In this document: in pieces, positions 1 to 64,000 of the stretch | Position numbering within the stretch: the first letter of the stretch is position 1 | How the letters are laid out: every line of letters begins with the position of its first letter | DNA from: Akkermansia muciniphila | GTDB lineage: Bacteria > Verrucomicrobiota > Verrucomicrobiia > Limisphaerales > BJHT01 | Reading direction: 5' to 3' | DNA: 64,000 nt | Assembly: GCA_945861535.1 (NCBI GenBank) | Contig: CAMAUZ010000016.1 | Span: forward strand, 1-64,000 | Program-made: the position numbers and the translations under genes | Notes under the pieces: model-generated | Seen by the model: only the letters and a program-made list of their open reading frames with translations | Databases searched by the model: none | What the model was told of the DNA's origin: nothing

Positions 1-138
1 CAGCATTCTGGCAAGCAAAAACTGAAAGCAAAGACGCAGAAAAACTGGCGAAAAGTTCAAATCGCTCACACCCTGATGTCAACGCACTCCGCTGCGGACC
101 AATGCGTTACGACAGGCACCTATCACAACATCCGGATG

Positions 139-384
139 CTACTGATCGCGCTCCTGGGCAAACAGGGCTTCCGCCTGAGTCCACCGATCCACGGCCGCCG
201 GCACGTCGCCACGGGCCGAACGGGCGTTGCCATCCGCCATCAGTTGTTTTGCCTCAGTGGGCCGGCCGGTGTTTTTCGGGGAAGCCGGCAAGACGGAAAC
301 TTTCCCCAGCGCTGCCGTTCCGTCCGTGACGAGGTTCAGTAACAGAATTATCGCGAGGAGAGTCTTCAGAACGATATCAGTCAT
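139..384 (-). pseudogene. Truncated exported TPR-type protein (81 aa)
   Basis: The frame starts MTDIVLKTLL and has a clear signal peptide (hydrophobic residues 6-20). A Lys/Ala/Arg-rich helix pair follows (TEAKQLMADGNARSARGD, then AAVDRWTQAEALF) that reads like the first TPR of a longer protein. It stops after QERDQ, and all three minus-strand frames downstream hit stops within a few codons, so the rest of the protein is missing. It is the third gene of a minus-strand set with the DUF928 and haemagglutinin-type genes. In other bacteria, notably cyanobacteria, such clusters often include a large TPR/CHAT protein, and I infer this is the 5' remnant of one. A genuine small secreted protein is the alternative. 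Confidence 0.45.
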
Positions 385-412
385 TGGGAAAGTCCGTGCC
401 GTCCGCACCGGG

Positions 413-560
413 GTCACCGGCTCCCTCTCCTCCGTTCGGAACGGAGGAGAGGGTCGGGGAGAGGAGGGGCTTCGTAAGGTTGGGCCGCTCGCAATTGTGA
501 GGGACCCCTCTCCCCGTCCCTCTCCCCGTTCGTGCCTCACGGGGCGAGGGGGACGGACGC
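413..560. repeat. Palindromic purine/pyrimidine-rich intergenic repeat
   Basis: The stretch holds an inverted pair around 425-450 (CCTCCGTTC followed by GAACGGAGG) and pyrimidine-rich repeats (CTCTCCCCGTCC near 508-530) that mirror the GAGGAGAGGGTCGGGGAGAGG run on its left. It lies between the truncated TPR gene and the haemagglutinin-type gene. Any frame through it gives only low-complexity Arg/Gly/Ser/Pro peptide, so it is not coding. The rest of the 385-716 gap shows nothing else recognisable. Confidence 0.6.
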
Positions 561-716
561 GCTTGGTGTTACTGCAGTCCCGGCACGGGGTTTCGGAACG
601 TTTTCGAGTCATCCGTTGGCAGTAGGAATATCCGCAACTATCCGCAGTTATTGCGGCACTGACAGATTCCTCTCTGGGCGGCGGGTTTTTCCACCACCAA
701 ATTAATTGTATCATGG

Positions 717-3119
717 TCATGGGTTCGGTTTCTCGCGGCGGTCTTCCAAGTGAAGAAACATCGGTTGGTAGTCTCCCGGCTCCAGTGGCACCCCGCCGCG
801 TCCAACGGAGATGAAGCTGCTGAGGTCGCCCGACAATCTTACCGCGCACCGCTCCGGCAGCCGTGACTCCGCCCCTAGTAAATGACCCGCTAGAGCGACC
901 AGACTACCGCTCAAATCCACCGATGGTCCCAGCACGCTGATCTGTCCATTGAGGCCAAACTCCGACGAGGCGGTGATCTGGCTTCCCGGCGAACGAAGCA
1001 TGTAGCCGGTGTTGATCTTGATGTTGCCGCCGTCGCCGAGAACAGCATTCGCCGAGATCCTAGTTTGGTTCAGGGACACGGTCACTGGATCGATGAAAAT
1101 ATTGCCGCCCGTGCCGCCCGCCTGCGAGGCGATCCGGGCGTGGTCCGCATGGATGCGATCAATGGCCAGTAGCGTCAAATCCCCGCCCCGGCCGAGCTTG
1201 GATTCCGTCGTGATCGTGCTGTTGTATATCTCGAGGCGCCGGCCCGCGTTCACCACCACGCCGCCCGCAGTCCGCTGCTCGGATTGGCTGCTGATCGAGC
1301 TATTGCCGCGGAGGACTACTGAGTCGGTCGCAGTGACCCGGACCTGACCGGCGTTGCCGACCGTGGCAAAGGAACTGCCTTTCGCCGCAATCAAGCCGCC
1401 ATCCAAAAGCGTAATTTTTCCCGCCGTGACAGAGACAAATCCGCCGTTGCCGCCCCCCGCCGTGCTCGAGGAGATCGCGCCGCCATTAATGACGCGCAAC
1501 GCCCCGGCGACCTCAACGGTCAACGTGCCCGCATCGCCCGTGGCGACCCGTCGGGAGCCGTCCACTTTGCTTTCCGTGGACAGTCCGGTGAAATTATTGC
1601 CGCGGTTGCTGCCATCGATGGTCAGGGCGCCCGCAGTAACTTTCACGTTTCCCGCCTTCCCAAATCCGGCGGTGGAGGACGCAATCTGTCCGCCGCTGAA
1701 AGCTTCCAGCAACCCAGTGACTGACACAATCACGTCACCGGCATGGCCGCCTTTGCCGTCCTTGTCCTTCAGGGTCGTGTTGCTCGCGATGCCGGTGTAA
1801 TTCCCAGCGCCGGCGCGTTCGATGACCATCGAGCCGGACGTCACACTGACCGTGCCCCCGTTTCCAAATCCATCGGTGCTGGCCGAGATCTCCGCGCTGT
1901 GACGAATCTGGGTCAGGCCCGCGACGGTCACGGTCACCTCGCCCGCCCTGCCGGAGGAGCCGGGATTGCATCTGCTGGTAATGGCGGTGGTCCCGGAGCC
2001 GGAATCGCCGTCCATGTTCAGGGAGCCAGTGGCGACGGTCACCAGGCCGGCATTTCCCGGTGAGTTCTGAACATTCGACCCGCTGATGCGCGAACGACTG
2101 TACATCTCGAGCGAACCCGACTCGAAATTGATCGGGCCGGACTGCCCCGTGCCGCCGGTGCGAGAATCAAGAAAGGTCCGGTGCCGCAACACGCCCGCAC
2201 CGCTCAGACGCACCTCAATTCCCTTGCCGGCCAGCGTGCTGCCCGGCGTGTTGTTCGCCTGTAGCTTGGCGTAATCGACGGTCAGATTGCCGCCCCGGAT
2301 GTTCAGCTTGCCGCCGCCGTTGCCGCTCACTTCCACTGACACCGGCGCGTCCTTGGTCACATCCACGTTCGGGTTGCTGATGGTAATGTTGCCGCCGTGG
2401 CCTCGCTCCAGTCGGTCCGGGACGGTCGTCACTTCCGTCGCAGTCGCGCCCACGCTGGTCAGATTCACCGCACCTTCAACGGCCTTCAACTGCGCCCGGT
2501 TCTTGATCTCAATATCTCCGCCGACCACCGAGATAGTCTGTCCCTTCGCCACCGCCAACTGACTCCCATCCACCGTGATCTTCGCGGGGGCCATGGATAG
2601 GAAGCCGAACTTAACCAGCGGCGCCGCCGTGAGACTACTGTTCGCCGGCACACGCACGTCGAAGCGTCCGCCGTCGGTCAGTTTCAGATAGTCAGCCGTA
2701 CTCACCACGAAAGAACCACTCACATCCACCGTGGCATTCGGCCCGAACATGACTCCGCCCGGATTCAGCAGGTAGAGATTGGCTCCGGGAATGGTCGAGC
2801 GGAGCGTGCCGTCAATCGCGGACGCCCCGCCCGTCACGCGGGCCAGCACATTCTGCACGCTGGCCGGACCGGAGAAGGTGGCGGACTCACCGCGGGTTAG
2901 ATTCAACTTACTGAAGCTATGGAAGAGATTCCCACCCACTTGGCGCCCCAGATCGGGAGTGACTTGGAACGCCGGACCACTCAATGCGCCTGCACGCCCG
3001 AGCGTGCCATCCATGATGACTTGGCCAGTGGCCGGGAACAGCAACCCGAGCCACGCCACCAACAGAAGCGCCGGCTGGACAGTAATAGGGGAAGAAAATT
3101 GGGGAGAAGTAAGTTTCAT
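717..3119 (-). CDS. Filamentous-haemagglutinin N-terminal (TPS) domain exoprotein
   Basis: 800 aa. Residues 1-32 form a signal peptide ending near FPATGQV. Residues about 33-180 match the two-partner-secretion (TPS) domain, with NLFHSFSKLNL, GPASVQNVLARVTGG and the hallmark LLNPGGVMFGPNA. The remainder is a long series of short Gly/Thr/Val-rich strands (VTVATGSL, VSVTSGSM, VKVTAGAL) typical of a right-handed beta-helix passenger. In this family the TPS domain directs export through an outer-membrane TpsB transporter. No TpsB gene is present in the window, so the exporter must be elsewhere or absent. The ATG at 3119 directly precedes the signal peptide. The DUF928 gene upstream on the same strand supports the known co-occurrence of these two families. 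Confidence 0.85.
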   Translation of the reverse strand: MKLTSPQFSSPITVQPALLLVAWLGLLFPATGQVIMDGTLGRAGALSGPAFQVTPDLGRQVGGNLFHSFSKLNLTRGESATFSGPASVQNVLARVTGGASAIDGTLRSTIPGANLYLLNPGGVMFGPNATVDVSGSFVVSTADYLKLTDGGRFDVRVPANSSLTAAPLVKFGFLSMAPAKITVDGSQLAVAKGQTISVVGGDIEIKNRAQLKAVEGAVNLTSVGATATEVTTVPDRLERGHGGNITISNPNVDVTKDAPVSVEVSGNGGGKLNIRGGNLTVDYAKLQANNTPGSTLAGKGIEVRLSGAGVLRHRTFLDSRTGGTGQSGPINFESGSLEMYSRSRISGSNVQNSPGNAGLVTVATGSLNMDGDSGSGTTAITSRCNPGSSGRAGEVTVTVAGLTQIRHSAEISASTDGFGNGGTVSVTSGSMVIERAGAGNYTGIASNTTLKDKDGKGGHAGDVIVSVTGLLEAFSGGQIASSTAGFGKAGNVKVTAGALTIDGSNRGNNFTGLSTESKVDGSRRVATGDAGTLTVEVAGALRVINGGAISSSTAGGGNGGFVSVTAGKITLLDGGLIAAKGSSFATVGNAGQVRVTATDSVVLRGNSSISSQSEQRTAGGVVVNAGRRLEIYNSTITTESKLGRGGDLTLLAIDRIHADHARIASQAGGTGGNIFIDPVTVSLNQTRISANAVLGDGGNIKINTGYMLRSPGSQITASSEFGLNGQISVLGPSVDLSGSLVALAGHLLGAESRLPERCAVRLSGDLSSFISVGRGGVPLEPGDYQPMFLHLEDRREKPNP

Positions 3120-3176
3120 GACATCTTATTCAGTTAGGGCGCTAGCAATTCTGGCCTTTATTCCCGTTCTCATAGT

Positions 3177-3893
3177 TCACGGAACAGTTACCACCACGTC
3201 GATCAGACCGACCTGCCGGAGCAGCGGGGGCAAATCCGGGTGTGGCTTGGGTGCTGCGAGTAGGTTGACGGTATCATACCAGTAGCCTTCCGCGGCGTAG
3301 AGTGCGGGTAACTGCGTCTGACTGGCGGTCCCGAGCTTCGCCTGCAAGCCAGGCTCGACCGGCCGGTACTCCACCCACCCGACCGTGACCGGGTCAGTCG
3401 CCGGATCGTCACCTTGCTTAACGCGCACCGTCCATTCATACGGGGTGCCGGGGGCGAGCTTCACCGGGGTGCTCTTGGTCGCGTTCGCGAGGTCCACCTT
3501 GTGAAGTCCGGCTGTAGTCGCGGCAGGTAGTTCCACTTTCACCAAGGTTACAAAGCCACGATTCAAGGTGAACTCGACCTTGGCGGTCGTGGGCTGCGAA
3601 AGGAACCACCACAGGACAGGTTGTTCACTGGAACTCAGGCCCAACCCGTCGGGGACCAGCGCGACCGGAACGGCGCTCGCGCGTCCGCCGCTGCGCGAGC
3701 CGGCATTGACCTGGCGCTTGAGTCCGATGGCCTTGGTCTTGGGCGGCGTGAACTGCACCGTGCCGGGCGCGGGAGCGGGCGTGGGCGCGGGAGCCTTTTT
3801 GGCCGGCTCGGCGGCGGGGAGCGGCGCGGTCGCGAAGACGAGTGCGAGCAGAAGAATTCGGACGGCGTAGCAGGGAGGGTGGGGCAGGTTCAT
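3177..3893 (-). CDS. DUF928 family exported protein
   Basis: 238 aa. The signal peptide occupies residues 1-27 (LLLALVFATAPLPAAEP) and is followed by a Pro/Ala-rich linker (KKAPAPTPAPAPG). The core matches DUF928 as I recall it: GGRASAVPVALVPDGLGLSSSE, then WFLSQPTTAKVEF, then PGTPYEWTVRV and VGWVEYR. The function of DUF928 is not known. In cyanobacteria these genes accompany FHA-type exoproteins and CHAT/TPR proteins, and that order is reproduced here on the minus strand. The gap to the haemagglutinin-type gene is 57 bp, so co-transcription is likely. Confidence 0.75.
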   Translation of the reverse strand: MNLPHPPCYAVRILLLALVFATAPLPAAEPAKKAPAPTPAPAPGTVQFTPPKTKAIGLKRQVNAGSRSGGRASAVPVALVPDGLGLSSSEQPVLWWFLSQPTTAKVEFTLNRGFVTLVKVELPAATTAGLHKVDLANATKSTPVKLAPGTPYEWTVRVKQGDDPATDPVTVGWVEYRPVEPGLQAKLGTASQTQLPALYAAEGYWYDTVNLLAAPKPHPDLPPLLRQVGLIDVVVTVP

Positions 3894-4048
3894 AACACGG
3901 GCTAAGTGCGGGTGAGTTCACCATGAGGGTGGAAAACTACAACTGCATTTTGCCTGCGGGTTCCGCCGAAGCGAGCAGCTTGATCTCTTGCCGCTCGCGA
4001 TAGCCGGGGCTGGCGGGTCCGCACCCGGATTTGCTTAAGAGTCGAAGG

Positions 4049-4073
4049 GGTTCAAGTCCTGCGGCCCGCACCA
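4049..4073 (+). other. tRNA 3'-end fragment (possible attachment-site remnant)
   Basis: The bases GGTTCAAGTCC TGC GGCCCGC A CCA read as the end of a tRNA gene: T-loop TTCAAGT, the 3' half of a T-stem (CCTGC), the 3' acceptor strand (GGCCCGC), discriminator A and an encoded CCA. The 5' half of the T-stem does not pair (AGGGG would face CCTGC) and no anticodon or D arm can be folded upstream, so it is not an intact tRNA. A 7-base match to the 5' acceptor strand at 4013-4019 (GCGGGTC, one wobble) may be chance. Fragments of this kind are left where elements integrate into tRNA 3' ends. No integrase and no second copy were found. Confidence 0.35.
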
Positions 4074-4119
4074 ATTCCTTGTCGTCGCGAGGTCCCGCTT
4101 TTCCTCCCGCCCCCTTCTC

Positions 4120-5067
4120 CTATTCCCGGCTCCCGCCACCGCGCGCGCCCTGGACTTGGAGGAGGGGATAACCGACCGAGGTCCGCACTGTTTCTCCCGG
4201 CTGTCTACATACCGCATAGCCTGCTGCTGACACACGCGCGGGTCGCGCTGGGTGCGCTGGGCCTCGATCAATCCCAGCGGCAAGCCGTCGTCCCCCCCAC
4301 TGCACATAATCCACGAAACCCTTGCCGTCTTGGTTCGGCATTCCTTCGACCGGAAACTCCCGGTCGCGTTTCTGATCCAGCGACCAGCCCGCTTCCTTGA
4401 GCAGCAGGTCGATGAGATAATCCCGCGTCTCGGCTTCGGAATAATTGTGCGTGTCGGCCGGCGCCGCGTTCGCCAGCCTCGCCTTCGCCACCTCGGCGCG
4501 AAGCCGGAGTAACTCCGCATCGAGCGCCTGCTTGTCCCGCAACCAGTCGGACAATCGCTCGTCGCGCTCCCGGAACTGCGTCTCCAGCCGCTGCAACTGC
4601 TCCGGCGATTGCGCCGGCGCTGCCGCAGCCGCGGGGCGCCCCAGCAGGAGCGGATCAAACGCCAGCCCGTCGGCGGGCTTCGCACCGCGGGCATAAGTGC
4701 GGACCAGCCAAAACGTGAAGTGAAACAACTCCCGCGTCGCCGCCACCGCATCGAACTGCCGGACCGGCCGGGGGCTGTGGACCGCGAGATTACCGAGTTC
4801 CTTGATGACCCGCGCCTTGGCGAACACCGCTTCCCCGGTCACCACCTTGAATATTGGCTCGTAAATCAGCGCACTCAGATGGTCCTGATACGGCAGCCGC
4901 AGCGCCGGGTCGTGCTTGTAGAGCCAATGCACCGCCAGTTCCAGCGAGCGCCGCGCGTAGAAGCACGCTGTCCGCGCATCGGGATATGCCAGCGCCTCCG
5001 CCTTGCTCGCCGCGTCGTGCAAGTCGGGCCACTCGGTGCGGAGAAATATGAAATTGGAGTCCGGCAT
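4120..5067 (-). pseudogene. hsdR: Type I restriction endonuclease subunit R, 5' fragment with frameshift
   Basis: The start ATG at 5067 gives [20 protein letters not shown], then a DUF4145-like helical domain (residues about 15-130) and the beginning of the HsdR N-terminal nuclease fold ([18 protein letters not shown], then [23 protein letters not shown]). Homology then switches frame at a run of seven C on the + strand (4292-4298). With one base fewer, the protein continues [20 protein letters not shown] and QQQAMRYVD, the family's D...E.K-type nuclease region with Gln in place of the usual Lys. Similarity ends near 4165, so the helicase motor and C-terminus (some 700-900 residues) are missing. 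It cannot encode a working translocase. The gene sits 3' of the AAA ATPase/partner pair in the usual hsdM-hsdS-cargo-hsdR order. Confidence 0.75.
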
Positions 5068-5072
5068 AGTCC

Positions 5073-5678
5073 TCACTTGGGAAACCACTCGATCAGTTGT
5101 TTGCGCAATCGAATGAACGCCTCATCGCCGCATCGTCGCAGGCTGATCTTTTCGGCGATGGTTTGGTAAAGCGCCGATGATCTCGGCAAGTCTGGCAGCC
5201 TCAGTGCGGCTTCCAGCGCCTCCTTGGGTCGTTTCGGCTTCCCGTTTCCATCGAAGGCAAAGCCACGGTCGCGCAACCACTCGCGGACGCCTTTGCCCGC
5301 AGGCCACACAATTACCTCTTCCACGGCATTGTCCGAACCCCAAACCCACACATCCAGTTCCGGCTCGATCACGATGGACTTTGCCGCCTCCTTCCAGTGC
5401 GCGGACAACCGCCCGTCCAACTGCTCTTCCAAGTTAGTCGCATTCGGTAAATCAGTTCCGCACCCCTCGAAATCCAGCACCAACAAGGCGTGTTGAAATC
5501 GCCGCCGCTCCAGCGCCAGCACTTCCGGCCCGCTTTTTCGTGCGCCACCGTCCCGTCCCGGATGCACACGGAACTCGAATTCTATCGGGCGAATACCCAG
5601 CGATTCCGGCCGGCCCAACGCGCCTTTAAGCGCGAATTGCGCATTCTTGTCCGCCACCAAAAGCACGAGGTCCTTCAT
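5073..5678 (-). CDS. Partner protein of AAA ATPase (defence-associated, MAD4-like)
   Basis: 201 aa, no signal peptide or membrane segment. Notable stretches are [17 protein letters not shown] at the start, [12 protein letters not shown] near residues 70-85, [13 protein letters not shown] near residue 110, then [12 protein letters not shown] and [16 protein letters not shown]. From memory this resembles the small protein called MAD4 in methylation-associated defence (MADS) operons and similar ATPase partners. The acidic residues in VADKN and LDFEGCG suggest a TOPRIM-like or nuclease fold, but that is inference. It starts 10 bp after the ATPase stop and ends 6 bp before the hsdR ATG, so it is probably co-translated with the ATPase as an effector/sensor pair. 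Confidence 0.55.
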
Positions 5679-5687
5679 GGCGAAAAA

Positions 5688-6947
5688 TCAACTTAGAATC
5701 CCTGAGGCGAAGAGCACACCCAAATCCGGCTCGCCCTTCTTCCACTCCCGCAATGCAGGATGGCGGTCGCCGGAGACGATGTCCGTCGCTCCATTGGCAT
5801 CTTTCGCGAAGCAAAGCACGTCGCGCGGCTCCAGCATGTTCAACGCAACCGGGCTGTGCGTCGCGAGCAGCACCTGACTCTTGTAAATGGACGACAACGA
5901 TTGCAGCACCGTTTCGATGGCGCGCGGATGAATGCCGTTCTCCGGTTCTTCAATGAGGAATGTCCCCTCGATATCGGGCAGATACGCCGGAATCGTCAGC
6001 GTCAACAGCCGCAGCGTGCCATCCGACGCCAGCCACGACGGCACTTTCGCCCCGTTCATGTATTCGATGACCAGATACCGGTGTTTGTTGTCAGGCTGCT
6101 CGACCGAATCAACGCCCTTGATGTCCTCCAGTGCCGTGCGCACATGCTCCAGCCAGGTGCGGAAACGCTTTTGATCCTGCCGCAGCTCATGCACCACCCA
6201 CGGGAGGTTTGAGCCGTCCGTCTGGAAACGCCGGCCCAATCCCGGCGGGCTCGGCTGGCGCATCAACTGGCTGTTCAGCACGAAGGGCTGCACGCCCTTT
6301 TCCAGCAGGTTGCGAAACCAGGTGCTCACCGGAAAGCTCTCGGTGTCCGCCGGAATATTGGCCAGCGCAGATTTTCCCCGCCCCAGTTTGAACGAAGGCG
6401 TGTAGGAATCGCGGCCTTCCGGATAGTAGTTGTCATTGCCCCCCGGCTTCTTGCTCAGAGCGGACTTTTGCCCCTTTTTCGATTTGCTGATGAGGCTGGC
6501 ACTCTCCGGTTGTGGTGCGGGAAACAAGTCGCGCTGCGTTGGTTTGTCGTCCTCGACCGGCTCTTTCAGCCACAGGGTCTCGTAGTCCAATCCAATCTCG
6601 TTGCTGGCCGCATCAAGTCCCACCTCCACCTCATAGCGAACGTGCGTGAACCGTCGTTTGTCCACGGCCATCATTTTGCGCACCGCTTCCGGGATTTCCG
6701 CTTCGACCGCGAGTTGAAAAGAATGGCCCTGGCCCATCCACAGCAGCTTTTCAAAACTGCTGCTCCGCGCCTGCACCGTCTCCAGCACCCCGCCGCGGTT
6801 GCGCACCAAGTCACCCAGAAATCCGATGACATCGAGAAACGTTGTCTTGCCACTGGCGTTCGGGCCGACCAGCGCACGAAACGGGCCGAGTGTCTGGTCC
6901 ACCGCCTTGAGGCAGCGAAACGAACGGGTCTGGATGCGCGAGAACAT
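5688..6947 (-). CDS. AAA family ATPase (AAA_21/ABC-type, defence-associated)
   Basis: 419 aa. The Walker A motif is GPNASGKTT near residue 30, directly after the N-terminal strand RSFRCLKAVDQTLGPFRAL. The C-terminal half has the Walker B region TFLIEEPENGIHPRAIE and the switch histidine in LLATHSPVALNM, as in SMC/OLD-like ATPases. No TOPRIM domain is fused; the next gene downstream may supply the effector. It is embedded between an hsdS tail and hsdR, a frequent position for accessory defence genes. It likely senses infection or DNA status by ATP hydrolysis and acts with the 201-aa partner. It could be related to MAD3 of MADS, from memory only. Confidence 0.7.
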   Translation of the reverse strand: MFSRIQTRSFRCLKAVDQTLGPFRALVGPNASGKTTFLDVIGFLGDLVRNRGGVLETVQARSSSFEKLLWMGQGHSFQLAVEAEIPEAVRKMMAVDKRRFTHVRYEVEVGLDAASNEIGLDYETLWLKEPVEDDKPTQRDLFPAPQPESASLISKSKKGQKSALSKKPGGNDNYYPEGRDSYTPSFKLGRGKSALANIPADTESFPVSTWFRNLLEKGVQPFVLNSQLMRQPSPPGLGRRFQTDGSNLPWVVHELRQDQKRFRTWLEHVRTALEDIKGVDSVEQPDNKHRYLVIEYMNGAKVPSWLASDGTLRLLTLTIPAYLPDIEGTFLIEEPENGIHPRAIETVLQSLSSIYKSQVLLATHSPVALNMLEPRDVLCFAKDANGATDIVSGDRHPALREWKKGEPDLGVLFASGILS

Positions 6948-6976
6948 GGCTCGATGTTGGAGGATTGACTGGTGGA

Positions 6977-7030
6977 CTACAACTCCCTGCGGAAGGCGCG
7001 GTGCTGGAGGGTGGCGAAGAGCGCGTCCAG
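6977..7030 (-). pseudogene. hsdS: HsdS C-terminal tail, copy A
   Basis: Seventeen codons plus TAG encode LDALFATLQHRAFRREL, the characteristic C-terminal end of type I specificity subunits. It is not preceded by the rest of hsdS. Immediately upstream lies the stop of the 185-aa gene. The DNA is almost identical to the tail at 7598-7650 (copy B), so the two tails bracket the 185-aa gene. Confidence 0.6.
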
Positions 7031-7032
7031 CC

Positions 7033-7590
7033 TCACGGATGATCCTCCACCGCCTCTAGGTTGAACAGGAACTGCACCAGTTCATCGAGCTTGCCGCGGC
7101 TCGGGCCGTTCAGGCCGTTACCATATTTAGAGTCGTAATTCTGCGTCCAGTCGGCGGCGAGTTTGTAGCCGTCGCTGGGGTGGCGATTGCGGCCGGTGTG
7201 GAGCGCCAGACCTTTTTCCACCAGCAGCAGCGGCCAGCAGTGGATGATGCGCACCGGTCCCCATTGCTGGTTTTGGTATTCGTTGTGAAAGACCCGCGCC
7301 CGCTCGTGCAGGCTCGTCGCGGCCACCCGGTCGATCTGCTGGAAGTAGCTCTCCCGTGTGGACGCCGTGCCGAGCAGGGCGCGCGTTTCGTCGAGGAGCG
7401 CACCGGCCGCGCCCTTCGTTTTGCCTTTGCGGCCCGATGCACGGCGCGCGATCCACAGGCCGAAGACGGAGAGCCGGCCCGGATGCTCGAACCATTTCTT
7501 CAACACCGTCAGCCGCGTCAGCGACGCGTTTCCCAGCGTGTCGATGTCGGCGATGATCTTTTGGATTTTCTCGGGGACGGCGGTGCGCAT
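7033..7590 (-). CDS. Conserved hypothetical protein in restriction-modification locus
   Basis: 185 aa, soluble, not recognised. It begins MRTAVPEKIQKIIADIDTLG, has a basic helical stretch (KKWFEHPGRLSVFGLWIARRASGRKGK) and a C-terminal segment with LDELVQFLFNLEAVEDHP. There is no signal peptide, membrane segment or obvious catalytic motif. It is bracketed by two nearly identical hsdS tails (6977-7030 and 7598-7650), which suggests it arrived as cargo by recombination within hsdS. The adjacent ATPase pair supports a role in phage defence, but nothing in the protein itself proves this. Confidence 0.5.
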   Translation of the reverse strand: MRTAVPEKIQKIIADIDTLGNASLTRLTVLKKWFEHPGRLSVFGLWIARRASGRKGKTKGAAGALLDETRALLGTASTRESYFQQIDRVAATSLHERARVFHNEYQNQQWGPVRIIHCWPLLLVEKGLALHTGRNRHPSDGYKLAADWTQNYDSKYGNGLNGPSRGKLDELVQFLFNLEAVEDHP

Positions 7591-7597
7591 GGCTGGT

Positions 7598-7783
7598 TCA
7601 AAGTTCCCCGCGGAAGGCGCGGTGCTGGAGGGTGGCGAAGAGAGCGTCCAGCTCCGCCAGCGACGCGCGCAAGCAGCGCGCCGTCCGCGCCCCGGAATAT
7701 GACAAACCTATTTCCCTGCCATTCGCCTCGTGCCAGCCGGGCCATCCGGCTTTCTGGAACGCGAAATTGAAATGACTGGCCAT
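7598..7783 (-). pseudogene. Chimera: degenerate hsdR 5' copy joined to HsdS tail (copy B)
   Basis: The 61-codon frame MASHFNFAFQKAGWPGWHEA...LQHRAFRGEL combines two origins. Its first about 40 codons align by eye with the hsdR start at 5067: ATG-CCAG..CATTTCAATTTC, then GGATGGCCCGGCTGGCACGA against GAGTGGCCCGACTTGCACGA, then CATATTCCGGGGCGCGGAC against CATATCCCGATGCGCGGAC. Its last 17 codons are the HsdS C-terminal signature LDALFATLQHRAFRGEL. It appears to be a recombination scar and not a functional gene. Confidence 0.5.
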
Positions 7784-7793
7784 TGCCGGTCCC

Positions 7794-7895
7794 TCAACCG
7801 GGCTGGCCTGATTCCACGTCGTAGAGCATCCACCATGTTTTCGCGGGCTCGACCAAATCGCCGAGCGCGACGGTTTTCCATTCATCCTTCGTCAT
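7794..7895 (-). pseudogene. hsdS: HsdS N-terminal fragment
   Basis: Thirty-three codons from ATG 7895 read MTKDEWKTVALGDLVEPAKT, then WWMLYDVESGQPG and a TGA. The opening matches the N-terminus of type I specificity subunits (W..V.LGD...). It begins 15 bp after an hsdM-like stop (7910), the natural hsdM-hsdS spacing. The two target-recognition domains are gone. Confidence 0.55.
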
Positions 7896-7909
7896 TCGAC
7901 CTTCGGCCT

Positions 7910-8008
7910 TCACTTCAGCATCCCCTCCAGTTCCTTCATGCCCTGTTGAATCTCCGCCTCCAGTTGGCCAGAGGCTCTCAGGATTTCGCCCGGCGGGCGG
8001 TGCGCGGG
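7910..8008 (-). pseudogene. hsdM: HsdM C-terminal tail, copy B
   Basis: The frame ending at TGA 7910-7912 reads PAHRPPGEILRASGQLEAEI, then QQGMKELEGMLK. This is homologous to the hsdM end at 8712 (AHRPPGEILARLAELEKEI, then VHGMRELETMLAK). About 24 bp are identical (GGATTTCGCCCGGCGGGCGGTG) and the rest is clearly diverged. It lies between the vapC stop and the hsdS N-terminal fragment, so vapBC is flanked by two hsdM tails. Confidence 0.55.
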
Positions 8009-8025
8009 CAACGGGCTTCGGTGGG

Positions 8026-8448
8026 TCATTGCGGGCTGCCCGTGGGCGGCGGCAGTTTGTAGCCGAGCACTTGGAGGCCGGCCACGCGGTTGAAGTGATC
8101 AGAATTCCGCGTGACTACTGGCACGCCGTGTTCCAATGCAGCGGCGGCGATCCACAAATCGGCGACCCCGATTTCCAACCCGCGCCGTTGGAGATCCGCC
8201 GCAGTCTCCGCGACCCGGCGCACATGCCCGCGGAGAATCGGCAGAGGATCAAAAGGAGCGAGAAAGGCCCGGACGACCTCCGAATCGAATCGCTTGTAGA
8301 TCGCACCGCGCAGGAACTCCGCATCAGCCATCTACGGCAGCCGGATCTCGCGCCCGCCCACGGCGCGCTCAATGTGGAGCCAGACGACCGGGCGCCGCTG
8401 GTTTCGCCACAGATCGATCAGGACGGTCGTGTCAATTACGCACTCCAT
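8026..8448 (-). pseudogene. vapC: VapC-family PIN-domain toxin with in-frame amber stop
   Basis: The gene starts at ATG 8448 with MECVIDTTVLIDLW, the PIN motif with catalytic Asp6. After codon 38 (GREIRLP) there is a TAG at 8332-8334, and the same frame continues MADAEFLRGAIYKRF, then GLEIGVADLWIAAAALEHGVPVVTRN, holding the acidic residues of the PIN C-terminal half. One base change (TGG to TAG) would explain the break. The intact protein would be about 140 aa, normal for a VapC ribonuclease. It overlaps the vapB 3' end by 13 bp, as usual for such modules. As written the toxin is inactive unless the stop is suppressed or translation restarts at the ATG directly after it (8331). Confidence 0.7.
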
Positions 8449-8702
8449 GGCCGCGGCAGTTTCCCCGTCTCGCGCAAGTGGCGCTCCATGTCCTCCGCGT
8501 CGGCGTCGCTGAGCGGCGGCAAGGCGCGCGCGGCTTCCCATGCCGCGTGAAGTTGCGGATGCAGCGGGATGTCGTTTTCCAAAGGCCCGGAGGCGGCGAG
8601 CTTTTTCAGCCCGAGGCGGACCAGCTCGTCGGGTTTTCCGATGCCCGTGGCCGCTCCGGCATCGCGCAGCAGCTTGTCGTCAACTTCGATGGTGATGCTC
8701 AT
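8436..8702 (-). CDS. vapB: VapB-family antitoxin
   Basis: 88 aa. The N-terminus MSITIEVDDKLLRDA, then ATGIGKPDELVRLGLKKLAA, fits a ribbon-helix-helix DNA-binding antitoxin. The acidic C-terminal stretch (LSDADAEDMERHLRETG) would wrap the PIN toxin. It precedes and overlaps vapC and begins 10 bp after the hsdM stop. It would repress its own promoter and neutralise VapC. With the toxin interrupted it may now be orphaned. Confidence 0.7.
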   Translation of the reverse strand: MSITIEVDDKLLRDAGAATGIGKPDELVRLGLKKLAASGPLENDIPLHPQLHAAWEAARALPPLSDADAEDMERHLRETGKLPRPWSA

Positions 8703-8711
8703 GGCGGCAGG

Positions 8712-9416
8712 CTATTTCGCGGAGGCGGGCTTTGCCAGCATGGTTTCCAGCTCGCGCATCCCGTGGACGATTTCTTTTTCCAACTCCGCGAGGCGGGCGA
8801 GGATTTCGCCCGGCGGGCGGTGTGCGACTTCGGCGTGGACGACTTCCTTGTAGCGGTTGAGCGAGAGGTCGTAGCCTTGATTGCGGATTTCGGATTTCGG
8901 AATGCGGAATGACTGCGCCGTGCGCGGGCGCGCAAGTTCCCGGTTCGGAGTTCCGCCTTTAGGCGGCGGGGTGTGCGATGGGGAAGCGGGCTGGGAGGAT
9001 TTCGATGTGTGCGACAGTTCGGACGCCTTGCCGCCTAAAGGCGGAACTCCAAACGAAGAGACTCCGAACGAGCGCCAGCGGGCGAGGAGGTCGGGCAGGT
9101 TGTTCTTGGCGTGGTCGTCGGCGGTAGGCGCGGTCCTGGGCACTGGGCCGAGCTTTTCCGACGGGAGGAGTTCGGTGCGTTGGTCGTCGAGCGCCAGACC
9201 GTCGGCGTCCACGTCGTAAAACCCGACGGGGTCCGTGCCGCCGGAGTTGGTCTTGGTGAAAAGGAGGATGGCGGTGGAGACGCCAGCGTAGGGCTTGAAC
9301 ACGCCGCCGGGCAGGGAGATGACGGCGTCGAGTTTCTGTTCCTCGACGAGGAGCTGGCGCAGGGTCTGGTGCACGTTGGACGAGCCGAAGAGCACTCCTC
9401 CTTTCACGACAACCAT
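8712..9416 (-). pseudogene. hsdM: Type I N6-adenine methylase subunit M, C-terminal part with palindromic insertion
   Basis: 234 codons from the ATG at 9416: GGVLFGSSNVHQTLRQLLVE, then KLDAVISLPGGVFKPYAGVSTAILLFTK, the last third of the HsdM methylase fold. It ends with the HsdS-contacting tail (GYDLSLNRYKEVVHAEVAHRPP). The SAM-binding and NPPF motifs are missing: the gene is cut within about 60 bp of the neighbouring cytochrome stop at 9474. Between codons about 115 and 160 there is an extra segment (FGVPPLGG to PPPKGGTPN) encoded by an inverted-repeat element, inserted in frame. It cannot methylate DNA without its N-terminal two thirds. Confidence 0.8.
8935..9072. repeat. Palindromic element inserted in frame within hsdM
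   Basis: The inverted arms are GTTCGGAGTTCCGCCTTTAG (8943-8962) and CTAAAGGCGGAACTCCAAAC (9035-9054), each with an inner hairpin CCGCCTTTAGGCGG. The segment encodes FGVPPLGG on one arm and PPPKGGTPN on the other, a peptide absent from normal HsdM. The reading frame is kept on both sides. Confidence 0.75.
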
Positions 9417-9473
9417 CGCGAACCCACAAGCGTCAGGAAAACCAGCAGCGTCGGGCGCCGGGAGTGCTTGAGA

Positions 9474-10595
9474 TTACGGAACCGAACCGGCCAGTCGCTC
9501 CAAGGCTTTCGCGAAGGCAGCCGGGTCGAAGTCGGGCAGGGACTGCGCGAGTTGGAAGAGGCGGGTGAGGTGCGGTTCGGCTTTCAGCAGCGCGACGGGG
9601 TCGCTGCCGGTGAGGAGGCGGTCGAGGGCGAGGACGAGGCGTTCGGCGCGGCGGGCGTGGGCGGCGGGCTTGAGTTTCGAGTCATTAAAAGCGGCGGCCG
9701 TGTTGGCGAATTGGCGCAGCAGCTTGGACGTGGCTTCGGCACTCCATTCGGCGTCGGCGAGGTCGCGGGCGAGTTTGTCGGCGGATTCTTGTGCGCGGGT
9801 GAAGTTGGCGGGCGCGGCTTCGGTGCCGATGCCGGCGAGGGCTTTGGAGGTGACGCCGGCAGCTTCGCCGGTTTGCAGCAGCCAGAGCAGCGCGGCCCAG
9901 CGGTCGCGGAGTATTTCGTCGGGGGCTTTTTCGCGTGCAAGCTGCCAGCTCATTTCCCGCAGCGCGACGGCCTGGCCGACGAACCACGCGCGCGGCCCGT
10001 GCCAGTCGCCCTTTTCGCGCCAATGCCGGGGCTGCGCAACGGCCTGGCCATCGAGTTCAAACAACAGCTCGGGATGGCCCGCCGCCGCGATGTCGCTGTC
10101 CACGGTCTGGTGGCAGGCGACGCAGGTATTCGCGCGGACGTAGAGATTACGCAGGTCGCGCAGGCCCGCCGTCACGCGGTCGGCGGGGCTGAAATCGGTG
10201 CGCGTGTGGGGCCGCAGCCAGCGCTCGGCGGGGCCGTGGCAGCTCTCGCAGGCGACGCCGGTTTTGAAGTCGATGGGGTTGAGCACGAGGTCACGCGGCA
10301 CTTCATGAAAGGGCGCGTGGCACGAGGTGCAGCGCGTGCTCGTGGTGGCGTCAGGGATTTTCAGCGCGGCGACGATTTGCGCGGACCGCGCGTTGACGAG
10401 CGTGTTGTAGGTGCGCGAGTGGATGTCCTGCTTCTGCCAGATCGTGGTCTGGTGACGCAGGTCGCCCCCACCGCCATGGCACATCGCGGAGGCGCAGCCG
10501 GGCGCGCCGACGAAGCGCGGGGCGGGTTCGGCGGCGCGCGCGGCAACGGCGGCGGCCAATAAAATCAGGGGGAAAATAGCGAATCGGCTTGGCAT
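9474..10595 (-). CDS. Periplasmic multiheme cytochrome c (c554-like, 4 heme sites)
   Basis: 373 aa from ATG 10595 (MPSRFAIFPLILLAAAVAAR); the signal peptide is cleaved near RAAEPA. The heme sites are CASAMCH (CX4CH), then CTSCH, CESCH and CVACH, all in the first 190 residues and spaced as in the cytochrome c554 family. The C-terminal 180 residues are helical and Cys-free. Extra His residues (HGG, HSR, HAPFH, HPE) could be distal ligands. It is transcribed divergently from the FAD/2Fe-2S reductase with 91 bp between starts, so it may share control with that operon. It probably carries electrons in the periplasm. Confidence 0.75.
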   Translation of the reverse strand: MPSRFAIFPLILLAAAVAARAAEPAPRFVGAPGCASAMCHGGGGDLRHQTTIWQKQDIHSRTYNTLVNARSAQIVAALKIPDATTSTRCTSCHAPFHEVPRDLVLNPIDFKTGVACESCHGPAERWLRPHTRTDFSPADRVTAGLRDLRNLYVRANTCVACHQTVDSDIAAAGHPELLFELDGQAVAQPRHWREKGDWHGPRAWFVGQAVALREMSWQLAREKAPDEILRDRWAALLWLLQTGEAAGVTSKALAGIGTEAAPANFTRAQESADKLARDLADAEWSAEATSKLLRQFANTAAAFNDSKLKPAAHARRAERLVLALDRLLTGSDPVALLKAEPHLTRLFQLAQSLPDFDPAAFAKALERLAGSVP

Positions 10596-10686
10596 TTGAG
10601 CGGGGAAAGCAGAAATCACCGGGGTCAACCACAGGCTTCGTTCCGGGAGTCGCATCGGCGAGCTTGGTAGGGACTGTAACGGCAAA

Positions 10687-11988
10687 ATGCAAACCATTAT
10701 CCAGCAAGTGCAGTCCGCGTTGGGAGGCGAGCCAGGCCTGGTCTTGGGCTATCTCCTGTTGGGGTTGCTGTTTGTGCAGGTCGTGTTGTCGGCGACTTCT
10801 GCCGCGCGCCGGCTGGCGCATGAACGCGAGCAGCAGCGCCTCGCCCGCGAACGGCTCCAGAACCTCGTGCGCGCCGCCCAGGCCACCTGTCGCGAGGCCG
10901 AGGAGATCACGCTCGGCTGGAATGGCGTCCGCAAATTCACCGTCGCCGAAAAAATCCGTGAGTGTGAGGACGTCTTCTCCTTCCGCCTCGTGCCGCACGA
11001 CCGCAAGCCGCTGCCCGCCTTCAAGCCCGGCCAGTATCTGACCTTCAGCCTCGAAATTCCCGGCCGCGACAAGCCCGTCGTCCGCTGTTATTCGCTCTCC
11101 GACAGCCCCGGCCAGTCCGGCCATTATCGCGTCACGATCAAGCGCGAGCCGCCCCCGCCCGACCGCGCCGAAGTCCCGCCGGGCGTCGCCTCAAGCTACT
11201 TCGCGGGCAACGTCAAAGCCGGCGACATCCTCAACGTCAAGGCGCCCACCGGTCACTTCTACCTCGATATGAACAAGGTCACGCCCATCGTGCTGCTCGC
11301 GGGCGGCGTGGGGGTGACGCCAATGTTGAGCATGGCCAAGGCCGTGGCGGAGAGCGGCTCCAAGCGCGAGGTGTGGTTCTTCTTCGGCTGCCGCAGCGGC
11401 GCCGAGCACATGCTCCGGGCGGACATGGAGGCGCTCGCCAAATACAGCAACATTCGCGTCGAGGTCTGCTACAGCCGGCCCGCGCCGAATGAGGTGCAGG
11501 GCCGCGATTATCAGCACGTCGGGCGCGTCACGGTCGAGCTGCTGAAGAAATTGCTGCCGGCAAATAACTTCGAGTACTTCATGTGCGGCAACGGCGCGTT
11601 CATGAAGACGCTCAACGACGGCCTCGAAGCCTGGGGCGTCCCGGAAAAGGACATTCACTACGAGGCGTTCGGCCCCGCCACCGTGAAGAAAACCGCCGCC
11701 CCGGCGATCGCCGCGCCCGTCGGCTCCGGCCCCGCGCCCAAGATCACTTTCGCCAAATCAGGCAAGTCGGTGGACTGGAATCCCGCGCTGGCGAACCTCC
11801 TCGATTTCGCGCGCGAGCAGGGCGTGCGCATTGATTCCGGCTGCTGCGCCGGCAGTTGCGGCTCGTGCGTCGTGGCCATCAAATCCGGCGGCGTGGATTA
11901 CTTGAAAGCCCCCGACGCCCCGCCCGAGGACGGCTCCTGCCTCACCTGCATTTGCAAGCCCAAGGGAGACCTCGTGTTGGACGCCTAA
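10687..11988 (+). CDS. Membrane-anchored FAD/NAD(P) oxidoreductase with C-terminal 2Fe-2S ferredoxin domain
   Basis: 433 aa. One transmembrane helix (residues about 18-36, VLGYLLLGLLFVQVVLSA) is followed by a charged coiled region. The FAD-binding barrel follows with VVRCYSLSDSPGQSG (the RxYSLS flavin motif near residue 138). The NAD(P) domain comes next with VLLAGGVGVTPMLSMA (near 203) and FMCGNGAFM (near 298). The C-terminus is a plant-type ferredoxin: CCAGSCGSC (CX4CX2C) with the fourth ligand in CLTC. Its closest analogues are flavohaemoprotein-reductase/NqrF/vanillate reductase types. It is the first gene of a four-gene + strand unit and would pass electrons from NAD(P)H to the Fe-S protein next to it, 6 bp downstream. 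Confidence 0.8.
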   Translation: MQTIIQQVQSALGGEPGLVLGYLLLGLLFVQVVLSATSAARRLAHEREQQRLARERLQNLVRAAQATCREAEEITLGWNGVRKFTVAEKIRECEDVFSFRLVPHDRKPLPAFKPGQYLTFSLEIPGRDKPVVRCYSLSDSPGQSGHYRVTIKREPPPPDRAEVPPGVASSYFAGNVKAGDILNVKAPTGHFYLDMNKVTPIVLLAGGVGVTPMLSMAKAVAESGSKREVWFFFGCRSGAEHMLRADMEALAKYSNIRVEVCYSRPAPNEVQGRDYQHVGRVTVELLKKLLPANNFEYFMCGNGAFMKTLNDGLEAWGVPEKDIHYEAFGPATVKKTAAPAIAAPVGSGPAPKITFAKSGKSVDWNPALANLLDFAREQGVRIDSGCCAGSCGSCVVAIKSGGVDYLKAPDAPPEDGSCLTCICKPKGDLVLDA

Positions 11989-11994
11989 CCGCTC

Positions 11995-13746
11995 ATGGAC
12001 TCTCCCGCCACCCTCGAAAAACCCCAGCGCTGGGACAGCTCCTTCGATCCCGAGCAGACCCCGGCCAATGTCGCGCGCCTGCTCGCGACCGAGCCGTTCA
12101 GCGGCATGGATCCCGCCCGGTTCCCCAAGCGCACGCCGCTCGCGGGCATTCTCCAGCACGACACGCGCATCCGCCGTTTCCGCAACGGCGAGATCATCGT
12201 GCGTGAAGGTGACTACGGCACCTCGGCGTTTCTGATTCTCGCCGGAGGCGCCCGCGTTGTCCTTCGTCCCTCGCTGCCCGCCGCAGTGCTGGGGCGACGC
12301 ACGACCCAGCGCAAGGGTTTCGCGGAAATCATCGCCCAGCTCTGGTCCAATCCGCGCGACCCCGAGGTCCGCAAACGCGCCGAACTCGCACAGGACAGCC
12401 GCGGAAGATCCCGGACGGGCCAGGACAATGCCGTCCGCGTTTTCCTCCAGGATTTGCCGCGCATTCTCGACGAACATCAGACCGCCACGATGTCCGCGGG
12501 CGATGTCTTCGGCGAGATTGCCGCCCTCAGCCGCACGCCGCGCACCGCCACCATTTTCGCGGTCGGCGACGACACCGAGCTGCTCGAAATGCGCTGGCAG
12601 GGCCTGCGCGATCTGCTGCGCTGCGACGACCGCCTGCGCGCCCACATCGACGGGATTTACCGCCAGCGGACCCTGGCCACGCACCTGCGCGAAATCCCGA
12701 TCTTCCGCCAGCTCAAGCAGGAGCAGTTGGACCAAGTGATGGCGCAGACGCAGTTCACCACCTATGGCGATTACGACTGGTCGGGCGATTACAAACGCCT
12801 CGCCAAGACCGGCTCCGTCGCGCCCGAAAAAGAAACCGTCATCGCGCAGGAAGGTGACTATCCCAACGGCGTGATCCTCATCCGCTCGGGCTTCGCGCGC
12901 CTGAGCCAGAAGTTCGGCCGCGGCCATCGCACGCTGAATTATCTCGGCGCGGGGCGGGAATTTGGCCTGAGTGAAATTGCGCAAAACTGGCGGAACAAAA
13001 ACGCCACGATCCCTTTTCAGCACACCCTGCGCGTCGTGGGTTATACCCACATCCTGACCGTCCCGACCGCCGTCATGGAGGAAGTGGTCTTCCCCAATTT
13101 GCCGCCGGAAATGGTCGCCGCCCTCGGCCCCGCCGAACCCGTCCCCGTCGCCGCCCCCATCGCCGCCACGGCTCGCGAGGCGCGCCCCGACGCCCTCGAC
13201 GCCGGCGCGAAGATCGGCCCCGAGCTGATGGAGTTCCTCACCGAGCACCGCTTCTTCAACGGCACCGCCACGATGGTCATCGACCTCGAGCGCTGCACGC
13301 GCTGCGACGATTGCGTGCGCGCCTGCGCCAGCACGCACGGCAACAACCCGCGCTTCCTGCGCAGCGGCCCCAGCAGCGGCAACGTGATGATCGCCAACGC
13401 CTGCATGCACTGCGCCGATCCCGTCTGCCTCATCGGCTGCCCCACCGGCGCGATCCACCGCGGCATGGCCGGCGGCGAAGTCGTCATCAACCAGGCCACC
13501 TGCATCGGCTGCCAGCTCTGCGCGAACAACTGCCCCTACGAAGCCATCCGCATGGTCGAGACCCGCGACGAATCCGGCGCGTTCCGTCTCGACAAGGATC
13601 TGCGCCCGATCGTCAAGGCCACCAAGTGCGACCTCTGCGTCGAGCAGGTCGGCGGCCCCGCCTGCGAACGCGCCTGCCCGCACGGCGCGCTCCAGCGCAT
13701 GGACATGAACAACCTCGACGCCTTCGCCAACTGGCTGCACCGATGA
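11995..13746 (+). CDS. Cyclic-nucleotide-binding / four-cluster 4Fe-4S ferredoxin fusion protein
   Basis: 583 aa. Residues about 50-220 form one cNMP-binding domain (GEIIVREGDYGTSAFLILAGG; phosphate cassette GDVFGEIAALSRTPRTAT), interrupted by a charged insertion. Residues about 230-370 form a second, less canonical one (VIAQEGDYPNGVILIRSG). From residue 425 there is a DMSO-reductase-B/NrfC-like ferredoxin: CTRCDDCVRAC, then CMHCADPVCLIGCP, then CIGCQLCANNCP and CDLCVEQVGGPACERACP, enough Cys for four [4Fe-4S] clusters. There is no signal peptide, so the protein is cytoplasmic. Its stop overlaps the next start (ATGA at 13743). It would relay electrons to the membrane cytochrome, with cyclic nucleotide or another effector possibly gating the relay (inference). 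Confidence 0.8.
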   Translation: MDSPATLEKPQRWDSSFDPEQTPANVARLLATEPFSGMDPARFPKRTPLAGILQHDTRIRRFRNGEIIVREGDYGTSAFLILAGGARVVLRPSLPAAVLGRRTTQRKGFAEIIAQLWSNPRDPEVRKRAELAQDSRGRSRTGQDNAVRVFLQDLPRILDEHQTATMSAGDVFGEIAALSRTPRTATIFAVGDDTELLEMRWQGLRDLLRCDDRLRAHIDGIYRQRTLATHLREIPIFRQLKQEQLDQVMAQTQFTTYGDYDWSGDYKRLAKTGSVAPEKETVIAQEGDYPNGVILIRSGFARLSQKFGRGHRTLNYLGAGREFGLSEIAQNWRNKNATIPFQHTLRVVGYTHILTVPTAVMEEVVFPNLPPEMVAALGPAEPVPVAAPIAATAREARPDALDAGAKIGPELMEFLTEHRFFNGTATMVIDLERCTRCDDCVRACASTHGNNPRFLRSGPSSGNVMIANACMHCADPVCLIGCPTGAIHRGMAGGEVVINQATCIGCQLCANNCPYEAIRMVETRDESGAFRLDKDLRPIVKATKCDLCVEQVGGPACERACPHGALQRMDMNNLDAFANWLHR

Positions 13747-14567
13747 AAGGCTTCGCGAAACGGCGGCTGCAATGGATCGCCGCGCTCGTCGTCGCGACGG
13801 TCGTCGCCGCCCTCGGGTATGTGCGCTGGGCGGAGGAATTGCAGCGCTTCACCTATCTCACCGGCTGGCTGCTCTTCGCGCTGATGCTCGTGCTGACCGC
13901 CTACAACACCCGCAAAAAGCTCCCCTTCCTCCCGCTCGGCAAATCGGAGACGTGGCTCGAATTTCACATCTACGCCGGCTATTTCACCGCGGTGCTTTTC
14001 CTCGCGCACGTGCGCGTGCGCTGGCCGACGGGCTGGTTCGAGACGGTGCTGTTCCTCCTCTACGTCGTGGTCGCTCTCAGCGGCATTGTCGGACTCATCC
14101 TCACGCGCGGCCTGCCCAAACGCCTCACTGCGCACGGCGGCGAAGTGTTGTTCGAACGCATTCCCTTTGTTCGCCGCGACCTCCACGAGAAGTCCGAAGC
14201 CCTGGCGCTGCAATCGGCGACCACCCAAAAAACGCCCATCATCGCCGAGTTCTACGCGCGGCACCTCGGCGACTACTTCGCCCGGCACCGACACTTTTTC
14301 CATCACCTGCTGGAAATCCGCTCTCCCTTGAACGCGCTGCTCAACAAGCTCACCGACCTCAAACGCTTCCTCAACACCGACGAACGCGCCGTCGCCGAGC
14401 AACTCAGCGACCTCGTCCGCCAAAAGGACGGCCTCGACTACCAGCGCGCGCTCCAGCTCACCCTGCGCCTCTGGCTCTTCGTCCACATCCCCGCCACCTA
14501 CAGCCTGATGCTCTGGTCCCTGGCCCACATCATTCTCGTGTACGGCTTCTCGGGAGGTACCCGATGA
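13743..14567 (+). CDS. b-type cytochrome membrane protein
   Basis: 274 aa. ATG 13743 overlaps the upstream stop. The hydrophobic helices are roughly residues 8-26, 34-52, 70-90, 96-118 and 245-268. Candidate axial heme ligands are His in FHIYAGYFTAVLFLAHVRVR and in HIPATYSLMLWSLAHIILVYG, giving two bis-His pairs across the membrane, as in ferric-reductase/NapC-like or NrfD-linked b cytochromes. The middle 120 residues are hydrophilic. It most likely carries electrons across the inner membrane from the 4Fe-4S protein to the ten-heme cytochrome downstream. Confidence 0.7.
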   Translation: MKGFAKRRLQWIAALVVATVVAALGYVRWAEELQRFTYLTGWLLFALMLVLTAYNTRKKLPFLPLGKSETWLEFHIYAGYFTAVLFLAHVRVRWPTGWFETVLFLLYVVVALSGIVGLILTRGLPKRLTAHGGEVLFERIPFVRRDLHEKSEALALQSATTQKTPIIAEFYARHLGDYFARHRHFFHHLLEIRSPLNALLNKLTDLKRFLNTDERAVAEQLSDLVRQKDGLDYQRALQLTLRLWLFVHIPATYSLMLWSLAHIILVYGFSGGTR

Positions 14568-14609
14568 AAGCAAATTCCGCAATCGAACCCGGGCGAAGCC
14601 CGCGGCCCT

Positions 14610-14756
14610 GGGGAGCGCACGCCGCTGGCGTGCAGTTTTCGGCGGCCCGCCGAAAACTTCGTTCCACTAACTTTTTCCAGCGGCAGGAAAGGCAGACTGG
14701 GGAACGCCGGTTTGGGCGGGCCGCCCAAACCGGCACGCCAGCGGCGTGCGCTCCCC
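14610..14756. repeat. 147-bp palindromic repeat, copy 1
   Basis: The outer arms GGGGAGCGCACGCCGCTGGC and its complement at the right end enclose inner hairpins TTTTCGGCGGGC-type (14636-14656) and GTTTGGGCGGGCCGCCCAAAC (14709-14730). A second copy of exactly the same length lies at 20126-20272. It separates the b cytochrome from the ten-heme gene. It argues against any start for the latter upstream of 14760. Confidence 0.8.
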
Positions 14757-14826
14757 GCCCGCTCCGCTCTGCGCCTTTCCCATCTCTGCGGTGTTCGGAA
14801 ACGCTCCTGCACCCCTGCCACGCCCC

Positions 14827-16494
14827 GTGAAGGACCAACTCCCAACGCCCGACTTCGACCGCAGTCAATACGAGCGGCCCAATCAAAACTGGGTCTGCGG
14901 TTGGGCGTGCGAGGGCAAGTCCTGCCGCGTCGGTCCGTCCGCGTCGGGCGCCTGCCGCGCGACCTTCGAGTGCCGCCCCGTCCTCGAGAAAAAGCCCGGC
15001 GAAGAAAAAGGCCGCTGGCGTTGCACCCGCCCGACGGAACACGGCGGCCCCTGCGCCACCGGCCCCGCGCCGTCCGGCTGCTGCGCCTGCGCCATCCCCA
15101 AATGCCAGCCGCAGCGCAGCCTGCGCAACCGCCGCGGCCAGCTCTGCCTCGCCGTGATCGCCGCGACCGTGGCGTTTCTCCTGATCGGTTTCTTCGGACC
15201 CTGGCGCTGGCAATTCATTTCGCCCGGCCCCGTTTCCGCCAATCACCACGGCGTCGCTTTCGGCTCCACTCAGCACACCCGCCGCGGCAGCGAGGGCTGC
15301 GCCGCCTGTCACCTCGCCGGCGCGGGCGATGTCCGCACCTGGGTCCACCTCGCCTTCACCGCCCAACCCGGACCGCTTGAACCCCACCGCCTGCACCAGG
15401 TCACCGTCGGCGAAATGAGCGGCATTGACGCCTCCTGCCTCCGCTGCCACGCCGAACACAAATTCCACCAGCCCAACGTCGTCCGCGACCACTCCTGCTC
15501 CGCCTGTCATCGCGAGCACCAGGGCGCGGGCCGCATGCCCGCGCCCGCCGACGCCCAGTGCCTCTCCTGCCACGGCTCCGCGACCGAGATGGCCGCCTCC
15601 GCCGAAAAAGGAAAAACCCTCGCCGCCTCCGTCTTCGATTACCGCAAGTCCGAAGGCCGCGTCCTCTTCCAAACCCCGCGCCCCGCGACCGGCTACAGCG
15701 CCGTCTTCCATTCGTTCGCCACCGACCATCCCGAGTTCCAAATCCACCAGCAAAAGCTGCGCGAAACCAACACCCTCCGCTTCAACCACCAACTTCACCT
15801 CGGCGACAATTTCACCAAGCTCAACGGCCAGAAACTCGCCTGCGCCGACTGCCATCAACCCGACGTCGCCGGCGCCTACTTCCAGCCGATCGCCTTCAAC
15901 AAGCACTGCGCGAGCTGCCACTCCCTGCAATTCGACGCCCACAATCCCGAACTGCAACTCCCGCACGGCAACCCCGCCGGCGTGCGCGCCTTTCTCCACA
16001 GCCTGCCCACGCAATACGCCGACCTCGCCCGCCGCCGCGGCACCACCGAAACCAACGCCGTGGCCGCGTTCGTCGGCACCCAAATCCGCCGCCTCCGCGA
16101 CCTCGCCTTCACCGGCGAGAATCTCGAACGACAAGTCTTCCTCGCCGCCGATCCCACCAAACCGCTCGCCACCGCCGCCGGTCCCAGCACGCCCGGACGC
16201 GCCCGCTTCGCCGGTTGCGCCTACTGCCACGAAGTGAAATCCACCGGGGCCGACGCCCTGCCGCTCGTCACCAAACCCATCATCCCCGACCGCTGGTTGC
16301 CGCGCGGCAATTTCCACCACGCCAAGCACGCCATCAGCGCCTGCACCCACTGCCACGACATGGCCCGCAGCCGCGACACCGCCGAGATCATGCTCCCCAC
16401 CAAGCAGACCTGCGTGCAATGCCACAGCCCCGCCGGCGGCGTCTCCCAATCCTGCTCCACCTGCCACAGCTACCACACCGGCACCCGCCACTGA
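14827..16494 (+). CDS. Membrane-anchored ten-heme cytochrome c with Cys-rich N-terminal domain
   Basis: 555 aa from GTG 14827; upstream in-frame ATGs lie in or next to repeat DNA. Residues 1-100 contain eleven Cys in short spacings (VCGWACEGKSC, ECR, RWRC, SGCCACAIPKC) and no heme site, probably a cytoplasmic metal or Fe-S domain. One transmembrane helix follows (LAVIAATVAFLLIGFFG). The periplasmic part holds ten CXXCH motifs: CAACH, CLRCH, CSACH, CLSCH, CADCH, CASCH, CAYCH, CTHCH, CVQCH and CSTCH. It is the last gene of the reductase/Fe-S/cytochrome b unit and is the likely electron exit from the inner membrane. The N-terminal domain could receive electrons directly from the cytoplasmic ferredoxin. 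Confidence 0.75.
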   Translation: MKDQLPTPDFDRSQYERPNQNWVCGWACEGKSCRVGPSASGACRATFECRPVLEKKPGEEKGRWRCTRPTEHGGPCATGPAPSGCCACAIPKCQPQRSLRNRRGQLCLAVIAATVAFLLIGFFGPWRWQFISPGPVSANHHGVAFGSTQHTRRGSEGCAACHLAGAGDVRTWVHLAFTAQPGPLEPHRLHQVTVGEMSGIDASCLRCHAEHKFHQPNVVRDHSCSACHREHQGAGRMPAPADAQCLSCHGSATEMAASAEKGKTLAASVFDYRKSEGRVLFQTPRPATGYSAVFHSFATDHPEFQIHQQKLRETNTLRFNHQLHLGDNFTKLNGQKLACADCHQPDVAGAYFQPIAFNKHCASCHSLQFDAHNPELQLPHGNPAGVRAFLHSLPTQYADLARRRGTTETNAVAAFVGTQIRRLRDLAFTGENLERQVFLAADPTKPLATAAGPSTPGRARFAGCAYCHEVKSTGADALPLVTKPIIPDRWLPRGNFHHAKHAISACTHCHDMARSRDTAEIMLPTKQTCVQCHSPAGGVSQSCSTCHSYHTGTRH

Positions 16495-16551
16495 GCGCCC
16501 CCCGTAGCCGCCGACGTGAGGAGGCGGACGGCCCCGCCCGCGAGTTCGGGA

Positions 16552-16744
16552 TTTGGAGTGCGGTGACTTGTCACCGCTTTCCCAAGGCGACTTGTCGCCG
16601 TCGAACCGGGAGGCGCATGAAGATGCAAAAGGGGCGTTCACGGCTCGCGCCAGCGCCGGCGCGCCCGCGTGAACGGAGGCGCACGGACGCTCGACGGCGA
16701 CCAGTCGCCTGCGCAAAAGCGGTGACAAGTCACCGCACTCCAAA
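16552..16744. repeat. 193-bp composite palindromic repeat, copy 1
   Basis: The left arm is TTTGGAGTGCGGTGACTTGTC and onward, with two successive hairpins (GCGGTGAC-TT-GTCACCGC and GGCGAC-TT-GTCGCC). The right arm repeats both in inverted order and ends CACCGCACTCCAAA. A second copy of identical length sits at 41723-41915. Just left, at 16503-16529, is a half copy of another family (GTAGCCGCCGACGTGAGGAG). Confidence 0.8.
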
Positions 16745-16759
16745 CCGCCGCCTCTCAGT

Positions 16760-18335
16760 TCACAACGCCGGATTCCGCGGAAACTTCGCGAATGGCAACC
16801 GCACCCCGCGATACAACCATCGGTCCGACCGCACCGGCTCCGGCGGCGGAAACAACGCGGCACCCGACGCCCCCACCAGATCGTCCTGCTCGATCCCGTC
16901 ACCGCTCACGCCAATCGCGCCGATCAGCACGCCGTTGCGATACAGCGGAAACCCGCCCGGAAAAATCGTGATCCCGTTCGGCAGGTTCGGATTCGCATTC
17001 GTCGCCGTCATGAACACCGCGCCGTTCAGCGGGTTCGTCGCGAGCGCCGAACCGGTGGGCGTGATGATCGAGAACCGCTCCTGCAATCCCAGAAACAATC
17101 CCGGTGCCGTGCCGCCAATGCCCGGCGGAAAATTTCCCTGCGCCATGAACCCCACGGCGCGGCTCGAGAACGCCCGCGCATCGCTTGAAAAAAAACACCG
17201 CCGTCCGCGCCTTCTGCACCGCCACATCCCAACTGAACCGCGTCGTGTCCGGCGACGTGCAGAACGTCCCGAGACACACCGGCGCAGCACCCGCGACGTT
17301 CGGATTATTGACCACCGTGATGAACACCTGCATCGGCACGCCGCGCGGCAGGCGGATGCCCGCGCGCGTTGTGCGTGCACGATTCGCGCCCGCCGTGAGA
17401 ATGGCCGTGACCTCCGCCGCCGTGAGCCGCGCCGTGCCTCCGGGCAGCGGGACGACGCTCGGGTCGCCGATGATCGACTGCCGAATCTGCCCCGTCACCC
17501 CGCCCATCGTCGCGGCCACGTAAGGCAGCGCCACAGCGGGGCTGCTGGTCGGTGCGAACCCCGCGACATTCGTGCCGATGCCGCCCAGCGGCGTCACCGC
17601 ACCGAGCGCCGTCGTGCTCGCGACATACGGCAGCGCAATGCCGTCGAGGAACACCTTGGTCGCGCGAATCCGCAGCGACGGCTCGAAGCCGACCTGCCCC
17701 GCCAGCGCCACGTCCTCGTCGACCTTCGGGGTGGTCGCCGACAGCGGGGTGATGTTGAGCGGGCTGTCATCGCCATCGCCCGCGACGCCGACGCCACCGA
17801 CCAGCACGCCCGCCTTGTAGAGCGGCACGCCACCCGCCGTGCCCGCGAGACCGCCCGTGAGCGGCGTGGCGATCTGCGTGAGCGGTGCGGCGGGAGATGC
17901 CGTGAGGGCGAGCAGGCCAGCCTCGGCGGGCAGCTTGTATTTGTTGATGTCCGAGAACGCGAGCTGCGAAAAGTTCACGCCCACCAGCGGGCCCGGCGGC
18001 TTGTTGTTCACACCCGGCGGGAAATTTTGCTGCACAATGAAGCCCGCCGTGCGCGACGTGAACGCGTGCTGGCTGCTGCTGAGAAACGCCGCCGTGCCCG
18101 CCTTGGCGATGGCGTTGGAAACCAGGTTCGTGAAGGCATCCGTCTTTGGCGGTGTGCTGTCCACGCTCCACACGCCGAGCACAAAACCTTCGCGATCGAC
18201 CACCGCGATCACGCTGGCCGGCGAGACGACCGCCGCCCGCGACACCGCCTGCGCGAGCACGTTGGTGACTTCCGCTGCCGTCATCTCCGCGTTCGCTTGC
18301 GGCGCGAGTGCGAACCATGCCAGCGCCCAGAGCAC
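16760..18335 (-). pseudogene. GlcG/HbpS-like (DUF336) heme-binding exported protein, frameshifted
   Basis: The N-terminus is a signal peptide (VLWALAWFALAPQANA); the start is uncertain, with GTG 18335 taken. Three stretches look like DUF336 domains: EMTAAEVTNVLAQAVSRA with VVDREGFVLGVW; GGVPLYKAGVLVGGVGVAGDG; and a second set, LTAAEVTAILTAGANRA with GGFPLYRNGVLIGAIGVSGDG. The frame breaks at a run of eight A on the + strand (17188-17195): one base fewer joins KARTAVFF to SSDARAFSSRAVGFMAQ and restores the domain end. Family members bind heme or oxidised sugars and are often extracellular. Its place beside the cytochrome genes suggests heme handling. If the indel is a sequencing error the gene is intact at about 524 aa. 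Confidence 0.65.
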
Positions 18336-18363
18336 GAAAACCGGGAGCCGCCGATAACTCGCG

Positions 18364-18700
18364 CCGGAGCGCCGAGCATTGCTCGGCACGGACGGATGCG
18401 GGCGGTTCGAGCCGAGCAATGCTCGGCGCTCCGGAATCGCCGGCGCTTGGTCAGGGCCAAAGGCCCGCTTCATACCAGCATGGGGCAACGCCCCAGGCAT
18501 CGAATTGCAACTCCGGCGAGGGCTGAAAGCCTGTTCTATTTTCCCGTCGCGGATTCCTCGCCGCCAACCACGCCACGCCACACCACGGAGATGGGCCGCG
18601 CCGTTGGCGCTCCGCGGTCCGTGGGGGGCGTGATTCCTGGGGCGTTGCCCCAGGCTGGAATGGCACCGCGCCGTTGGCGCTGCCGGAGGGGCACCGAAAG
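18364..18700. repeat. Cluster of palindromic repeats upstream of the GlcG-like gene
   Basis: The first element (18364-18434) has arms GGAGCGCCGAGCATTGCTCG and its inverse. A second pair (about 18481-18500 and 18633-18657) is built on GGGGCAACGCCCCAGG. A third short repeat is CGCGCCGTTGGCGCT (18599 and about 18667). No credible gene lies between 18336 and 18810; the remaining bases show a run of GAGCTTTGAGCTT near 18786. Confidence 0.65.
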
Positions 18701-18810
18701 GCCAAACGTGCGCGCAGAGCACCCGCCAACAAAACTTCATTGGTGTCGTGAGCCAGCCTTGCAGCTTGAAACTTGAACCTTCCCTTGAGCTTTGAGCTTT
18801 GAGCTTCTGT

Positions 18811-20076
18811 TCATCTCGCCCCCTCCGCCGCGCGCAGCACGCGATAAAATTTGGTTCCTACCCTCCCGCCATCCACCGCGCTCGCGGTCGTTTCCGCCGC
18901 CGTCACTGGCGCGCCGAGATTAGCCCACGGCGCGCTGAGGGCGGTCTTCACTTGCAACTGATACACCGCCCCCGCAATCGCCTCCCACTCGATCAGCGTG
19001 CCGCCGCCGCCCGCGGCGACGGCGACCGTGAAGGGCGCGACCAGTTCGCGCACGGTCTGGTTGTAAGTGTCCGTCACCACCAACTGCCCGCGCGGCGCGA
19101 CAGCGAGGCCGTAGGGATTGAAAAACCGCGCCACGCCATTCGCGCCGTCCACCGCGCCATCCACGCCCACCGCGCCCGCCACGGTGCTCACGAATCCGCC
19201 GCGCGTGATTTTGCGGATCGTGTGCAGCAGCGCGTCGGCGACGTACAGATTGCCGCGCGCGTCGAGCGCCAGCTCCGCCGGCTTGCCGAACCGCGCCGTG
19301 GCCGCCGGACCGTCTGCCGCGCCATCCACACCGGGCGCGCCCGCGAAGGTCGTCACCACCGCGTTGGTCGCGATGCGGCGGATGACGTGATTGTTGGCAT
19401 CGGAAACCAACAACTCGCCGCCCGCATCCATTGCCACACCGACGGGGCTGTAAAACAACGCGTTGGTCCCGACGCCATCCCGCCAGCCCCACACCTCGCC
19501 CACGCCCGCGAAGGTCGTCACCGCGCCATCCGTTCCCACGCGCCGGATGACATGATTGCCGCAATCGGCGACGAAGATGATTCCACCCGCCGCCACCGCG
19601 AGACCGAGCGGCGAATTGAACCGCGCCGCCGCGCCCGGGCCGTCCACGAAATCCGTCACGCCTGCTGCCCCGGCGAGGGTGCTCACCGCGCCCGCCAACG
19701 TCACGCGCCGCAAGGTGTGATTGCCCGTGTCGCTTACGATCAGCGCGCCGTCCGCCGCCACCGCCACGCCACTCGGTGAGTCAAAGCGCGCCGCCCCGCC
19801 CGCTCCGTCCATCGCGCCCGCCTGCCCCAGCGCGCCCGCCAGTGTGCTCACCACGCCATTCGTCGCGAGGCGGCGGATGACGTGATTTCGGCTGTCGGCG
19901 ACAAAGATGGTTCCGTCGGCGGTCACCACGACTCCCGCCGGATCATTGAAGCGCGCCAGCGCCCCGGCCGCGTCCACCGCGCCCGGCGTCTCGGGCAAGC
20001 CCGCCAGCGTGCGTACGGATTCCTGAGCGATGAGCGGATGGGCCAGAAGCGCCATCGCCACCAGTAAAACGGACAT
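18811..20076 (-). CDS. Exported NHL-repeat beta-propeller protein
   Basis: 421 aa from ATG 20076 (MSVLLVAMALLAHPLIAQ, signal peptide). At least six NHL-type repeats of about 55 residues follow, each of the form FNDPAGVVVTADGTIFVADS, then NHVIRRLATNGVVSTLAG. The C-terminal 70 residues form a separate beta domain (TLIEWEAIAGAVYQLQVKT, ending TKFYRVLRAAE), of a type found in many exported Planctomycetes/Verrucomicrobia proteins. It is presumably a six-bladed propeller in the periplasm or on the surface. It follows the 10-heme/LVIVD cytochrome gene on the same strand but is separated from it by a 147-bp repeat, so co-transcription is uncertain. Confidence 0.75.
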   Translation of the reverse strand: MSVLLVAMALLAHPLIAQESVRTLAGLPETPGAVDAAGALARFNDPAGVVVTADGTIFVADSRNHVIRRLATNGVVSTLAGALGQAGAMDGAGGAARFDSPSGVAVAADGALIVSDTGNHTLRRVTLAGAVSTLAGAAGVTDFVDGPGAAARFNSPLGLAVAAGGIIFVADCGNHVIRRVGTDGAVTTFAGVGEVWGWRDGVGTNALFYSPVGVAMDAGGELLVSDANNHVIRRIATNAVVTTFAGAPGVDGAADGPAATARFGKPAELALDARGNLYVADALLHTIRKITRGGFVSTVAGAVGVDGAVDGANGVARFFNPYGLAVAPRGQLVVTDTYNQTVRELVAPFTVAVAAGGGGTLIEWEAIAGAVYQLQVKTALSAPWANLGAPVTAAETTASAVDGGRVGTKFYRVLRAAEGAR

Positions 20077-20125
20077 GATGGTTGCGCAGCACCCACGCGT
20101 TCGCGCACTCGGTAAGTGCCCCGCC

Positions 20126-20272
20126 GGGGAGCGCACGCCGCTGGCGTGCTGTTTTCGGCGGCCCGCCGAAAACCTCGTTCCACTAACCTTTTCCCGCGGC
20201 GGGAGAGGCAGACTGGGGAACGAAGGTTTGGGCGGGCCGCCCAAACCGGCACGCGGGCCGCGTGCGCTCCCC
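20126..20272. repeat. 147-bp palindromic repeat, copy 2
   Basis: Same architecture and length as 14610-14756, with mostly identical arms (GGGGAGCGCACGCCGCTGGC; central TCGTTCCACTAACC; GGTTTGGGCGGGCCGCCCAA). It fills the gap between the NHL gene start and the stop of the 10-heme/LVIVD gene. Confidence 0.8.
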
Positions 20273-20300
20273 GCTTTGTTTTGGCGTTCGGGTGTCGCGC

Positions 20301-23300
20301 TCATTTCCCCCTCCGTATCAGCCGGTCGGTCGCGGGGCGAACCATTTGGACCTCAGGCTCGAACTGAAACGGCTGCGGGGCCTTCAAGCTCCCGCCGCCC
20401 TTCGTTTTCAACTCGCCGTCTTTCACCACGACATCCTCCACCGCATACAGCGCACCGGTTCGCTTCGCCTTCGGGTCTGACACGGGACCGTCGTGATGCC
20501 GCAGGAACTGCTGCATCTCGTCGAGGTTGAACGGACGCGAGCCGCGACGACCGAACACCACGGTCTGGTTGCCGCTCTCGTCCACGACGCGATCGCGGTC
20601 CAGTCCGCGCGAGACGGCCACCGCCGGCCCGTGCGTGGGATAGGTCGCGATCAGTTTCGGATTCGGCGTCGGGCTAAAACCCATGTGCGTCGGCACGTTC
20701 TCGGGCGAGATTATCTGGAGCACGCGCAGGCCGTTCTTCCCGTCCGCGACGAGCGCAAACATCGAGGCGCTCACCGAGCCGATCTGCACGGCGCGCGTGT
20801 CGTTGAGCGCGCCGTCGGCGTTGAACATCCGTTCCAGCTTGGGTTTCCCCGGGTTTGTGATGTCGATGAACGCCATCCCCTCGGGGCCGTTGGCGACGTA
20901 GGCGTAGGTGCGCGCGTGATAAAAACGCCCCGCATTTTTCAGCGGCACCGTCGCGCCGGGCACCAGCTTCGGCCGCGACGGATCGCTGATGTCCACCACC
21001 TTGAAGCCCTCGTCGTCCGTCACGTAGGCGTAGCGAAACTGTACAGATACCGCCCGCGGATGCTTGAACTCACCGCCGCTCAACTCAGCGATCAGCTTCG
21101 GTTCCTTCAGCTCGGTGTTGCTCAACGCGAGGACGAACAGGCCCTTCTCGGCGACGACAAACAAGTTCGTGCCCGCCATGTACGAGTGCATGGCGCCGGT
21201 GAGTTTCCCGTCCGGGTTGAAGCGGATGATCTTCTCCTTATCGAGGAAGTTGTTGTTCGGATTGCCATCCACCAGCGTGCCGACGCTCACCATCACGAGG
21301 CCCTCGTCGCGGTCGGTCACGAACACCCACGCGTAAATGAGGCTGATGGGCTGCTCCTGATTTTCCGGCAGCCGCTGGCGCAGCGGATCAATGCCCAGCG
21401 TGCTCGGCAGCGTGACGCTGGTCGCATACTTGGTGCGCACGTAGAGCCGCTGACCGAGCGGCGAGACGGGCGCGGTGACGATGCGTTCGCTGAAGCCCTT
21501 TTGATCAATGTTCGCGACATCGAAGACCTCGAAGCCGTCCGCGCCGTTGGCCGTGTAGAGGTATTCACCGCGCAACGTGAGATCGAGGATCTCCTTCGCG
21601 TGATGGTGATGCGCGAGGTCGTCGCCGTCCTGTCTCGCCGGCAGGACGCCTTGGTTTTTCCCGACGTGCCGCGCGTAGTTGTCCGGATAGGCGAGGGAAT
21701 GCAAGTGGCTGCCGATGGCCGCCTGCGGCTCTTCCTGCTCGGTCCACGCCACGCCGTAGAGGCCGTCCTTGCCCGCGCCGACCCACGCGTACCGGCCGAA
21801 GAAATTCACCGTGCCCGTGCCGAATCCGAGCAGCGACGTCATCCACGCGTTGTTGTCGTTGTCCTTCGACAGATGGCAGTCGGTGCAGCCCTTGGTCGTG
21901 CCGACGCTGCTGGTCGTGTGCGGGAAATGCGGGTTGTAAGCCTGACCGCTGTAGCCCTCGGCGCTCACGGTCTGCTGCTGCGAATACACCCACTCGCGGT
22001 TGCCGTTCTGCGAGCCGACAATCACCGCGCTCGAGGAGCGCAGCACGGCCATGCGGTGGTTTTTGTAAGTTGCATCCACGCCGAGCTGGAACACGTCGTC
22101 GCGCACGACCTGCGGGTTGTAGCCCGTGAAATTGCGCGTGGTCATGCCCTCGAATTTGTTCAGCGGCACGCGCTGGTTGGCGCGCATCGGCAGGTGACAG
22201 CCGAAACAGCTCGTCGCCCACGACGAATGGCAGACCTGGCAGGAGAGATTCGAGTTGTCGTGCGCGAGGTCCTTGGCGCACGCCTCCGCCTGTAGCCGCC
22301 GACGTGAGGAGGCGGAGTCGGTGTCGGGTGCGTCGCCGGGCCGCCTCCTCACGTCGGCGGGTACGGCGGCAGCTACGTTGGGCACGTCGCCCCACGTCTC
22401 GCCGTCGCGCCGCAGGGTTTTGGCATAGCGGGCCTTGGCGTTGTAGCGCGGGTGCTGCGGATTGATGATGTCCATGGTCTGCGGTACGGCCCAGCGCACG
22501 TCGGGGGAGAGCGTGCTGCGCTGGAACAGTTTCTTGTCATCCCACACGAAGCGCGGCCCCCACGGCGTCGAGGATTTCGTGAGGTCGATGCCCTGGCCCT
22601 TGTTCCCGAATTTCCCGCCGTTGCCGCTCGTGACCAGCGTGGGCCGCGCGTTGACCGTGCCGTGGCAGTCGATGCACTCGATGGTCGTGGCCGCGCGCGG
22701 TTCGCCGTAGAGATGCCCGTCGCCGTGGACATCGCCGAGGAAATGGCAATCAACGCACTGCATTCCCTTGGCGAGGTGGATGTCTTTCAAATGTACCGCC
22801 TTCTCGAACTTGTGCGCGTCGTCGTGCGGGATCGTGCGGTCCTGGAGATCGAGCAGGTTGCCTTTCTTGTCCTTCTTGAACACGGCGCGGAAGACCCAGC
22901 CGTGGCCGTGGTAGTCGGCGAACTGCGTCTCTTTCATTTTCGGATTCAGCTCGGCGACCTTTTCGAGGAAGTCGAGTTCGCCCCACAGGCCGCGCGCGGC
23001 GGCGGCTTCGGGATTCTTGCGGATGGCGTGGACGAGTTGCTCGTCGGTGGGATTTTTCTGCTGCGTCATCTGCTCGCGCGTGCGGTTGCCGCGGAAATGC
23101 GGATCATCGGCGAGCGGGTTTTTCGGATGCGGATACATGAACTTGCCGTCGCTCTCCTGATCCCACCAAGTGTAGCCGAGGAACGGATTCACAAAGAGAT
23201 TTCCCTGGTGCATGTGGCAGTTCATGCACTGGCTCGAGGGGATGGCGCGCGTGAACTCGTGCTTGATCGGATGCCCGCGCTCGTCCTTGCGAATCGCGTT

Positions 23301-24365
23301 ATCGCCGCTGAAGGAGAGGCCTTGGTGACCGTACTTGGAATACCAGCTCGAATGCGTCGGCGAGCGGTCATTCGCATACACGACATGGCACGCCGTGCAG
23401 CCGCTGGAGCGGTAATCGCCGGGATGATTGTTGCTGCCCATGAAGTCGAGGAGCGGATCGTGCAGGCGCGTTTTCTGGAGGTTGAGATAGACGGGATCGA
23501 TGCGGTTCAACGTGCCGAGGCCGCGGTCGCTGAGGCGGCGCGCGGGTTTGCCGGCCGGTTCGGTGGTCGTGGGAATGCCGAGCTGGAGCTGCTTTTCGCC
23601 GCCTTTTTCAAAGATGCGCAGGATGTTGCTCGGCTGGCCGATGGCGAAGCGCGGTAGCGGATCGAGGAAGGGCAGCACGCCGTATTTCAGCGTGTCCTCG
23701 GGCGTGACGGGCGTCGGCGAGAGCAGTCGCAGCGCCGTGCCGTCGGGCGCGTAGGCCTGACCGTAGCGCGGGTTTTTCTGCGGAATCGCGCCGTTGTTGT
23801 AGAGCGCCGCGCCCCAGAGCATCGCGCCGTGGCGCATCATCGAATGGCCCACGTCCTTCACTTCCTTCGCGTGACACAGGCCGCACGCCTTGCCGGCCAC
23901 GCGCAGGTCGCCGGGGTTCACGAACTGGATGAACTCGGGCGACTCGTGATTGAGCAGCACGGTCGAGTCGTTCGGGTTCGCCGAGCTGTGCCAGAACTCC
24001 GGATGCACCGGCGGCACGTGGGCCTTGCGCATCGTGAGGCCCGCGCCGGGATTGCCGCCGTGACAATCGGTGCAGCCGAGCACGACGTTGCGCGAGCGGT
24101 GCATCGTGTGCGTGTCCGTGCCCGCGTGGCACTCGAGGCAGCCGCGCGATTTGAGCAACGCCTCTTCGGGCGATTGGTCGATCCAATTGGATTTCGGCAA
24201 CGGCCGCGCCGGCGCCGAGGGTGGGGAGAGTGGGACGGAAATCTCGGGGCCGGACGGGGAAGAAGAAGCTCCAAGAGCAAAGCTCAAAGAGACAAGAAAG
24301 GTCCAAGTGACAAGAGCCAAGCTCCACAGGAAGGATCGCGGGGAGTTGTTCAGTTTTGTCTCCAT
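20301..24365 (-). CDS. Giant multiheme cytochrome c with LVIVD beta-propeller
   Basis: 1354 aa from ATG 24365 (METKLNNSPRSFLWSLALV, signal peptide to about residue 37); upstream in-frame ATGs lie in repeat DNA. Ten CXXCH sites: CLECH, CTDCH, CGLCH, CTACH, CMNCH, CVDCH, CIDCH, CQVCH, CFGCH, CTDCH. Residues about 900-1300 carry LVIVD-type repeats (YLYTANGADGFEVFDVAN; YAYVTDDEGFKVVDISDP; YAYVANGPEGMAFIDITNP). A palindromic element adds about 28 codons at residues 664-691 without breaking the frame. It is paired with the beta-barrel gene upstream on the same strand, so it could be the heme wire of an outer-membrane conduit or an extracellular reductase. The substrate cannot be told from the sequence. 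Confidence 0.75.
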   Translation of the reverse strand: METKLNNSPRSFLWSLALVTWTFLVSLSFALGASSSPSGPEISVPLSPPSAPARPLPKSNWIDQSPEEALLKSRGCLECHAGTDTHTMHRSRNVVLGCTDCHGGNPGAGLTMRKAHVPPVHPEFWHSSANPNDSTVLLNHESPEFIQFVNPGDLRVAGKACGLCHAKEVKDVGHSMMRHGAMLWGAALYNNGAIPQKNPRYGQAYAPDGTALRLLSPTPVTPEDTLKYGVLPFLDPLPRFAIGQPSNILRIFEKGGEKQLQLGIPTTTEPAGKPARRLSDRGLGTLNRIDPVYLNLQKTRLHDPLLDFMGSNNHPGDYRSSGCTACHVVYANDRSPTHSSWYSKYGHQGLSFSGDNAIRKDERGHPIKHEFTRAIPSSQCMNCHMHQGNLFVNPFLGYTWWDQESDGKFMYPHPKNPLADDPHFRGNRTREQMTQQKNPTDEQLVHAIRKNPEAAAARGLWGELDFLEKVAELNPKMKETQFADYHGHGWVFRAVFKKDKKGNLLDLQDRTIPHDDAHKFEKAVHLKDIHLAKGMQCVDCHFLGDVHGDGHLYGEPRAATTIECIDCHGTVNARPTLVTSGNGGKFGNKGQGIDLTKSSTPWGPRFVWDDKKLFQRSTLSPDVRWAVPQTMDIINPQHPRYNAKARYAKTLRRDGETWGDVPNVAAAVPADVRRRPGDAPDTDSASSRRRLQAEACAKDLAHDNSNLSCQVCHSSWATSCFGCHLPMRANQRVPLNKFEGMTTRNFTGYNPQVVRDDVFQLGVDATYKNHRMAVLRSSSAVIVGSQNGNREWVYSQQQTVSAEGYSGQAYNPHFPHTTSSVGTTKGCTDCHLSKDNDNNAWMTSLLGFGTGTVNFFGRYAWVGAGKDGLYGVAWTEQEEPQAAIGSHLHSLAYPDNYARHVGKNQGVLPARQDGDDLAHHHHAKEILDLTLRGEYLYTANGADGFEVFDVANIDQKGFSERIVTAPVSPLGQRLYVRTKYATSVTLPSTLGIDPLRQRLPENQEQPISLIYAWVFVTDRDEGLVMVSVGTLVDGNPNNNFLDKEKIIRFNPDGKLTGAMHSYMAGTNLFVVAEKGLFVLALSNTELKEPKLIAELSGGEFKHPRAVSVQFRYAYVTDDEGFKVVDISDPSRPKLVPGATVPLKNAGRFYHARTYAYVANGPEGMAFIDITNPGKPKLERMFNADGALNDTRAVQIGSVSASMFALVADGKNGLRVLQIISPENVPTHMGFSPTPNPKLIATYPTHGPAVAVSRGLDRDRVVDESGNQTVVFGRRGSRPFNLDEMQQFLRHHDGPVSDPKAKRTGALYAVEDVVVKDGELKTKGGGSLKAPQPFQFEPEVQMVRPATDRLIRRGK
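22291..22374. repeat. Palindromic element inserted in frame within the 10-heme/LVIVD gene
   Basis: The arms are CCGCCGACGTGAGGAGGCGG (22296-22315) and its exact inverse CCGCCTCCTCACGTCGGCGG (22341-22360). The insert encodes an Arg/Ala/Asp-rich peptide (VPADVRRRPGDAPD, then SASSRRRLQA) between heme sites 7 and 8. The same arm occurs alone at 16503-16529, and related arms (TGTAGGAGACGACGTGAGGA) occur at 38303, 38574 and 47615. Confidence 0.8.
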
Positions 24366-24384
24366 CTGATTAGCATCCGGCTTC

Positions 24385-24765
24385 AGCCGGGGAAGCTGGT
24401 TAGCCCCAACGGGGCGGCGCCATGCCAGCCCAGGGCAGAGCGCAGCGCCGCCCTGGGTTGGGTAGTCAAATGGAGAGCAGCCCTGAAGGGGCGTACCATG
24501 GGCGGGGCCGGGCGGGGCGATAGGCCGCCCCTTCAGGGCTTTGGTTTTGCTCCACAGCGTCCCAGGGCGATGCCCTGGGCTGGTATGTTGCCGCCCCGTT
24601 GGGGCTAGACCGAAGCTTGCCCGGCCGTTACGAGGCAGAGCGCCGACGAGCCCTTCCAACGGCTTTGGTGCATGGACTTCGCACGTCGCTCCGGCTCGAA
24701 AACCGCTAAAGCGGTTGTGGTCATTGGAGTCGCTGAACACCCGGCTGAAGCCGGGTGCCAATGAG
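24385..24765. repeat. Cluster of several palindromic repeats
   Basis: This gap holds short mirrored motifs: CCCCAACGGGGCGGC (about 24404) against GCCGCCCCGTTGGGG (about 24591); CCCTGAAGGGGCG (about 24482) against CGCCCCTTCAGGG (about 24525); GCCCAGGGCAGAGC and CCCAGGGCGATGCCCTGGGC; and CCGGCTGAAGCCGG near 24740. No credible gene lies between 24366 and 24905. Confidence 0.65.
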
Positions 24766-24905
24766 ATGGGGAAGCAGAAGCCCACGAGTGAGTCGCAGTT
24801 TTCTCGCGTGTATGTCCGCGCCTTGAACCTTTGAGCTTGGCCCTTCCCTTGAGCTTTGAGCTTTGAGCTTTGAGCTTCTTCCCCGGGAGTTTTCGTTTTC
24901 ATAGT

Positions 24906-27557
24906 TCAATAGGTCAGGGTTATCGCGATCAACCCGCTGTATAGAAAATCATCCACGCGCCCGGCTTTCGACGTGGGATCGAACACGCCGGTCGGGTTGG
25001 TGTTGCGGCGGTAGATGTCCTTGAAACCACCGCCCGGCAGCAGCATGCCCCAGCCGGCGGAGACGACGACATTGTCGGTGAGGAAGGGCCGGTATTGCAC
25101 GCCGAGGCTCAGGTCGTAGCCCACTTCGCCGCCAATCTTGTCCGTGAGCAGCGCGGTTTGGAGCGTGTCCGTCTCGGCGAACCGGATGTAGTTCAAGTTC
25201 AGAAAGGCTTTGGATTTCGGCGTCACGTCGGCCTCGAGTCCGACGCCGTAAACGAACACGCCGGGATTCACGAAGTTCGCCTGCCCCTGCGTTTTACTCG
25301 TGCGCAGATTCGGAATGAGACTGCCGCGCTGCTTCAGCCCGACCGACGTGCCCGCGAAATTGAAACCCTGCCGCACGTAATAGCTGAACGGTCCGCCGGC
25401 GAAATTGGGATTGTCCAGAATCGTGTCGAAACCCGTGGCGGTACCGTCCTGCGCATTGTGATCGCCCGAGGCGTAAACAAAGGACGCCTTGTAGCGCAGC
25501 CAGTCGCGGTCGTAGGAGATTTCGAGCGCGGCGAACTGCGCGTTGATGTTCACGGGGCGGCCGGCGAGGCCATTGAAATCATCGCGCCCGAGCGCCTGAT
25601 AAAACTGGTGCGACACATTCAGCCGACCGATGTGACCGTCGCCCGCCCAGCCGAGGTAGTAGGCGTTCACGTCGTGCGTGCGCACGGTCCCGAGCGGCGC
25701 GGGGCGCACGATGCTGCCGTTGCGGTCGTACTCGAGACTGCCGTGATCGAGGTTGGCGTGGACGCTCCATTGCGCCGTGTAGCCTTTCACGAGGAAATCC
25801 TGCCAGTAGAGATTCGCGATCACGACGTGCTGCTTGCGCTCATCGAAGGTGTTCAGCTCGGAGTTGGTGTCCTTCTCGCGCATCTCGAACACGGCGAGGT
25901 TGTATTGCAGCCGATTGTTCCAAGCGTTGCCGAAGAGGCGCAGACCGAGGTTGGTGTCGTTGAAAAGGAAACCGCGAAAATCGCTCGTGAAGGTCTGATT
26001 GCCCGCCTTGGCCGCGATGAAATCGTAGTTGTCCGAAAGGTCGCGCAGATGCACTTCGACAAAATATTCCTGCAGGGCGAGGTAGTCGCGCGTGCGCACG
26101 GTCGCGCGGGTGCCGGTGAGGTCGCCAACGGGCGTGAGCTGCCCATTCAGCAGTTTGTCGATGTCGGCCGGATTGATGACGAAGCCATTGTCGGGCTGGG
26201 CGGGGTTGCTTCCCGAACCGCCGCCGAGCACCCCGCGCGGGTCGGGCGACACCACGCCGGTTTCGCGGGCGTTGACGTAATTGATGTTATAGACCGGCTG
26301 GAATTTCACCGCCCACTCGACGGGCTTGAACACCGTCTCGCCGCGGAACAGTTCGACCGAGAACGCCAGATTGTTCTGCACGCTCAACACTTCGCTGCGC
26401 CCGAAAAACTCGCCCTGTCCCGGCGTCGCCGCGCTCACGCCGCTCGGAATGGGAATGCGTTTGCCTTCAAACTCGGTCGAGCTGGCCGCGATGAGATTCA
26501 GAAAAATATCCTGCCCGATCACCGGCAAATCACCCTTGAGCCGGCTCTGGTAATACGGATGCCACCAGCGCGGCTCGTGATAGTAGAAGGGATCTTCGCC
26601 GCTGCCGGTCGTGTAGCGACGCCACGGCAGAAAACCGACGCGCCAGCGGTCGTTCGCGGATTCGGTGTTGGGCGGCACATCCACGCGCGGATCGCGTTGG
26701 AGTCCGCTGCTCTCGAAGTGCGGATGAAACGGGAGATTTCGTCGCGTGCGGGCGCGCGGGAGCTTCAGCGGGTCGGGCACGTCGGCAAGGCCGAACTTTT
26801 CCTTGGCAACGTCCGTGGCCGTCACCATCTCGACGGTTCGCACGGGCCAGCGCGACGCGACCACCGCCGGCTCCGGACCCGACTTGGCGACCGCCGGCTC
26901 CGTGATTTCATTCCACTGCCGCAACGGCCCGCGCGGCAACGCCAGCGGCGGCAGCACAGGCTCCGTGCCGTAGTCGAGGGCCAGTGTGAATTCGCGCTGA
27001 AACAGCGGCGCCTCGGGCGGAGCGGGGCGCGCGCCGGGATCGGGATTGAACTGCGCGGGGGTCTTCGGCAACGGCGGCGGCGTGTAGCTGAGTTCGAGCT
27101 TCACGCGCTCGAGTTCCTCCGCGAACACGCGCGCCGCCGCGGGGCCGGTGGGCGGGTCGGGGTTAAACTGACTCGGCGACTGCGGTGGAGGAGAGCTGTC
27201 GTAGGTCACCCGCGGCACGAGGTCCACCACGATTTCGGGAAATACGGGCGACGGGCGAAACGGCAGGCGATTCCCGTCGGGATCAGGACTGAAAAGATGC
27301 GGCGGGAGCGGCGGCGACTCATCAGTGACCGCCTGCAACGGCTTGAGCCGGTCACGGTGACGGAAGGCCGTTTCCAGCGCACTCAAGCCGCCGGGCGCGG
27401 TGATTTTCGCCGGGAAGATTTCCGCGGGAGTTTCCGCCGCTCCGGTCACCGTCGAGGCAAGCCCCAGCGTGACCGCCGGACCGATGACGGCCGCCACCCG
27501 CTGCCATCGAAACGGCAGAAACCTGAGTAGTGGCTCGCGGATCACGGTGCCGCGCAT
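24906..27557 (-). CDS. Outer-membrane beta-barrel (porin-like) partner of multiheme cytochrome
   Basis: 883 aa from ATG 27557 (MRGTVIREPLLRFLPF...); the upstream part of the frame lies in a terminator hairpin. The signal peptide ends near TVTGAAET. Residues about 50-290 are Pro-rich with a repeated SPxQFNPDPxxRPAxP-like motif. The C-terminal half is made of alternating amphipathic strands separated by Gly/Asn/Asp turns (DYLALQEYFVEVHLRDLSDN; LQYNLAVFEMREKDTNS) and ends FLYSGLIAITLTY with the aromatic last residue typical of barrels. It is followed by the 10-heme/LVIVD gene. A barrel next to a multiheme cytochrome is the arrangement of porin-cytochrome conduits, but membership of a known family could not be confirmed. 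Confidence 0.65.
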   Translation of the reverse strand: MRGTVIREPLLRFLPFRWQRVAAVIGPAVTLGLASTVTGAAETPAEIFPAKITAPGGLSALETAFRHRDRLKPLQAVTDESPPLPPHLFSPDPDGNRLPFRPSPVFPEIVVDLVPRVTYDSSPPPQSPSQFNPDPPTGPAAARVFAEELERVKLELSYTPPPLPKTPAQFNPDPGARPAPPEAPLFQREFTLALDYGTEPVLPPLALPRGPLRQWNEITEPAVAKSGPEPAVVASRWPVRTVEMVTATDVAKEKFGLADVPDPLKLPRARTRRNLPFHPHFESSGLQRDPRVDVPPNTESANDRWRVGFLPWRRYTTGSGEDPFYYHEPRWWHPYYQSRLKGDLPVIGQDIFLNLIAASSTEFEGKRIPIPSGVSAATPGQGEFFGRSEVLSVQNNLAFSVELFRGETVFKPVEWAVKFQPVYNINYVNARETGVVSPDPRGVLGGGSGSNPAQPDNGFVINPADIDKLLNGQLTPVGDLTGTRATVRTRDYLALQEYFVEVHLRDLSDNYDFIAAKAGNQTFTSDFRGFLFNDTNLGLRLFGNAWNNRLQYNLAVFEMREKDTNSELNTFDERKQHVVIANLYWQDFLVKGYTAQWSVHANLDHGSLEYDRNGSIVRPAPLGTVRTHDVNAYYLGWAGDGHIGRLNVSHQFYQALGRDDFNGLAGRPVNINAQFAALEISYDRDWLRYKASFVYASGDHNAQDGTATGFDTILDNPNFAGGPFSYYVRQGFNFAGTSVGLKQRGSLIPNLRTSKTQGQANFVNPGVFVYGVGLEADVTPKSKAFLNLNYIRFAETDTLQTALLTDKIGGEVGYDLSLGVQYRPFLTDNVVVSAGWGMLLPGGGFKDIYRRNTNPTGVFDPTSKAGRVDDFLYSGLIAITLTY

Positions 27558-27651
27558 TCGACAGGCAACCCCTCCGGCGACGCAAGCCCGAATGCGTTTT
27601 CTGAACGCGCTTTCCGTTCGACAGGATTGAACGACTCCAAACACAGAAAAT

Positions 27652-27679
27652 CCCCTTGCATCAGGCGGATGCAAAGGGG
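27652..27679 (-). terminator. Rho-independent terminator after hpnJ
   Basis: Read on the minus strand, CCCCTTTGCATC-CGCC-TGATGCAAGGGG forms a near-perfect 11-12 bp stem, followed by ATTTTCTGTGTTT. It lies 40 bp after the hpnJ stop and 95 bp before the beta-barrel start, separating the hopanoid operon from the electron-transfer genes. Confidence 0.7.
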
Positions 27680-27717
27680 CTGACGGAATTGCCGAGAGTC
27701 AGTCCCGGCGGCCCCGG

Positions 27718-29181
27718 TTATGCGGCCGCGATGGCCGCCGCGGACTTGGAGGCGGCCAGATCGACTTTGCGCTGGTTCAGGCTCTTGAAGAATTCGTAGC
27801 CTTCGCGGCAGCGGCGGACGAAGACGTCCTTGTCCTCAAGCATGGTCTTGATGATGCGGAGGATGGGTTTCGGGCGCAGATAGTAGCTGCGATAGAACCG
27901 GTCCACGGCCTCGAAGATTTCGTCCTTGGTTGCCTCGGGGTAGGCAAGGGTGGATTGCTGGAAGCCGTCGCCTTCGACGAGGTCGGTCTTGTCTTTCTTG
28001 GTGAACCAGCCGTTGAGCTTGGCCTGGTCGTAGAGTTCGGTGCCGGGATAGGGCGCGGCGAGGGAGACTTGGAGACTGAAGACATCCAGTTCCTGGGCGA
28101 AGCGGATGGTCTGTTCGATGGTCTCTTTAGTCTCGACCGGGAGACCTAGAATAAACGTGCCGTGAATGATGACTCCCGCCTGGTGACAGGACTTGGTGAA
28201 CTTACGCATCTCGTCGGTGGTGACGCCTTTCTTGATGCGGGTGAGGGTTTCATCATTGCCGCTCTCATAGCCGACGAGGAAGAGACGGAGGCCGGAGTCT
28301 TTGAACTGTTTGATGGTGTCGGCATCCAGGTTCGCGCGGCTGTTGCAGGACCAAGTTAGTCCTAAGTTGGACAGTTTCTTCGCGATGTCACGGGCGCGCG
28401 GGAGGTTGGCGGTGAAGGTGTCGTCGTCGAAGAAGAATTCGCGCACCTGCGGGAAGAGTTTCTTCATGTAGGCCATTTCGTCGGCAACGTTTTGCGGCGA
28501 ACGGACGCGGTACTTATGACCGCCGATGGTCTGCGGCCAGAGACAGAAGGTGCATTGGGCGGGGCAGCCGCGGCCGGTGTACATGCTGATGTAAGGGTGC
28601 ATCAGATAGCCGATGAAGTATTTCTCGATGTCGAGGTCGCGTTTGTACACGTCCGCCACCCAGGGGAGTGAGTCCATGTTCTGGATCATCTCACGCTCGG
28701 GGTTGTGTTTGATCTTGCCGTCTTTGTCCTTGAAGGAGAGGCCGGCGACGCTTTCGAGCGGGCGGCCTTCGGCGACTTCCTTGCAGGTGAAGTCGAACTC
28801 CTTGCGCCCGACCCAGTCGATGGCGGGCGAGGCTTTGAGAGTCTCGGTGGGCAACACCATGGTGTGCGCGCCAACAAAGCCGATCTTGGTCTCGGGCCGC
28901 TGCTGCTTGATGGCTTCGGCGACCTTGGAGTCATTTTTCAACGACGGCGTGGAAGTGTTGATGATGACGTGGTCGAAGCCTTTGGCGATGGCGAGGCATT
29001 GCTTCACGTCCACGCCGTGCGGCGGGCAGTCGAGCAGCTTCGAGCCGGCCACGAGGGCCGCGGGCTGGGCGAGCCAGGTGGGATACCAATAGCTGGTGAC
29101 TTCGCGCCGCGCCTGATAGCGCGCGCCGGCGCCGCCGTCAAAGCCGTCGAAGGAGGGGGGGGAGAGGAATAGTGCGCTCAT
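27718..29181 (-). CDS. hpnJ: Hopanoid biosynthesis B12-binding radical SAM protein HpnJ
   Basis: 487 aa. The N-terminus FLSPPSFDGFDGGAGARYQA, then REVTSYWYPTWLAQPAALV, is the HpnJ signature. Residues about 20-170 form the cobalamin-binding fold. The radical SAM cluster motif is CPAQCTFC (CX3CX2C) near residue 215, followed by FFFDDDTFTANLPRARDI. The C-terminal 80 residues are the usual helical domain (RFYRSYYLRPKP). From known genetics HpnJ is needed to form the cyclitol ether of bacteriohopanetetrol on side-chain-extended hopanoids. It is last in a minus-strand operon with hpnH, 28 bp after an OLD-like ATPase gene. The squalene-hopene cyclase and other hpn genes are not in this window. Confidence 0.85.
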   Translation of the reverse strand: MSALFLSPPSFDGFDGGAGARYQARREVTSYWYPTWLAQPAALVAGSKLLDCPPHGVDVKQCLAIAKGFDHVIINTSTPSLKNDSKVAEAIKQQRPETKIGFVGAHTMVLPTETLKASPAIDWVGRKEFDFTCKEVAEGRPLESVAGLSFKDKDGKIKHNPEREMIQNMDSLPWVADVYKRDLDIEKYFIGYLMHPYISMYTGRGCPAQCTFCLWPQTIGGHKYRVRSPQNVADEMAYMKKLFPQVREFFFDDDTFTANLPRARDIAKKLSNLGLTWSCNSRANLDADTIKQFKDSGLRLFLVGYESGNDETLTRIKKGVTTDEMRKFTKSCHQAGVIIHGTFILGLPVETKETIEQTIRFAQELDVFSLQVSLAAPYPGTELYDQAKLNGWFTKKDKTDLVEGDGFQQSTLAYPEATKDEIFEAVDRFYRSYYLRPKPILRIIKTMLEDKDVFVRRCREGYEFFKSLNQRKVDLAASKSAAAIAAA

Positions 29182-29208
29182 TTATATGTCTAGTTTTTCC
29201 AATTCAAT

Positions 29209-30735
29209 TCAATGGACCGATCCATTACCGTTCTGAACAAGGTAAGAGTTAACGGTGGCTGACAGGTGCCGCGCCTCTGGTTGTTTTGTATGGCAATACG
29301 CTGAAATTATCGCCAACCGGACGGTCTCTTCTGGCACGAAACCTAGACGCTGTCCAATCTTGCTGAACACCAAGTGCATATCAGAGGTTCCCGTGGCTTC
29401 TGATTCAATAACTCGCCTGACAAGCTCTTGTTCGTCTGGACGGCGGTTTAGCGCAACGGTAAGAACACCCAGATTTGCGGGGTATCCTTCACGGACGGCG
29501 TCCAAAATCACTTCTTCGGGCATCAGGTTGCCAGGCAACCGGAATACCTTGTCTGGCAGGGAAACATCTGTGGGAGTGTCTCCGTCAACAAAACCAATGG
29601 CCGGGAACCGCTTCGATGGATTTTGATTGTGAGCTTCGGTGTGCTGAACGACAGCACTATGGCTGCCGATGGGGTAGAACTCCACCAGTGACATTTCATC
29701 GGTCATTCCCGAAAAACGCATCATCCCCTGTATCCAAGCGATGGCTGTCGAATCCTCAGCGTAGATTACCAGCTTGGTGTCAGATTCACCGCGAATTGCC
29801 AGGACGTCTTGGACACGCAGCCGCCCATTGACCAGTTCCCCGCCACGAGCCGCCCAAATTGCCTCTCGTGGCAATGGGTCGAGTGCGTATTCGGAATGGG
29901 TAGTGAAAATAATCTGGCACCGTTTCCGGTCAGCGACCCCAACCAAGTATTCGACCAGCTTTCGGACCGCGAAAGGATGAAGAGTGGTTTCGATCTCTTC
30001 AATTAGGACGAGCGCCTGGTCTTCGGGGGAAAGCTGTTCGAGATGGGCAACCAGTTCGATTATGACGGAAATGCCGGCACCAAAATGAAACTGCGAGTGC
30101 CTCATCGCCCCGGCGAAGCCGATCATCGGCTTTTTTGAAGCGGCCTTGGAATAACGGCTCAAGTCGACACCAAGAATGCGAGACGCGTGTTCAATCACCG
30201 CCGAATCAAGGACTGCATAGTCTTCCTCAGTTAGTTTGTCTGGATACAGCCGAAACTTGGTGAACTCAGATCGTTCGCCTGCAGGCAAAGCGCGCTTGAC
30301 TCCGAAAAAAAGAATCTTCCGTTGAAGTGCCTCACGGTTCCATCGACTCTTGGGGTGCGTGACACTTCGCTCGATTTCTCCCTCGCGCTTCTTCTCCCGG
30401 TCAATCAGGCGATAGGCAACACGCACATCCTTCATCGCCTCTTGATCGACTGAACTGACGGCAAAAAAAGAGCTCGGAGTGCATTCCCGATAGATGAGCG
30501 CGGACGCGCCCAGGACGGTTGATTTCCCCCCCCCGTTGGGACCGATCAATGCAGTGACGGGGAAACGGAAGCGGATGGTTGCATCGCTAAAGGCCCGCAA
30601 TTTGTGAAGGGTCATGCTGTGGAGATACTTTTTGTATCCGCCGCCTTCGACCTTTTCTTTCAGATTTCGAATGAGGCTTTCTCGAACTTCACTTCGATAA
30701 GCACCACCCGTCGGACTTGTGGGGTTAACAGGCAT
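29209..30735 (-). CDS. OLD-like ATPase with TOPRIM domain (candidate defence nuclease)
   Basis: 508 aa. N-terminal ATPase: TLHKLRAFSDATIRFRFPVT, then Walker A GPNGGGKST near residue 70, Walker B LVLIEEIETTLHPFAVRKL and the switch FTTHSEYALDPLP. The C-terminal half fits a TOPRIM fold: LVIYAEDSTAIAWIQGMM (catalytic Glu) and AIGFVDGDTP (DxD-like), then a helical tail. OLD-family proteins are ATP-dependent nucleases, many of them antiphage. The gene lies between the toxin-antitoxin pair and hpnJ with gaps of 22 and 28 bp, inside what should be a hopanoid operon. It has no role in hopanoid synthesis that I know of and looks like inserted cargo using the operon's transcription. Confidence 0.7.
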   Translation of the reverse strand: MPVNPTSPTGGAYRSEVRESLIRNLKEKVEGGGYKKYLHSMTLHKLRAFSDATIRFRFPVTALIGPNGGGKSTVLGASALIYRECTPSSFFAVSSVDQEAMKDVRVAYRLIDREKKREGEIERSVTHPKSRWNREALQRKILFFGVKRALPAGERSEFTKFRLYPDKLTEEDYAVLDSAVIEHASRILGVDLSRYSKAASKKPMIGFAGAMRHSQFHFGAGISVIIELVAHLEQLSPEDQALVLIEEIETTLHPFAVRKLVEYLVGVADRKRCQIIFTTHSEYALDPLPREAIWAARGGELVNGRLRVQDVLAIRGESDTKLVIYAEDSTAIAWIQGMMRFSGMTDEMSLVEFYPIGSHSAVVQHTEAHNQNPSKRFPAIGFVDGDTPTDVSLPDKVFRLPGNLMPEEVILDAVREGYPANLGVLTVALNRRPDEQELVRRVIESEATGTSDMHLVFSKIGQRLGFVPEETVRLAIISAYCHTKQPEARHLSATVNSYLVQNGNGSVH

Positions 30736-30756
30736 TGGTTGAGAAGCTTCCCGCAG

Positions 30757-31020
30757 TCAGCCGATCAGTTTGTTGTAGTTTTCGTGCGTGCCAATCCAGA
30801 CCCATTCCACTGTGTCACCGACCAGATGTCCGACGGCCCGGTAGTGGTCGCCGATTCTGACGGAGAACCGGTTGGCACCACCCTTGAGTTTCTTGAAATG
30901 GAGCGATGGGTGTTGATGGTCTTTTAGCCAAAGCAGGTAATTCTTTCGAGCGAGCAACTGGACGCTGACGGGCAAGTCCGAGAAGGCCTGCCAGAAGCGC
31001 CGGGTGGCCCGTGACTTCAT
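30757..31020 (-). CDS. RelE/HigB-type toxin
   Basis: 87 aa from ATG 31020, which overlaps the upstream stop (ATGA). It is basic and short with a RelE/ParE-like pattern: SRATRRFWQAFSDLPVSVQ at the start, LHFKKLKGGANRFSVRIG in the centre, then DHYRAVGHLVGDTVEWVWIG, the strand series that carries catalytic residues in RelE-type ribosome-dependent mRNA interferases. The conserved YR of the family is present as HYRAV. The antitoxin gene precedes it. A ParE-type gyrase toxin is the alternative. Confidence 0.7.
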   Translation of the reverse strand: MKSRATRRFWQAFSDLPVSVQLLARKNYLLWLKDHQHPSLHFKKLKGGANRFSVRIGDHYRAVGHLVGDTVEWVWIGTHENYNKLIG

Positions 31021-31223
31021 TTGGGCCAGTAGGTCAGATATCCGCCCCGGCACTCTGTTTCAGCTTCGCGGAACAGGAAGTCGAGCTTCCCGGCCTCGGC
31101 ATCGCGGTCCATCTGAGCATCCCAACTCCGTGCCTCACGACCGGCCAACCACGAGGCGAGCGTGGCCTGCTCGGGCGCAGGAAGTTTCTCAATCGCCTGT
31201 TCGATTTCGAGAAGGGTACTCAT
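31017..31223 (-). CDS. Antitoxin of RelE-type module
   Basis: 68 aa, acidic, MSTLLEIEQAIEKLPAPEQA, then TLASWLAGREARSWDAQM. It begins within the hpnH stop (ATGA overlap at 31220-31223) and overlaps the toxin start in the same way. It has no separate DNA-binding domain that I can see; the helices probably wrap the toxin. Tight overlaps on both sides mean hpnH, antitoxin and toxin are translationally coupled, so dosage of the module would follow hopanoid operon expression. Confidence 0.6.
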   Translation of the reverse strand: MSTLLEIEQAIEKLPAPEQATLASWLAGREARSWDAQMDRDAEAGKLDFLFREAETECRGGYLTYWPK

Positions 31224-32659
31224 TCCGCCTTGGTCGTCACCGTGCCGTTCGCCTTGAGCTTGGCCAGCAAGTCATCGCGTTGCGAAGTATCACCCGTGCC
31301 GCAGGCGCCGCCGGTGGCGGCGGGGGCGGGCGCGTGGGTGTGATCCTCCACTTCCTTGCGGGAGAAGGCGCCACGGGCGTTGGCGGCGGGATTGATCGCG
31401 GCCTTGGCTTGGGCGAGGTGGCCTTTGCCGATGGTCACGCCGTTGAAGGCGCGCTTTTCCAGTTCAACACTGGCGGGATACGGCTTGGGTTTTGCGCCGA
31501 AGTTATAGCGCATATTGATCCAGGTATCGCGCGGCTTGTTGCTCAGCGCGCCGCTCGGATCGTAGCCGCAGTGGACCATGCAGTGTTCGCAGCGCGGATC
31601 GCGGGCGACGCCGTTGACCACGCCGTATTTCTCCCAGTTCACGGTGCCGAGCATCTCGCCGTAGGTCGGATAGTGACCGTCGGTCATCAGATAGCATGGG
31701 GCTTTCCAGCCCTTGACGTTGTAAGTCGGGATGGCCCATGCGGTGCAGGTCAGTTCGCGTTTGCCAGCGAGAAACTCCTGATAGACCGGCGTGCCGAAAA
31801 TGGTGAACGCCTTGCCCCATTGCTCGATTTTGGCGAATTTCGCCCGCGTCATTTCGCGGGTAAGGAAAAACTCCTTCGGGTCGCGACCGAGACGTTTGAC
31901 CATGTCTTTCTTCGCGGCGTCGTAGTCATAACCGGGGGAAATAGTGTGGCCGTCCACGTCGAGCGAGGAGAGATACTTGAACATGTCCTCGATCTCCTGC
32001 ACGTCGGTCTCGCGATAGACGGTCGTGTTGGTCGCGCATTGGTAACCGAGAATTTTGGCCATCTTGATGGCGGCGACGCATTCCTTGAAGACGCCCTCGC
32101 GCTCGACGATGAGGTCGTGGGTGTGTTCCAAGCCGTCCACATGGACATTCCAATATTGCCACTTGCTGGGGACGATCGTGACCTTCTTGCGCGCGGCTTC
32201 GTCGGCGTTGCGAATCTGTGTGGCTTCTTTCTCAGTGACGAGGTTTTCGGCGACGAGCTTTTGGAGCTGCGGTTCCATCGCGGGCGAGAAGTGCGCGGCC
32301 ATGTAGTCGCGCATTTTCTTCCGCATGAAGACGCCGTTGGTGCAGATGTAAATGATCCGGCCTTGGGCGCGCAGCCCGGCCACCAGTTCCTCGATTTTCG
32401 GATAAATCAGCGGCTCGCCACCGCAGACCGACACCATCGGCGCGTCGCAATCCTGCGCGGCGGCCAGGCATTGTTCGAGCGGCACCATGTCCTTGAGATT
32501 GGTGGAATACTCGCGGATGCGGCCGCAGCCGGTGCAGGTGAGATTGCAGGTGTGCAGCGGTTCGAGCTGCAAAACCATGGCGAACTTGGGGGTCTTGGCC
32601 AGCTTGTGCTTGACGATGTGCCTGGCGATCTTGACCGTGAGCGCGAGTGGGAAACGCAT
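31220..32659 (-). CDS. hpnH: Adenosyl-hopene transferase HpnH (radical SAM)
   Basis: 479 aa. It starts MRFPLALTVKIARHIVKHKL; the cluster motif is CNLTCTGC (Cys38, 42, 45; CX3CX2C) and the SAM-binding GGEPL lies near residue 80. The C-terminal part has the Cys-rich HpnH region (CYLMTDGHY; RCEHCMVHCGYDPSGA). HpnH is known to add a 5'-deoxyadenosyl radical to diploptene/hopene, giving adenosylhopane, the first side-chain step. The protein is longer than the usual 340-390 aa, with an insertion around residues 118-160 and an 80-residue low-complexity tail (HAPAPAATGGACGTG). It follows a lipoprotein gene by 27 bp. Confidence 0.85.
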   Translation of the reverse strand: MRFPLALTVKIARHIVKHKLAKTPKFAMVLQLEPLHTCNLTCTGCGRIREYSTNLKDMVPLEQCLAAAQDCDAPMVSVCGGEPLIYPKIEELVAGLRAQGRIIYICTNGVFMRKKMRDYMAAHFSPAMEPQLQKLVAENLVTEKEATQIRNADEAARKKVTIVPSKWQYWNVHVDGLEHTHDLIVEREGVFKECVAAIKMAKILGYQCATNTTVYRETDVQEIEDMFKYLSSLDVDGHTISPGYDYDAAKKDMVKRLGRDPKEFFLTREMTRAKFAKIEQWGKAFTIFGTPVYQEFLAGKRELTCTAWAIPTYNVKGWKAPCYLMTDGHYPTYGEMLGTVNWEKYGVVNGVARDPRCEHCMVHCGYDPSGALSNKPRDTWINMRYNFGAKPKPYPASVELEKRAFNGVTIGKGHLAQAKAAINPAANARGAFSRKEVEDHTHAPAPAATGGACGTGDTSQRDDLLAKLKANGTVTTKAE

Positions 32660-32685
32660 AGGTAATGTAACTAAGGAAAATGTCT

Positions 32686-32889
32686 CTACGCCAACTGTCC
32701 GATGGTCTCCACCACAGGCGCTTGCGGCTGCGGCGCAGCGGGGGCCGGGGCGGCTTTTATGAAGCCAGGCAGCAGGAACATGAGCGGGGAAACGCTACCG
32801 GTCCCGTTGATACCCGAGCAGCCAACAAGCATTCCGCCCGCCAGCAGACTGAGGATCAGGGACCCCATGAAATTGCGAGTGCGTCGCAT
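32686..32889 (-). CDS. Small lipoprotein
   Basis: 67 aa: basic N-terminus MRRTRNF, hydrophobic core, lipobox LVGC (Cys24), then SGINGTGSVSPLMFLLPGF and a Pro/Ala/Gln-rich end. There is no recognisable domain. It is the first gene of the hpnH operon, 27 bp upstream of hpnH. Its start is only 18 bp from the divergent ATG of the TPR gene at 32908, so the two promoters must overlap coding sequence or one of the starts is wrong. Confidence 0.55.
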   Translation of the reverse strand: MRRTRNFMGSLILSLLAGGMLVGCSGINGTGSVSPLMFLLPGFIKAAPAPAAPQPQAPVVETIGQLA

Positions 32890-32907
32890 CTGCGCAATAT
32901 AGGAACG

Positions 32908-33789
32908 ATGCGGGTCGTGGCAATGCCAATTTCCAAAATCACCGGCCGTGCCTGCGTCGCCGCAGCGCCGACACGACTTGCGATCGTCCGCGCGGTTGCA
33001 GGCGCGCGGGCGGAGTGGCGCTTTTTTGGCCGTTTGAGCTGGGTGGTTGTGGTGCTCGGGTTGATCACCGGGGGCGATCTTTTCTCCGCGGAAACACCTG
33101 CTGGACCGGCGCGCTTTGTCGAGCGGGCGCAGCGGCTTTACCTCCAGGCGCGCGAACGGCATGCGCAACAGCCCGGCGACCCGGCGGCGGGCGTGCGCCG
33201 CGCGAAGGCCTGTTTTGACCGCGCCGAATTCGCCACCAATGACACCGAGCGCGCCGCCCTGGCCGTCGAGGGGATCAATGTCTGCCGCCAGGTGATCGAG
33301 CGCGACTCGGCGTCGGCCGCGGCGCACTTGTTTCTGGGGTTGAATCTCGGCCAGTTGGCTCGCACGAAGACCTTGGGCGCGCTGCGGTTGGTCGGGGAAA
33401 TGGAGACCGAATTCAAGCGTGCCATCGCGCTCGAACCCGCCGTCGAATACGCCGGTCCCGACCGCTACCTTGGCCAGCTCTACCACCAGGCCCCCGGCTG
33501 GCCCACCAGCATCGGCAGCCGCAGCCGCGCCCGGCAGCACCTCACCCGCGCGTGCGAACTCAGTCCGGATTATCCCGACAACCGGCTGGCCTTGCTGGAA
33601 GCCCTGATGGAATGGCACGACCGCCGGAACTTTCTCAAAGAAGCGCGACTCTATCTCGAGTTGCTCCCCGCCAGTCGCGGCAAGTATTCGGGGGAACCAT
33701 GGGCGGCGGCGTGGGCCGAATGGGATCAACGCTGGCAAAAGCTTGCCGCGTATCTGGCCAAGCTCGAGGGGGCCAAGCATCAGCCGTAA
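32908..33789 (+). CDS. Exported TPR-like protein
   Basis: Up to 293 aa from ATG 32908 (ATG 32923 is an alternative). The hydrophobic segment LSWVVVVLGLITGGDLFSAE near residue 50 looks like a late signal peptide, so the true start may be further in. The mature part is helical with TPR-like units (AAAHLFLGLNLGQLARTKTL; NRLALLEALMEWHDRRNFL) and a helix pair near FKRAIALEPAVEYAG. It resembles TPR proteins annotated in TRAP-transporter or lipid-transport contexts, but no specific role can be assigned. Confidence 0.6.
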   Translation: MRVVAMPISKITGRACVAAAPTRLAIVRAVAGARAEWRFFGRLSWVVVVLGLITGGDLFSAETPAGPARFVERAQRLYLQARERHAQQPGDPAAGVRRAKACFDRAEFATNDTERAALAVEGINVCRQVIERDSASAAAHLFLGLNLGQLARTKTLGALRLVGEMETEFKRAIALEPAVEYAGPDRYLGQLYHQAPGWPTSIGSRSRARQHLTRACELSPDYPDNRLALLEALMEWHDRRNFLKEARLYLELLPASRGKYSGEPWAAAWAEWDQRWQKLAAYLAKLEGAKHQP

Positions 33790-33987
33790 CTGCTCATGCA
33801 GCGCGTACGGCGCGCGCCCTTCGCAACCGCCGACGTGCTGGAACCCGAGCGCCGCAACGGTGCAGGATGGGGCAAACCTGCGCATTGGGCGGAGGGGCAG
33901 TGGGATAGTGGGCAAAGGAATCGGGGCGGGGAATCTTTGGCACTCAGAGGCACTTGCAAAATCTCGGCTTCACAGTTCCAGCTTTCC

Positions 33988-34073
33988 ATCTTTTACCCCT
34001 TATCTTTTACCAGATGCTTGGGCCTTGGACGAGCCGACGCGTTGCAGATGGTAAAAGATGGTGGGTAAAAGAT
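33988..34073. repeat. Inverted repeat (TCTTTTACC type)
   Basis: The left arm CATCTTTTACCCCTTATCTT (from 33988) faces a right arm with GGTAAAAGATGG and GGTAAAAGAT (34050-34073), giving two interchangeable stems. It sits in the 540-bp gap between the TPR gene and the LapA-like gene. Nothing else in the gap is recognisable. Confidence 0.5.
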
Positions 34074-34329
34074 AAACAAGCAGGGGTTTTGCAAGTGGCT
34101 CCTCAGTCATGTGCCGCCATTCCTTTGCCAAATCAGTTTCGGAAACTGAGGTTGAGATTCCTGCTGGCCGGAACTCGGTCGCCGGACCGCTATGGTAGCT
34201 GGGGCGTGAAACACCCGCCCTCCCGTCGGCGGCCGAAGACCTGCGGCGGACCCTTGTACCCGGCGGTTTTCCAGCAACAGATTGACGCTGCCCGGCGCAA
34301 TCTTCTACTGTCCGCACTCGTTAAATTTT

Positions 34330-34572
34330 ATGAATCCAAAAGTCCTTCTGAAAACCATTTTCGCCATGTTGATGCTGCTGTTGCTCGTGCTCATGGGCAT
34401 GAACAACAAGCAGGAAGTCAGCTTCACCCTGCCGCCCTTGCTCAAGGGCGTTAGTCAGCCGGCGGCGATCATGTATTTCGCCTTCTTTGGCGTAGGCGTA
34501 CTCACGGGCACCGTGCTTAGCGCCGGGGGCAAAAAGGGGGCCGCGCCCAAATCCGGCAAGTCCGACAAGTAA
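34330..34572 (+). CDS. LapA-like (DUF1049) inner-membrane protein
   Basis: 80 aa: MNPKVLLKTIFAMLMLLLLV, then LMGMNNKQEVSFTLPP, then a second transmembrane helix (IMYFAFFGVGVLTGTVL) and a Lys/Gly-rich cytoplasmic tail. Two helices around a short NxQxVxFxLP-like loop is the pattern of the LapA/YciS family, which interacts with the lipopolysaccharide assembly machinery in E. coli. No LapB-type TPR partner is adjacent. Confidence 0.65.
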   Translation: MNPKVLLKTIFAMLMLLLLVLMGMNNKQEVSFTLPPLLKGVSQPAAIMYFAFFGVGVLTGTVLSAGGKKGAAPKSGKSDK

Positions 34573-34602
34573 CCGCAGGAGTTCCGGCCCGCGGGATTGC
34601 GC

Positions 34603-35592
34603 ATGACGACGACACGCTGCCCGCAACTGCGGTGGTTGGCTGTCGTCGCGCTGCTCGGAGTCCACCCCGGCATTCTCTCCTCCAGCCTCTCCGCGCAAAC
34701 TCCCAAACCGCGGGCCGACCACTGGCTGGCCGGAACGTACGAATATCCCGCCGCCGCCGGTGGCAAAGTAGGCACCACCGCCGGCTTCGAGGCCATCGAA
34801 ACCGACGCCATCGCCGGGCGCCTCAAGGTGTATTGGAATTCCGGCGCGGCCACGGTTTCTGGCTCCGTGACGCTTTTCGCGAGCGCCGACACCGCGGGGC
34901 ACTGGCCCGCGCGGGACTGGCGGCCCTACCCGATGTCCTTTCGCGCCGGACGCTGGGAGGCGAGCGTGCCGGTGGAGAGCGTGGACATCCCGATGATTTT
35001 CTTCGTGCGCGTCGGTGAGGGCACGGGTGCGCGGCTTTCCGCGCTGCGCAGTTGCGTGCCGCGCGCGGCGGGCCTCGAGGAACCGAGCCGGATTTTCTGG
35101 CCGTATCTCGAAGGCTTCGAGGACGGCCTGACGAGTTGGCGATCGTTCGGTGCGGCGGCGGGTACGCCGCCGGGCGCGCTGCCTTTGGCGATTGATCCGC
35201 TGGCCAAACAGGGCAAAGCGTCGCTGCGCATGACGGTGCCGGGCGCGGGGCAAAGCGTCGGCGTCGCGACCACGCGGGTGCGCGGGTGGCAAATCGTCGA
35301 GCGGTCCGCGACGGGACTGCGCCTGTGGATGCGCACGCGGAGCGGGGCCGGGCGGATGCGGTGTACGCTGTTCGCCAATGCCGGCGGGCCGCTCGAGGTC
35401 GTGATGGCTTACGACCGCGAGGTGACGCTGTCGGACCGCTGGCAGAAGGTGGACTTGGCGTTCGGCCGGTTCGGCAAAGGACCGCTGGCGGAAGTGGATT
35501 TGCTGGCGCTCGAATTCTTCGCCGACGGCGCGCGGGAATTCCTCGTGGACGAACTGCAATTGCTCGGCCCGTGGAAGCTCGAGGTCGAATGA
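34603..35592 (+). CDS. Exported protein with jelly-roll-like C-terminal domain
   Basis: 329 aa from ATG 34603; a TTG two codons upstream is possible. The signal peptide is residues 1-30 (LAVVALLGVHPGILSSSLSAQ). Residues 40-150 form one beta domain (GRLKVYWNSGAATVSGSVTLF, then FFVRVGEGTGARLSALRSC). Residues 170-329 resemble a carbohydrate-binding-module-like jelly roll (YLEGFEDGLTSWRSFG, then KASLRMTVPGAG, and ALEFFADGAREFLVDELQLLG). No catalytic residues are obvious. It begins 31 bp after the LapA-like gene and may be co-transcribed with it. Confidence 0.5.
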   Translation: MTTTRCPQLRWLAVVALLGVHPGILSSSLSAQTPKPRADHWLAGTYEYPAAAGGKVGTTAGFEAIETDAIAGRLKVYWNSGAATVSGSVTLFASADTAGHWPARDWRPYPMSFRAGRWEASVPVESVDIPMIFFVRVGEGTGARLSALRSCVPRAAGLEEPSRIFWPYLEGFEDGLTSWRSFGAAAGTPPGALPLAIDPLAKQGKASLRMTVPGAGQSVGVATTRVRGWQIVERSATGLRLWMRTRSGAGRMRCTLFANAGGPLEVVMAYDREVTLSDRWQKVDLAFGRFGKGPLAEVDLLALEFFADGAREFLVDELQLLGPWKLEVE

Positions 35593-35934
35593 CGCGGCAT
35601 CGGCTGGGAAATGGCGCGCCCCGCATGCGGCGTTCACTGGAAGAAAGAATTGTCCAACCACGGATAAACACGGATGGACACGGATAAGACCCTCCCATTC
35701 CCTTGCCCCAAATTCCCCTGCCAACTCGGCCCTGCTCCCGAGCGAATTCGTTCCGCGCCACCTTCCCGCTTCACACTTGCAACCGGGCCCCAGTCGCGCT
35801 GCGCCGCAGTTGCAAGCGCACCGCAGTTTCCCCCTCAATTCCTTGACCAACTCCCCGCCAGCCGTTCCACTCGCCACATGATCCAGCCCACCGTAACGGC
35901 CGCGCCTCCGTCGCCGGCGTCACTCTCCACGCTC

Positions 35935-38295
35935 ATGAAAACCCTCACCCTCCTCGCCTTCGCGCTCTCGCTCCAACTCGCCACCGCTGCCGAGCCGCTG
36001 AAATTCGACGCCGTCTCCGCGCGCGACGGCAAGTGGTCCGCCACCACCACCTGGGCCAATGCCCGCGCCCCCCGCGCCGGCGACCGCGTCCAGATCCGCA
36101 CCGGCCACTCCGTCACCTACGACGTCCACTCCGACGCCGCCATCCGCATGATCCACGTCGCCGGCAAGCTCACCTTTGCCCGCGACAAATCCACGCGCCT
36201 CGACACCGGCCTCATCAAGATCGAACCCGGCGACACCACCACCGAAGACGGCTTCAACTGCCACGACGCCGCGCCCTCCACCACCACCGCCGCCAGCCAA
36301 CTCCTCTCCGCCCTCGAAATCGGCACCCCCGAAAACCCCATCCCCGCCGGCGTCACCGCCACCATCCGCCTCGTGCATTTCGAGGGCATGAACGTCGAGA
36401 CCCTTCCCGCCATCATCGCGTGCGGCGGGCGTTGGGACACGCACGGCGCGCCGCTCAGCCGCGCGTGGGTGAAGCTCGGCGCGAATGCCCCCACCGGCGC
36501 CACCACCGTCACGCTCGCCGAGGCCGTCACCGGCTGGCGCGTCGGCGACCAGGTCATCGTCACCGTGTCCAAGGAGAGTTATACGTCCGGCACTTCCTTC
36601 CGGCAGTCCGTCAAAAAGCCGCGCCCGGTGCAGACCGAGGAACGCCGCATCACCGCCATCGACGGCGCGAAACTCACCCTCGACCGCGCCCTCGAGTACG
36701 ACCATCTCGGCACCGGCGATTACCGCAGCGAGGTCGGCAACCTCTCGCGCAACGTCGTCATCACCTCCGCCGATCCCGCCGGCATCCGCGGCCACACCAT
36801 GTTCCACCGCGACAGCTCGGGCGGCATCAGCTACGCCGAGTTCAGCCATCTCGGCAAAGAAGGCGTCCTCGGCAAATACGCCATCCACTTTCATCTCGTG
36901 CGCGACACCATGCGCGGCAGCGGCGTCACCGGATCGAGCATCTGGGATTCCCACAACCGCTGGATCACCATTCACGGCACCGACTTCCTCGTCATCCGCG
37001 ACAACGTCGGCTACCAGTCCGTCGGCCACGGCTATTTCCTCGAGGACGCCACCGAGCAATACAACGTCCTCGATCGCAACCTGGCCGTGCAGGCCTACAA
37101 GGGCAAACGCCTCCCCAAACAAGTCCTCCCCTTCGATGCCAACGACGGCGCGGGCTTCTGGTGGGCCAATGGCCGCAATGTTTTCACCCGCAACGTCGCC
37201 TGCGAAAATGACGAATACGGCTACCGCTTCGAGATCGGCAAACACAGCAACTTCAATCCCGAACTGCGCGTCCGCCAACCCGACGGCACCCGCGAAGTCC
37301 GCGACGTCCGCCACCTTCCCTTCCTCCGCTTCGAGGACAACGAATCCCACAGCGAGGGCCTCTACAGCTTTAATTTCGGCCACGATGTCCCCGGCTCCGT
37401 CCACGGCGACCGCCAGCATCCCTACATCGCGCGCAACCTCCGCGCGTGGGAAACCCACTACGTCGTCCGCCCGAACCTCCAGTTCTTCCTCCTCGACGGC
37501 CTCACCGTCAGCAACGGCGTCTATGGCGTCTATCACCCCGACTACGACTCCCACGTCTATCGCAACCTCACCCTCACCAAGGTCGGCTCCGAACCCATCA
37601 ACCGCGGCCACGACGACGAGAGCATCCAATACGGCGACTTCACCTACGAACACGTCCGCCTCATCGACTGCTACTCCGGCCGCGACCCGCTCATCCAGCT
37701 CGCCTGCACCGCGCCCCGCACCGGCGTCAGCGGCCATTTCAAAGACATCACCTGGGACGGCAGCATCCGCCGGCAGCAACGCAAAGTCGTCGATCTCGGC
37801 GGCGGCCCGCGCAACTCCAAGCTCCAAAACCCCGTCGCCTACTACTTCCACGACTACCCCGCCGCGGGCGAACAAACCAAAGTCCTCAGCGTGAAATTCC
37901 CCGCCGCCCACACCGGCGGCGACTTCCGCAGCGTCACGAACTTCACCGGCAAAGACGTCCTCGCCGCCCGCGTCACGCCCGTCGCCTTCCCGCAACTCCT
38001 CGACCCCATCGACGACCTCCCGCCCGCCACCTCGATCCAATCCGCGCGCCGCGCAGCCGACGGCCGCTGGCATGTGCGCGGCCTCACCTGCGACAACGGC
38101 GAAATCGCCACCATCACCGTCAACGGCCAGCGCGCCAAAATCCTCACCCAACACGCCGGCGTCGCCGACTGGGAAATCATTCTCCCCACCGGCAGCCCCG
38201 CCGAACTTCGCGCCGAAGCCACCGACCGCGCCGGCAACGCCGAACGCAGCGGCCACCTCCTCATCGTCCGCAACCTCCAGACCGCGCAACGCTAA
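35935..38295 (+). CDS. Secreted G8-domain right-handed beta-helix protein
   Basis: 786 aa from ATG 35935 (MKTLTLLAFALSLQLATAAE, signal peptide). The first 130 residues form a G8 domain: GKWSATTTWANARAPRAGD, VQIRTGHSVTYDV, then AIRMIHVAGKLTFA with conserved Gly and Trp. The rest is a right-handed parallel beta-helix (RNVVITSADPAGIRGHTMFH; GSSIWDSHNRWITIHGTDF; NRNLAVQAYK-like rungs), and the C-terminal 90 residues are an Ig-like domain. The order G8 then beta-helix matches CEMIP/TMEM2, which act on hyaluronan. The bacterial members are uncharacterised, so a polysaccharide-active role is only suggested. It is followed by a nested palindromic repeat. Confidence 0.75.
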   Translation: MKTLTLLAFALSLQLATAAEPLKFDAVSARDGKWSATTTWANARAPRAGDRVQIRTGHSVTYDVHSDAAIRMIHVAGKLTFARDKSTRLDTGLIKIEPGDTTTEDGFNCHDAAPSTTTAASQLLSALEIGTPENPIPAGVTATIRLVHFEGMNVETLPAIIACGGRWDTHGAPLSRAWVKLGANAPTGATTVTLAEAVTGWRVGDQVIVTVSKESYTSGTSFRQSVKKPRPVQTEERRITAIDGAKLTLDRALEYDHLGTGDYRSEVGNLSRNVVITSADPAGIRGHTMFHRDSSGGISYAEFSHLGKEGVLGKYAIHFHLVRDTMRGSGVTGSSIWDSHNRWITIHGTDFLVIRDNVGYQSVGHGYFLEDATEQYNVLDRNLAVQAYKGKRLPKQVLPFDANDGAGFWWANGRNVFTRNVACENDEYGYRFEIGKHSNFNPELRVRQPDGTREVRDVRHLPFLRFEDNESHSEGLYSFNFGHDVPGSVHGDRQHPYIARNLRAWETHYVVRPNLQFFLLDGLTVSNGVYGVYHPDYDSHVYRNLTLTKVGSEPINRGHDDESIQYGDFTYEHVRLIDCYSGRDPLIQLACTAPRTGVSGHFKDITWDGSIRRQQRKVVDLGGGPRNSKLQNPVAYYFHDYPAAGEQTKVLSVKFPAAHTGGDFRSVTNFTGKDVLAARVTPVAFPQLLDPIDDLPPATSIQSARRAADGRWHVRGLTCDNGEIATITVNGQRAKILTQHAGVADWEIILPTGSPAELRAEATDRAGNAERSGHLLIVRNLQTAQR

Positions 38296-38302
38296 ACGCA
38301 CC

Positions 38303-38595
38303 TGTAGGAGACGACGTGAGGAGACTCTAACGTCCTTCTCCGCCCAGCCGCTCCCCTCACCGCGGGGCTACATGGACCGTCGGTGATCCGTTTCCATCCA
38401 TGTTCAAAAGGCCTCCCGCAAATTCAGGGAGGCCCACAGATTAAAGTTCCCCATCTGTTGGCCTCCCTGAATCTGCGGGAGGAATCCGCCGGGGCAGCGC
38501 GGGCGGCACCAGCCAACGGTCCCTCCTTTTTCGGGTACGATGGCCCCATGCTGCACCATTTCGGCGCTCGGGTTCTCCTCACGTCGTCTCCTACA
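38303..38595. repeat. Nested palindromic repeat
   Basis: The outer arms are TGTAGGAGACGACGTGAGGA (38303-38322) and TCCTCACGTCGTCTCCTACA (38576-38595), exact inverses. An inner pair, GGCCTCCCGCAAATTCAGGG (38410-38429) facing CCCTGAATCTGCGGGAGG (38465-38482), forms a second stem. The outer arm family recurs at 47615 and, modified, at 22296 and 43506. From 38596 to the STAND gene start nothing else is recognisable. Confidence 0.75.
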
Positions 38596-38763
38596 AAGGC
38601 CCGGGCCATGCGCTGTCCTCGCCGCTGCCCGCGCTTGCCGCGCCGTTTTCCATCCGCCAATACTTCGGCGGATGAACTCCAAACTCTTCCGCATCGCCTG
38701 CTCCTTCATCGGGGAAAAGCGGGGCGTCGTCGCGAGTTCCGCAGCCTTCGCCCATCGCACCCC

Positions 38764-41454
38764 ATGAACCCGGACGCCGCCCCCGCCAAACCCGGCCAAC
38801 TCACCGCCATGATCAGCAGCACCGCGCTCGATCTGGAGCAGCATCGCCCCGCCGTCGAGGCCGCGTGTATCGGCGCTGGCGTCTTCCCGATTTGGATGAA
38901 GCACCTACCCGCCCGCGATGCCGATGGCGTCAAAGTCTCGCTCGAAATGGTGGAGCAGGCCGACCTCTACATCGGCGTCTATGCGTGGCGCTACGGCTGG
39001 GTGCCGGACGGCGGCGACAAATCCATCACCGAACTCGAGTTCGACCACGCTGTTCAGCGCAAGGCCGACGGCAAGCTCCGCGAACTCCTCATCTTCACCG
39101 CGCACGACGATCATCCTTTCACCAAGAAGGACATCGAAGCCGACACCACGGCACAGGCGAAGCTCGCCGCCTTCAAAGCACGCGCCTGCGATGGCCGGGT
39201 GAAGAAAGACTTCTCGTCCGTCGAGGAATTGCGACGCCTCGTCAGCGACGCCCTGCATGAGTTCATCGCGCGCCAACCCATCGAGGATTCCACCACGCCC
39301 GGGAATAAATCTCTCCGCGCCTCCTCCCGGCACAATCTCCCGACCCTCCAGCCCTTCTTTGGCCGCGAAGACGAGTTGCGGAAAATCGCCGACGCCCTCG
39401 ATCCCGACTCCCGCACCTGGGGCGCGCTCATCGACGGCCCCGGCGGCATGGGCAAGACCTCCCTCGCCGTCCGCGCCGCCTACGACGCCCCGCCCGCCGC
39501 CTTCCAGAAGATCATCTTCATCTCCCTGAAGACCCGCGAGCTGGACGACGACGGCCTCCGCGACCTCAGCGGCTTCATCCTCACCGGCCTCGTCGAACTC
39601 CTCAACGAACTCGCCCGCGAACTCGGCTGCCCCGACATCGCCAAAGCCCCCGAAGACCAGCGCCCGCGCCTCCTCCTCGACGCCCTCCGCGGCACCCACA
39701 CCCTCCTGATCCTCGACAACCTCGAAAGCCTCCTCAAAAAGGAGCGCGACACCGTTTTCACCTTCGTCAAAAAGCTGCCCCTCGGCTGCAAGGCCATCCT
39801 CACCAGCCGTGGGCGCATCGGCTCCGGCGCGGAGGAACTCATCCTCGAGAAACTCAGCCCCGCCGCCGCGCTCGCCACCCTCGCCGAACTCGCCACCCAC
39901 AATCCCCTCCTCGCGCAGACCAGCGAAGCCGAGCGCCTCGTCCTCTACCGCGAGACCGCCGGCAAGCCCCTCCTCCTCCGCTGGACCGCCGGCCAGCTCG
40001 GGCGCGGCCATTGCCTCACCTTCACCGACGCCCTGCACTTCATCCGCTCCTGCCCGCCGGGCAACGACCCCCTCGAATTCATCTTCGGCGATCTCGTGGA
40101 AGACTTCACCGACGCCGAGACCAAAGTCCTCTGCGCCCTCACCTACTTCACCCTCCCCGCCAGCATCGAGCACATCGCCGCCCTCGCCGGCGTGACCACC
40201 GATACCGCCGTAACCACTCCGCCCGCCGCGCCAGCGGCCGGGGGAGCACACGCGCCCTCGCGTGTGGTTTCCGGCGCCCTCGCCGGAAACCTCGGGGACG
40301 GTACGATGACCGCAACGCACCAAGACGACGTCCCCCTTGCGACGCCGCCCGGGTCTTCGGCGAGGGCGCCGAAGACCGCACGCGAGGGCGCGTGCGCTCC
40401 CCTAACTATCGCCGCCGTCGAGACCGCCCTCCGCAGCCTCGTCAACCGCTCCCTCGCCGTCCCCACCGATGAGCTGAAGGCCTTCACCCTCGTCCCCATG
40501 GTCGCTGACTTCTTGCGGAAGAAAAAATCCGAGGTGGTGGCGGAAACCGGCGACCGGCTGGAAAAGCGCGCTTATGCACTCATCATTGAGAATGGCTATG
40601 ACAAGTACGACCGCTTCCCCGCTCTCGAAGCCGCCTGGCCCGGCATCTCCCCCGCCCTGGCCCTCTTCCTCGCGGGTGAAAATAAGCGCCTGCAAACCGT
40701 GTGCGATGCGCTTCCGTTCTTCCTCGAATTTCAGGGCCGTTGGGATGAAAGACTCGCCTTCTGCGAGAAAGCCGAAGCCAGAGCCGTGGCAGCCGCCGAC
40801 CATGCCAAGGCCGGCTGGCGCGCCCAAAACGCCGCCTGGATTCACTACCTGCGCCAGCAGGCCGACGCCGTGCTCGCCTGCGCCGACCGCGCCGCCGCGC
40901 ACTGGGCCTTGGCCAAGGCCGGTGCCCGTGAGCGGGCCATCGCCATCCACTTGCGCGGCATCGGCTATCAATTAAAGCAGGATTACCCCGCCGCCATCAC
41001 CGCCTACCGCGAAGTGGTCGACCTGCACCGCAGCCTCGCCGCCGAGAGCGTGGACGTGGCCATCGGCCTGAACGGCCTTGCCGAGGGCGAACGCCTCTCC
41101 CGCGGCTTCGCTGCGGCAGAGGGGTATTATCGCGAGGCGTTGCGCGTGGCCCGTGCCGTTGGTTACGCCGAGGGCGTAGCCACTTACACCGGCAATCTAG
41201 CTGCACTGGCCCTTGACCGCGAGGACTGGGCGACCGCCGAGACCTTGGCGCGCGAGGCCCTGCCCTTGTCCGAAGCCGTCCACCGCCAGGAATTGATCGC
41301 CGAAGACAACCGCCGCCTCGCCCACGCCCTCGTGCGCCAAGGCAAAGCCACCGAGGCCCTGCCCCACGCCCGCCGCGCGGTGGAAATCTACACCCGCCTC
41401 GACTCGCCCGACCTCGCCGAGGCCCAAGCCACCCTCAAGGAGTGCCAGCCATGA
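38764..41454 (+). CDS. STAND NTPase: DUF4062 - NB-ARC - TPR (NLR-like)
   Basis: 896 aa from ATG 38764. Residues about 12-165 are DUF4062 ([40 protein letters not shown]). Residues about 195-470 are an NB-ARC ATPase with [15 protein letters not shown], Walker [10 protein letters not shown] (near 225), Walker B LLILDNLE and the sensor LTSRG. Residues about 640-890 are TPRs ([36 protein letters not shown]). A palindromic element adds about 55 residues (491-546) between the ATPase and the helical region without breaking the frame. STAND proteins with this layout oligomerise when the sensor repeats meet a ligand, and many are antiphage. Here DUF4062 would be the signalling or effector domain (inference). 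No membrane segment is seen. Confidence 0.8.
40239..40402. repeat. Palindromic element inserted in frame within the STAND gene
   Basis: The outer arms GGGGAGCACACGCGCCCTCG and CGAGGGCGCGTGCGCTCCCC face each other. The inner hairpins are TTTCCGGCGCCCTCGCCGGAAA (40268-40289) and GTCTTCGGCGAGGGCGCCGAAGAC (40352-40375). The architecture is that of the 147-bp family at 14610 and 20126, with different inner sequence. The encoded peptide ([17 protein letters not shown] to [10 protein letters not shown]) looks unlike the flanking protein. Confidence 0.75.
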
Positions 41455-41722
41455 ACCCCACCGCCCCCCTCCCCCGTACCGCAGGCGTCCCCGCCTGCGA
41501 GTTCTGGCGGCGTCTCGCCGCCAGTCCCAATCGCCGGGGCGCGGACGCCCTCGCCCCCGGCGCGCGGCCTTCAGGCCGTTTCACCGTCCACCCACCAGCA
41601 AGCTCCAGAATCACCCCGACCTCACCCGACCGCCTTCCCCTTCTGAATCCGCCCCGGACGCAACCGGGTATTCGGCCAATCCCGGCTTCGTCCACCCCGA
41701 AGCGGCCTGAAGCCCGCGCGCC

Positions 41723-41915
41723 ATTTGGAGTGCGGTGACTCGTCACCGCTTTCCCAAGGCGACTCGTCGCCGTCGCCAACCCGCGAGGTGGAATGCACAT
41801 GGGTCGTCCACGGCTCGCGCCAGCGGTAGCGTGCCCGCAAGTCCGCAGCCATCCGTGCGTTCGACGGCGACCAGTCGCCTGCGCAAAAGCGGTGACCAGT
41901 CACCGCACTCCAAAT
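41723..41915. repeat. 193-bp composite palindromic repeat, copy 2
   Basis: Same length and arm sequences as 16552-16744 (ATTTGGAGTGCGGTGACTCG; AAAGCGGTGACCAGTCACCG). The hairpin loops differ by compensating positions (CTCG instead of CTTG), while the middle 80 bp are only loosely similar. The region 41455-41722 before it holds no convincing gene. Confidence 0.8.
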
Positions 41916-41948
41916 CGCTGCGACGAGCCGATGGTTGTTCGGCCGCGC

Positions 41949-42088
41949 GTGTGGGGCAGGCATCCTTGCCTGCCGGTTCACGGGGCATCCCTGCCCCGTG
42001 TTCCCGCTCCCGCCGCCTCGCACGCTCACCGAGGAAACGGGCGGCAGGGATGCCGCCCGAACTGGCAGGCAAGGATGCCTGCCCCACA
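41949..42088. repeat. Palindromic repeat (GGCAGGCATCCTTGCCTGCC family)
   Basis: The arms TGTGGGGCAGGCATCCTTGC and GCAAGGATGCCTGCCCCACA are exact inverses at 41949-41968 and 42069-42088. The middle has smaller mirrored units (GGGGCATCCCTGCCCC; GGCGGCAGGGATGCCGCC). The remaining 270 bp to the next gene show only a GAGCTTTGAGCTTT-like stretch. Confidence 0.75.
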
Positions 42089-42356
42089 GGCGAGGCGCGC
42101 GGCGTTCACGCCGCCGAAAGCCACGCCCGCAACGGTGCGCGCACGCCAGGCTTGGCGCTTGAGCCTTGCACCTTCCCTTAAGCTTTGAGCTTTATGCTTG
42201 GCGCTTCGCCCCCAAAAAAAAGCGTTTCCGCGCAATAACCACGCGCCCCCAATCACCACTCACTTTCCCCCGCCCCGCCGCTCTTGGCATCCGCCCGCCC
42301 CCGCGTAAACTGGCGGTGTCGATTGACGCAACACCGCGCTCCGCGCACCCAAAGCC

Positions 42357-43391
42357 ATGAATGCCACGAAGTCCGTTCTGATTATCTGTTCCATCCTCGT
42401 CGCCACGTTGCTGGGCGGCCTGACCGTGCTCAGCCGCGTCCACCGCCAGCAGCGCGAACTGCAAGCCCAGTTCACCGCCCGCACCGGCGAAGTCGCCGCG
42501 CTCAAGGAAGCCCTCGCCACCTCCGACGACACCGCCCGGCAGTTGGAGGACAAACTGCAGCGCATGACCGGCGTGCTCCTGCAGTCCACCGCGCAACTCA
42601 CCGACGCCCGCGCGGAACTCGAGCGGCGCGTCGTCGTTCCCCCGCCCGTCGCTGCGACCCCCGCCGCCCCCCCGCCCAACCCGTTGCCCACGCCGCTCAT
42701 CACGGGAACCAAGGAGGAGAAAAATCTGCGCGTGATATTTCCGGAACTGCGTTCCAAGACCGGGCAGTTCATCGCCAAGGATCAGGAGTTCTCCAGCCAC
42801 TTCGGACGCAACCTGGTCTTCAAGGACGCCGCCGGCGCGCGGCTCCGTCTGGATGTCGATGAAGTGCATTACGCCATCCTCGCGACGCTCGGCATCGACC
42901 TCGCGGCCGCCAAACAGGAGCAGCGCGATCTCGACGCCAAATCTGCGCAATACAACGCCGCCGCCAAGCAGGCGCAGGCCGCCTACGCCGCCGCCGTGGC
43001 GCAGGCCGCCAAGGAGGCCAAGGAACGCGAGGTGCAACTCGCCATCGAGATGGCCAAGCTGGATGAGGAGCGGCGCAAAGCCATCCAGGAAGAAAACCTC
43101 CGCCAGCAATCCGTCGAAGCCGACCGCCTCCGCTCGCTCGCCGCGCTTCGCTCCGCCGACGCCGCGATGTATGGCGCGATCTCCCAGCCCATCTACTTTT
43201 TCAACAACAACAACTTCAACCCGGACGGGACGATCAATTACAACCCGCCGGCTCCCTCCGCCACCGTCGCCGCGCCGTTCGCCTCGAACACGTTTTACAC
43301 AGCCATCTCCAACAAGGTGCAACTGATCACGGTCCCCAAAAACCAGCCGGTCCCAACGCCAACGACCTCAACCACGCCGAAGAAGAAGTAG
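42357..43391 (+). CDS. Membrane-anchored coiled-coil protein
   Basis: 344 aa. The N-terminal anchor is MNATKSVLIICSILVATLLG. Coiled coil 1 covers about residues 28-90 (QQRELQAQFTARTGEVAALK). After a Pro-rich linker comes a small folded segment (LRVIFPELRSKTGQFIAKD; NLVFKDAAGARLRLDVDEVHYAILATLGIDL). Coiled coil 2 spans about residues 182-255, rich in Ala/Gln/Lys/Glu. The tail contains NNNNFNPDGTINYNPP. The family is not recognised. The topology suggests a periplasmic scaffold. Confidence 0.55.
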   Translation: MNATKSVLIICSILVATLLGGLTVLSRVHRQQRELQAQFTARTGEVAALKEALATSDDTARQLEDKLQRMTGVLLQSTAQLTDARAELERRVVVPPPVAATPAAPPPNPLPTPLITGTKEEKNLRVIFPELRSKTGQFIAKDQEFSSHFGRNLVFKDAAGARLRLDVDEVHYAILATLGIDLAAAKQEQRDLDAKSAQYNAAAKQAQAAYAAAVAQAAKEAKEREVQLAIEMAKLDEERRKAIQEENLRQQSVEADRLRSLAALRSADAAMYGAISQPIYFFNNNNFNPDGTINYNPPAPSATVAAPFASNTFYTAISNKVQLITVPKNQPVPTPTTSTTPKKK

Positions 43392-43502
43392 GATGGCAGG
43401 ATGATGGGGGCAGAATGATGGGGGCGGGAAGCGGGAGGGACGCGGCGCAGCACGGGGCCAATGTACTCGTTGCGGGGAGGGGCATTGGCAGGTGGCCCGC
43501 CC

Positions 43503-43691
43503 ACCCTTGTAGGAGTCGAGGTAACGAGACTCTGACCTTTCCTGTGCGAACAGCGGACTGAGGCTTGCCGGCTGCTTTGGGCGAGGCGGGTGCGAGCGGA
43601 ACCCGGTTCCAAGACGCGGCTTGGGATGTTTTTTGGGACAGGCCGCTCGCGGAAGGAGGTTAGAGTCTCGTCACCTCGACTCCTACAAGGG
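43503..43691. repeat. Long inverted repeat pair
   Basis: CCCTTGTAGGAGTCGAGGTAA (from 43503) and its approximate inverse ACCTCGACTCCTACAAGGG (43673-43691) flank about 120 bp. The arms also contain GAGACTCTGACC / GGTTAGAGTCTC. This is a relative of the arms at 38303 and 47615. No gene was found in 43392-43871. Confidence 0.7.
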
Positions 43692-43871
43692 GTGGGAGCG
43701 CCGGCGGCTCTCCCGCTAGGTTTTCACACAAGCTCGGAAGCCCGCCTTCCTTCCGCGTTGACCGCATCGTTGCGGCCAAGCCGTTCACAGAGTTTCCCAA
43801 CCCACCCACGCTCCTCCCATTATTCTGCCCCCGATTATCCTGCCATCTCCGGCGCGGTCCCGGTCGGCCGA

Positions 43872-44843
43872 TCAGTCCGGATACCCGTTCGGATGCTTCA
43901 CGTGCCACCGGTAGGCCGTCGTCACGATGTCTTCGAGCTTCGGAAACCGCGGCCGCCAGCCCAGCTCGTTGAACGCCTTATCCGCCCCCGCCACCAAGCG
44001 CGGAGGATCGCCCGGACGCCGCGGCTTCTCGATCGCCGTGATGCGTTTGCCCGACACCTTCTCGCACATGCGGATCACCTCGCGTACCGAGTAGCCCTCG
44101 CCATTGCCGAGATTGAAAAAACCCTTCTTGTCCGGCTGCAACGCGAGGATGTGCGCCTGCGCCAGGTCCGCGATGTGGATGTAATCCCGGATGCACGTCC
44201 CGTCCGGCGTCGGATAATCCGTCCCGTAAATCTCACACTGCGGCGACTGCCCGAGCGCCACCTTCAGCACGTTCGGAATCAGATGCGTCTCGACGCGATG
44301 ATGCTCGCCGAACCGCTCGCTCGCGCCCGCCGCGTTGAAATAGCGGAACGCCACAAAATCCAGCCCGTGAATCTGCTGAAACCACTGCAGCATCTTCTCG
44401 AACATCAGCTTCGATTCGCCATACGGATTGATCGGGCGCTGCGGCAAATCCTCCGTCATCGGCACGCGGTCCGGCGGGCCGTACGTCGCGCACGTCGAGC
44501 TGAAGACAAACTTGCGCACGCCCGCCTCGGCCGCGGCCTCGAGCAGGTTCAGCCCGTTGGCGACGTTGTTGCGAAAATACTTCGTCGGATTGGTCATCGA
44601 TTCGCCCACCTGCGCAAACGCCGCGAAGTGGATGATCGCCTCCGCCTTGGTCTCCGTGACCGCGCGCAGCACCGCCGAGCGCTCGCGCAAATCCCCCGGC
44701 ACAAATGCCGCGCGCGGATCCACGGCGGACCGATGCCCCTCACTCAAGTTGTCGAACACCGTCACCGCGTGGCCCGCGTTGAGCAGTTCTTCGACACACA
44801 CCGAACCGATATAACCGGCCCCGCCGGTGACAAAAACATTCAT
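43872..44843 (-). CDS. galE: UDP-glucose 4-epimerase
   Basis: 323 aa from ATG 44843. The NAD-binding motif is MNVFVTGGAGYIGSV (GxxGxxG). The catalytic set is Ser in SSTCATYG and Tyr/Lys in NPYGESK (YxxxK). Substrate-binding segments include FRYFNAAGA and DYIHIADLAQAHILAL. It interconverts UDP-glucose and UDP-galactose by oxidation and reduction at C4 and supplies galactose for surface polysaccharides. It is monocistronic as far as can be seen, flanked by repeats; the polysaccharide genes at 49347-54529 are plausible users of the product. Confidence 0.88.
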   Translation of the reverse strand: MNVFVTGGAGYIGSVCVEELLNAGHAVTVFDNLSEGHRSAVDPRAAFVPGDLRERSAVLRAVTETKAEAIIHFAAFAQVGESMTNPTKYFRNNVANGLNLLEAAAEAGVRKFVFSSTCATYGPPDRVPMTEDLPQRPINPYGESKLMFEKMLQWFQQIHGLDFVAFRYFNAAGASERFGEHHRVETHLIPNVLKVALGQSPQCEIYGTDYPTPDGTCIRDYIHIADLAQAHILALQPDKKGFFNLGNGEGYSVREVIRMCEKVSGKRITAIEKPRRPGDPPRLVAGADKAFNELGWRPRFPKLEDIVTTAYRWHVKHPNGYPD

Positions 44844-45020
44844 TGCGAAATAAATACAATTGAACCGCACCAATTTCCAAAAACTGCCTGAACAAATCTT
44901 TCTTTGTACTCCGGCTCCTTGAAACGACTGGAACGATCCGAACGGGATCCGCTCATTCCATCGGAACGCGGGCCGGATGCTTGAGTCATGAGGACACCTT
45001 TTGAGCACGGGCGGGCGACC

Positions 45021-45181
45021 GGAGCGCGGCCTTTAGGCCGCAGAAACGCCCGCCCGCAGCGACGGTTCCCAACCATTCGAACGCGTGCCACCACCCACTA
45101 TTTGGTGGGTAAAAAAGAGCGCCTGAAAATTCGCTCGCCCCATACAGGACGCACGTCTCTGCGGCCTGAAGGCCGCGCTCC
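45021..45181. repeat. Palindromic repeat (GCGGCCTTTAGGCCGC family)
   Basis: The arms GGAGCGCGGCCTTTAGGCCG (45021-45040) and CGGCCTGAAGGCCGCGCTCC (45162-45181) face each other, each with an inner hairpin. They fill the gap between galE and the 32-residue-repeat gene. Confidence 0.75.
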
Positions 45182-45191
45182 GCCGGCAGCA

Positions 45192-47498
45192 TCACGGCTT
45201 GAGCAACTGCTGCCGCCGCTCCACCGACAGCGGACTCCGCTCGATCCACCGCCGTGCCGCCGCGTCATCCACCTTCAGCCACCGCCGCGCCAACTGCTCG
45301 ATCATCGACGCGCTGCTCGGGTCCGCCGCCATCGTATCCGCCCACGGCGCCGCTGCCGCCGGATCGCTGTAAGTCATCTGCTGCACAAAGCTCTTGACCG
45401 CCGCCTCGCGCGACTTGCCTTCGGGCAAGGCCTTCATCCACTCCGTCGCCCCCGCCGTGTCGTTGCGCGCCCACATTTGCACGATGCTCTGAAACGCCGT
45501 CTCCCGCGTCGGCCCCTCGGGAAACGCCCCCACCCACGCCGCCGCGCCGCGCGGATCGATGCTCGCCCACTGCGACACCACGCTGGTCGCCGCGCGATTC
45601 TGCATCTCGCCCGCCGGCAGTGTCGCCACGAAGGCCGCCGCGTCCTGCGGTGACTGCGTCGCGAGACCGCCCGCCACATTTTGCAACGCCTGGTCCTGCA
45701 CCTCGCCCGCAGGCAGTTGCCGCGCCCACGCCACCGCGGCCTGCGGATCACTCGCCGCCCATTGATTCGCCACCGTCGAGAGCAGATTGCGCTGTTTGTC
45801 CCCCGCCGGCATCGCCAGCGCAAACGCCGCCGCGTCCTGCGGACTCTCCTGCGCCCAGCGGTAGCTGAGATTCTGCATCGCCGCCTCGCGCGCCGCGCCC
45901 TCGGGCAATTGCTTCGCCCAGTTCACCGCCGCAGTCAGATCGCGATTGGCCCAACTGCTCGCCACCGAACCGAGCATCTCCTGCTGCGCCTGGCCCGCCG
46001 GCAGCCGCTGCACCAGGTCCAGCGCAAGCGTCGGATCGTTGTTCGCCAGGGACCACACCATGTTGCGCGCCGCATCCAACTGCATCTGTCCGGCCGGCAA
46101 CGTCTGCACCCACGCCACCGCTTTTGCCGGATCGCTCTGCGCCCATTGACTCGCGATCGAGGAGACTATCGAACTGCGCGCCTGTCCCGCCGGCACGCCC
46201 TCGAGATAACCCACCGCCGCCGCCGGATCGGTGCGCAACAGGCCGGAGAGCGCATTCTGGAGCGCGTTGTTGCGCGTCTGCCCCGGCGGCAACGTCGCCA
46301 CCCACTCCAGCGTTGCCTTGGGATCGCTGCTGCTCCACGACGACGCCAGCGAATTGATGAAACTGTTGCGCGCACTGCCCGGCGGCAGGCTCTGCGCAAA
46401 CGCCGCCGCCGCCTGCGGTTCCTTCGCCGCCCACGGACCGCTCAGATTCTGCAACGCGCTTTGTTTCTGCCGCCCCTCCGGCAGTTGTTGCGCCCATGCC
46501 AGCGCCGCCGGCAGATCGCTCTGCCCCCACGCCTGCGCCAGCGTCCCCGCGAGTTCCGACTGCTGAGCGCCTGCGACGCCGTTCAAAACCGCGACCGCCG
46601 CGCGCGGATTCGTGGCCGCCAGTTCGGTGACAACTCCCCGCAACGCACTGCGCCGCTGGCCCGTCTCCGAGAGTCCGTTCGCCCACGCCAGCGCCGCCGC
46701 GGAATCCTTCGCCGCCCAGCGTCCCGCCAGCGTCTGCACCGCATTGTCGCGCGCATAACCCGGCGCCAACTGCGCGATCTGCGCCGCCGCCGACGCCGGA
46801 TCCTCCAGCGACCACACATTCAAAATGGCGAGACTCGCCGCGTCCCGGTTTTGTTTTTTCGCGAGGCTCGCCGCCAGTTCCATCGCCCGTGCCGGGTCCT
46901 GCTGCGCCACCACCGGCAGCAACGCCTGCCAGAACCGAAGCCGCTCCTCGCCCTCGGGCATCTCCTGCGCGAACGCGAACGCCGCCGGCAAATCCCGCCG
47001 CGCCCACGCCTCCGCCACAACGCCCAGCGCCTGCGTCCGTTCCGCCGCCGTCTTCAAACCCTGCGCATACTTGATCGCCGCCGCCGGGTCCGATTCCGTC
47101 CAGCGCCCGAGCAACAGCGCGTTCGCCCCATACCAGGTCCGCTGTCGCCCACCGGTCCGCAGCTTTGCCAGCAACGCCGGGATGTCCCGCGTCTCGACGC
47201 GCGCCACCACGTCGAGCACCGCCGAACTGAAATACCCCATGGCGGTATCGCCCATCACCCGCCGCAACTGCGCCTCCAGTTCATCGAGGCTCGCCCCCGT
47301 TCCCGCCGTCGCCGTCGTTGCGGCCACCGCCGGTCTCACCACGGGTTTCGGCGTCCAACCCGCCGCTCCCGCCGCCGCATTCGTCACGCCCGCCGCGTCG
47401 GGTTTCGCCGACGACGCCGCGCGCCGTTCTCCGACGACGTAGCCCACCGCCACGCCCGCCAGACACAGCCCGATCGGAATAATTTTGGATGCACTCAT
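45192..47498 (-). CDS. Exported solenoid protein with about 20 tandem 32-residue repeats
   Basis: 768 aa from ATG 47498. The N-terminus is a membrane anchor or signal (IIPIGLCLAGVAVGYVVGE), followed by an Ala/Pro linker. From about residue 110 the protein is a chain of about 20 repeats, nearly all exactly 32 residues, with the pattern DPxxAAxWxxxLPxGxxRxxAL and then xxVAxxWAxx; examples are DPKATLEWVATLPPG, DPQAAVAWARQLPAG and SPQDAAAFVATLPAG. Two helices per repeat would build an alpha-solenoid, shorter than the 34-residue TPR. It ends RSPLSVERRQQLLKP. There is no catalytic motif. It probably binds protein in the periplasm. The specific family was not recognised. Confidence 0.65.
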   Translation of the reverse strand: MSASKIIPIGLCLAGVAVGYVVGERRAASSAKPDAAGVTNAAAGAAGWTPKPVVRPAVAATTATAGTGASLDELEAQLRRVMGDTAMGYFSSAVLDVVARVETRDIPALLAKLRTGGRQRTWYGANALLLGRWTESDPAAAIKYAQGLKTAAERTQALGVVAEAWARRDLPAAFAFAQEMPEGEERLRFWQALLPVVAQQDPARAMELAASLAKKQNRDAASLAILNVWSLEDPASAAAQIAQLAPGYARDNAVQTLAGRWAAKDSAAALAWANGLSETGQRRSALRGVVTELAATNPRAAVAVLNGVAGAQQSELAGTLAQAWGQSDLPAALAWAQQLPEGRQKQSALQNLSGPWAAKEPQAAAAFAQSLPPGSARNSFINSLASSWSSSDPKATLEWVATLPPGQTRNNALQNALSGLLRTDPAAAVGYLEGVPAGQARSSIVSSIASQWAQSDPAKAVAWVQTLPAGQMQLDAARNMVWSLANNDPTLALDLVQRLPAGQAQQEMLGSVASSWANRDLTAAVNWAKQLPEGAAREAAMQNLSYRWAQESPQDAAAFALAMPAGDKQRNLLSTVANQWAASDPQAAVAWARQLPAGEVQDQALQNVAGGLATQSPQDAAAFVATLPAGEMQNRAATSVVSQWASIDPRGAAAWVGAFPEGPTRETAFQSIVQMWARNDTAGATEWMKALPEGKSREAAVKSFVQQMTYSDPAAAAPWADTMAADPSSASMIEQLARRWLKVDDAAARRWIERSPLSVERRQQLLKP

Positions 47499-47614
47499 AA
47501 AACCGCACACTTGTATCCGCGTGCTGATAAGTCAGAAGCCCCGCCAAAGAAAGGCATTTCCCCGACGCGCCGCCGCTTCCGCAGCGATGCGGGCAACCCG
47601 CTCGCGCGTACCAT

Positions 47615-47708
47615 TGTAGGAGACGACGTGAGGAGACTCCTCCCTCTTTATCCATCGGCGCTGCTCGCGCAGAAAAGGTCAGAGCCTCCCGGCGTCGGCT
47701 CCTACCAG
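47615..47708. repeat. Inverted repeat (TGTAGGAGACGACGTGAGGA family)
   Basis: Left arm TGTAGGAGACGACGTGAGGA (47615-47634); right arm GAGCCTCCCGGCGTCGGCTC, then CTACCA (about 47683-47708), imperfect. The following 450 bp to 48159 contain no supported gene; a short palindrome GGCATGGGCGGTGCTG and a CCGGCTGAAACCGG near 47890 are the only structures seen. Confidence 0.55.
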
Positions 47709-48159
47709 TGCCAGGAGCGCGGGTCCCCCTCCGCTTCGCGCCGGAGGCACGCAAGAAACTAGCCGGTGGTGAAGCGCACTGGAACCACCGGATAGTCCGA
47801 CCGGAAAGTGCTGCGCCCCGGCGGGGCGCGAGAGCCGTGAAACCCACCAACGCGCATCGCCACGGCGACGCGTCATCTTTGGCCGACCGTCCGGCTGAAA
47901 CCGGGTACTAATGCGAATATCAAACGGAGATTGGGGAAGCATTCACGTTAGGTCCGACAAACCCAACTCGGAACAGCCGCTTCACGCATTATGCGTGAGA
48001 AATTCCCGCTCAACAAAACTAACCGGGCCAATCACCTTATACCTTGCCTCCAGCACCGCTGGCATGGGCGGTGCTGTTAATAAAACGAGAGACTACGGCA
48101 ACTATCCCGATAGCATCGGATCACTACCTAACTCAAACCAAGCCTAAGCCCGAGACTCC

Positions 48160-48987
48160 ATGAAACTCCCCACCCGCACCAACACCGGCGCCTTTACTCT
48201 CATCGAATTGCTCGTCGTCCTCGGCATCGTGGGAATCTTGGTTTCGATGCTGCTGCCCGCTATTGGAAGAACCGGTCATCGCGGTTCGGCCAATCGCATC
48301 AAATGCGTCAACAACCAGAAGCAAATCGGCACCGCCTTCCGGGTCTTCGCTGCCGACAACGACGGTCATTTTCCCCTCCAAACCACCAACCATCCTTACC
48401 TCTACCAACCCGGAGACACCGGGTCGTCTCCCGGAGCGGCGTCCACCACCTCAGCCTTCGCCTGGCAGGTTTACCAAGCCATGTGGAACCAACTTCAGTC
48501 ACCCAAGGTTCTCCTCTGCCCCAGTGATCGCTCCCGTACAACTTACAACCGCGTCACCGACTTCGCCGCGCTTGCACGCGCGCCCGGCGTCAGCACCACC
48601 GCCAGCCTCGGGCACTCCAGCAATCAAAACCGCGCCGTCAGCTACGCCCCTCAGGCGCTCGCCGATGAGATGAACCCGCTCGCTGTACTGAACGTGGATC
48701 GAAACATCAATCTCTCCATCGCCGTCAACGCTCCGACGACCCCTGCATGGCCGGGCGGATCCCGCTTCGCCATCACCGATGAGTCGGCCGCAAACACCGT
48801 TCGCTGGGTGATGGGTCCAGTTTCCATGCTTCACGACCTGCAAGGCAACCTGGTTTTTGCGGATGGCAGCGTGTTACAGGCCACCGCCACCACCCTGCAA
48901 ACAGCGCTCGTCAACGCCGGCAAAGCCTACGGCTGGGGCACTCCCTCCAGTCCCGGCCCCGGTGCCGCAGTTTTCCTCCTGCCCTGA
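48160..48987 (+). CDS. Type II secretion/pilin-like pseudopilin (DUF1559-like)
   Basis: 275 aa. The prepilin peptidase site and helix are classic: TNTGAFTLIELLVVLGIVGI with Phe at the cleavage site and Glu at +5. A Cys-containing segment (NRIKCVNNQKQIGTAFRVFA) follows. The C-terminal domain includes FADGSVLQATATTLQ, the H/FxDGxV ending common to the many pseudopilins of Planctomycetes and Verrucomicrobia. Such proteins are assembled by type II/IV pilus-like machinery, but no other pilus gene is near, so its role cannot be stated. Confidence 0.75.
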   Translation: MKLPTRTNTGAFTLIELLVVLGIVGILVSMLLPAIGRTGHRGSANRIKCVNNQKQIGTAFRVFAADNDGHFPLQTTNHPYLYQPGDTGSSPGAASTTSAFAWQVYQAMWNQLQSPKVLLCPSDRSRTTYNRVTDFAALARAPGVSTTASLGHSSNQNRAVSYAPQALADEMNPLAVLNVDRNINLSIAVNAPTTPAWPGGSRFAITDESAANTVRWVMGPVSMLHDLQGNLVFADGSVLQATATTLQTALVNAGKAYGWGTPSSPGPGAAVFLLP

Positions 48988-49057
48988 ACCTTGCCACTTC
49001 AATGGTTGCGTGAAGACCGTCCGACTGACAAACGCACCACCCACGGCAGAAAATTAC

Positions 49058-49157
49058 AAACCACTAACCGGCACTAATAAGACCAAGGCAGGCAGCATCT
49101 CGACCGCAATACCCCGCTGCCCTTCTTATTAGTGCCAGTTAGTGCCGGTTAGTGGTT
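49058..49157. repeat. Inverted repeat downstream of pseudopilin gene
   Basis: AAACCACTAACCGGCACTAA (from 49058) is mirrored by TTAGTGCCGGTTAGTGGTTT (49138-49157), an exact inverse, with an additional half-arm CTTATTAGTGCCAG before it. The AT content is higher than the surroundings. It could act as a terminator for the pseudopilin gene. The rest of the gap to 49346 shows nothing else. Confidence 0.6.
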
Positions 49158-49346
49158 TTAGTCTCTGTGTAGCTCAGCGCCCAAGTTCTTAGCTTCACCA
49201 GGTCCGCCAGTCCCCACCACCGTCACTCTGCCCTTTGGTTTTCGCCGGCTTCGTGCCCTGTGTGGTTCAATCCCCCGTGCAGGTTTAAGGTTTTATGATT
49301 GTCAGCACGCCAGCTTTGCCCGCATAAACCCTCGCCCTTGGCACCT

Positions 49347-50447
49347 ATGCGCTTTTTGATGCTAAATTGGCGGGACCCGCAGAATCCGCTCGCCGGTGGC
49401 GCCGAGCGGGTGACGCAAGCCTATCTCGAAGCCCTCGTGCAACGCGGGCACGCGGCGTGGTGGTTTGCCAATAACTTCCCCGGCGCGGCCCCGACCGCGA
49501 CCCTCGGTGGTGTTCACATCGTTCGCGGCGGCGGCATGGGCACCTCAATCCTTTCGGCGATACGCTGGTATCGGCGGCAGGCACCCTTTGATCTCGTCAT
49601 CGACCAGCACCACGGCATCCCTTGGTACGCGCCGTGGTGGTGCCGGACCCGCAATGTCGCTTACATCCACGAAGTCCTCGGCCCGATCTGGAGCGCCTTC
49701 TATCCGTGGCCGCTCAGTACGCTGGGCCGCTGGCAGGAGCGGTGGACTCATTGGGGTTATCGCAAAGTCCCGTTCTGGACCGCCTGTCAGGCCACCCGCG
49801 ACTGCCTCCGCGCGCACGGAGTCAGGGACATCACCCTGATTCCCTACGGCGTTCACACCCGCGCCCTGCCGGAACTGGAAGCCAAGCCACTGACCCCGCC
49901 GCTGCGCCTGGTAACCGTCTGCCGACTCGCACCCAACAAGCGCGTCGAACACGCCGTGCGCCTGATGCAGTGTCTCGCCGCCAGCGGCGTGGCGGCGCAA
50001 CTCACCATCGTCGGTGGCGGGGAAGAAGAAGCGCGCCTCCGGGGATTAGTCATCGCCGAGAAACTCGAGGACCGGGTTACTCTCACCGGTCAAGTCACCG
50101 AGACCGAAAAGAATGAGATACTCCGGCGCGCGCATTTCCTGGTTCACACCTCGTTGCGGGAAGGCTGGGGTCTCAATGTCATCGAAGCCAATGCCATGGG
50201 AACTCCCGGCCTGGTCTATCCCGTGGAGGGTCTGGTGGAGTCCACCCTGCATGACCAGACCGGACTGGTGTCCGCGGAAGAAACTCCCGAGTCACTGGCG
50301 GTGAGACTACAGGACGTGCTGCGCCAGCCGGAGAAATACCAGAGCTATCGAAAAGCCGCGTGGGAACGGGCCAAAACCTTTCACTGGGAGGTCGTCCTGC
50401 CCCAAGCCTGCGCCTGGCTGGAGGTGCAGGCGCAGCGACAGCAGTAA
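49347..50447 (+). CDS. Glycosyltransferase family 4
   Basis: 366 aa from ATG 49347 (MRFLMLNWRDPQNPLAGGAE, with the donor-side AGGAERV motif). The C-terminal Rossmann half has RLVTVCRLAPNKRVEHAVRL, VGGGEEEARLRGL, then the GT4 acceptor/donor signature SLREGWGLNVIEANAMGTPG (EX7E). It would transfer a nucleotide-activated sugar to a surface glycan or lipid carrier at the cytoplasmic membrane face. It is the only + strand gene of the polysaccharide group and converges on the GT2 gene with 10 bp between stops. A retaining mannosyl- or glucosyltransferase is most likely. Confidence 0.85.
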   Translation: MRFLMLNWRDPQNPLAGGAERVTQAYLEALVQRGHAAWWFANNFPGAAPTATLGGVHIVRGGGMGTSILSAIRWYRRQAPFDLVIDQHHGIPWYAPWWCRTRNVAYIHEVLGPIWSAFYPWPLSTLGRWQERWTHWGYRKVPFWTACQATRDCLRAHGVRDITLIPYGVHTRALPELEAKPLTPPLRLVTVCRLAPNKRVEHAVRLMQCLAASGVAAQLTIVGGGEEEARLRGLVIAEKLEDRVTLTGQVTETEKNEILRRAHFLVHTSLREGWGLNVIEANAMGTPGLVYPVEGLVESTLHDQTGLVSAEETPESLAVRLQDVLRQPEKYQSYRKAAWERAKTFHWEVVLPQACAWLEVQAQRQQ

Positions 50448-50457
50448 GCGGGAGGTA

Positions 50458-51426
50458 CTATGCGGACGGGTTCTGAACGCGGTAGGGAGAGAACTTCAGA
50501 TAAAGACTGACCAGAGCCTTGGGTGCGTGCTGCTTGAGAAACAGCTTCGTGGCGTGAACCAGCATCTTGCGCAGGTAGCGAGCCGTGATGAGGTGCCGAT
50601 ACTCCGGACGTCCCCGGAGCAGGCGGAGCATGGGAAAGCCATAGAGATAGAGCGCCCCGCCCTCGCGCAGGAGCGGCAGGACATCGCGGTTCGCCGGCAG
50701 ATGGAGGAGGTGGAGCAGGTCCTCGAGGACTTTTTGGTGTTCCGCCGGGTCGCGGAGGACGCGTTTATAGAATGAGTTGGGCTGGATATAGAACACCGCC
50801 AGCGGCTCGGGCACGAAGCACATGCCGTGGCGAAAGGCGAGCACTTGCAAGGTGTACCAGTCCGCGGCGGTTTTGAGTTCGGCGGGAAACTTGCCGGCCG
50901 CCAGGAATGGTCCGCGTTTCAGGATGACACTGTGGGAGGCGATGTAGAGATCGCTGCGTTTCTCGACTTCCAGCAGTTGGGCGGGCGAAAGGTATGCGGC
51001 CGAAGACGCAATCTTGCTTCCCCAATGCCAGTGCAGTCCGGTGGCTTCTTCGTGGAAGTCGCCGATCGTGCAACTGAGTGCGGCTTCGGGATGCTTGGCG
51101 AGCAACGTCATCGACTTATCAAACAGGCCGGGCATCACCTCGTCATCGGCGGCGGCAAAGTAGAGATAGTCCCCCGTGGCCAGACTGATGCCGCGGTCAA
51201 TCGAGTAGAGACAGCCCCGGTTCTTCTCGTTCCGGTGCAGCTTGATGACCGGGTATTTGGCGGCCAACTGTTGGATGATCTCGACACTGTTGTCCGTGGA
51301 ACCGTCATCGATCACGATGATCTCCTGGAGAAACCTGGACTGTTCCCCCAACGCCCCGAGTGAGCGCGGCAGGAACTGGGCGTGGTTGTAGTTGGGAACT
51401 ATGACCGAGAGTGTGGAGTGCGGCAT
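50458..51426 (-). CDS. Glycosyltransferase family 2
   Basis: 322 aa. The GT-A fold start is TLSVIVPNYNHAQFLPRSL, followed by IIVIDDGSTDNS and the metal-binding region YFAAADDEVMPGLF (DDE in place of DxD). The catalytic and acceptor part is less conserved (AAGKFPAELKTAADWYTLQV). It is the last gene of a four-gene minus-strand unit, 12 bp after the methyltransferase. It is an inverting transferase, probably for polysaccharide or O-antigen assembly. Confidence 0.85.
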   Translation of the reverse strand: MPHSTLSVIVPNYNHAQFLPRSLGALGEQSRFLQEIIVIDDGSTDNSVEIIQQLAAKYPVIKLHRNEKNRGCLYSIDRGISLATGDYLYFAAADDEVMPGLFDKSMTLLAKHPEAALSCTIGDFHEEATGLHWHWGSKIASSAAYLSPAQLLEVEKRSDLYIASHSVILKRGPFLAAGKFPAELKTAADWYTLQVLAFRHGMCFVPEPLAVFYIQPNSFYKRVLRDPAEHQKVLEDLLHLLHLPANRDVLPLLREGGALYLYGFPMLRLLRGRPEYRHLITARYLRKMLVHATKLFLKQHAPKALVSLYLKFSPYRVQNPSA

Positions 51427-51438
51427 GGCAGCGAGGTG

Positions 51439-52593
51439 CTATTCCTTGGTGGAAAAGGAAGGGGGAAGGATGAATTCCCAACCGGCGGCGTTCGGAACCG
51501 CGGCGCGGAGTTTGGTGGCGATCCGCACGGCGTTGGCGGGGGCAAAGGGTAGGATCACTTTCAGGCCCGCAGCGGCCCGGCTGGGGGGAAGGATGGGAAT
51601 GCCTTCAAGCTGGCTGCCGTCGCGTTGGGTGTCTTCGTCGAGAATGCAGGCAGGATGCCGCCCCAATTGGGTCAGCAGAGCGATGCCGGCCATGCCCGCG
51701 CCGAAGATGGCGAAGTCACCGGTCCGGGTCGCGGTATCAAAGTGGCGGACCGTCGCACCATACCAATCAAAGACCGCGCGCGCGTGCGCCAGCGTCCGGG
51801 CGTCAGTCGTGGCGTCAGTTGCCGGAGCGGTGGCCTGGCGCAGCAGCAGGGTGAGACAGTTATGAATCCACGGCGTCCCGTCCCGCGCGACTTCAAAGCC
51901 CGACTGGCGGCAGAGAATCTCCAGCGTCCGCCGGCTGAAGTGGGAGGTGTGATCAATCACCGCGAGATCATACGGTGTCCGCTCGATGTCCGGGACTTGC
52001 ACGAGGAGAAACCCACCCGGAGTTAGTCGGGCGCGCAGTTCGGCCAGCGGGCCGTGCGGGGCGGGGATATGTTCGAGCGTGTGCCAGAGCACGATAAGGT
52101 CGAACTGATCGTGGGGCAGCTTGGAGAGTGATCCTGAAGTGAAGCTGGCGACCCCGGGCAGGCGCAACACTTCGTCACGATGCTTGTCATTCAAATCATA
52201 GCCGTGGAGTTCCCAGCCGGGGAGCAGCGCGCCCGCGGATTTGAGCACCGCGCCATTGCCGCAGCCGACGTCGAGCAAGCGACCTTTGGCGGGGAGGAGA
52301 GGAAGGCATTGTTCGAGCGTGTGCCAGGTGCGCGGGCGGGGCGCGAGGCCGTCGGGAAAGACGACTTGCTCGTTGCCCTGGGCGAGGTGGTGCGGGGCGT
52401 AATGGCGATAGATGTCGCCGATGGCGGCGAGCGTGGCGGGGTCGTGGTGTTTCTGGAGATGACCGCAGCGCGGACAGAACTGGATGACGGCGGGAAGCTG
52501 GCAGGGCCACGAATCGGAGGTGACTGAGCCAGCCCGAATCCCGGCCATTCCCAAATCCAGCGCGGTCTCGTTCTGGCAGGCGAAGCAATTCAT
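51439..52593 (-). CDS. SAM-dependent methyltransferase with N-terminal zinc-binding motif
   Basis: 384 aa. The N-terminal Cys pairs CFACQ and CPRCGH form a zinc-ribbon-like motif, as in sugar C-methyltransferases. SAM motif I is GRLLDVGCGNGAVLK near residue 105; motif II is DLIVLWHTLEHIPAPHG. The C-terminal 100 residues resemble the extra Rossmann-like domain of that group (FAIFGAGMAGIALLTQLGRH). The start overlaps the stop of the acetyltransferase gene (ATGA), so translation is coupled. The likely substrate is a nucleotide sugar of the surface glycan. Confidence 0.8.
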   Translation of the reverse strand: MNCFACQNETALDLGMAGIRAGSVTSDSWPCQLPAVIQFCPRCGHLQKHHDPATLAAIGDIYRHYAPHHLAQGNEQVVFPDGLAPRPRTWHTLEQCLPLLPAKGRLLDVGCGNGAVLKSAGALLPGWELHGYDLNDKHRDEVLRLPGVASFTSGSLSKLPHDQFDLIVLWHTLEHIPAPHGPLAELRARLTPGGFLLVQVPDIERTPYDLAVIDHTSHFSRRTLEILCRQSGFEVARDGTPWIHNCLTLLLRQATAPATDATTDARTLAHARAVFDWYGATVRHFDTATRTGDFAIFGAGMAGIALLTQLGRHPACILDEDTQRDGSQLEGIPILPPSRAAAGLKVILPFAPANAVRIATKLRAAVPNAAGWEFILPPSFSTKE

Positions 52594-53432
52594 GCGGGCA
52601 GGCTATCGGGCGGCAGCGGGCCGCACAAGATTGCATCCCGGCAGCGCAGGCAATCGGGTCCGCAGCGGGTCAGTTCCGGCTGGGCGCGGATGACCGGAGC
52701 GAGCCGGTCCACCAAGTCCGCAATCGGAGCGGCTTGCGCCCGACAGGTGCCGATCAGTTCGGAACGAAACAGGTCCTGGCAGAATGGCAGCAGGGCAGTG
52801 AAGCCCTTGGCACAGCCGCTGGTCGCCACTTCGCGGATGACACCGCGGGCATCCATCGCCCAGCGAATGAACGGCCGGCGGCCCGCGTGCTCTTCCGCGA
52901 GGTGGATGGCGGTGCAGGAGGAGAGATCGACGCCGAGCAGCACGACATAGCCGCCGGCCGCGGCGAGTTTCTCCAACGGGCGACCGGTGCTCTCCCACGG
53001 ATGGTCCGCGAGCCAGGCGGCGGCCTGCGGCCCCACGCCGAGCCAGGAATGCCAAGGATGATTGCTGCGCAGGGTCCCGGGCCGGCGGGCGAAGGTGTGA
53101 CAGACCGCTCCCATCTTGGGATGCACGGGTGCGGTCAGGAGCTCAAAGGGCCGCGGCGGATTGATGAAATCGAAGTGAACGGCGTAGTCGCAGCCGTTCT
53201 GGCGGTAGCGTTGTCCGGGGGGCGGCGGAATTTTGGCGGCACACTGAAACCCCGGCAGCAACACCGTGGAACCGACGCTTTGCAGGGCGTTCAAGACCGT
53301 CTCGGCACCTCCTTCGACGCGCCCGAAACTCCGCAGCGAAGAGTGGACGGCGACTGGTTTTCCAGCGAGACCAAGACGCCGCAGGCCCGCTGCCAGCGAT
53401 GCTTCGGAGACGGCCAACGGGAGGGCGGACAC
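52590..53432 (-). CDS. AAC(3)-family N-acetyltransferase
   Basis: 280 aa from GTG 53432, which starts 2 bp after the upstream stop; a longer frame upstream overlaps the radical SAM gene and is rejected. Family features: KPVAVHSSLRSFGRVEGGAE, then VLLPGFQC, TFARRPGTLRSNHPWHSWLG (the RSxHPxxS motif) and LLGVDLSSCTAIHLAEE. Known members use acetyl-CoA to acetylate an amino group; some inactivate aminoglycosides, and others in glycan loci act on amino sugars. The genomic place favours the second. The C-terminus has four Cys (CGPDCLRCRDAILC) that could bind metal. Confidence 0.75.
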   Translation of the reverse strand: MSALPLAVSEASLAAGLRRLGLAGKPVAVHSSLRSFGRVEGGAETVLNALQSVGSTVLLPGFQCAAKIPPPPGQRYRQNGCDYAVHFDFINPPRPFELLTAPVHPKMGAVCHTFARRPGTLRSNHPWHSWLGVGPQAAAWLADHPWESTGRPLEKLAAAGGYVVLLGVDLSSCTAIHLAEEHAGRRPFIRWAMDARGVIREVATSGCAKGFTALLPFCQDLFRSELIGTCRAQAAPIADLVDRLAPVIRAQPELTRCGPDCLRCRDAILCGPLPPDSLPA

Positions 53433-53434
53433 AA

Positions 53435-54529
53435 TCAGGAAACCACCGCGGATTCCTTCAGCTTTACGGCCGGATCCCCATGCGTGCCGTGCAGTTCCTT
53501 GTGCCAGTTCTGGAGGCGGTCGATCCGGTTGTAGTAGGTGTATTCCGCAGTGCGGCGGACGAGCAGGCCGTCGCGCACGAGGTCCTCGTATTGGTAGCTG
53601 GACCAGCGGTCGCAGGTTTTGCAGATGGGAATTTTGTCCCACTGCCCGCGCTCGTGGAGGCGGCGCATCGAAGTGAATTTCGGACCGTGCCACACGCCCT
53701 TGACGCCGTCCTTGAACACGTTGCCCATGTTGTATTCGTTGAAGCCATCGAGGCAGCAGAGCGAGACGTTGCCGTTGGTGTTTACGGCCAGGGTGGAGTA
53801 GAGCGACGGGCACGGCACCCGTTCGCCCGCGGCGACGAAGCCGGAGAAGTGACCGGCTTCATAGATTTCGCCGATGCGCACGGCGTCCACTCTCGGGGTC
53901 CAAAACTCGACGAACGCATCGCGCTCGTGGCGGTTGACCGCTTGCAGCGTCATGGAAACACCGATACGCGGATGCGGCCGATCGCCGCGGGCCGTCATCA
54001 ACCGCGCGACGGCCTGATGCAGGAGGTCGAGCCGTTTGATGCCGCGCACCTTCAGCAAGGTCTCCGACGTCGTCGCATCCACGCTCACGAACACCGAGTC
54101 GAACTTGATGTCCACGAGGAACTTCGCCATGTCCTCGTTGATCTTCAGCCCGTTGGTGTTCATCGCCACCGTCAGCCCGCGCTGCTTCATCTGCGTGATG
54201 TGCTCCTTGAAATTCGGATTCATCAGCGGCTCGCTCCACATGCCGGGCATCATCAGGGGCTTGGCGGCGACGAGTTCGTCGAGCACCTGCCGGGCGTTCT
54301 CCACGGTCATGGATTTCTTCAGAAAATCCTTGAGCCGCGGGTCATCGGTGCCGCCGTGGACGATGCACATCGGGCACTTGAGATTACAATCCGTCACCAG
54401 GTCGAGCAGCACCCGCGGCGGCAATTCGGGCACCGGCAGCGGCGCGGCGGCGGTCCGTGCGGGTGCGGGTGTGGACGCAGGCGCGACCGGGGCGATGGGC
54501 GCTTCGAGTTCAGTAATTGGAGGATTCAT
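53435..54529 (-). CDS. Radical SAM/SPASM domain protein
   Basis: 364 aa from ATG 54529; a TTG start 13 codons upstream is possible. An Ala/Pro-rich leader of about 40 residues precedes the cluster motif CNLKCPMC (CX3CX2C, residues about 48-55). The core includes MWSEPLMNPNFKEHI, VAMNTNGLKINEDMA and FVSVDATTSETLLKVRG. A SPASM-type C-terminus has CPSLYSTLAVNTNGNVSLCC, then a GNVFKDGV motif and CKTCDRW for auxiliary Fe-S clusters. It is the first gene of the minus-strand polysaccharide unit. The substrate is unknown; sugar modification is an inference from context. Confidence 0.75.
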   Translation of the reverse strand: MNPPITELEAPIAPVAPASTPAPARTAAAPLPVPELPPRVLLDLVTDCNLKCPMCIVHGGTDDPRLKDFLKKSMTVENARQVLDELVAAKPLMMPGMWSEPLMNPNFKEHITQMKQRGLTVAMNTNGLKINEDMAKFLVDIKFDSVFVSVDATTSETLLKVRGIKRLDLLHQAVARLMTARGDRPHPRIGVSMTLQAVNRHERDAFVEFWTPRVDAVRIGEIYEAGHFSGFVAAGERVPCPSLYSTLAVNTNGNVSLCCLDGFNEYNMGNVFKDGVKGVWHGPKFTSMRRLHERGQWDKIPICKTCDRWSSYQYEDLVRDGLLVRRTAEYTYYNRIDRLQNWHKELHGTHGDPAVKLKESAVVS

Positions 54530-54755
54530 CAACGCCGGCACTATGGTGGCAGGAGAACGAGATTTCAAGGCAATCCCCGGCCTGGCGATTGTCTCCGGTA
54601 AATCAAAAAGTGCAGGAGACGCTCGCGCATCCCCTGCACCTCGGTTGACAACACCACCAACTCACAAACTCCGCCAGCTAGCCGCCCTTGCTCAAAGGCA
54701 CTCCGCTGACGGAAAAATAGTCCCGCCGCGAACAATGACACCCACCCGCTCGCGC

Positions 54756-55061
54756 TCAGTCGCCCTTGCGACAACACCGCGACGCCAGCAGATAGCCGAG
54801 CATCGCCCCGATCCCCACACCAATCCCGATGGCTTGATAAGGGTGCTCCCGCACCACTTCGTCAGTCGCCTTTGCGCCCTCGATCGCCTGGTCCCGGACT
54901 CGGCCATAGACTTCCCGGCCGCGTTCCACCGCGACGGCCAGCCGCTTGCGGGCTTCACCGACCTTCTCGCCGGCCACATCGGCGGTGGCGCTGAGGAGCG
55001 CCTGCGCATCCTCGGCCAGTTTGTTCATCTCGTTGCTGATTGCTTGGGTTTGTTTGCTCAT
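54756..55061 (-). CDS. DUF883 (ElaB/YqjD-like) membrane protein
   Basis: 101 aa from ATG 55061: an amphipathic helix MSKQTQAISNEMNKLAEDAQ, then a middle coiled region (EKVGEARKRLAVAVERGREV), then the family ending YQAIGIGVGIGAMLGYLLASR with a single C-terminal helix and RCCRKGD. E. coli relatives bind ribosomes and sit in the membrane in stationary phase under RpoS control. Its ATG lies within the upstream stop (ATGA), so it is translationally coupled to the CBM48 protein. Confidence 0.8.
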   Translation of the reverse strand: MSKQTQAISNEMNKLAEDAQALLSATADVAGEKVGEARKRLAVAVERGREVYGRVRDQAIEGAKATDEVVREHPYQAIGIGVGIGAMLGYLLASRCCRKGD

Positions 55062-55444
55062 AGGTTCTGTTTTTTTGGTTGGTTTACGTTTTTGAGGGGA
55101 AAATTCTCCGCCTCGGCAAGGTGAGCAGTTTCCGCTTGGCGAACTACTTCCAGCACCGAGTTTCTGCCGCTGAACGGATTTGGCACCGAGTCCGTCGCCG
55201 ACGGATCGGACATCCATATGCCGTCCACCACCAGACAGTATTCGTACCTGCCCGGTGCCAGGACCGTATCCTTCAGCCAGTGACCACCGCCGATGGGTTG
55301 CAGAGTCATGGCTGCGGGCTGCCACTGATTAAAGGTCCCGGCGACACAAACCGTCGTGGCCGTCAGATGTGGGAACTCAAAACGAACGGGCACCAACGGG
55401 GGCCCGACGCTCCGGGTGTGGTTATGGTTACGATTGTGTTTCAT
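55058..55444 (-). CDS. CBM48 (isoamylase-N/AMPK glycogen-binding) domain protein
   Basis: 128 aa from ATG 55444 (ATG 55465 possible). A His/Asn/Arg tail precedes the domain: VPVRFEFPHLTATTVCVAGT, FNQWQPAAMTL, GHWLKDTVLAPGRYEYCLVVDG, then WMSDPSATDSVPNPFSG, with the Trp and Asn/Phe contacts that bind alpha-glucan. No enzymatic domain is attached. It is coupled to the DUF883 gene. Stand-alone domains like this may recruit proteins to glycogen or act as regulators. Confidence 0.75.
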   Translation of the reverse strand: MKHNRNHNHTRSVGPPLVPVRFEFPHLTATTVCVAGTFNQWQPAAMTLQPIGGGHWLKDTVLAPGRYEYCLVVDGIWMSDPSATDSVPNPFSGRNSVLEVVRQAETAHLAEAENFPLKNVNQPKKQNL

Positions 55445-55549
55445 AGCGGGTGATGGGTGGGACAACTATCGGCAACTCTTCTATCTGCAACTCTTCGGGC
55501 TAAAATTCATTTACCTGCGTATCCTGCCCCAGACCGTCGCGCTGTAGCC

Positions 55550-55563
55550 ATGGGGTGTTACCC
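55550..55563 (-). promoter_or_regulatory. Conserved motif GGGTAACACCCCAT upstream of CBM48-DUF883 operon
   Basis: Read toward the operon the 14 bases are GGGTAACACCCCAT, 105 bp before the CBM48 ATG. The same motif, in the same orientation relative to the gene, occurs at 62576 and 62867. It is internally a partial palindrome (GGGT and ACCC). It is a candidate binding site for a shared regulator or an alternative sigma factor. Confidence 0.5.
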
Positions 55564-55692
55564 TACCCGGCCCGGGGATCACCCCTCCCCGCCCAGCTCT
55601 CCTTGTGCAATTAGGTAGTCAGGAGCGCGGCGTTCACACCGCGGACCCGGCCACCCGCTACGCGCGCCGAACACCAATCCGCCTTTGATTGG

Positions 55693-56202
55693 TCAATAAA
55701 GACCCCCCGAGCGTTCGCCCGCCTTTTCCCGGACACACACCTCCGCGGCCTCCGGAGTGACTGCCTTCCGCGAACCATCCGCCGATCGCCAGGTCAATAA
55801 AACCGCGAGAGAAAGCAGCGTCAGGTCAATGGCCAGATTGACCAGTCCGACATGCTTGCCGCCAATCGTCCCAAAGCAGCCGCACTCAATGTTCAGCCCG
55901 CGCGCCAGCGCCGAGCCAATGACAAACAGAAACATTACCGTCAGTCCGGTGATGACGAGCGCCGCCGCCCGGAGCCAGATACCCGCCAAGACAAAGCAAC
56001 CCGCGGTAACTTCAACCCAGGGAATCAGGATCGCGACCAGGTTGATCAGTTCGTGCGGCACCAACCGATAGTTGCTTACGTCCAACGCGAACTTCGCGGG
56101 ATTGGCAATCTTAAGTCCACCGGCCAGCACAAACGCTCCCCCTACTATCAGCCGCAATACCCAGGGCAGAAGGGTGGGATAGCGAGCAGAGATGGCGTTC
56201 AC
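55693..56202 (-). CDS. MauE/DoxX-family membrane protein
   Basis: 169 aa from GTG 56202 (GTGA overlap with the rhodanese stop). Four transmembrane helices: LLPWVLRLIVGGAFVLAGGL, HELINLVAILIPWVEVTAG, ALVITGLTVMFLFVIGSAL and HVGLVNLAIDLTLLSLAVLL. Between helices 3 and 4 is the motif LNIECGCFG, as in MauE/DoxD-like proteins linked to disulfide or sulfur handling. The gene follows a rhodanese and a DUF1573-type fragment, a combination often seen in Verrucomicrobia and Planctomycetes and probably concerned with thiol or sulfur chemistry at the membrane. Confidence 0.75.
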   Translation of the reverse strand: MNAISARYPTLLPWVLRLIVGGAFVLAGGLKIANPAKFALDVSNYRLVPHELINLVAILIPWVEVTAGCFVLAGIWLRAAALVITGLTVMFLFVIGSALARGLNIECGCFGTIGGKHVGLVNLAIDLTLLSLAVLLTWRSADGSRKAVTPEAAEVCVREKAGERSGGLY

Positions 56203-56675
56203 TTCTTACCTCCCGGAGTCGTGGGCAGACCCGCCTGTCTCCAGACGGTCCAACCATTCAAGAGCAGATGTGTGTTCGTGTAGCCACCCTCCCGCAGGCT
56301 GGCCTGCAACCGATGGCTGAGTTCACATTCCACGCCGTCGCAGTAGAGGACCAGTTCCGTCTCGGGAGTCAGCAGCGGTGCAATCGCACCGAAGTGTTGC
56401 GCGAAGGACTGCGCGGGCAGGTTCAGCGCGTTGCCAATGTGCCCGGCGGCGTAGTCTGCCGGTTCACGGGCATCGAGGAAGAGCGCGGCCCCGCCGGACC
56501 ACATTTGCTTGGCCTGCTCCAGGCTGATGAACAACTCCACGGGCCGCACCGGCTTGGGAGGAGCCATCAGCGGCAGGCCGCGCGGCGAGAGCCGGTTCCC
56601 CGCCAATCCCGCCGCGACCCCAAGCAACACGACCCCCAGCGCCTGCGGCAACGTTGACCGCAACCAGGCGTTCAC
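56199..56675 (-). CDS. Membrane-anchored rhodanese-like protein
   Basis: 158 aa from GTG 56675 (GTGA overlap with the upstream stop). It has an N-terminal anchor (ALGVVLLGVAAGLAG). The rhodanese domain has ISLEQAKQMWSGGAALFLDA, then REPADYAAGHIGNALNLP, the active loop LVLYCDGVECE with Cys near position 119, and LLLNGWTVWRQAGLP. It would transfer sulfane sulfur or sense persulfide in the periplasm. It is translationally coupled to the MauE/DoxX gene behind it. Confidence 0.8.
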   Translation of the reverse strand: MNAWLRSTLPQALGVVLLGVAAGLAGNRLSPRGLPLMAPPKPVRPVELFISLEQAKQMWSGGAALFLDAREPADYAAGHIGNALNLPAQSFAQHFGAIAPLLTPETELVLYCDGVECELSHRLQASLREGGYTNTHLLLNGWTVWRQAGLPTTPGGKK

Positions 56676-57178
56676 GGCTTGAAGACATTGACGATGATCG
56701 GCACTTCAATCCGCGGCTGCGAGGGCACCGAGGTTTCAAATGACACCAACCCGCTCACCGTGCTCGGCGGCATCTCTTCGAGGCGCGCGATCAGCTCATA
56801 AGCTTTGCCGGCCTCCTTGGGCACCAGTTCGACCTTGAGGCCCTTGAGCGTGCTTTGAGGATTCTTCACGGTCATCGCCTTCCCGGACGCAGAGCGAATG
56901 GTCACCCGCCGGAGCACCAGGGCCTCCGGGCGCTCGGCCGGTGCATTCGCCGCATCGGTGATGCTCCAATACAAGGCTTCCGGACTCACTGAGATCTCAC
57001 CCATGATCTGTCCATAGACATAAATGCTTGCCACCGGAGTGTTGGTCTGTTCGGCGGCATAGACATGGACATACTCATTGAAGCGTCCGGGCGTTCCCTC
57101 TCTTATTATGGCGACCCGAATGCGCGCCGCGGAGGTATGCCCCTTGACGGACGGCTCCACGGTCGCCAACATCGTCCT
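56672..57178 (-). pseudogene. DUF1573-like protein, 5'-truncated
   Basis: The recognisable part reads GRFNEYVHVYAAEQTNTPVA, then SIYVYGQIMGEISVSPEALY and EVPIIVNVFKP at the end: beta-sandwich repeats of the DUF1573 (Ig/ASPM-like) type. Homology appears abruptly around 57178, and its first codons overlap the 3' end of the ndvB-like frame in another frame. No signal peptide or start belongs to it, so the 5' part has been deleted and the gene fused onto ndvB. Its TGA overlaps the rhodanese GTG, so the downstream genes depend on transcription through it. Confidence 0.6.
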
Positions 57179-57184
57179 CGGGCG

Positions 57185-60100
57185 ACACGCTGATCTCGGT
57201 GTGAAGCTCGAGGCCCCCATGCCGCTGCCGAAACTCCGCACGCGCCTGGGTAAAGATGGCTTCGTAGTGTTTGGTGGTACGCCCGGTGGGTTGATAGGCG
57301 CTGGACCAGAATTCGCCCGTCGCTACATCCCGCAGGTACACAAAGGTCCCCCAGCAATCCCGCGTGGCATCCTCCCGCCAACGCGTCACCGCGAGGTCGC
57401 GCCACCGACTGTAGCCGCCGCCGGCGCTGCTGATCATGACATGATAGCGGCCATTGGAGAGCAAATGCACGTCGGGCACCGGCGGAGTGGGATTGGTGAA
57501 GATACGCATGACGGCCTCACCGCCGCCCGCGAGCGCCCGCGATTCCTCCAGCTTCAAATCATCCGCCAGCACGCTGGCGGCAGTATTTGGCACCCGCTCT
57601 TGCAACAACAAGTCGGCCGCCTTTAACAAGGGGCAGGCTAGGAACCGCCGCGGCATCGGGTCGTCGCGCAAGACATTGACCAGCGCCAGCAGGCTCATCC
57701 CCTGATGGTGCGCCATGAAGGAACGGATGGTGACACTCTTCTCACCCGGCGGGAGGCGGGACGGGGTATAATCCACGGCTTCGTAGAACCCATAGGCACC
57801 GGCCCGGCCCTCGGCAGCCAGGCGTTGCAGGTTTTCACAGGCGGCCCGGGGCGACACGATCAGGGCCATCGCCGTGGCATAGGGAGCAATCACGAGGTCA
57901 TCGGCCAACCCCCGCTTCAGACCCAGGCCCGGCACGCCAAAGGCCCGGTACTGATAGTTCAATTGCGCATCAGTCCGGTGATAGCCAGACTCGGAGATTC
58001 CCCATGGCACTCCCCGCAGTCGGCCGTACTCACATTGTTGCTCGACCGCCGCCCGGCAGGTGTGATCGAGCAAGGTGTTCTCATAGTTGGGCATGACCAG
58101 CAGCGGCATCAGATACTCGAACATCGAGCCGCTCCACGAAACCAAGATCGGCTCACCGCGTGACGCGACCAGCAGCCGGCCCAGCGAAAACCAATGCTCC
58201 TGCGGCACCTGCCCCAGCGCGATGGCGACATAGCTGCACAGGCGAGCCTCCGAGGCCAGCAGGTCGTAGAAGCTGGTATCACAGCGGCGCTCACTGACGT
58301 TGCAGCCAATGGCAAACAAATCCCGCGCTGAATCGAAGAGAAATGAGAAATCCATGGCCGCCGCCAGTTCGTCGCAGCGCGCCGCCAGAGTCTCCACGGC
58401 CAGCAGTCTCTGGCGCGCATGGTCGCTGGCCAATCGCAGGCAACGGACCAGCTCCGGGGCACCGCCGGCCGCTTCCAGCAGGGGCACGAGGGTTTGATCC
58501 AGCTTCGCGACTTCCGCCAAGGTAGGTCCGCGGTCCAGCGCGGCGAGTTGCTCCGCCAGTGTCGCGGCATCCGCCACGGGTAGGCTCGCCTCGGCCCTGG
58601 CCCCCGGGGGCGATGCCGGCGGTGGCGCCGCGCACTTACTCTTGGCAACGAGCGCGGGCAGCCCAAGCCACGGCGCGAGGAACCGCAATTCCTCCAACTG
58701 CTCCTCACAGTTCCGGTGCAGCGTCTGACTCCACTCTTTCAACTCCTCCTCCCGGCCGGCGAACGAGTCCCTTATCTGGGTGGCCAGAGCTTTCGCCCGA
58801 TCCAACCCGGCCAACGCCGCGCTCAAAGTCTCCGGAACTCTCGCCAATTCCGAGCTGAATTCCGACAACGCAACGCTCTCACCGGCCAACGTCTTAAGGA
58901 CGCCCACCGTGTCGCGCAGACCAACGAAACTCTGCGGGTGCAAGATTCTCTCCGCCGGCAATTCCCGCAGGCCCGCGCCGAGAGTTAGCAGGTGACCCGC
59001 CAGATTGCCGCTGTCCACACTGGAGACATATAGCGGCAGGAGGGGGCGCAAGGTCCGGGTGTCATACCAGTTATAGAAATGCCCGCGGTGCCGTTCGAGG
59101 CGCTGGAGCGTGGCCAGAGTATCATGGGTGCGGCGCAGCAAGCCGCCCACCGAGAGATACCCGAAATCGCGGGCGGCCAGATTGGCGAGCAGTGCGAGCC
59201 CGATATTCGTGGGGGAAGTGCGGGAAGCAATCGTGGGGACGGGCACCTCCTGAAAATTATCCGGCGGCAGCCAGTTCTCCTGCGCCGTGACAAAGGTCTC
59301 GAAGAAATGCCAGGTCTTCCGGGCAGTCTGTCCGAGAAAGGTCACTTGCTCGCGGGTCAGATCCGGCGGCACAGACACGATTGGCTGGCTGATCCACCAG
59401 GCGATCCACGGCGCGATGACCCAGACCCCGAGAATCGGCAGCGCCCCGGAAACTAATTCCGGCGACGTAGTGCCCAGGAAGACTCCCGTCACCAACGCCA
59501 GGGCCGGGGTGATCCACATGGTGACATAGAAGCCCGTCAGGTCGGCGCGCGTGGCCCGCTCGGAATCGCCCGAGGTCTGCCACTCGAGCAGGCGCCGGCG
59601 CGTCACCAACAGGCGGAGCAGCGTCCGCCCGATGGCGTCCAGACTGATAAAGGCGTCGTAAGGCAGGAAGACAAAGGCGAGGAGTATCTGGGCCAGTTGC
59701 CGGCCGCCAGCTCCAGCCACGCCGCGCAGATGCAGCGTCCATGGCAAATCCGTTGGCTTGCCAAGCCCGTTGACCAGCGTCGCCAACAGTCCGGGCAGGA
59801 TAATAATTGCCAGGACCCACAGCACTCCCAGGCTCCCGAGGCCCTGCCCAAGCAACCACGCACCGAGGATCAGCAGCAACAGCGCTACCGGGACCAGACT
59901 GCGCCGCAGATTGTCGAAGATCTTCCACTGGGACAGAGCGGAAAGCGGGTTGGCGATGCGCCGGGCATCCGACCCCGGCACCCGCGGCAAGAGCCATTGA
60001 GTGATCTGCCAGTCACCCCGAATCCAGCGGTGACGGCGGTCGATGTCCACGTTGTAGCGGGACGGATGCTCCTCATAAAACTCCACGTCACTCACCAGCC

Positions 60101-62366
60101 CCGAGCGGGCGTGACACGCCTCCAACAAGTCATGACTGAGCACCGTATTCTCCGGGAAGCGCCCGGCGATGGCGCGCTGGAAGGCATCCACGTCGTAGAT
60201 TCCCTTTCCGATAAAAGAACCTTCCCGGAAAATATCCTGATACACATCCGAGACTTCCCGGGTGTAAGGATCGATGCCCGCGTCCCCGGCAAATAGCCGG
60301 ACAAACCAGGAGCGCCGGGCGCTTGGCAGGCTCACTCCCACACGCGGTTGCAGAATACTGTACCCCTCGGTGACAATGCCGCGCGCGGCATGAAACTCCG
60401 GATGGTTCAACCGATGCGCCATCGTGCCGACCAGTCGCCGGGCCGCATCGCGCGGCAACTGCGTATCAGTATCAAGGGTGATGACATACTTGATCGCCGG
60501 CAAAATAGCCGTCTCTCCCACCGTTTCAGAAAAGCACTCCCGCGCGCCGCCGCGCAACCGGGCGTTGAACTCCATGAGCTTGCCCCGCTTGCGCTCGTAA
60601 CCCATCCACAGACCTTCACTGGCATTCCAGCGCCGCGGACGATGGAACAAGAAGAAACGGTCCTGCCCGACGGCGGGATATTTGCGGTTAAGCATTTCCA
60701 CCCCCGCCCGCACCCGTTGCACCAGCACCCGATCTCCGGGCAGAGACTCCTCGGATGCGTCCCGAAAATCGGTCAGCAAGGCAAAGTGCAGATGGTCGTC
60801 GCGATTGGCGAGCTGATGAATCTCCAAGCTTCCAATCAGCCGGTCTATCCCCTCCAGACTGTTGAGCAGGGTGGGCACCACCACCATCGTGCGGCAATCC
60901 GGCGCGATGCCGGTGGCGAAGTCCATGCGCGGCAGCGGCCGGGGTTTCACCAACAGCGTGGCCAGCCAATTCATCAGCGCCACGGCCAGTTGGCTGGCGC
61001 ACAGCAGACAAACCAGCGCAAAGAGCCAGAGTCTCCCTCCCTGCACTCCCTGCGTGAGCGCCTGCTGCACCAACCCCAAGGTGGTGAGCAACGTGATCGC
61101 CCCGATCCCGCCCGCATAGAACGTCAGCGGATAGCGATGGATGCTTCGCTCGAGCACCGTCCCGACCGGCCACCGCACCTTCACCTGACGGCCCAGTTCC
61201 GACCGGCCCTTGTCGATCAGATAGTAGCCCACATGCGCGGTCCGATCTCCGCGTCCTTTCTGCCGGGCACTGTCGGCGGCCAGTTGGATGGCGCGCCGGG
61301 CGACTTCCGCTTCCGCAACGGAACCGTGCCGGGCAAAAAACTCGACGCCATGCCGGTAGCGATCCCGGGTGGCAAAATCCATCGCGGGGTAAACTCCTGC
61401 GGGATCGGCGCGCAGCGTCTCCTCGACCAGGCTCAGAGTCTCGACAAACTCCTTCCAATCCATCGCACTCAAAAACCGGAGACTACCGATGCTATGACTG
61501 ACCGACACTTGGTCGGCGGCCTGATTCTGGCTCTCCCGCTGGACCAGTTGCTCGATGGACAGGCCCTGCTCCACCAGCCGCTGTTCGAGCCAGCTCCGCG
61601 CCAAATGCAGAACCGGACTTTGCCGGGACAGACGCTGGCAAAACTCCGCCACAAACGAACTGGACAAGGGCAGGCCGACCTTGGCCATGTCCGCCACGAC
61701 AATCACCAGCCGGGAGGGATTCTTCGCCGCCATTTCCTGCAGCCGATCCACCCACAAGTCCGCGAGATCACGATCCGCGCGGGCAATAACCAGCCGCAAA
61801 GTGATGCGCTGGAGATTCTCGATCAACCCCAGGCGCACCATGATGGGAATCGCCCATAGCTCGCCGAGTTTCAAGGAGACACCCGTCTGATAGGCGGCGA
61901 CAAAGGCGGTGAGCGGTCCGGCATCAATCTGGGCATCTACATGCGAGATCAATTCGAGCACAATGTCGTAAACCCGGGGCAGGCCGGCGGAGGCGCCGTT
62001 CAAAAGGCGCGGCAACTCGCGACTATAACCCCGGGGCAAATGACGCCGGGCCAAGTGGATTTGCTCCTCGATCAGGTAGAAGTTATCCAGCAGCCATTCG
62101 GCCGCGGGAGTCACCCGCCGCCCCCGGCTAACGGCGAGAGTCGCCCGGTTGAAACTGCGCAGTATCTCCTCGTTATGCTCCAGCCGGGCCAGCAGCCGGT
62201 TGGAACCCTTTCGCGTCACGATCTGGTGCTGGGCAGCGAGGCCTTTGGCGTGGCGCGCCAATTGTTCGACACTAAACTCCGCCCGCAGCGGCGACTCCCC
62301 GGCACCCGGGTCGGAACGACCCTGTCCGGGCAACCAGCTTTGCAGGTGGAAAGGTACTGATTGCAT
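57185..62366 (-). pseudogene. Cyclic beta-glucan synthase (NdvB-like), 3'-truncated
   Basis: About 1727 codons remain of a family usually near 2800. Domains from the ATG at 62366: an N-terminal helical region (residues 1-400); a membrane domain (GGRLWLFALVCLLCASQLAV near 455); glycosyltransferase GT84 with YVITLDTDTQLP (near 630) and RHRWIRGDWQ (near 770); further helices near 800-850 and 900-960; a glucoamylase-like segment (SWSGSMFEYLMPLLVMPNYE); and the start of the GH94 phosphorylase module (VHLLSNGRYHVMISSAGGGY, then LHTEISVSPEDDV), where family similarity stops. The open frame runs on to 57075 through unrelated sequence. The polymerising part is present, but the chain-length-controlling phosphorylase domain is lost. 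An upstream GGGTAACACCCCAT motif lies at 62576. Confidence 0.75.
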
Positions 62367-62575
62367 TCTTTTCGTAGTTCCCGTCGCGATTCCCGAGACG
62401 GACCGGCCAGCCGCATGGTTTCCGCTGACGCACCCGCATCCCCGTGCGCCCGCCTCTCGTCACGGCAAAAGGGGGCCTCGATCCAGCGGACGCACGGAGA
62501 AACCTAACCAAGCGCTCATAAGGGCCGGCCACCGACTATTTTCCAAGACGGTGCGCCGGAGTTCACTCGAATGCT

Positions 62576-62589
62576 ATGGGGTGTTACCC
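62576..62589 (-). promoter_or_regulatory. Conserved motif GGGTAACACCCCAT upstream of ndvB-like gene
   Basis: Read toward ndvB the bases are GGGTAACACCCCATAGC, 210 bp before its ATG. Identical in 14 positions to 55550-55563 and 62867-62880. With the latter it brackets a 300-bp intergenic region from which two divergent units start. Confidence 0.5.
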
Positions 62590-62663
62590 CCGCCGCAGTC
62601 GGCTCCTTACTGTAGGCGCAAAGTTGCCCCGCCCGCGGTCCGTTCGGCATTCCTGCCACTCAG

Positions 62664-62780
62664 AGCGGGTTGCAAAATTCGCACGCCCCGCCGCATGAGG
62701 GCACGCGGCCGACAGGAGCGGGCCCCAAGGCCCGCCGCCTGCAGGCCAGGGGCCTCACCGGGCGGGTTGCAAAACCGGCT
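62664..62780 (+). repeat. Short direct repeat in divergent promoter region
   Basis: GAGCGGGTTGCAAAATTCG (about 62667) and GGGCGGGTTGCAAAACCGG (about 62759) repeat the core GCGGGTTGCAAAA about 92 bp apart, between the ndvB and lipoprotein motifs. They could be operator sites. Nothing else in 62590-62866 is recognised. Confidence 0.35.
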
Positions 62781-62866
62781 CACCAAACAGCGGACAACCC
62801 GAATCACCCACTTTCGAATCATCCCGCTGAGTATCAAATCCACCCGGCAGCCCGGCAACCCGAGTC

Positions 62867-62880
62867 GGGTAACACCCCAT
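62867..62880 (+). promoter_or_regulatory. Conserved motif GGGTAACACCCCAT upstream of lipoprotein gene
   Basis: The motif GGGTAACACCCCATAGTG ends 50 bp before the ATG at 62930, the shortest distance of the three copies and compatible with a promoter element or operator. Confidence 0.5.
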
Positions 62881-62929
62881 AGTGAGCGGATACCACGCGG
62901 AGTAGTCTGAGGCTGCTGGAAAGTCCAGA

Positions 62930-63406
62930 ATGCCCGTGAACCTAAAGCTACCTATCACCGTGAAACCCATCGCGCTACCTATTGTCCTTCTCTCCCTTGC
63001 TGCGTTCGGAGTCGGATGCGACCGGGAACCCTCCACATCGCGGCAGCTTGACAAGGCAAAGACCGAGACCATGCAGGCGACGAGAGATATGAAGGATTAC
63101 ACCTTCGCTCAAAAAGCGGAGTTCAAGGAGAAGATGAAGGAAGAGTTGGACGCCATCCACAATGAAGTGGATCAGCTCGCCGCCCGCATCGAGAGTTCCA
63201 GCGAGACAGCCCGTGCCGAGGCGCGGCCGAAGCTGAAGGCCCTGCGCGAGCAGGCCGCCCGGTTGGACCGGCAATTGGAGGAAGTCAGAGACGCCACGGA
63301 ATCGACCTGGGATACGTTCAAGCGGGACACCCGCGAGGCCCGCGACGGATTGAAAACGGCTTTCCGGGATTCACGCCAGTGGTTGAGCGAAAAGATCGCT
63401 CCGTAA
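62930..63406 (+). CDS. Coiled-coil lipoprotein
   Basis: 158 aa. The signal peptide ends in a lipobox (LAAFGVGC, Cys about residue 29). The mature part is one long charged coiled coil (KMKEELDAIHNEVDQLAARI; LKALREQAARLDRQLEEVRD), ending with FKRDTREARDGLKTAFRDSR. It resembles small stress-linked coiled-coil lipoproteins found in several phyla. A GGGTAACACCCCAT motif lies just upstream. It probably associates with the envelope. Confidence 0.65.
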   Translation: MPVNLKLPITVKPIALPIVLLSLAAFGVGCDREPSTSRQLDKAKTETMQATRDMKDYTFAQKAEFKEKMKEELDAIHNEVDQLAARIESSSETARAEARPKLKALREQAARLDRQLEEVRDATESTWDTFKRDTREARDGLKTAFRDSRQWLSEKIAP

Positions 63407-63423
63407 GGGAACACACAGCAGTT

Positions 63424-63876
63424 ATGCAAACTGACAACCGCAACTTAATACTACGGATGGTAGCACTACCGGTGCTCCTGGGAGCACTGGCTGGGTGTGT
63501 TGGCTATGTGGACGGTCCGCCGCGCAGCGCGGTATATGTGCCCCCGCCCCCAGTGATCGTGCCGGCACCCGTCATGGTGCAGGAAGAGTACGTCTATTAT
63601 CCCAGTCAACAGGTCTATTACAGCAGCCGCAGCCGCCAGTATATCTATCAGGACGGCCGCTCCTGGGTTTCCCGGCCGGCACCGGCGCACGTCTCCGTCG
63701 AGATGCTTTATCGCTCGCCGTCGGTGAGAGTTCCCCTTCAAGGCGCGCCATCGCATCACCACGCGACGATTGTGCAGCAATATCCCAGGCATTGGACGCC
63801 GTCCGGTGGCCATCAGGGCGGACACCATGACCGGCGTGACGACGGCCGCAATAATGGCAAGCGGGGACGCGACTAG
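63424..63876 (+). CDS. Tyr/Ser/His-rich lipoprotein
   Basis: 150 aa from ATG 63424. Lipobox LAGC (Cys about residue 23), then GYVDGPPRSAVYVPPPPVIV and a Tyr/Ser/Gln-rich stretch (EEYVYYPSQQVYYSSRSRQY), and a tail rich in His, Gly and Arg (GGHQGGHHDRRDDG). It has no recognised domain. It begins 17 bp after the coiled-coil lipoprotein gene and is likely in the same operon. Confidence 0.55.
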   Translation: MQTDNRNLILRMVALPVLLGALAGCVGYVDGPPRSAVYVPPPPVIVPAPVMVQEEYVYYPSQQVYYSSRSRQYIYQDGRSWVSRPAPAHVSVEMLYRSPSVRVPLQGAPSHHHATIVQQYPRHWTPSGGHQGGHHDRRDDGRNNGKRGRD

Positions 63877-63943
63877 TTTGTAGTAAACCGTCCCTGTTTA
63901 ATCAGGCAATCAGCCAGTGCGCAGACAACCGAAGAAAAATTCA

Positions 63944-64000
63944 ATGAAGCAAACCAGACGGACATTGTGGCACCTGGGAGTCCTGTTGTACGGTGGGCTG
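63944..64000 (+). CDS. Partial gene running off the window
   Basis: ATG 63944 begins MKQTRRTLWHLGVLLYGGL, a basic start followed by a hydrophobic stretch that looks like a signal peptide or membrane anchor. Only 19 codons are inside the window. It follows the two lipoprotein genes on the same strand and may belong with them. Confidence 0.4.
   Translation, partial: MKQTRRTLWHLGVLLYGGL

Follow-up and report, generated by a model that had tools for sequence, protein, structure and literature searches.

The boundary between the hopanoid genes hpnH and hpnJ is probably an intercistronic site where passenger cassettes of the addiction or defence type have landed repeatedly; these cassettes lie in the orientation of the operon and have no demonstrated role in hopanoid synthesis. 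In the genome of the window, i.e. the whole stretch of 64 000 nucleotides analysed, this boundary holds a toxin-antitoxin (TA) pair and a HEC-04/IbfA-family gene (hereafter HEC-04), which are most likely passengers rather than part of lipid control.

On the minus strand, the genes follow the order lipoprotein-hpnH-antitoxin-toxin-ATPase-hpnJ (Table 1) and are joined by ATGA overlaps or by gaps of at most 27 bp, i.e. 21 bp between the toxin and ATPase genes and 27 bp between the ATPase gene and hpnJ. Gene order, strand, spacing and the terminator after hpnJ had already been given in the preliminary description, and their coordinates hold on re-analysis. The gene order is identical in a congeneric genome, and since the same order recurs within the genus with proteins that are 91-98 % identical, the arrangement is not due to chance. 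No promoter-like sites were found between the operon genes on the minus strand; the sole promoter-like match lies directly 5' of the lipoprotein gene and is within chance expectation. Judging by the spacing, co-transcription of the operon with the cassette genes is plausible.

Table 1. Features of the hpnH-hpnJ locus in the window
Feature	Position	Strand	Remarks
Small lipoprotein ORF, 67 aa	32686..32889	-	Operon gene 1; lipobox MLVGC
hpnH, adenosyl-hopene transferase (radical SAM)	31220..32659	-	TIGR03470, 359.3 bits (cut-off 225)
Antitoxin, 68 aa	31017..31223	-	ATGA: start codon overlaps the hpnH stop codon
Toxin, 87 aa, ParE_like (RelE/ParE superfamily)	30757..31020	-	PF24732; ATGA overlap with the antitoxin gene
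HEC-04/IbfA-family ATPase-TOPRIM phage-defence gene, 508 aa	29209..30735	-	PADLOC PDLC04149
hpnJ, hopanoid biosynthesis associated radical SAM protein	27718..29181	-	TIGR03471, 743.2 bits (cut-off 577.6)
Intrinsic-terminator-like stem-loop, 3' of hpnJ	27652..27678	-	11-bp stem, T-rich tail
Inserted segment (cassette slot), hpnH stop to hpnJ start	29182..31219	-	2038 bp; typical gap in relatives <150 bp

The assignment of HpnH and HpnJ as hopanoid proteins was confirmed, i.e. both exceed the curated NCBIfam equivalog cut-offs, and a squalene-hopene cyclase is encoded in the same assembly (TIGR01507, 684.6 bits against a cut-off of 431). Moreover, a lipoprotein-like ORF precedes hpnH by at most 84 bp in 50 recognisable relatives. 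Comparison with relatives supports the view that the middle genes are intruders in a conserved lipoprotein-hpnH-hpnJ operon.

The spacing was compared across 110 distinct hpnH-hpnJ junctions from Verrucomicrobia subdivision 3/Limisphaerales, the order to which the window belongs. The middle genes are not kept at this place by all relatives, an outcome that would have refuted the preliminary description: hpnH is normally followed directly by hpnJ, the gap being <150 bp in 78 of the first 105 junctions, five more junctions are empty, and only 18 of the 110 carry inserts of at least 400 bp, so that around 84 % of the relatives are without such an insert. The inserts comprise ParE_like pairs (five, two of them with HEC-04), MNT/HEPN pairs (five), DUF433/DUF5615 pairs (four), acyltransferases (two), one HicAB-like pair, and one methylase with an additional ORF. 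Pfam matches confirmed ParE_like, NTP_transf_2 with HEPN, DUF433 with a DUF5615-like partner, HicB with a weak HicA, and N6_N4_Mtase. The 220 aa partner of the methylase (junction L050) matches nothing, so that to identify this insert as a restriction-modification system would be guesswork.

All 18 inserts are co-directional with the operon, and the cassette start codon often overlaps the hpnH stop codon. The cassettes, small and self-contained, lie between the stop codon of hpnH and the start codon of hpnJ, and this co-directional placement suggests that the operon transcript includes them and stays unbroken. Filled junctions are dispersed over the hpnH-hpnJ tree (the 16 leaves with inserts require 14 Fitch changes, compared with 15.9 in shuffles), and empty alleles neighbour filled ones. 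Among six alleles with 91-98 % identity at the hpnJ start, one each carries a ParE_like TA, a methylase pair, an MNT/HEPN pair and a DUF433/DUF5615 pair, and two carry nothing. The cassettes probably persist as passengers that are gained, swapped and lost. Vertical inheritance accounts for part of the insert count, i.e. for junctions L000 and L033 and possibly for L041 and L114.

These data also bear on the earlier proposal of a functional coupling between the operon and the TA pair together with HEC-04, which would either link lipid synthesis with the control of the toxin or protect hpnH and hpnJ from loss. The ATGA overlap between hpnH and the antitoxin gene, the tight spacing and the repetition of the arrangement in a sister species all fit such a coupling. 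However, most relatives keep hpnH and hpnJ without any such cassette, near-identical hosts carry unrelated cassettes in the same slot, including non-addictive acyltransferases, and HEC-04 is limited to this genus. In addition, the toxin ORF of the sister genome G001 is broken by an in-frame stop after 13 codons, although the operon and HEC-04 are intact. Coupling or protection is thus very unlikely, and it should be borne in mind that operon membership is not the same as functional coupling.

Another explanation denies the junction any special status: short operon gaps would tolerate insertions generally, hpnH-hpnJ would have been sampled only because it was noticed, and its richness in TA pairs would mirror the many TAs of these genomes. 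Indeed, DUF433 is carried by 101 and ParE_like by 50 of 146 genomes, and sucC-sucD takes up extra genes (VOC-like, retropepsin-like) in around 10 of 27 cases. Since sucC-sucD collects genes too, hpnH-hpnJ is not alone in tolerating inserts. Nevertheless, TA pairs were found at 15 of the 110 hpnH-hpnJ junctions but at none of 106 control junctions (accB-accC 0/29, sucC-sucD 0/27, lipoprotein-hpnH 0/50; pooled Fisher p = 4e-5), the control samples being small, drawn from the best-scoring 30 genomes and not matched one to one. The lipoprotein-hpnH junction, which belongs to the same operon, was never invaded. Likewise, genome G064 has a single DUF433 match genome-wide, and a DUF433 gene is present in its hpnH-hpnJ junction. 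We therefore consider the absence of any site preference rather unlikely. Two further candidate controls, trpA and leuD, were dropped, as a constant neighbour could not be found for them in the order. Of note, ParE_like TAs closely related to those described here occur at a second recurrent place, which is marked by two ABC-transporter ATPase genes.

Going beyond the landing site for passengers, it is tempting to speculate that the hpnH-hpnJ boundary is an order-wide exchange slot, in which TA, methylase and defence cassettes without a recombinase are swapped between species; we put this forward only tentatively. Swapping could rely on the conserved hpnH and hpnJ flanks as sites of recombination, or cassettes could insert where stop and start codons overlap in (A/G)TGAG. 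No recombinase ORF was seen in the cassettes. Their two ends share only a short (A/G)TGAG similarity, which start and stop codons can explain, and neither target duplications nor terminal inverted repeats were demonstrated at the cassettes. Restriction-modification systems are mobile without a known mobile element according to Furuta et al. (2010), as described in PMC3874152. The likeness lies in addictive two-gene chromosomal insertions that lack an integrase or transposase, and a methylase pair is indeed present once in the hpnH-hpnJ slot; the difference lies in the target duplications or terminal inverted repeats, which are not demonstrated for the hpnH-hpnJ cassettes.

The characterization of the middle genes as addiction and defence types is supported. 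The toxin exceeds the gathering cut-off of the Pfam family ParE_like (42.7 vs 24.4 bits), and all 13 aligned toxin relatives match the same family. Its structure model is weak (pLDDT 56), and Foldseek ranks RelE/YafQ-type toxins first, with non-significant E values of 0.03 or worse; the VIA-align fold list for this model mixes in unrelated folds at equal Z, and a search of solved structures with the toxin profile gave RelE3 as the best, non-significant match (E=0.35). The antitoxin matched nothing in Pfam, NCBIfam or PADLOC; in most of the relatives examined, it is encoded as the conserved partner 5' of the ParE_like toxin. In a search of solved structures, its profile matched only L7/L12 N-termini, which we took as chance. 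Based on its family, the pair would be an ordinary type II system. As in other ParE_like (RelE/ParE) type II pairs, the antitoxin gene comes first and overlaps the toxin gene; the difference is that the antitoxin matches none of the described families.

The third gene had been described as an OLD-like nuclease. A distant likeness to OLD remains (Old model, 47 bits), but its best PADLOC model by far is HEC-04, which scores around ten times higher in bits (515.6 bits, E=3e-155) and is matched over practically its full length (model positions 2-489 of 494); the OLD identity was therefore rejected. The ATPase motifs (GPNGGGK, FHFGAG, IEEIE and TTHS, including Walker A and Walker B) are intact and, like the acidic TOPRIM residues E327-D328 and D384-G385-D386, align with those of three plasmid homologues. 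Protein identity is 35-38 % to the nearest plasmid homologues and around 26 % to the listed Salmonella plasmid matches. Strong HEC-04 matches within the order were found only in the genus of the window. An AlphaFold model from the single sequence was discarded (pLDDT 38). IbfA lowers phage yield alone in Salmonella, and HEC-04 is stated to reduce phage productivity in E. coli (PMC12111858). The gene described here shares the full-length ATPase-TOPRIM architecture and the conserved catalytic motifs of these single-gene systems and differs from them in its location, which is a chromosomal lipid operon instead of a plasmid or a defence locus. By analogy, it may encode an infection-sensing protein that cuts phage yield.

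A further reading joins the TA pair and HEC-04 into a single composite defence unit, in which the TA would trigger or guard the ATPase-TOPRIM effector. The genes are adjacent, co-directional, only 21 bp apart and kept together in two congeneric genomes, and one plasmid homologue of HEC-04 has a Phd/YefM antitoxin nearby. Yet the ParE_like TA occurs without HEC-04 in G144, G045 and L114, IbfA acts on its own, HEC-04 is intact in G001 beside the broken toxin, and the third-position GC content differs (GC3 0.67-0.73 for the TA genes vs 0.56 for HEC-04; 0.81-0.82 for hpnH and hpnJ). A composite unit is thus highly improbable. Since it occurs by itself in relatives, the ParE_like TA was probably the first to arrive, HEC-04 being added later in this genus.

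There are precedents for TA pairs inside bicistronic operons, i.e. relA-mazEF-mazG and dinB-yafNO-yafP in E. coli, and the relA-mazG gap of Salmonella can host another TA, parDE (PMC7167474). As in these cases, the TA lies between operon genes that are paired undisturbed in TA-free strains, the neighbours probably have no functional link to the TA, and one gap hosts differing cassettes (six or more kinds at hpnH-hpnJ). In contrast, the cassettes at hpnH-hpnJ in the order as a whole include four TA families, a methylase pair, HEC-04 and acyltransferases; the host operon serves hopanoid synthesis, and the start of the cassette frequently overlaps the stop codon before it. A literature search for hopanoids together with toxin-antitoxin systems found nothing relevant. 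The movement and site choice of chromosomal TA and small defence modules are called unresolved in PMC7167474. The hpnH-hpnJ junctions, which come from a group of soil and freshwater bacteria, offer a natural series, with constant flanks, numerous closely related genomes, alleles both with and without inserts, and exchanges of unrelated cassettes at boundaries defined to the base, which makes this question testable through strain comparison; the exchange slot, if real, would provide a traceable route for the movement of small addiction modules.

On a single strand, the lipoprotein-hpnH-antitoxin-toxin-ATPase-hpnJ order, with its ATGA overlaps or short gaps and a terminator-like stem at the end, agrees in its coordinates with the preliminary description, the last two gaps (toxin-ATPase and ATPase-hpnJ) measuring 21 and 27 bp. 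Since hpnH and hpnJ, taken earlier to be hopanoid genes, score above their cut-offs and a squalene-hopene cyclase is present in the same assembly (684.6 bits vs a cut-off of 431), the hopanoid host pathway is real. In at least 50 relatives the lipoprotein ORF (~67 aa) lies immediately before hpnH, no more than 84 bp away, and there it is never parted from that gene. Elsewhere in the window, the first ~150 residues of a multihaem-cytochrome-like ORF resemble translated repeat or intergenic DNA, and its true start is probably internal.

Features of the hpnH-hpnJ operon and other coordinates discussed
Feature	Position	Strand	Remark
lipoprotein ORF	32889-32686	-	directly before hpnH
hpnH	32659-31220	-	NCBIfam equivalog cut-off passed
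antitoxin	31223-31017	-	start shares ATGA with hpnH stop
toxin	31020-30757	-	PF24732 ParE_like passed; start shares ATGA with antitoxin stop
ATPase (HEC-04)	30735-29209	-	PADLOC HEC-04 model match
hpnJ	29181-27718	-	NCBIfam equivalog cut-off passed
terminator-like stem	27678-27652	-	after hpnJ
multihaem-cytochrome-like ORF	20301-24902	-	
sister-genome toxin gene (L033/L194)	G001:C124:3817-4077		in-frame stop after 13 codons

The toxin was assigned by Pfam profile search. The antitoxin matched no described family; it is, however, the companion of the ParE_like toxin family throughout the order. The ATPase had been labelled an OLD-like nuclease, an identity we reject, as the PADLOC HEC-04 model matches its whole length with 516 bits and the Old model reaches 47. 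HEC-04 combines ABC ATPase and TOPRIM in one protein and is a homologue of IbfA from IncI1 plasmids, which reduces phage yield (PMC12111858), and the window protein retains every ATPase and TOPRIM motif residue common to three plasmid homologues. Within the order, strong HEC-04 matches were found only in the window's genus, and the HEC-04 gene has a lower GC3 than hpnH and hpnJ (0.56 vs 0.81-0.82).

Cassettes at the hpnH-hpnJ junction are precisely placed, co-oriented and subject to turnover. hpnJ and its neighbourhood were collected from a sample of 146 genomes of the same order, the window's genome being placed by its relatives, and these were joined by 80 named loci, most from Verrucomicrobia subdivision 3 (alias Limisphaerales or Pedosphaera-like), yielding after duplicate removal 105 junctions with both genes, mostly from metagenome-assembled genomes, and then five more, all without insert. 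In this comparison of spacing, hpnJ usually follows hpnH directly (gap <150 bp in 78/105, some overlapping), while 18 junctions are filled (≥400 bp), i.e. by the ParE_like pair with HEC-04 (window and sister genome G001), this pair alone (G144, G045, L114), nucleotidyltransferase and HEPN (L037, L059, L072, L166, L173), DUF433 and a DUF5615/PIN-like protein (L061, L064, L084, L127), a HicA/HicB-like pair (L113), a DNA methylase and an ORF of no assigned family (L050), or acyltransferases (L048, L053); the DUF5615 and HicA types are sub-threshold Pfam matches beside clear partners. All 18 inserts follow the operon orientation (p = 4e-6 vs random orientation). Additionally, a toxin C-terminus lies right before hpnJ at a contig edge of G055. 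Gaps of 265-323 bp in L036, L039 and L083 hold small hydrophobic ORFs (86-104 aa), and neither of the two tested matched a Pfam family.

On the hpnH+hpnJ tree, filled alleles scatter nearly as shuffled labels do (the 16 filled leaves require 14 changes, against a mean of 15.9 after shuffling). One tight group, with hpnJ starts 91-98% identical, contains the ParE_like (L044), methylase (L050), MNT/HEPN (L037) and DUF433/DUF5615 (L127) pairs as well as two empty alleles (L124, L128), and similarity extends to the hpnH stop and restarts at the hpnJ start. Here hpnH ends with TAA in empty alleles and (A/G)TGA in filled ones, so that in several of the latter the hpnH stop and the start codon of the cassette overlap; across all junctions, TGA is likewise commoner in filled alleles (12/18 vs 27/78, p = 0.017). 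The unrelated L037 and L127 cassettes have a ~30 bp right-hand spacer in common (ACTGACTACTGAACA-TTTCC, in the ~45 bp preceding hpnJ); one cassette may thus have taken the place of another, or the spacer may be a common repeat. A preferred or exchange-based mechanism may operate at this junction.

Because relatives carry the TA pair alone, it probably entered first, followed by HEC-04; both may be carried on the operon transcript, and neither would take part in hopanoid synthesis. The earlier proposal that the arrangement couples lipid synthesis to the toxin or protects the operon is unneeded and disfavoured, since many relatives are empty, cassettes are swapped and the sister-genome toxin is broken (its antitoxin and HEC-04 being intact).

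The arrangement belongs to a known kind, intercistronic TA insertion. The closest precedents are mazEF between relA and mazG and yafNO between dinB and yafP, where strains without the TA have uninterrupted pairs, other TAs can sit between the same two genes and the TA has no functional tie to its neighbours, the integration mechanism being called unresolved in that review (PMC7167474); the hpnH-hpnJ junction differs in its wider cassette range. Restriction-modification systems moving without known elements provide a second precedent (PMC3874152).

Among control junctions, inserts were absent from accB-accC (0/29) and, in the same operon, from lipoprotein-hpnH (0/50 recognisable cases), while about 10 of 27 sucC-sucD junctions were interrupted by genes of VOC-like or retropepsin-like type (once by a nucleotidyltransferase-like gene), never by a TA pair. 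Pooled, TA pairs occur in 0/106 control vs 15/110 hpnH-hpnJ junctions (p = 4e-5, samples unmatched); accB-accC or sucC-sucD alone gives a weak contrast (p about 0.04). Pairs related to the ParE_like one are repeatedly found next to ABC-transporter ATPase genes too, which makes hpnH-hpnJ one among several recurrent operon sites and not a unique one. In L203 and L207 (L201 nearby), from different genomes, such pairs lie between or beside two oligopeptide-type ATPase genes. The VOC/glyoxalase-like or retropepsin-like gene recurs at sucC-sucD in L296, L299, L300, L301, L302, L303, L307, L312 and L315, and ParE_like pairs in L200 and L204 (with L219) lie near a common gene family resembling CRISPR-associated Cas7.
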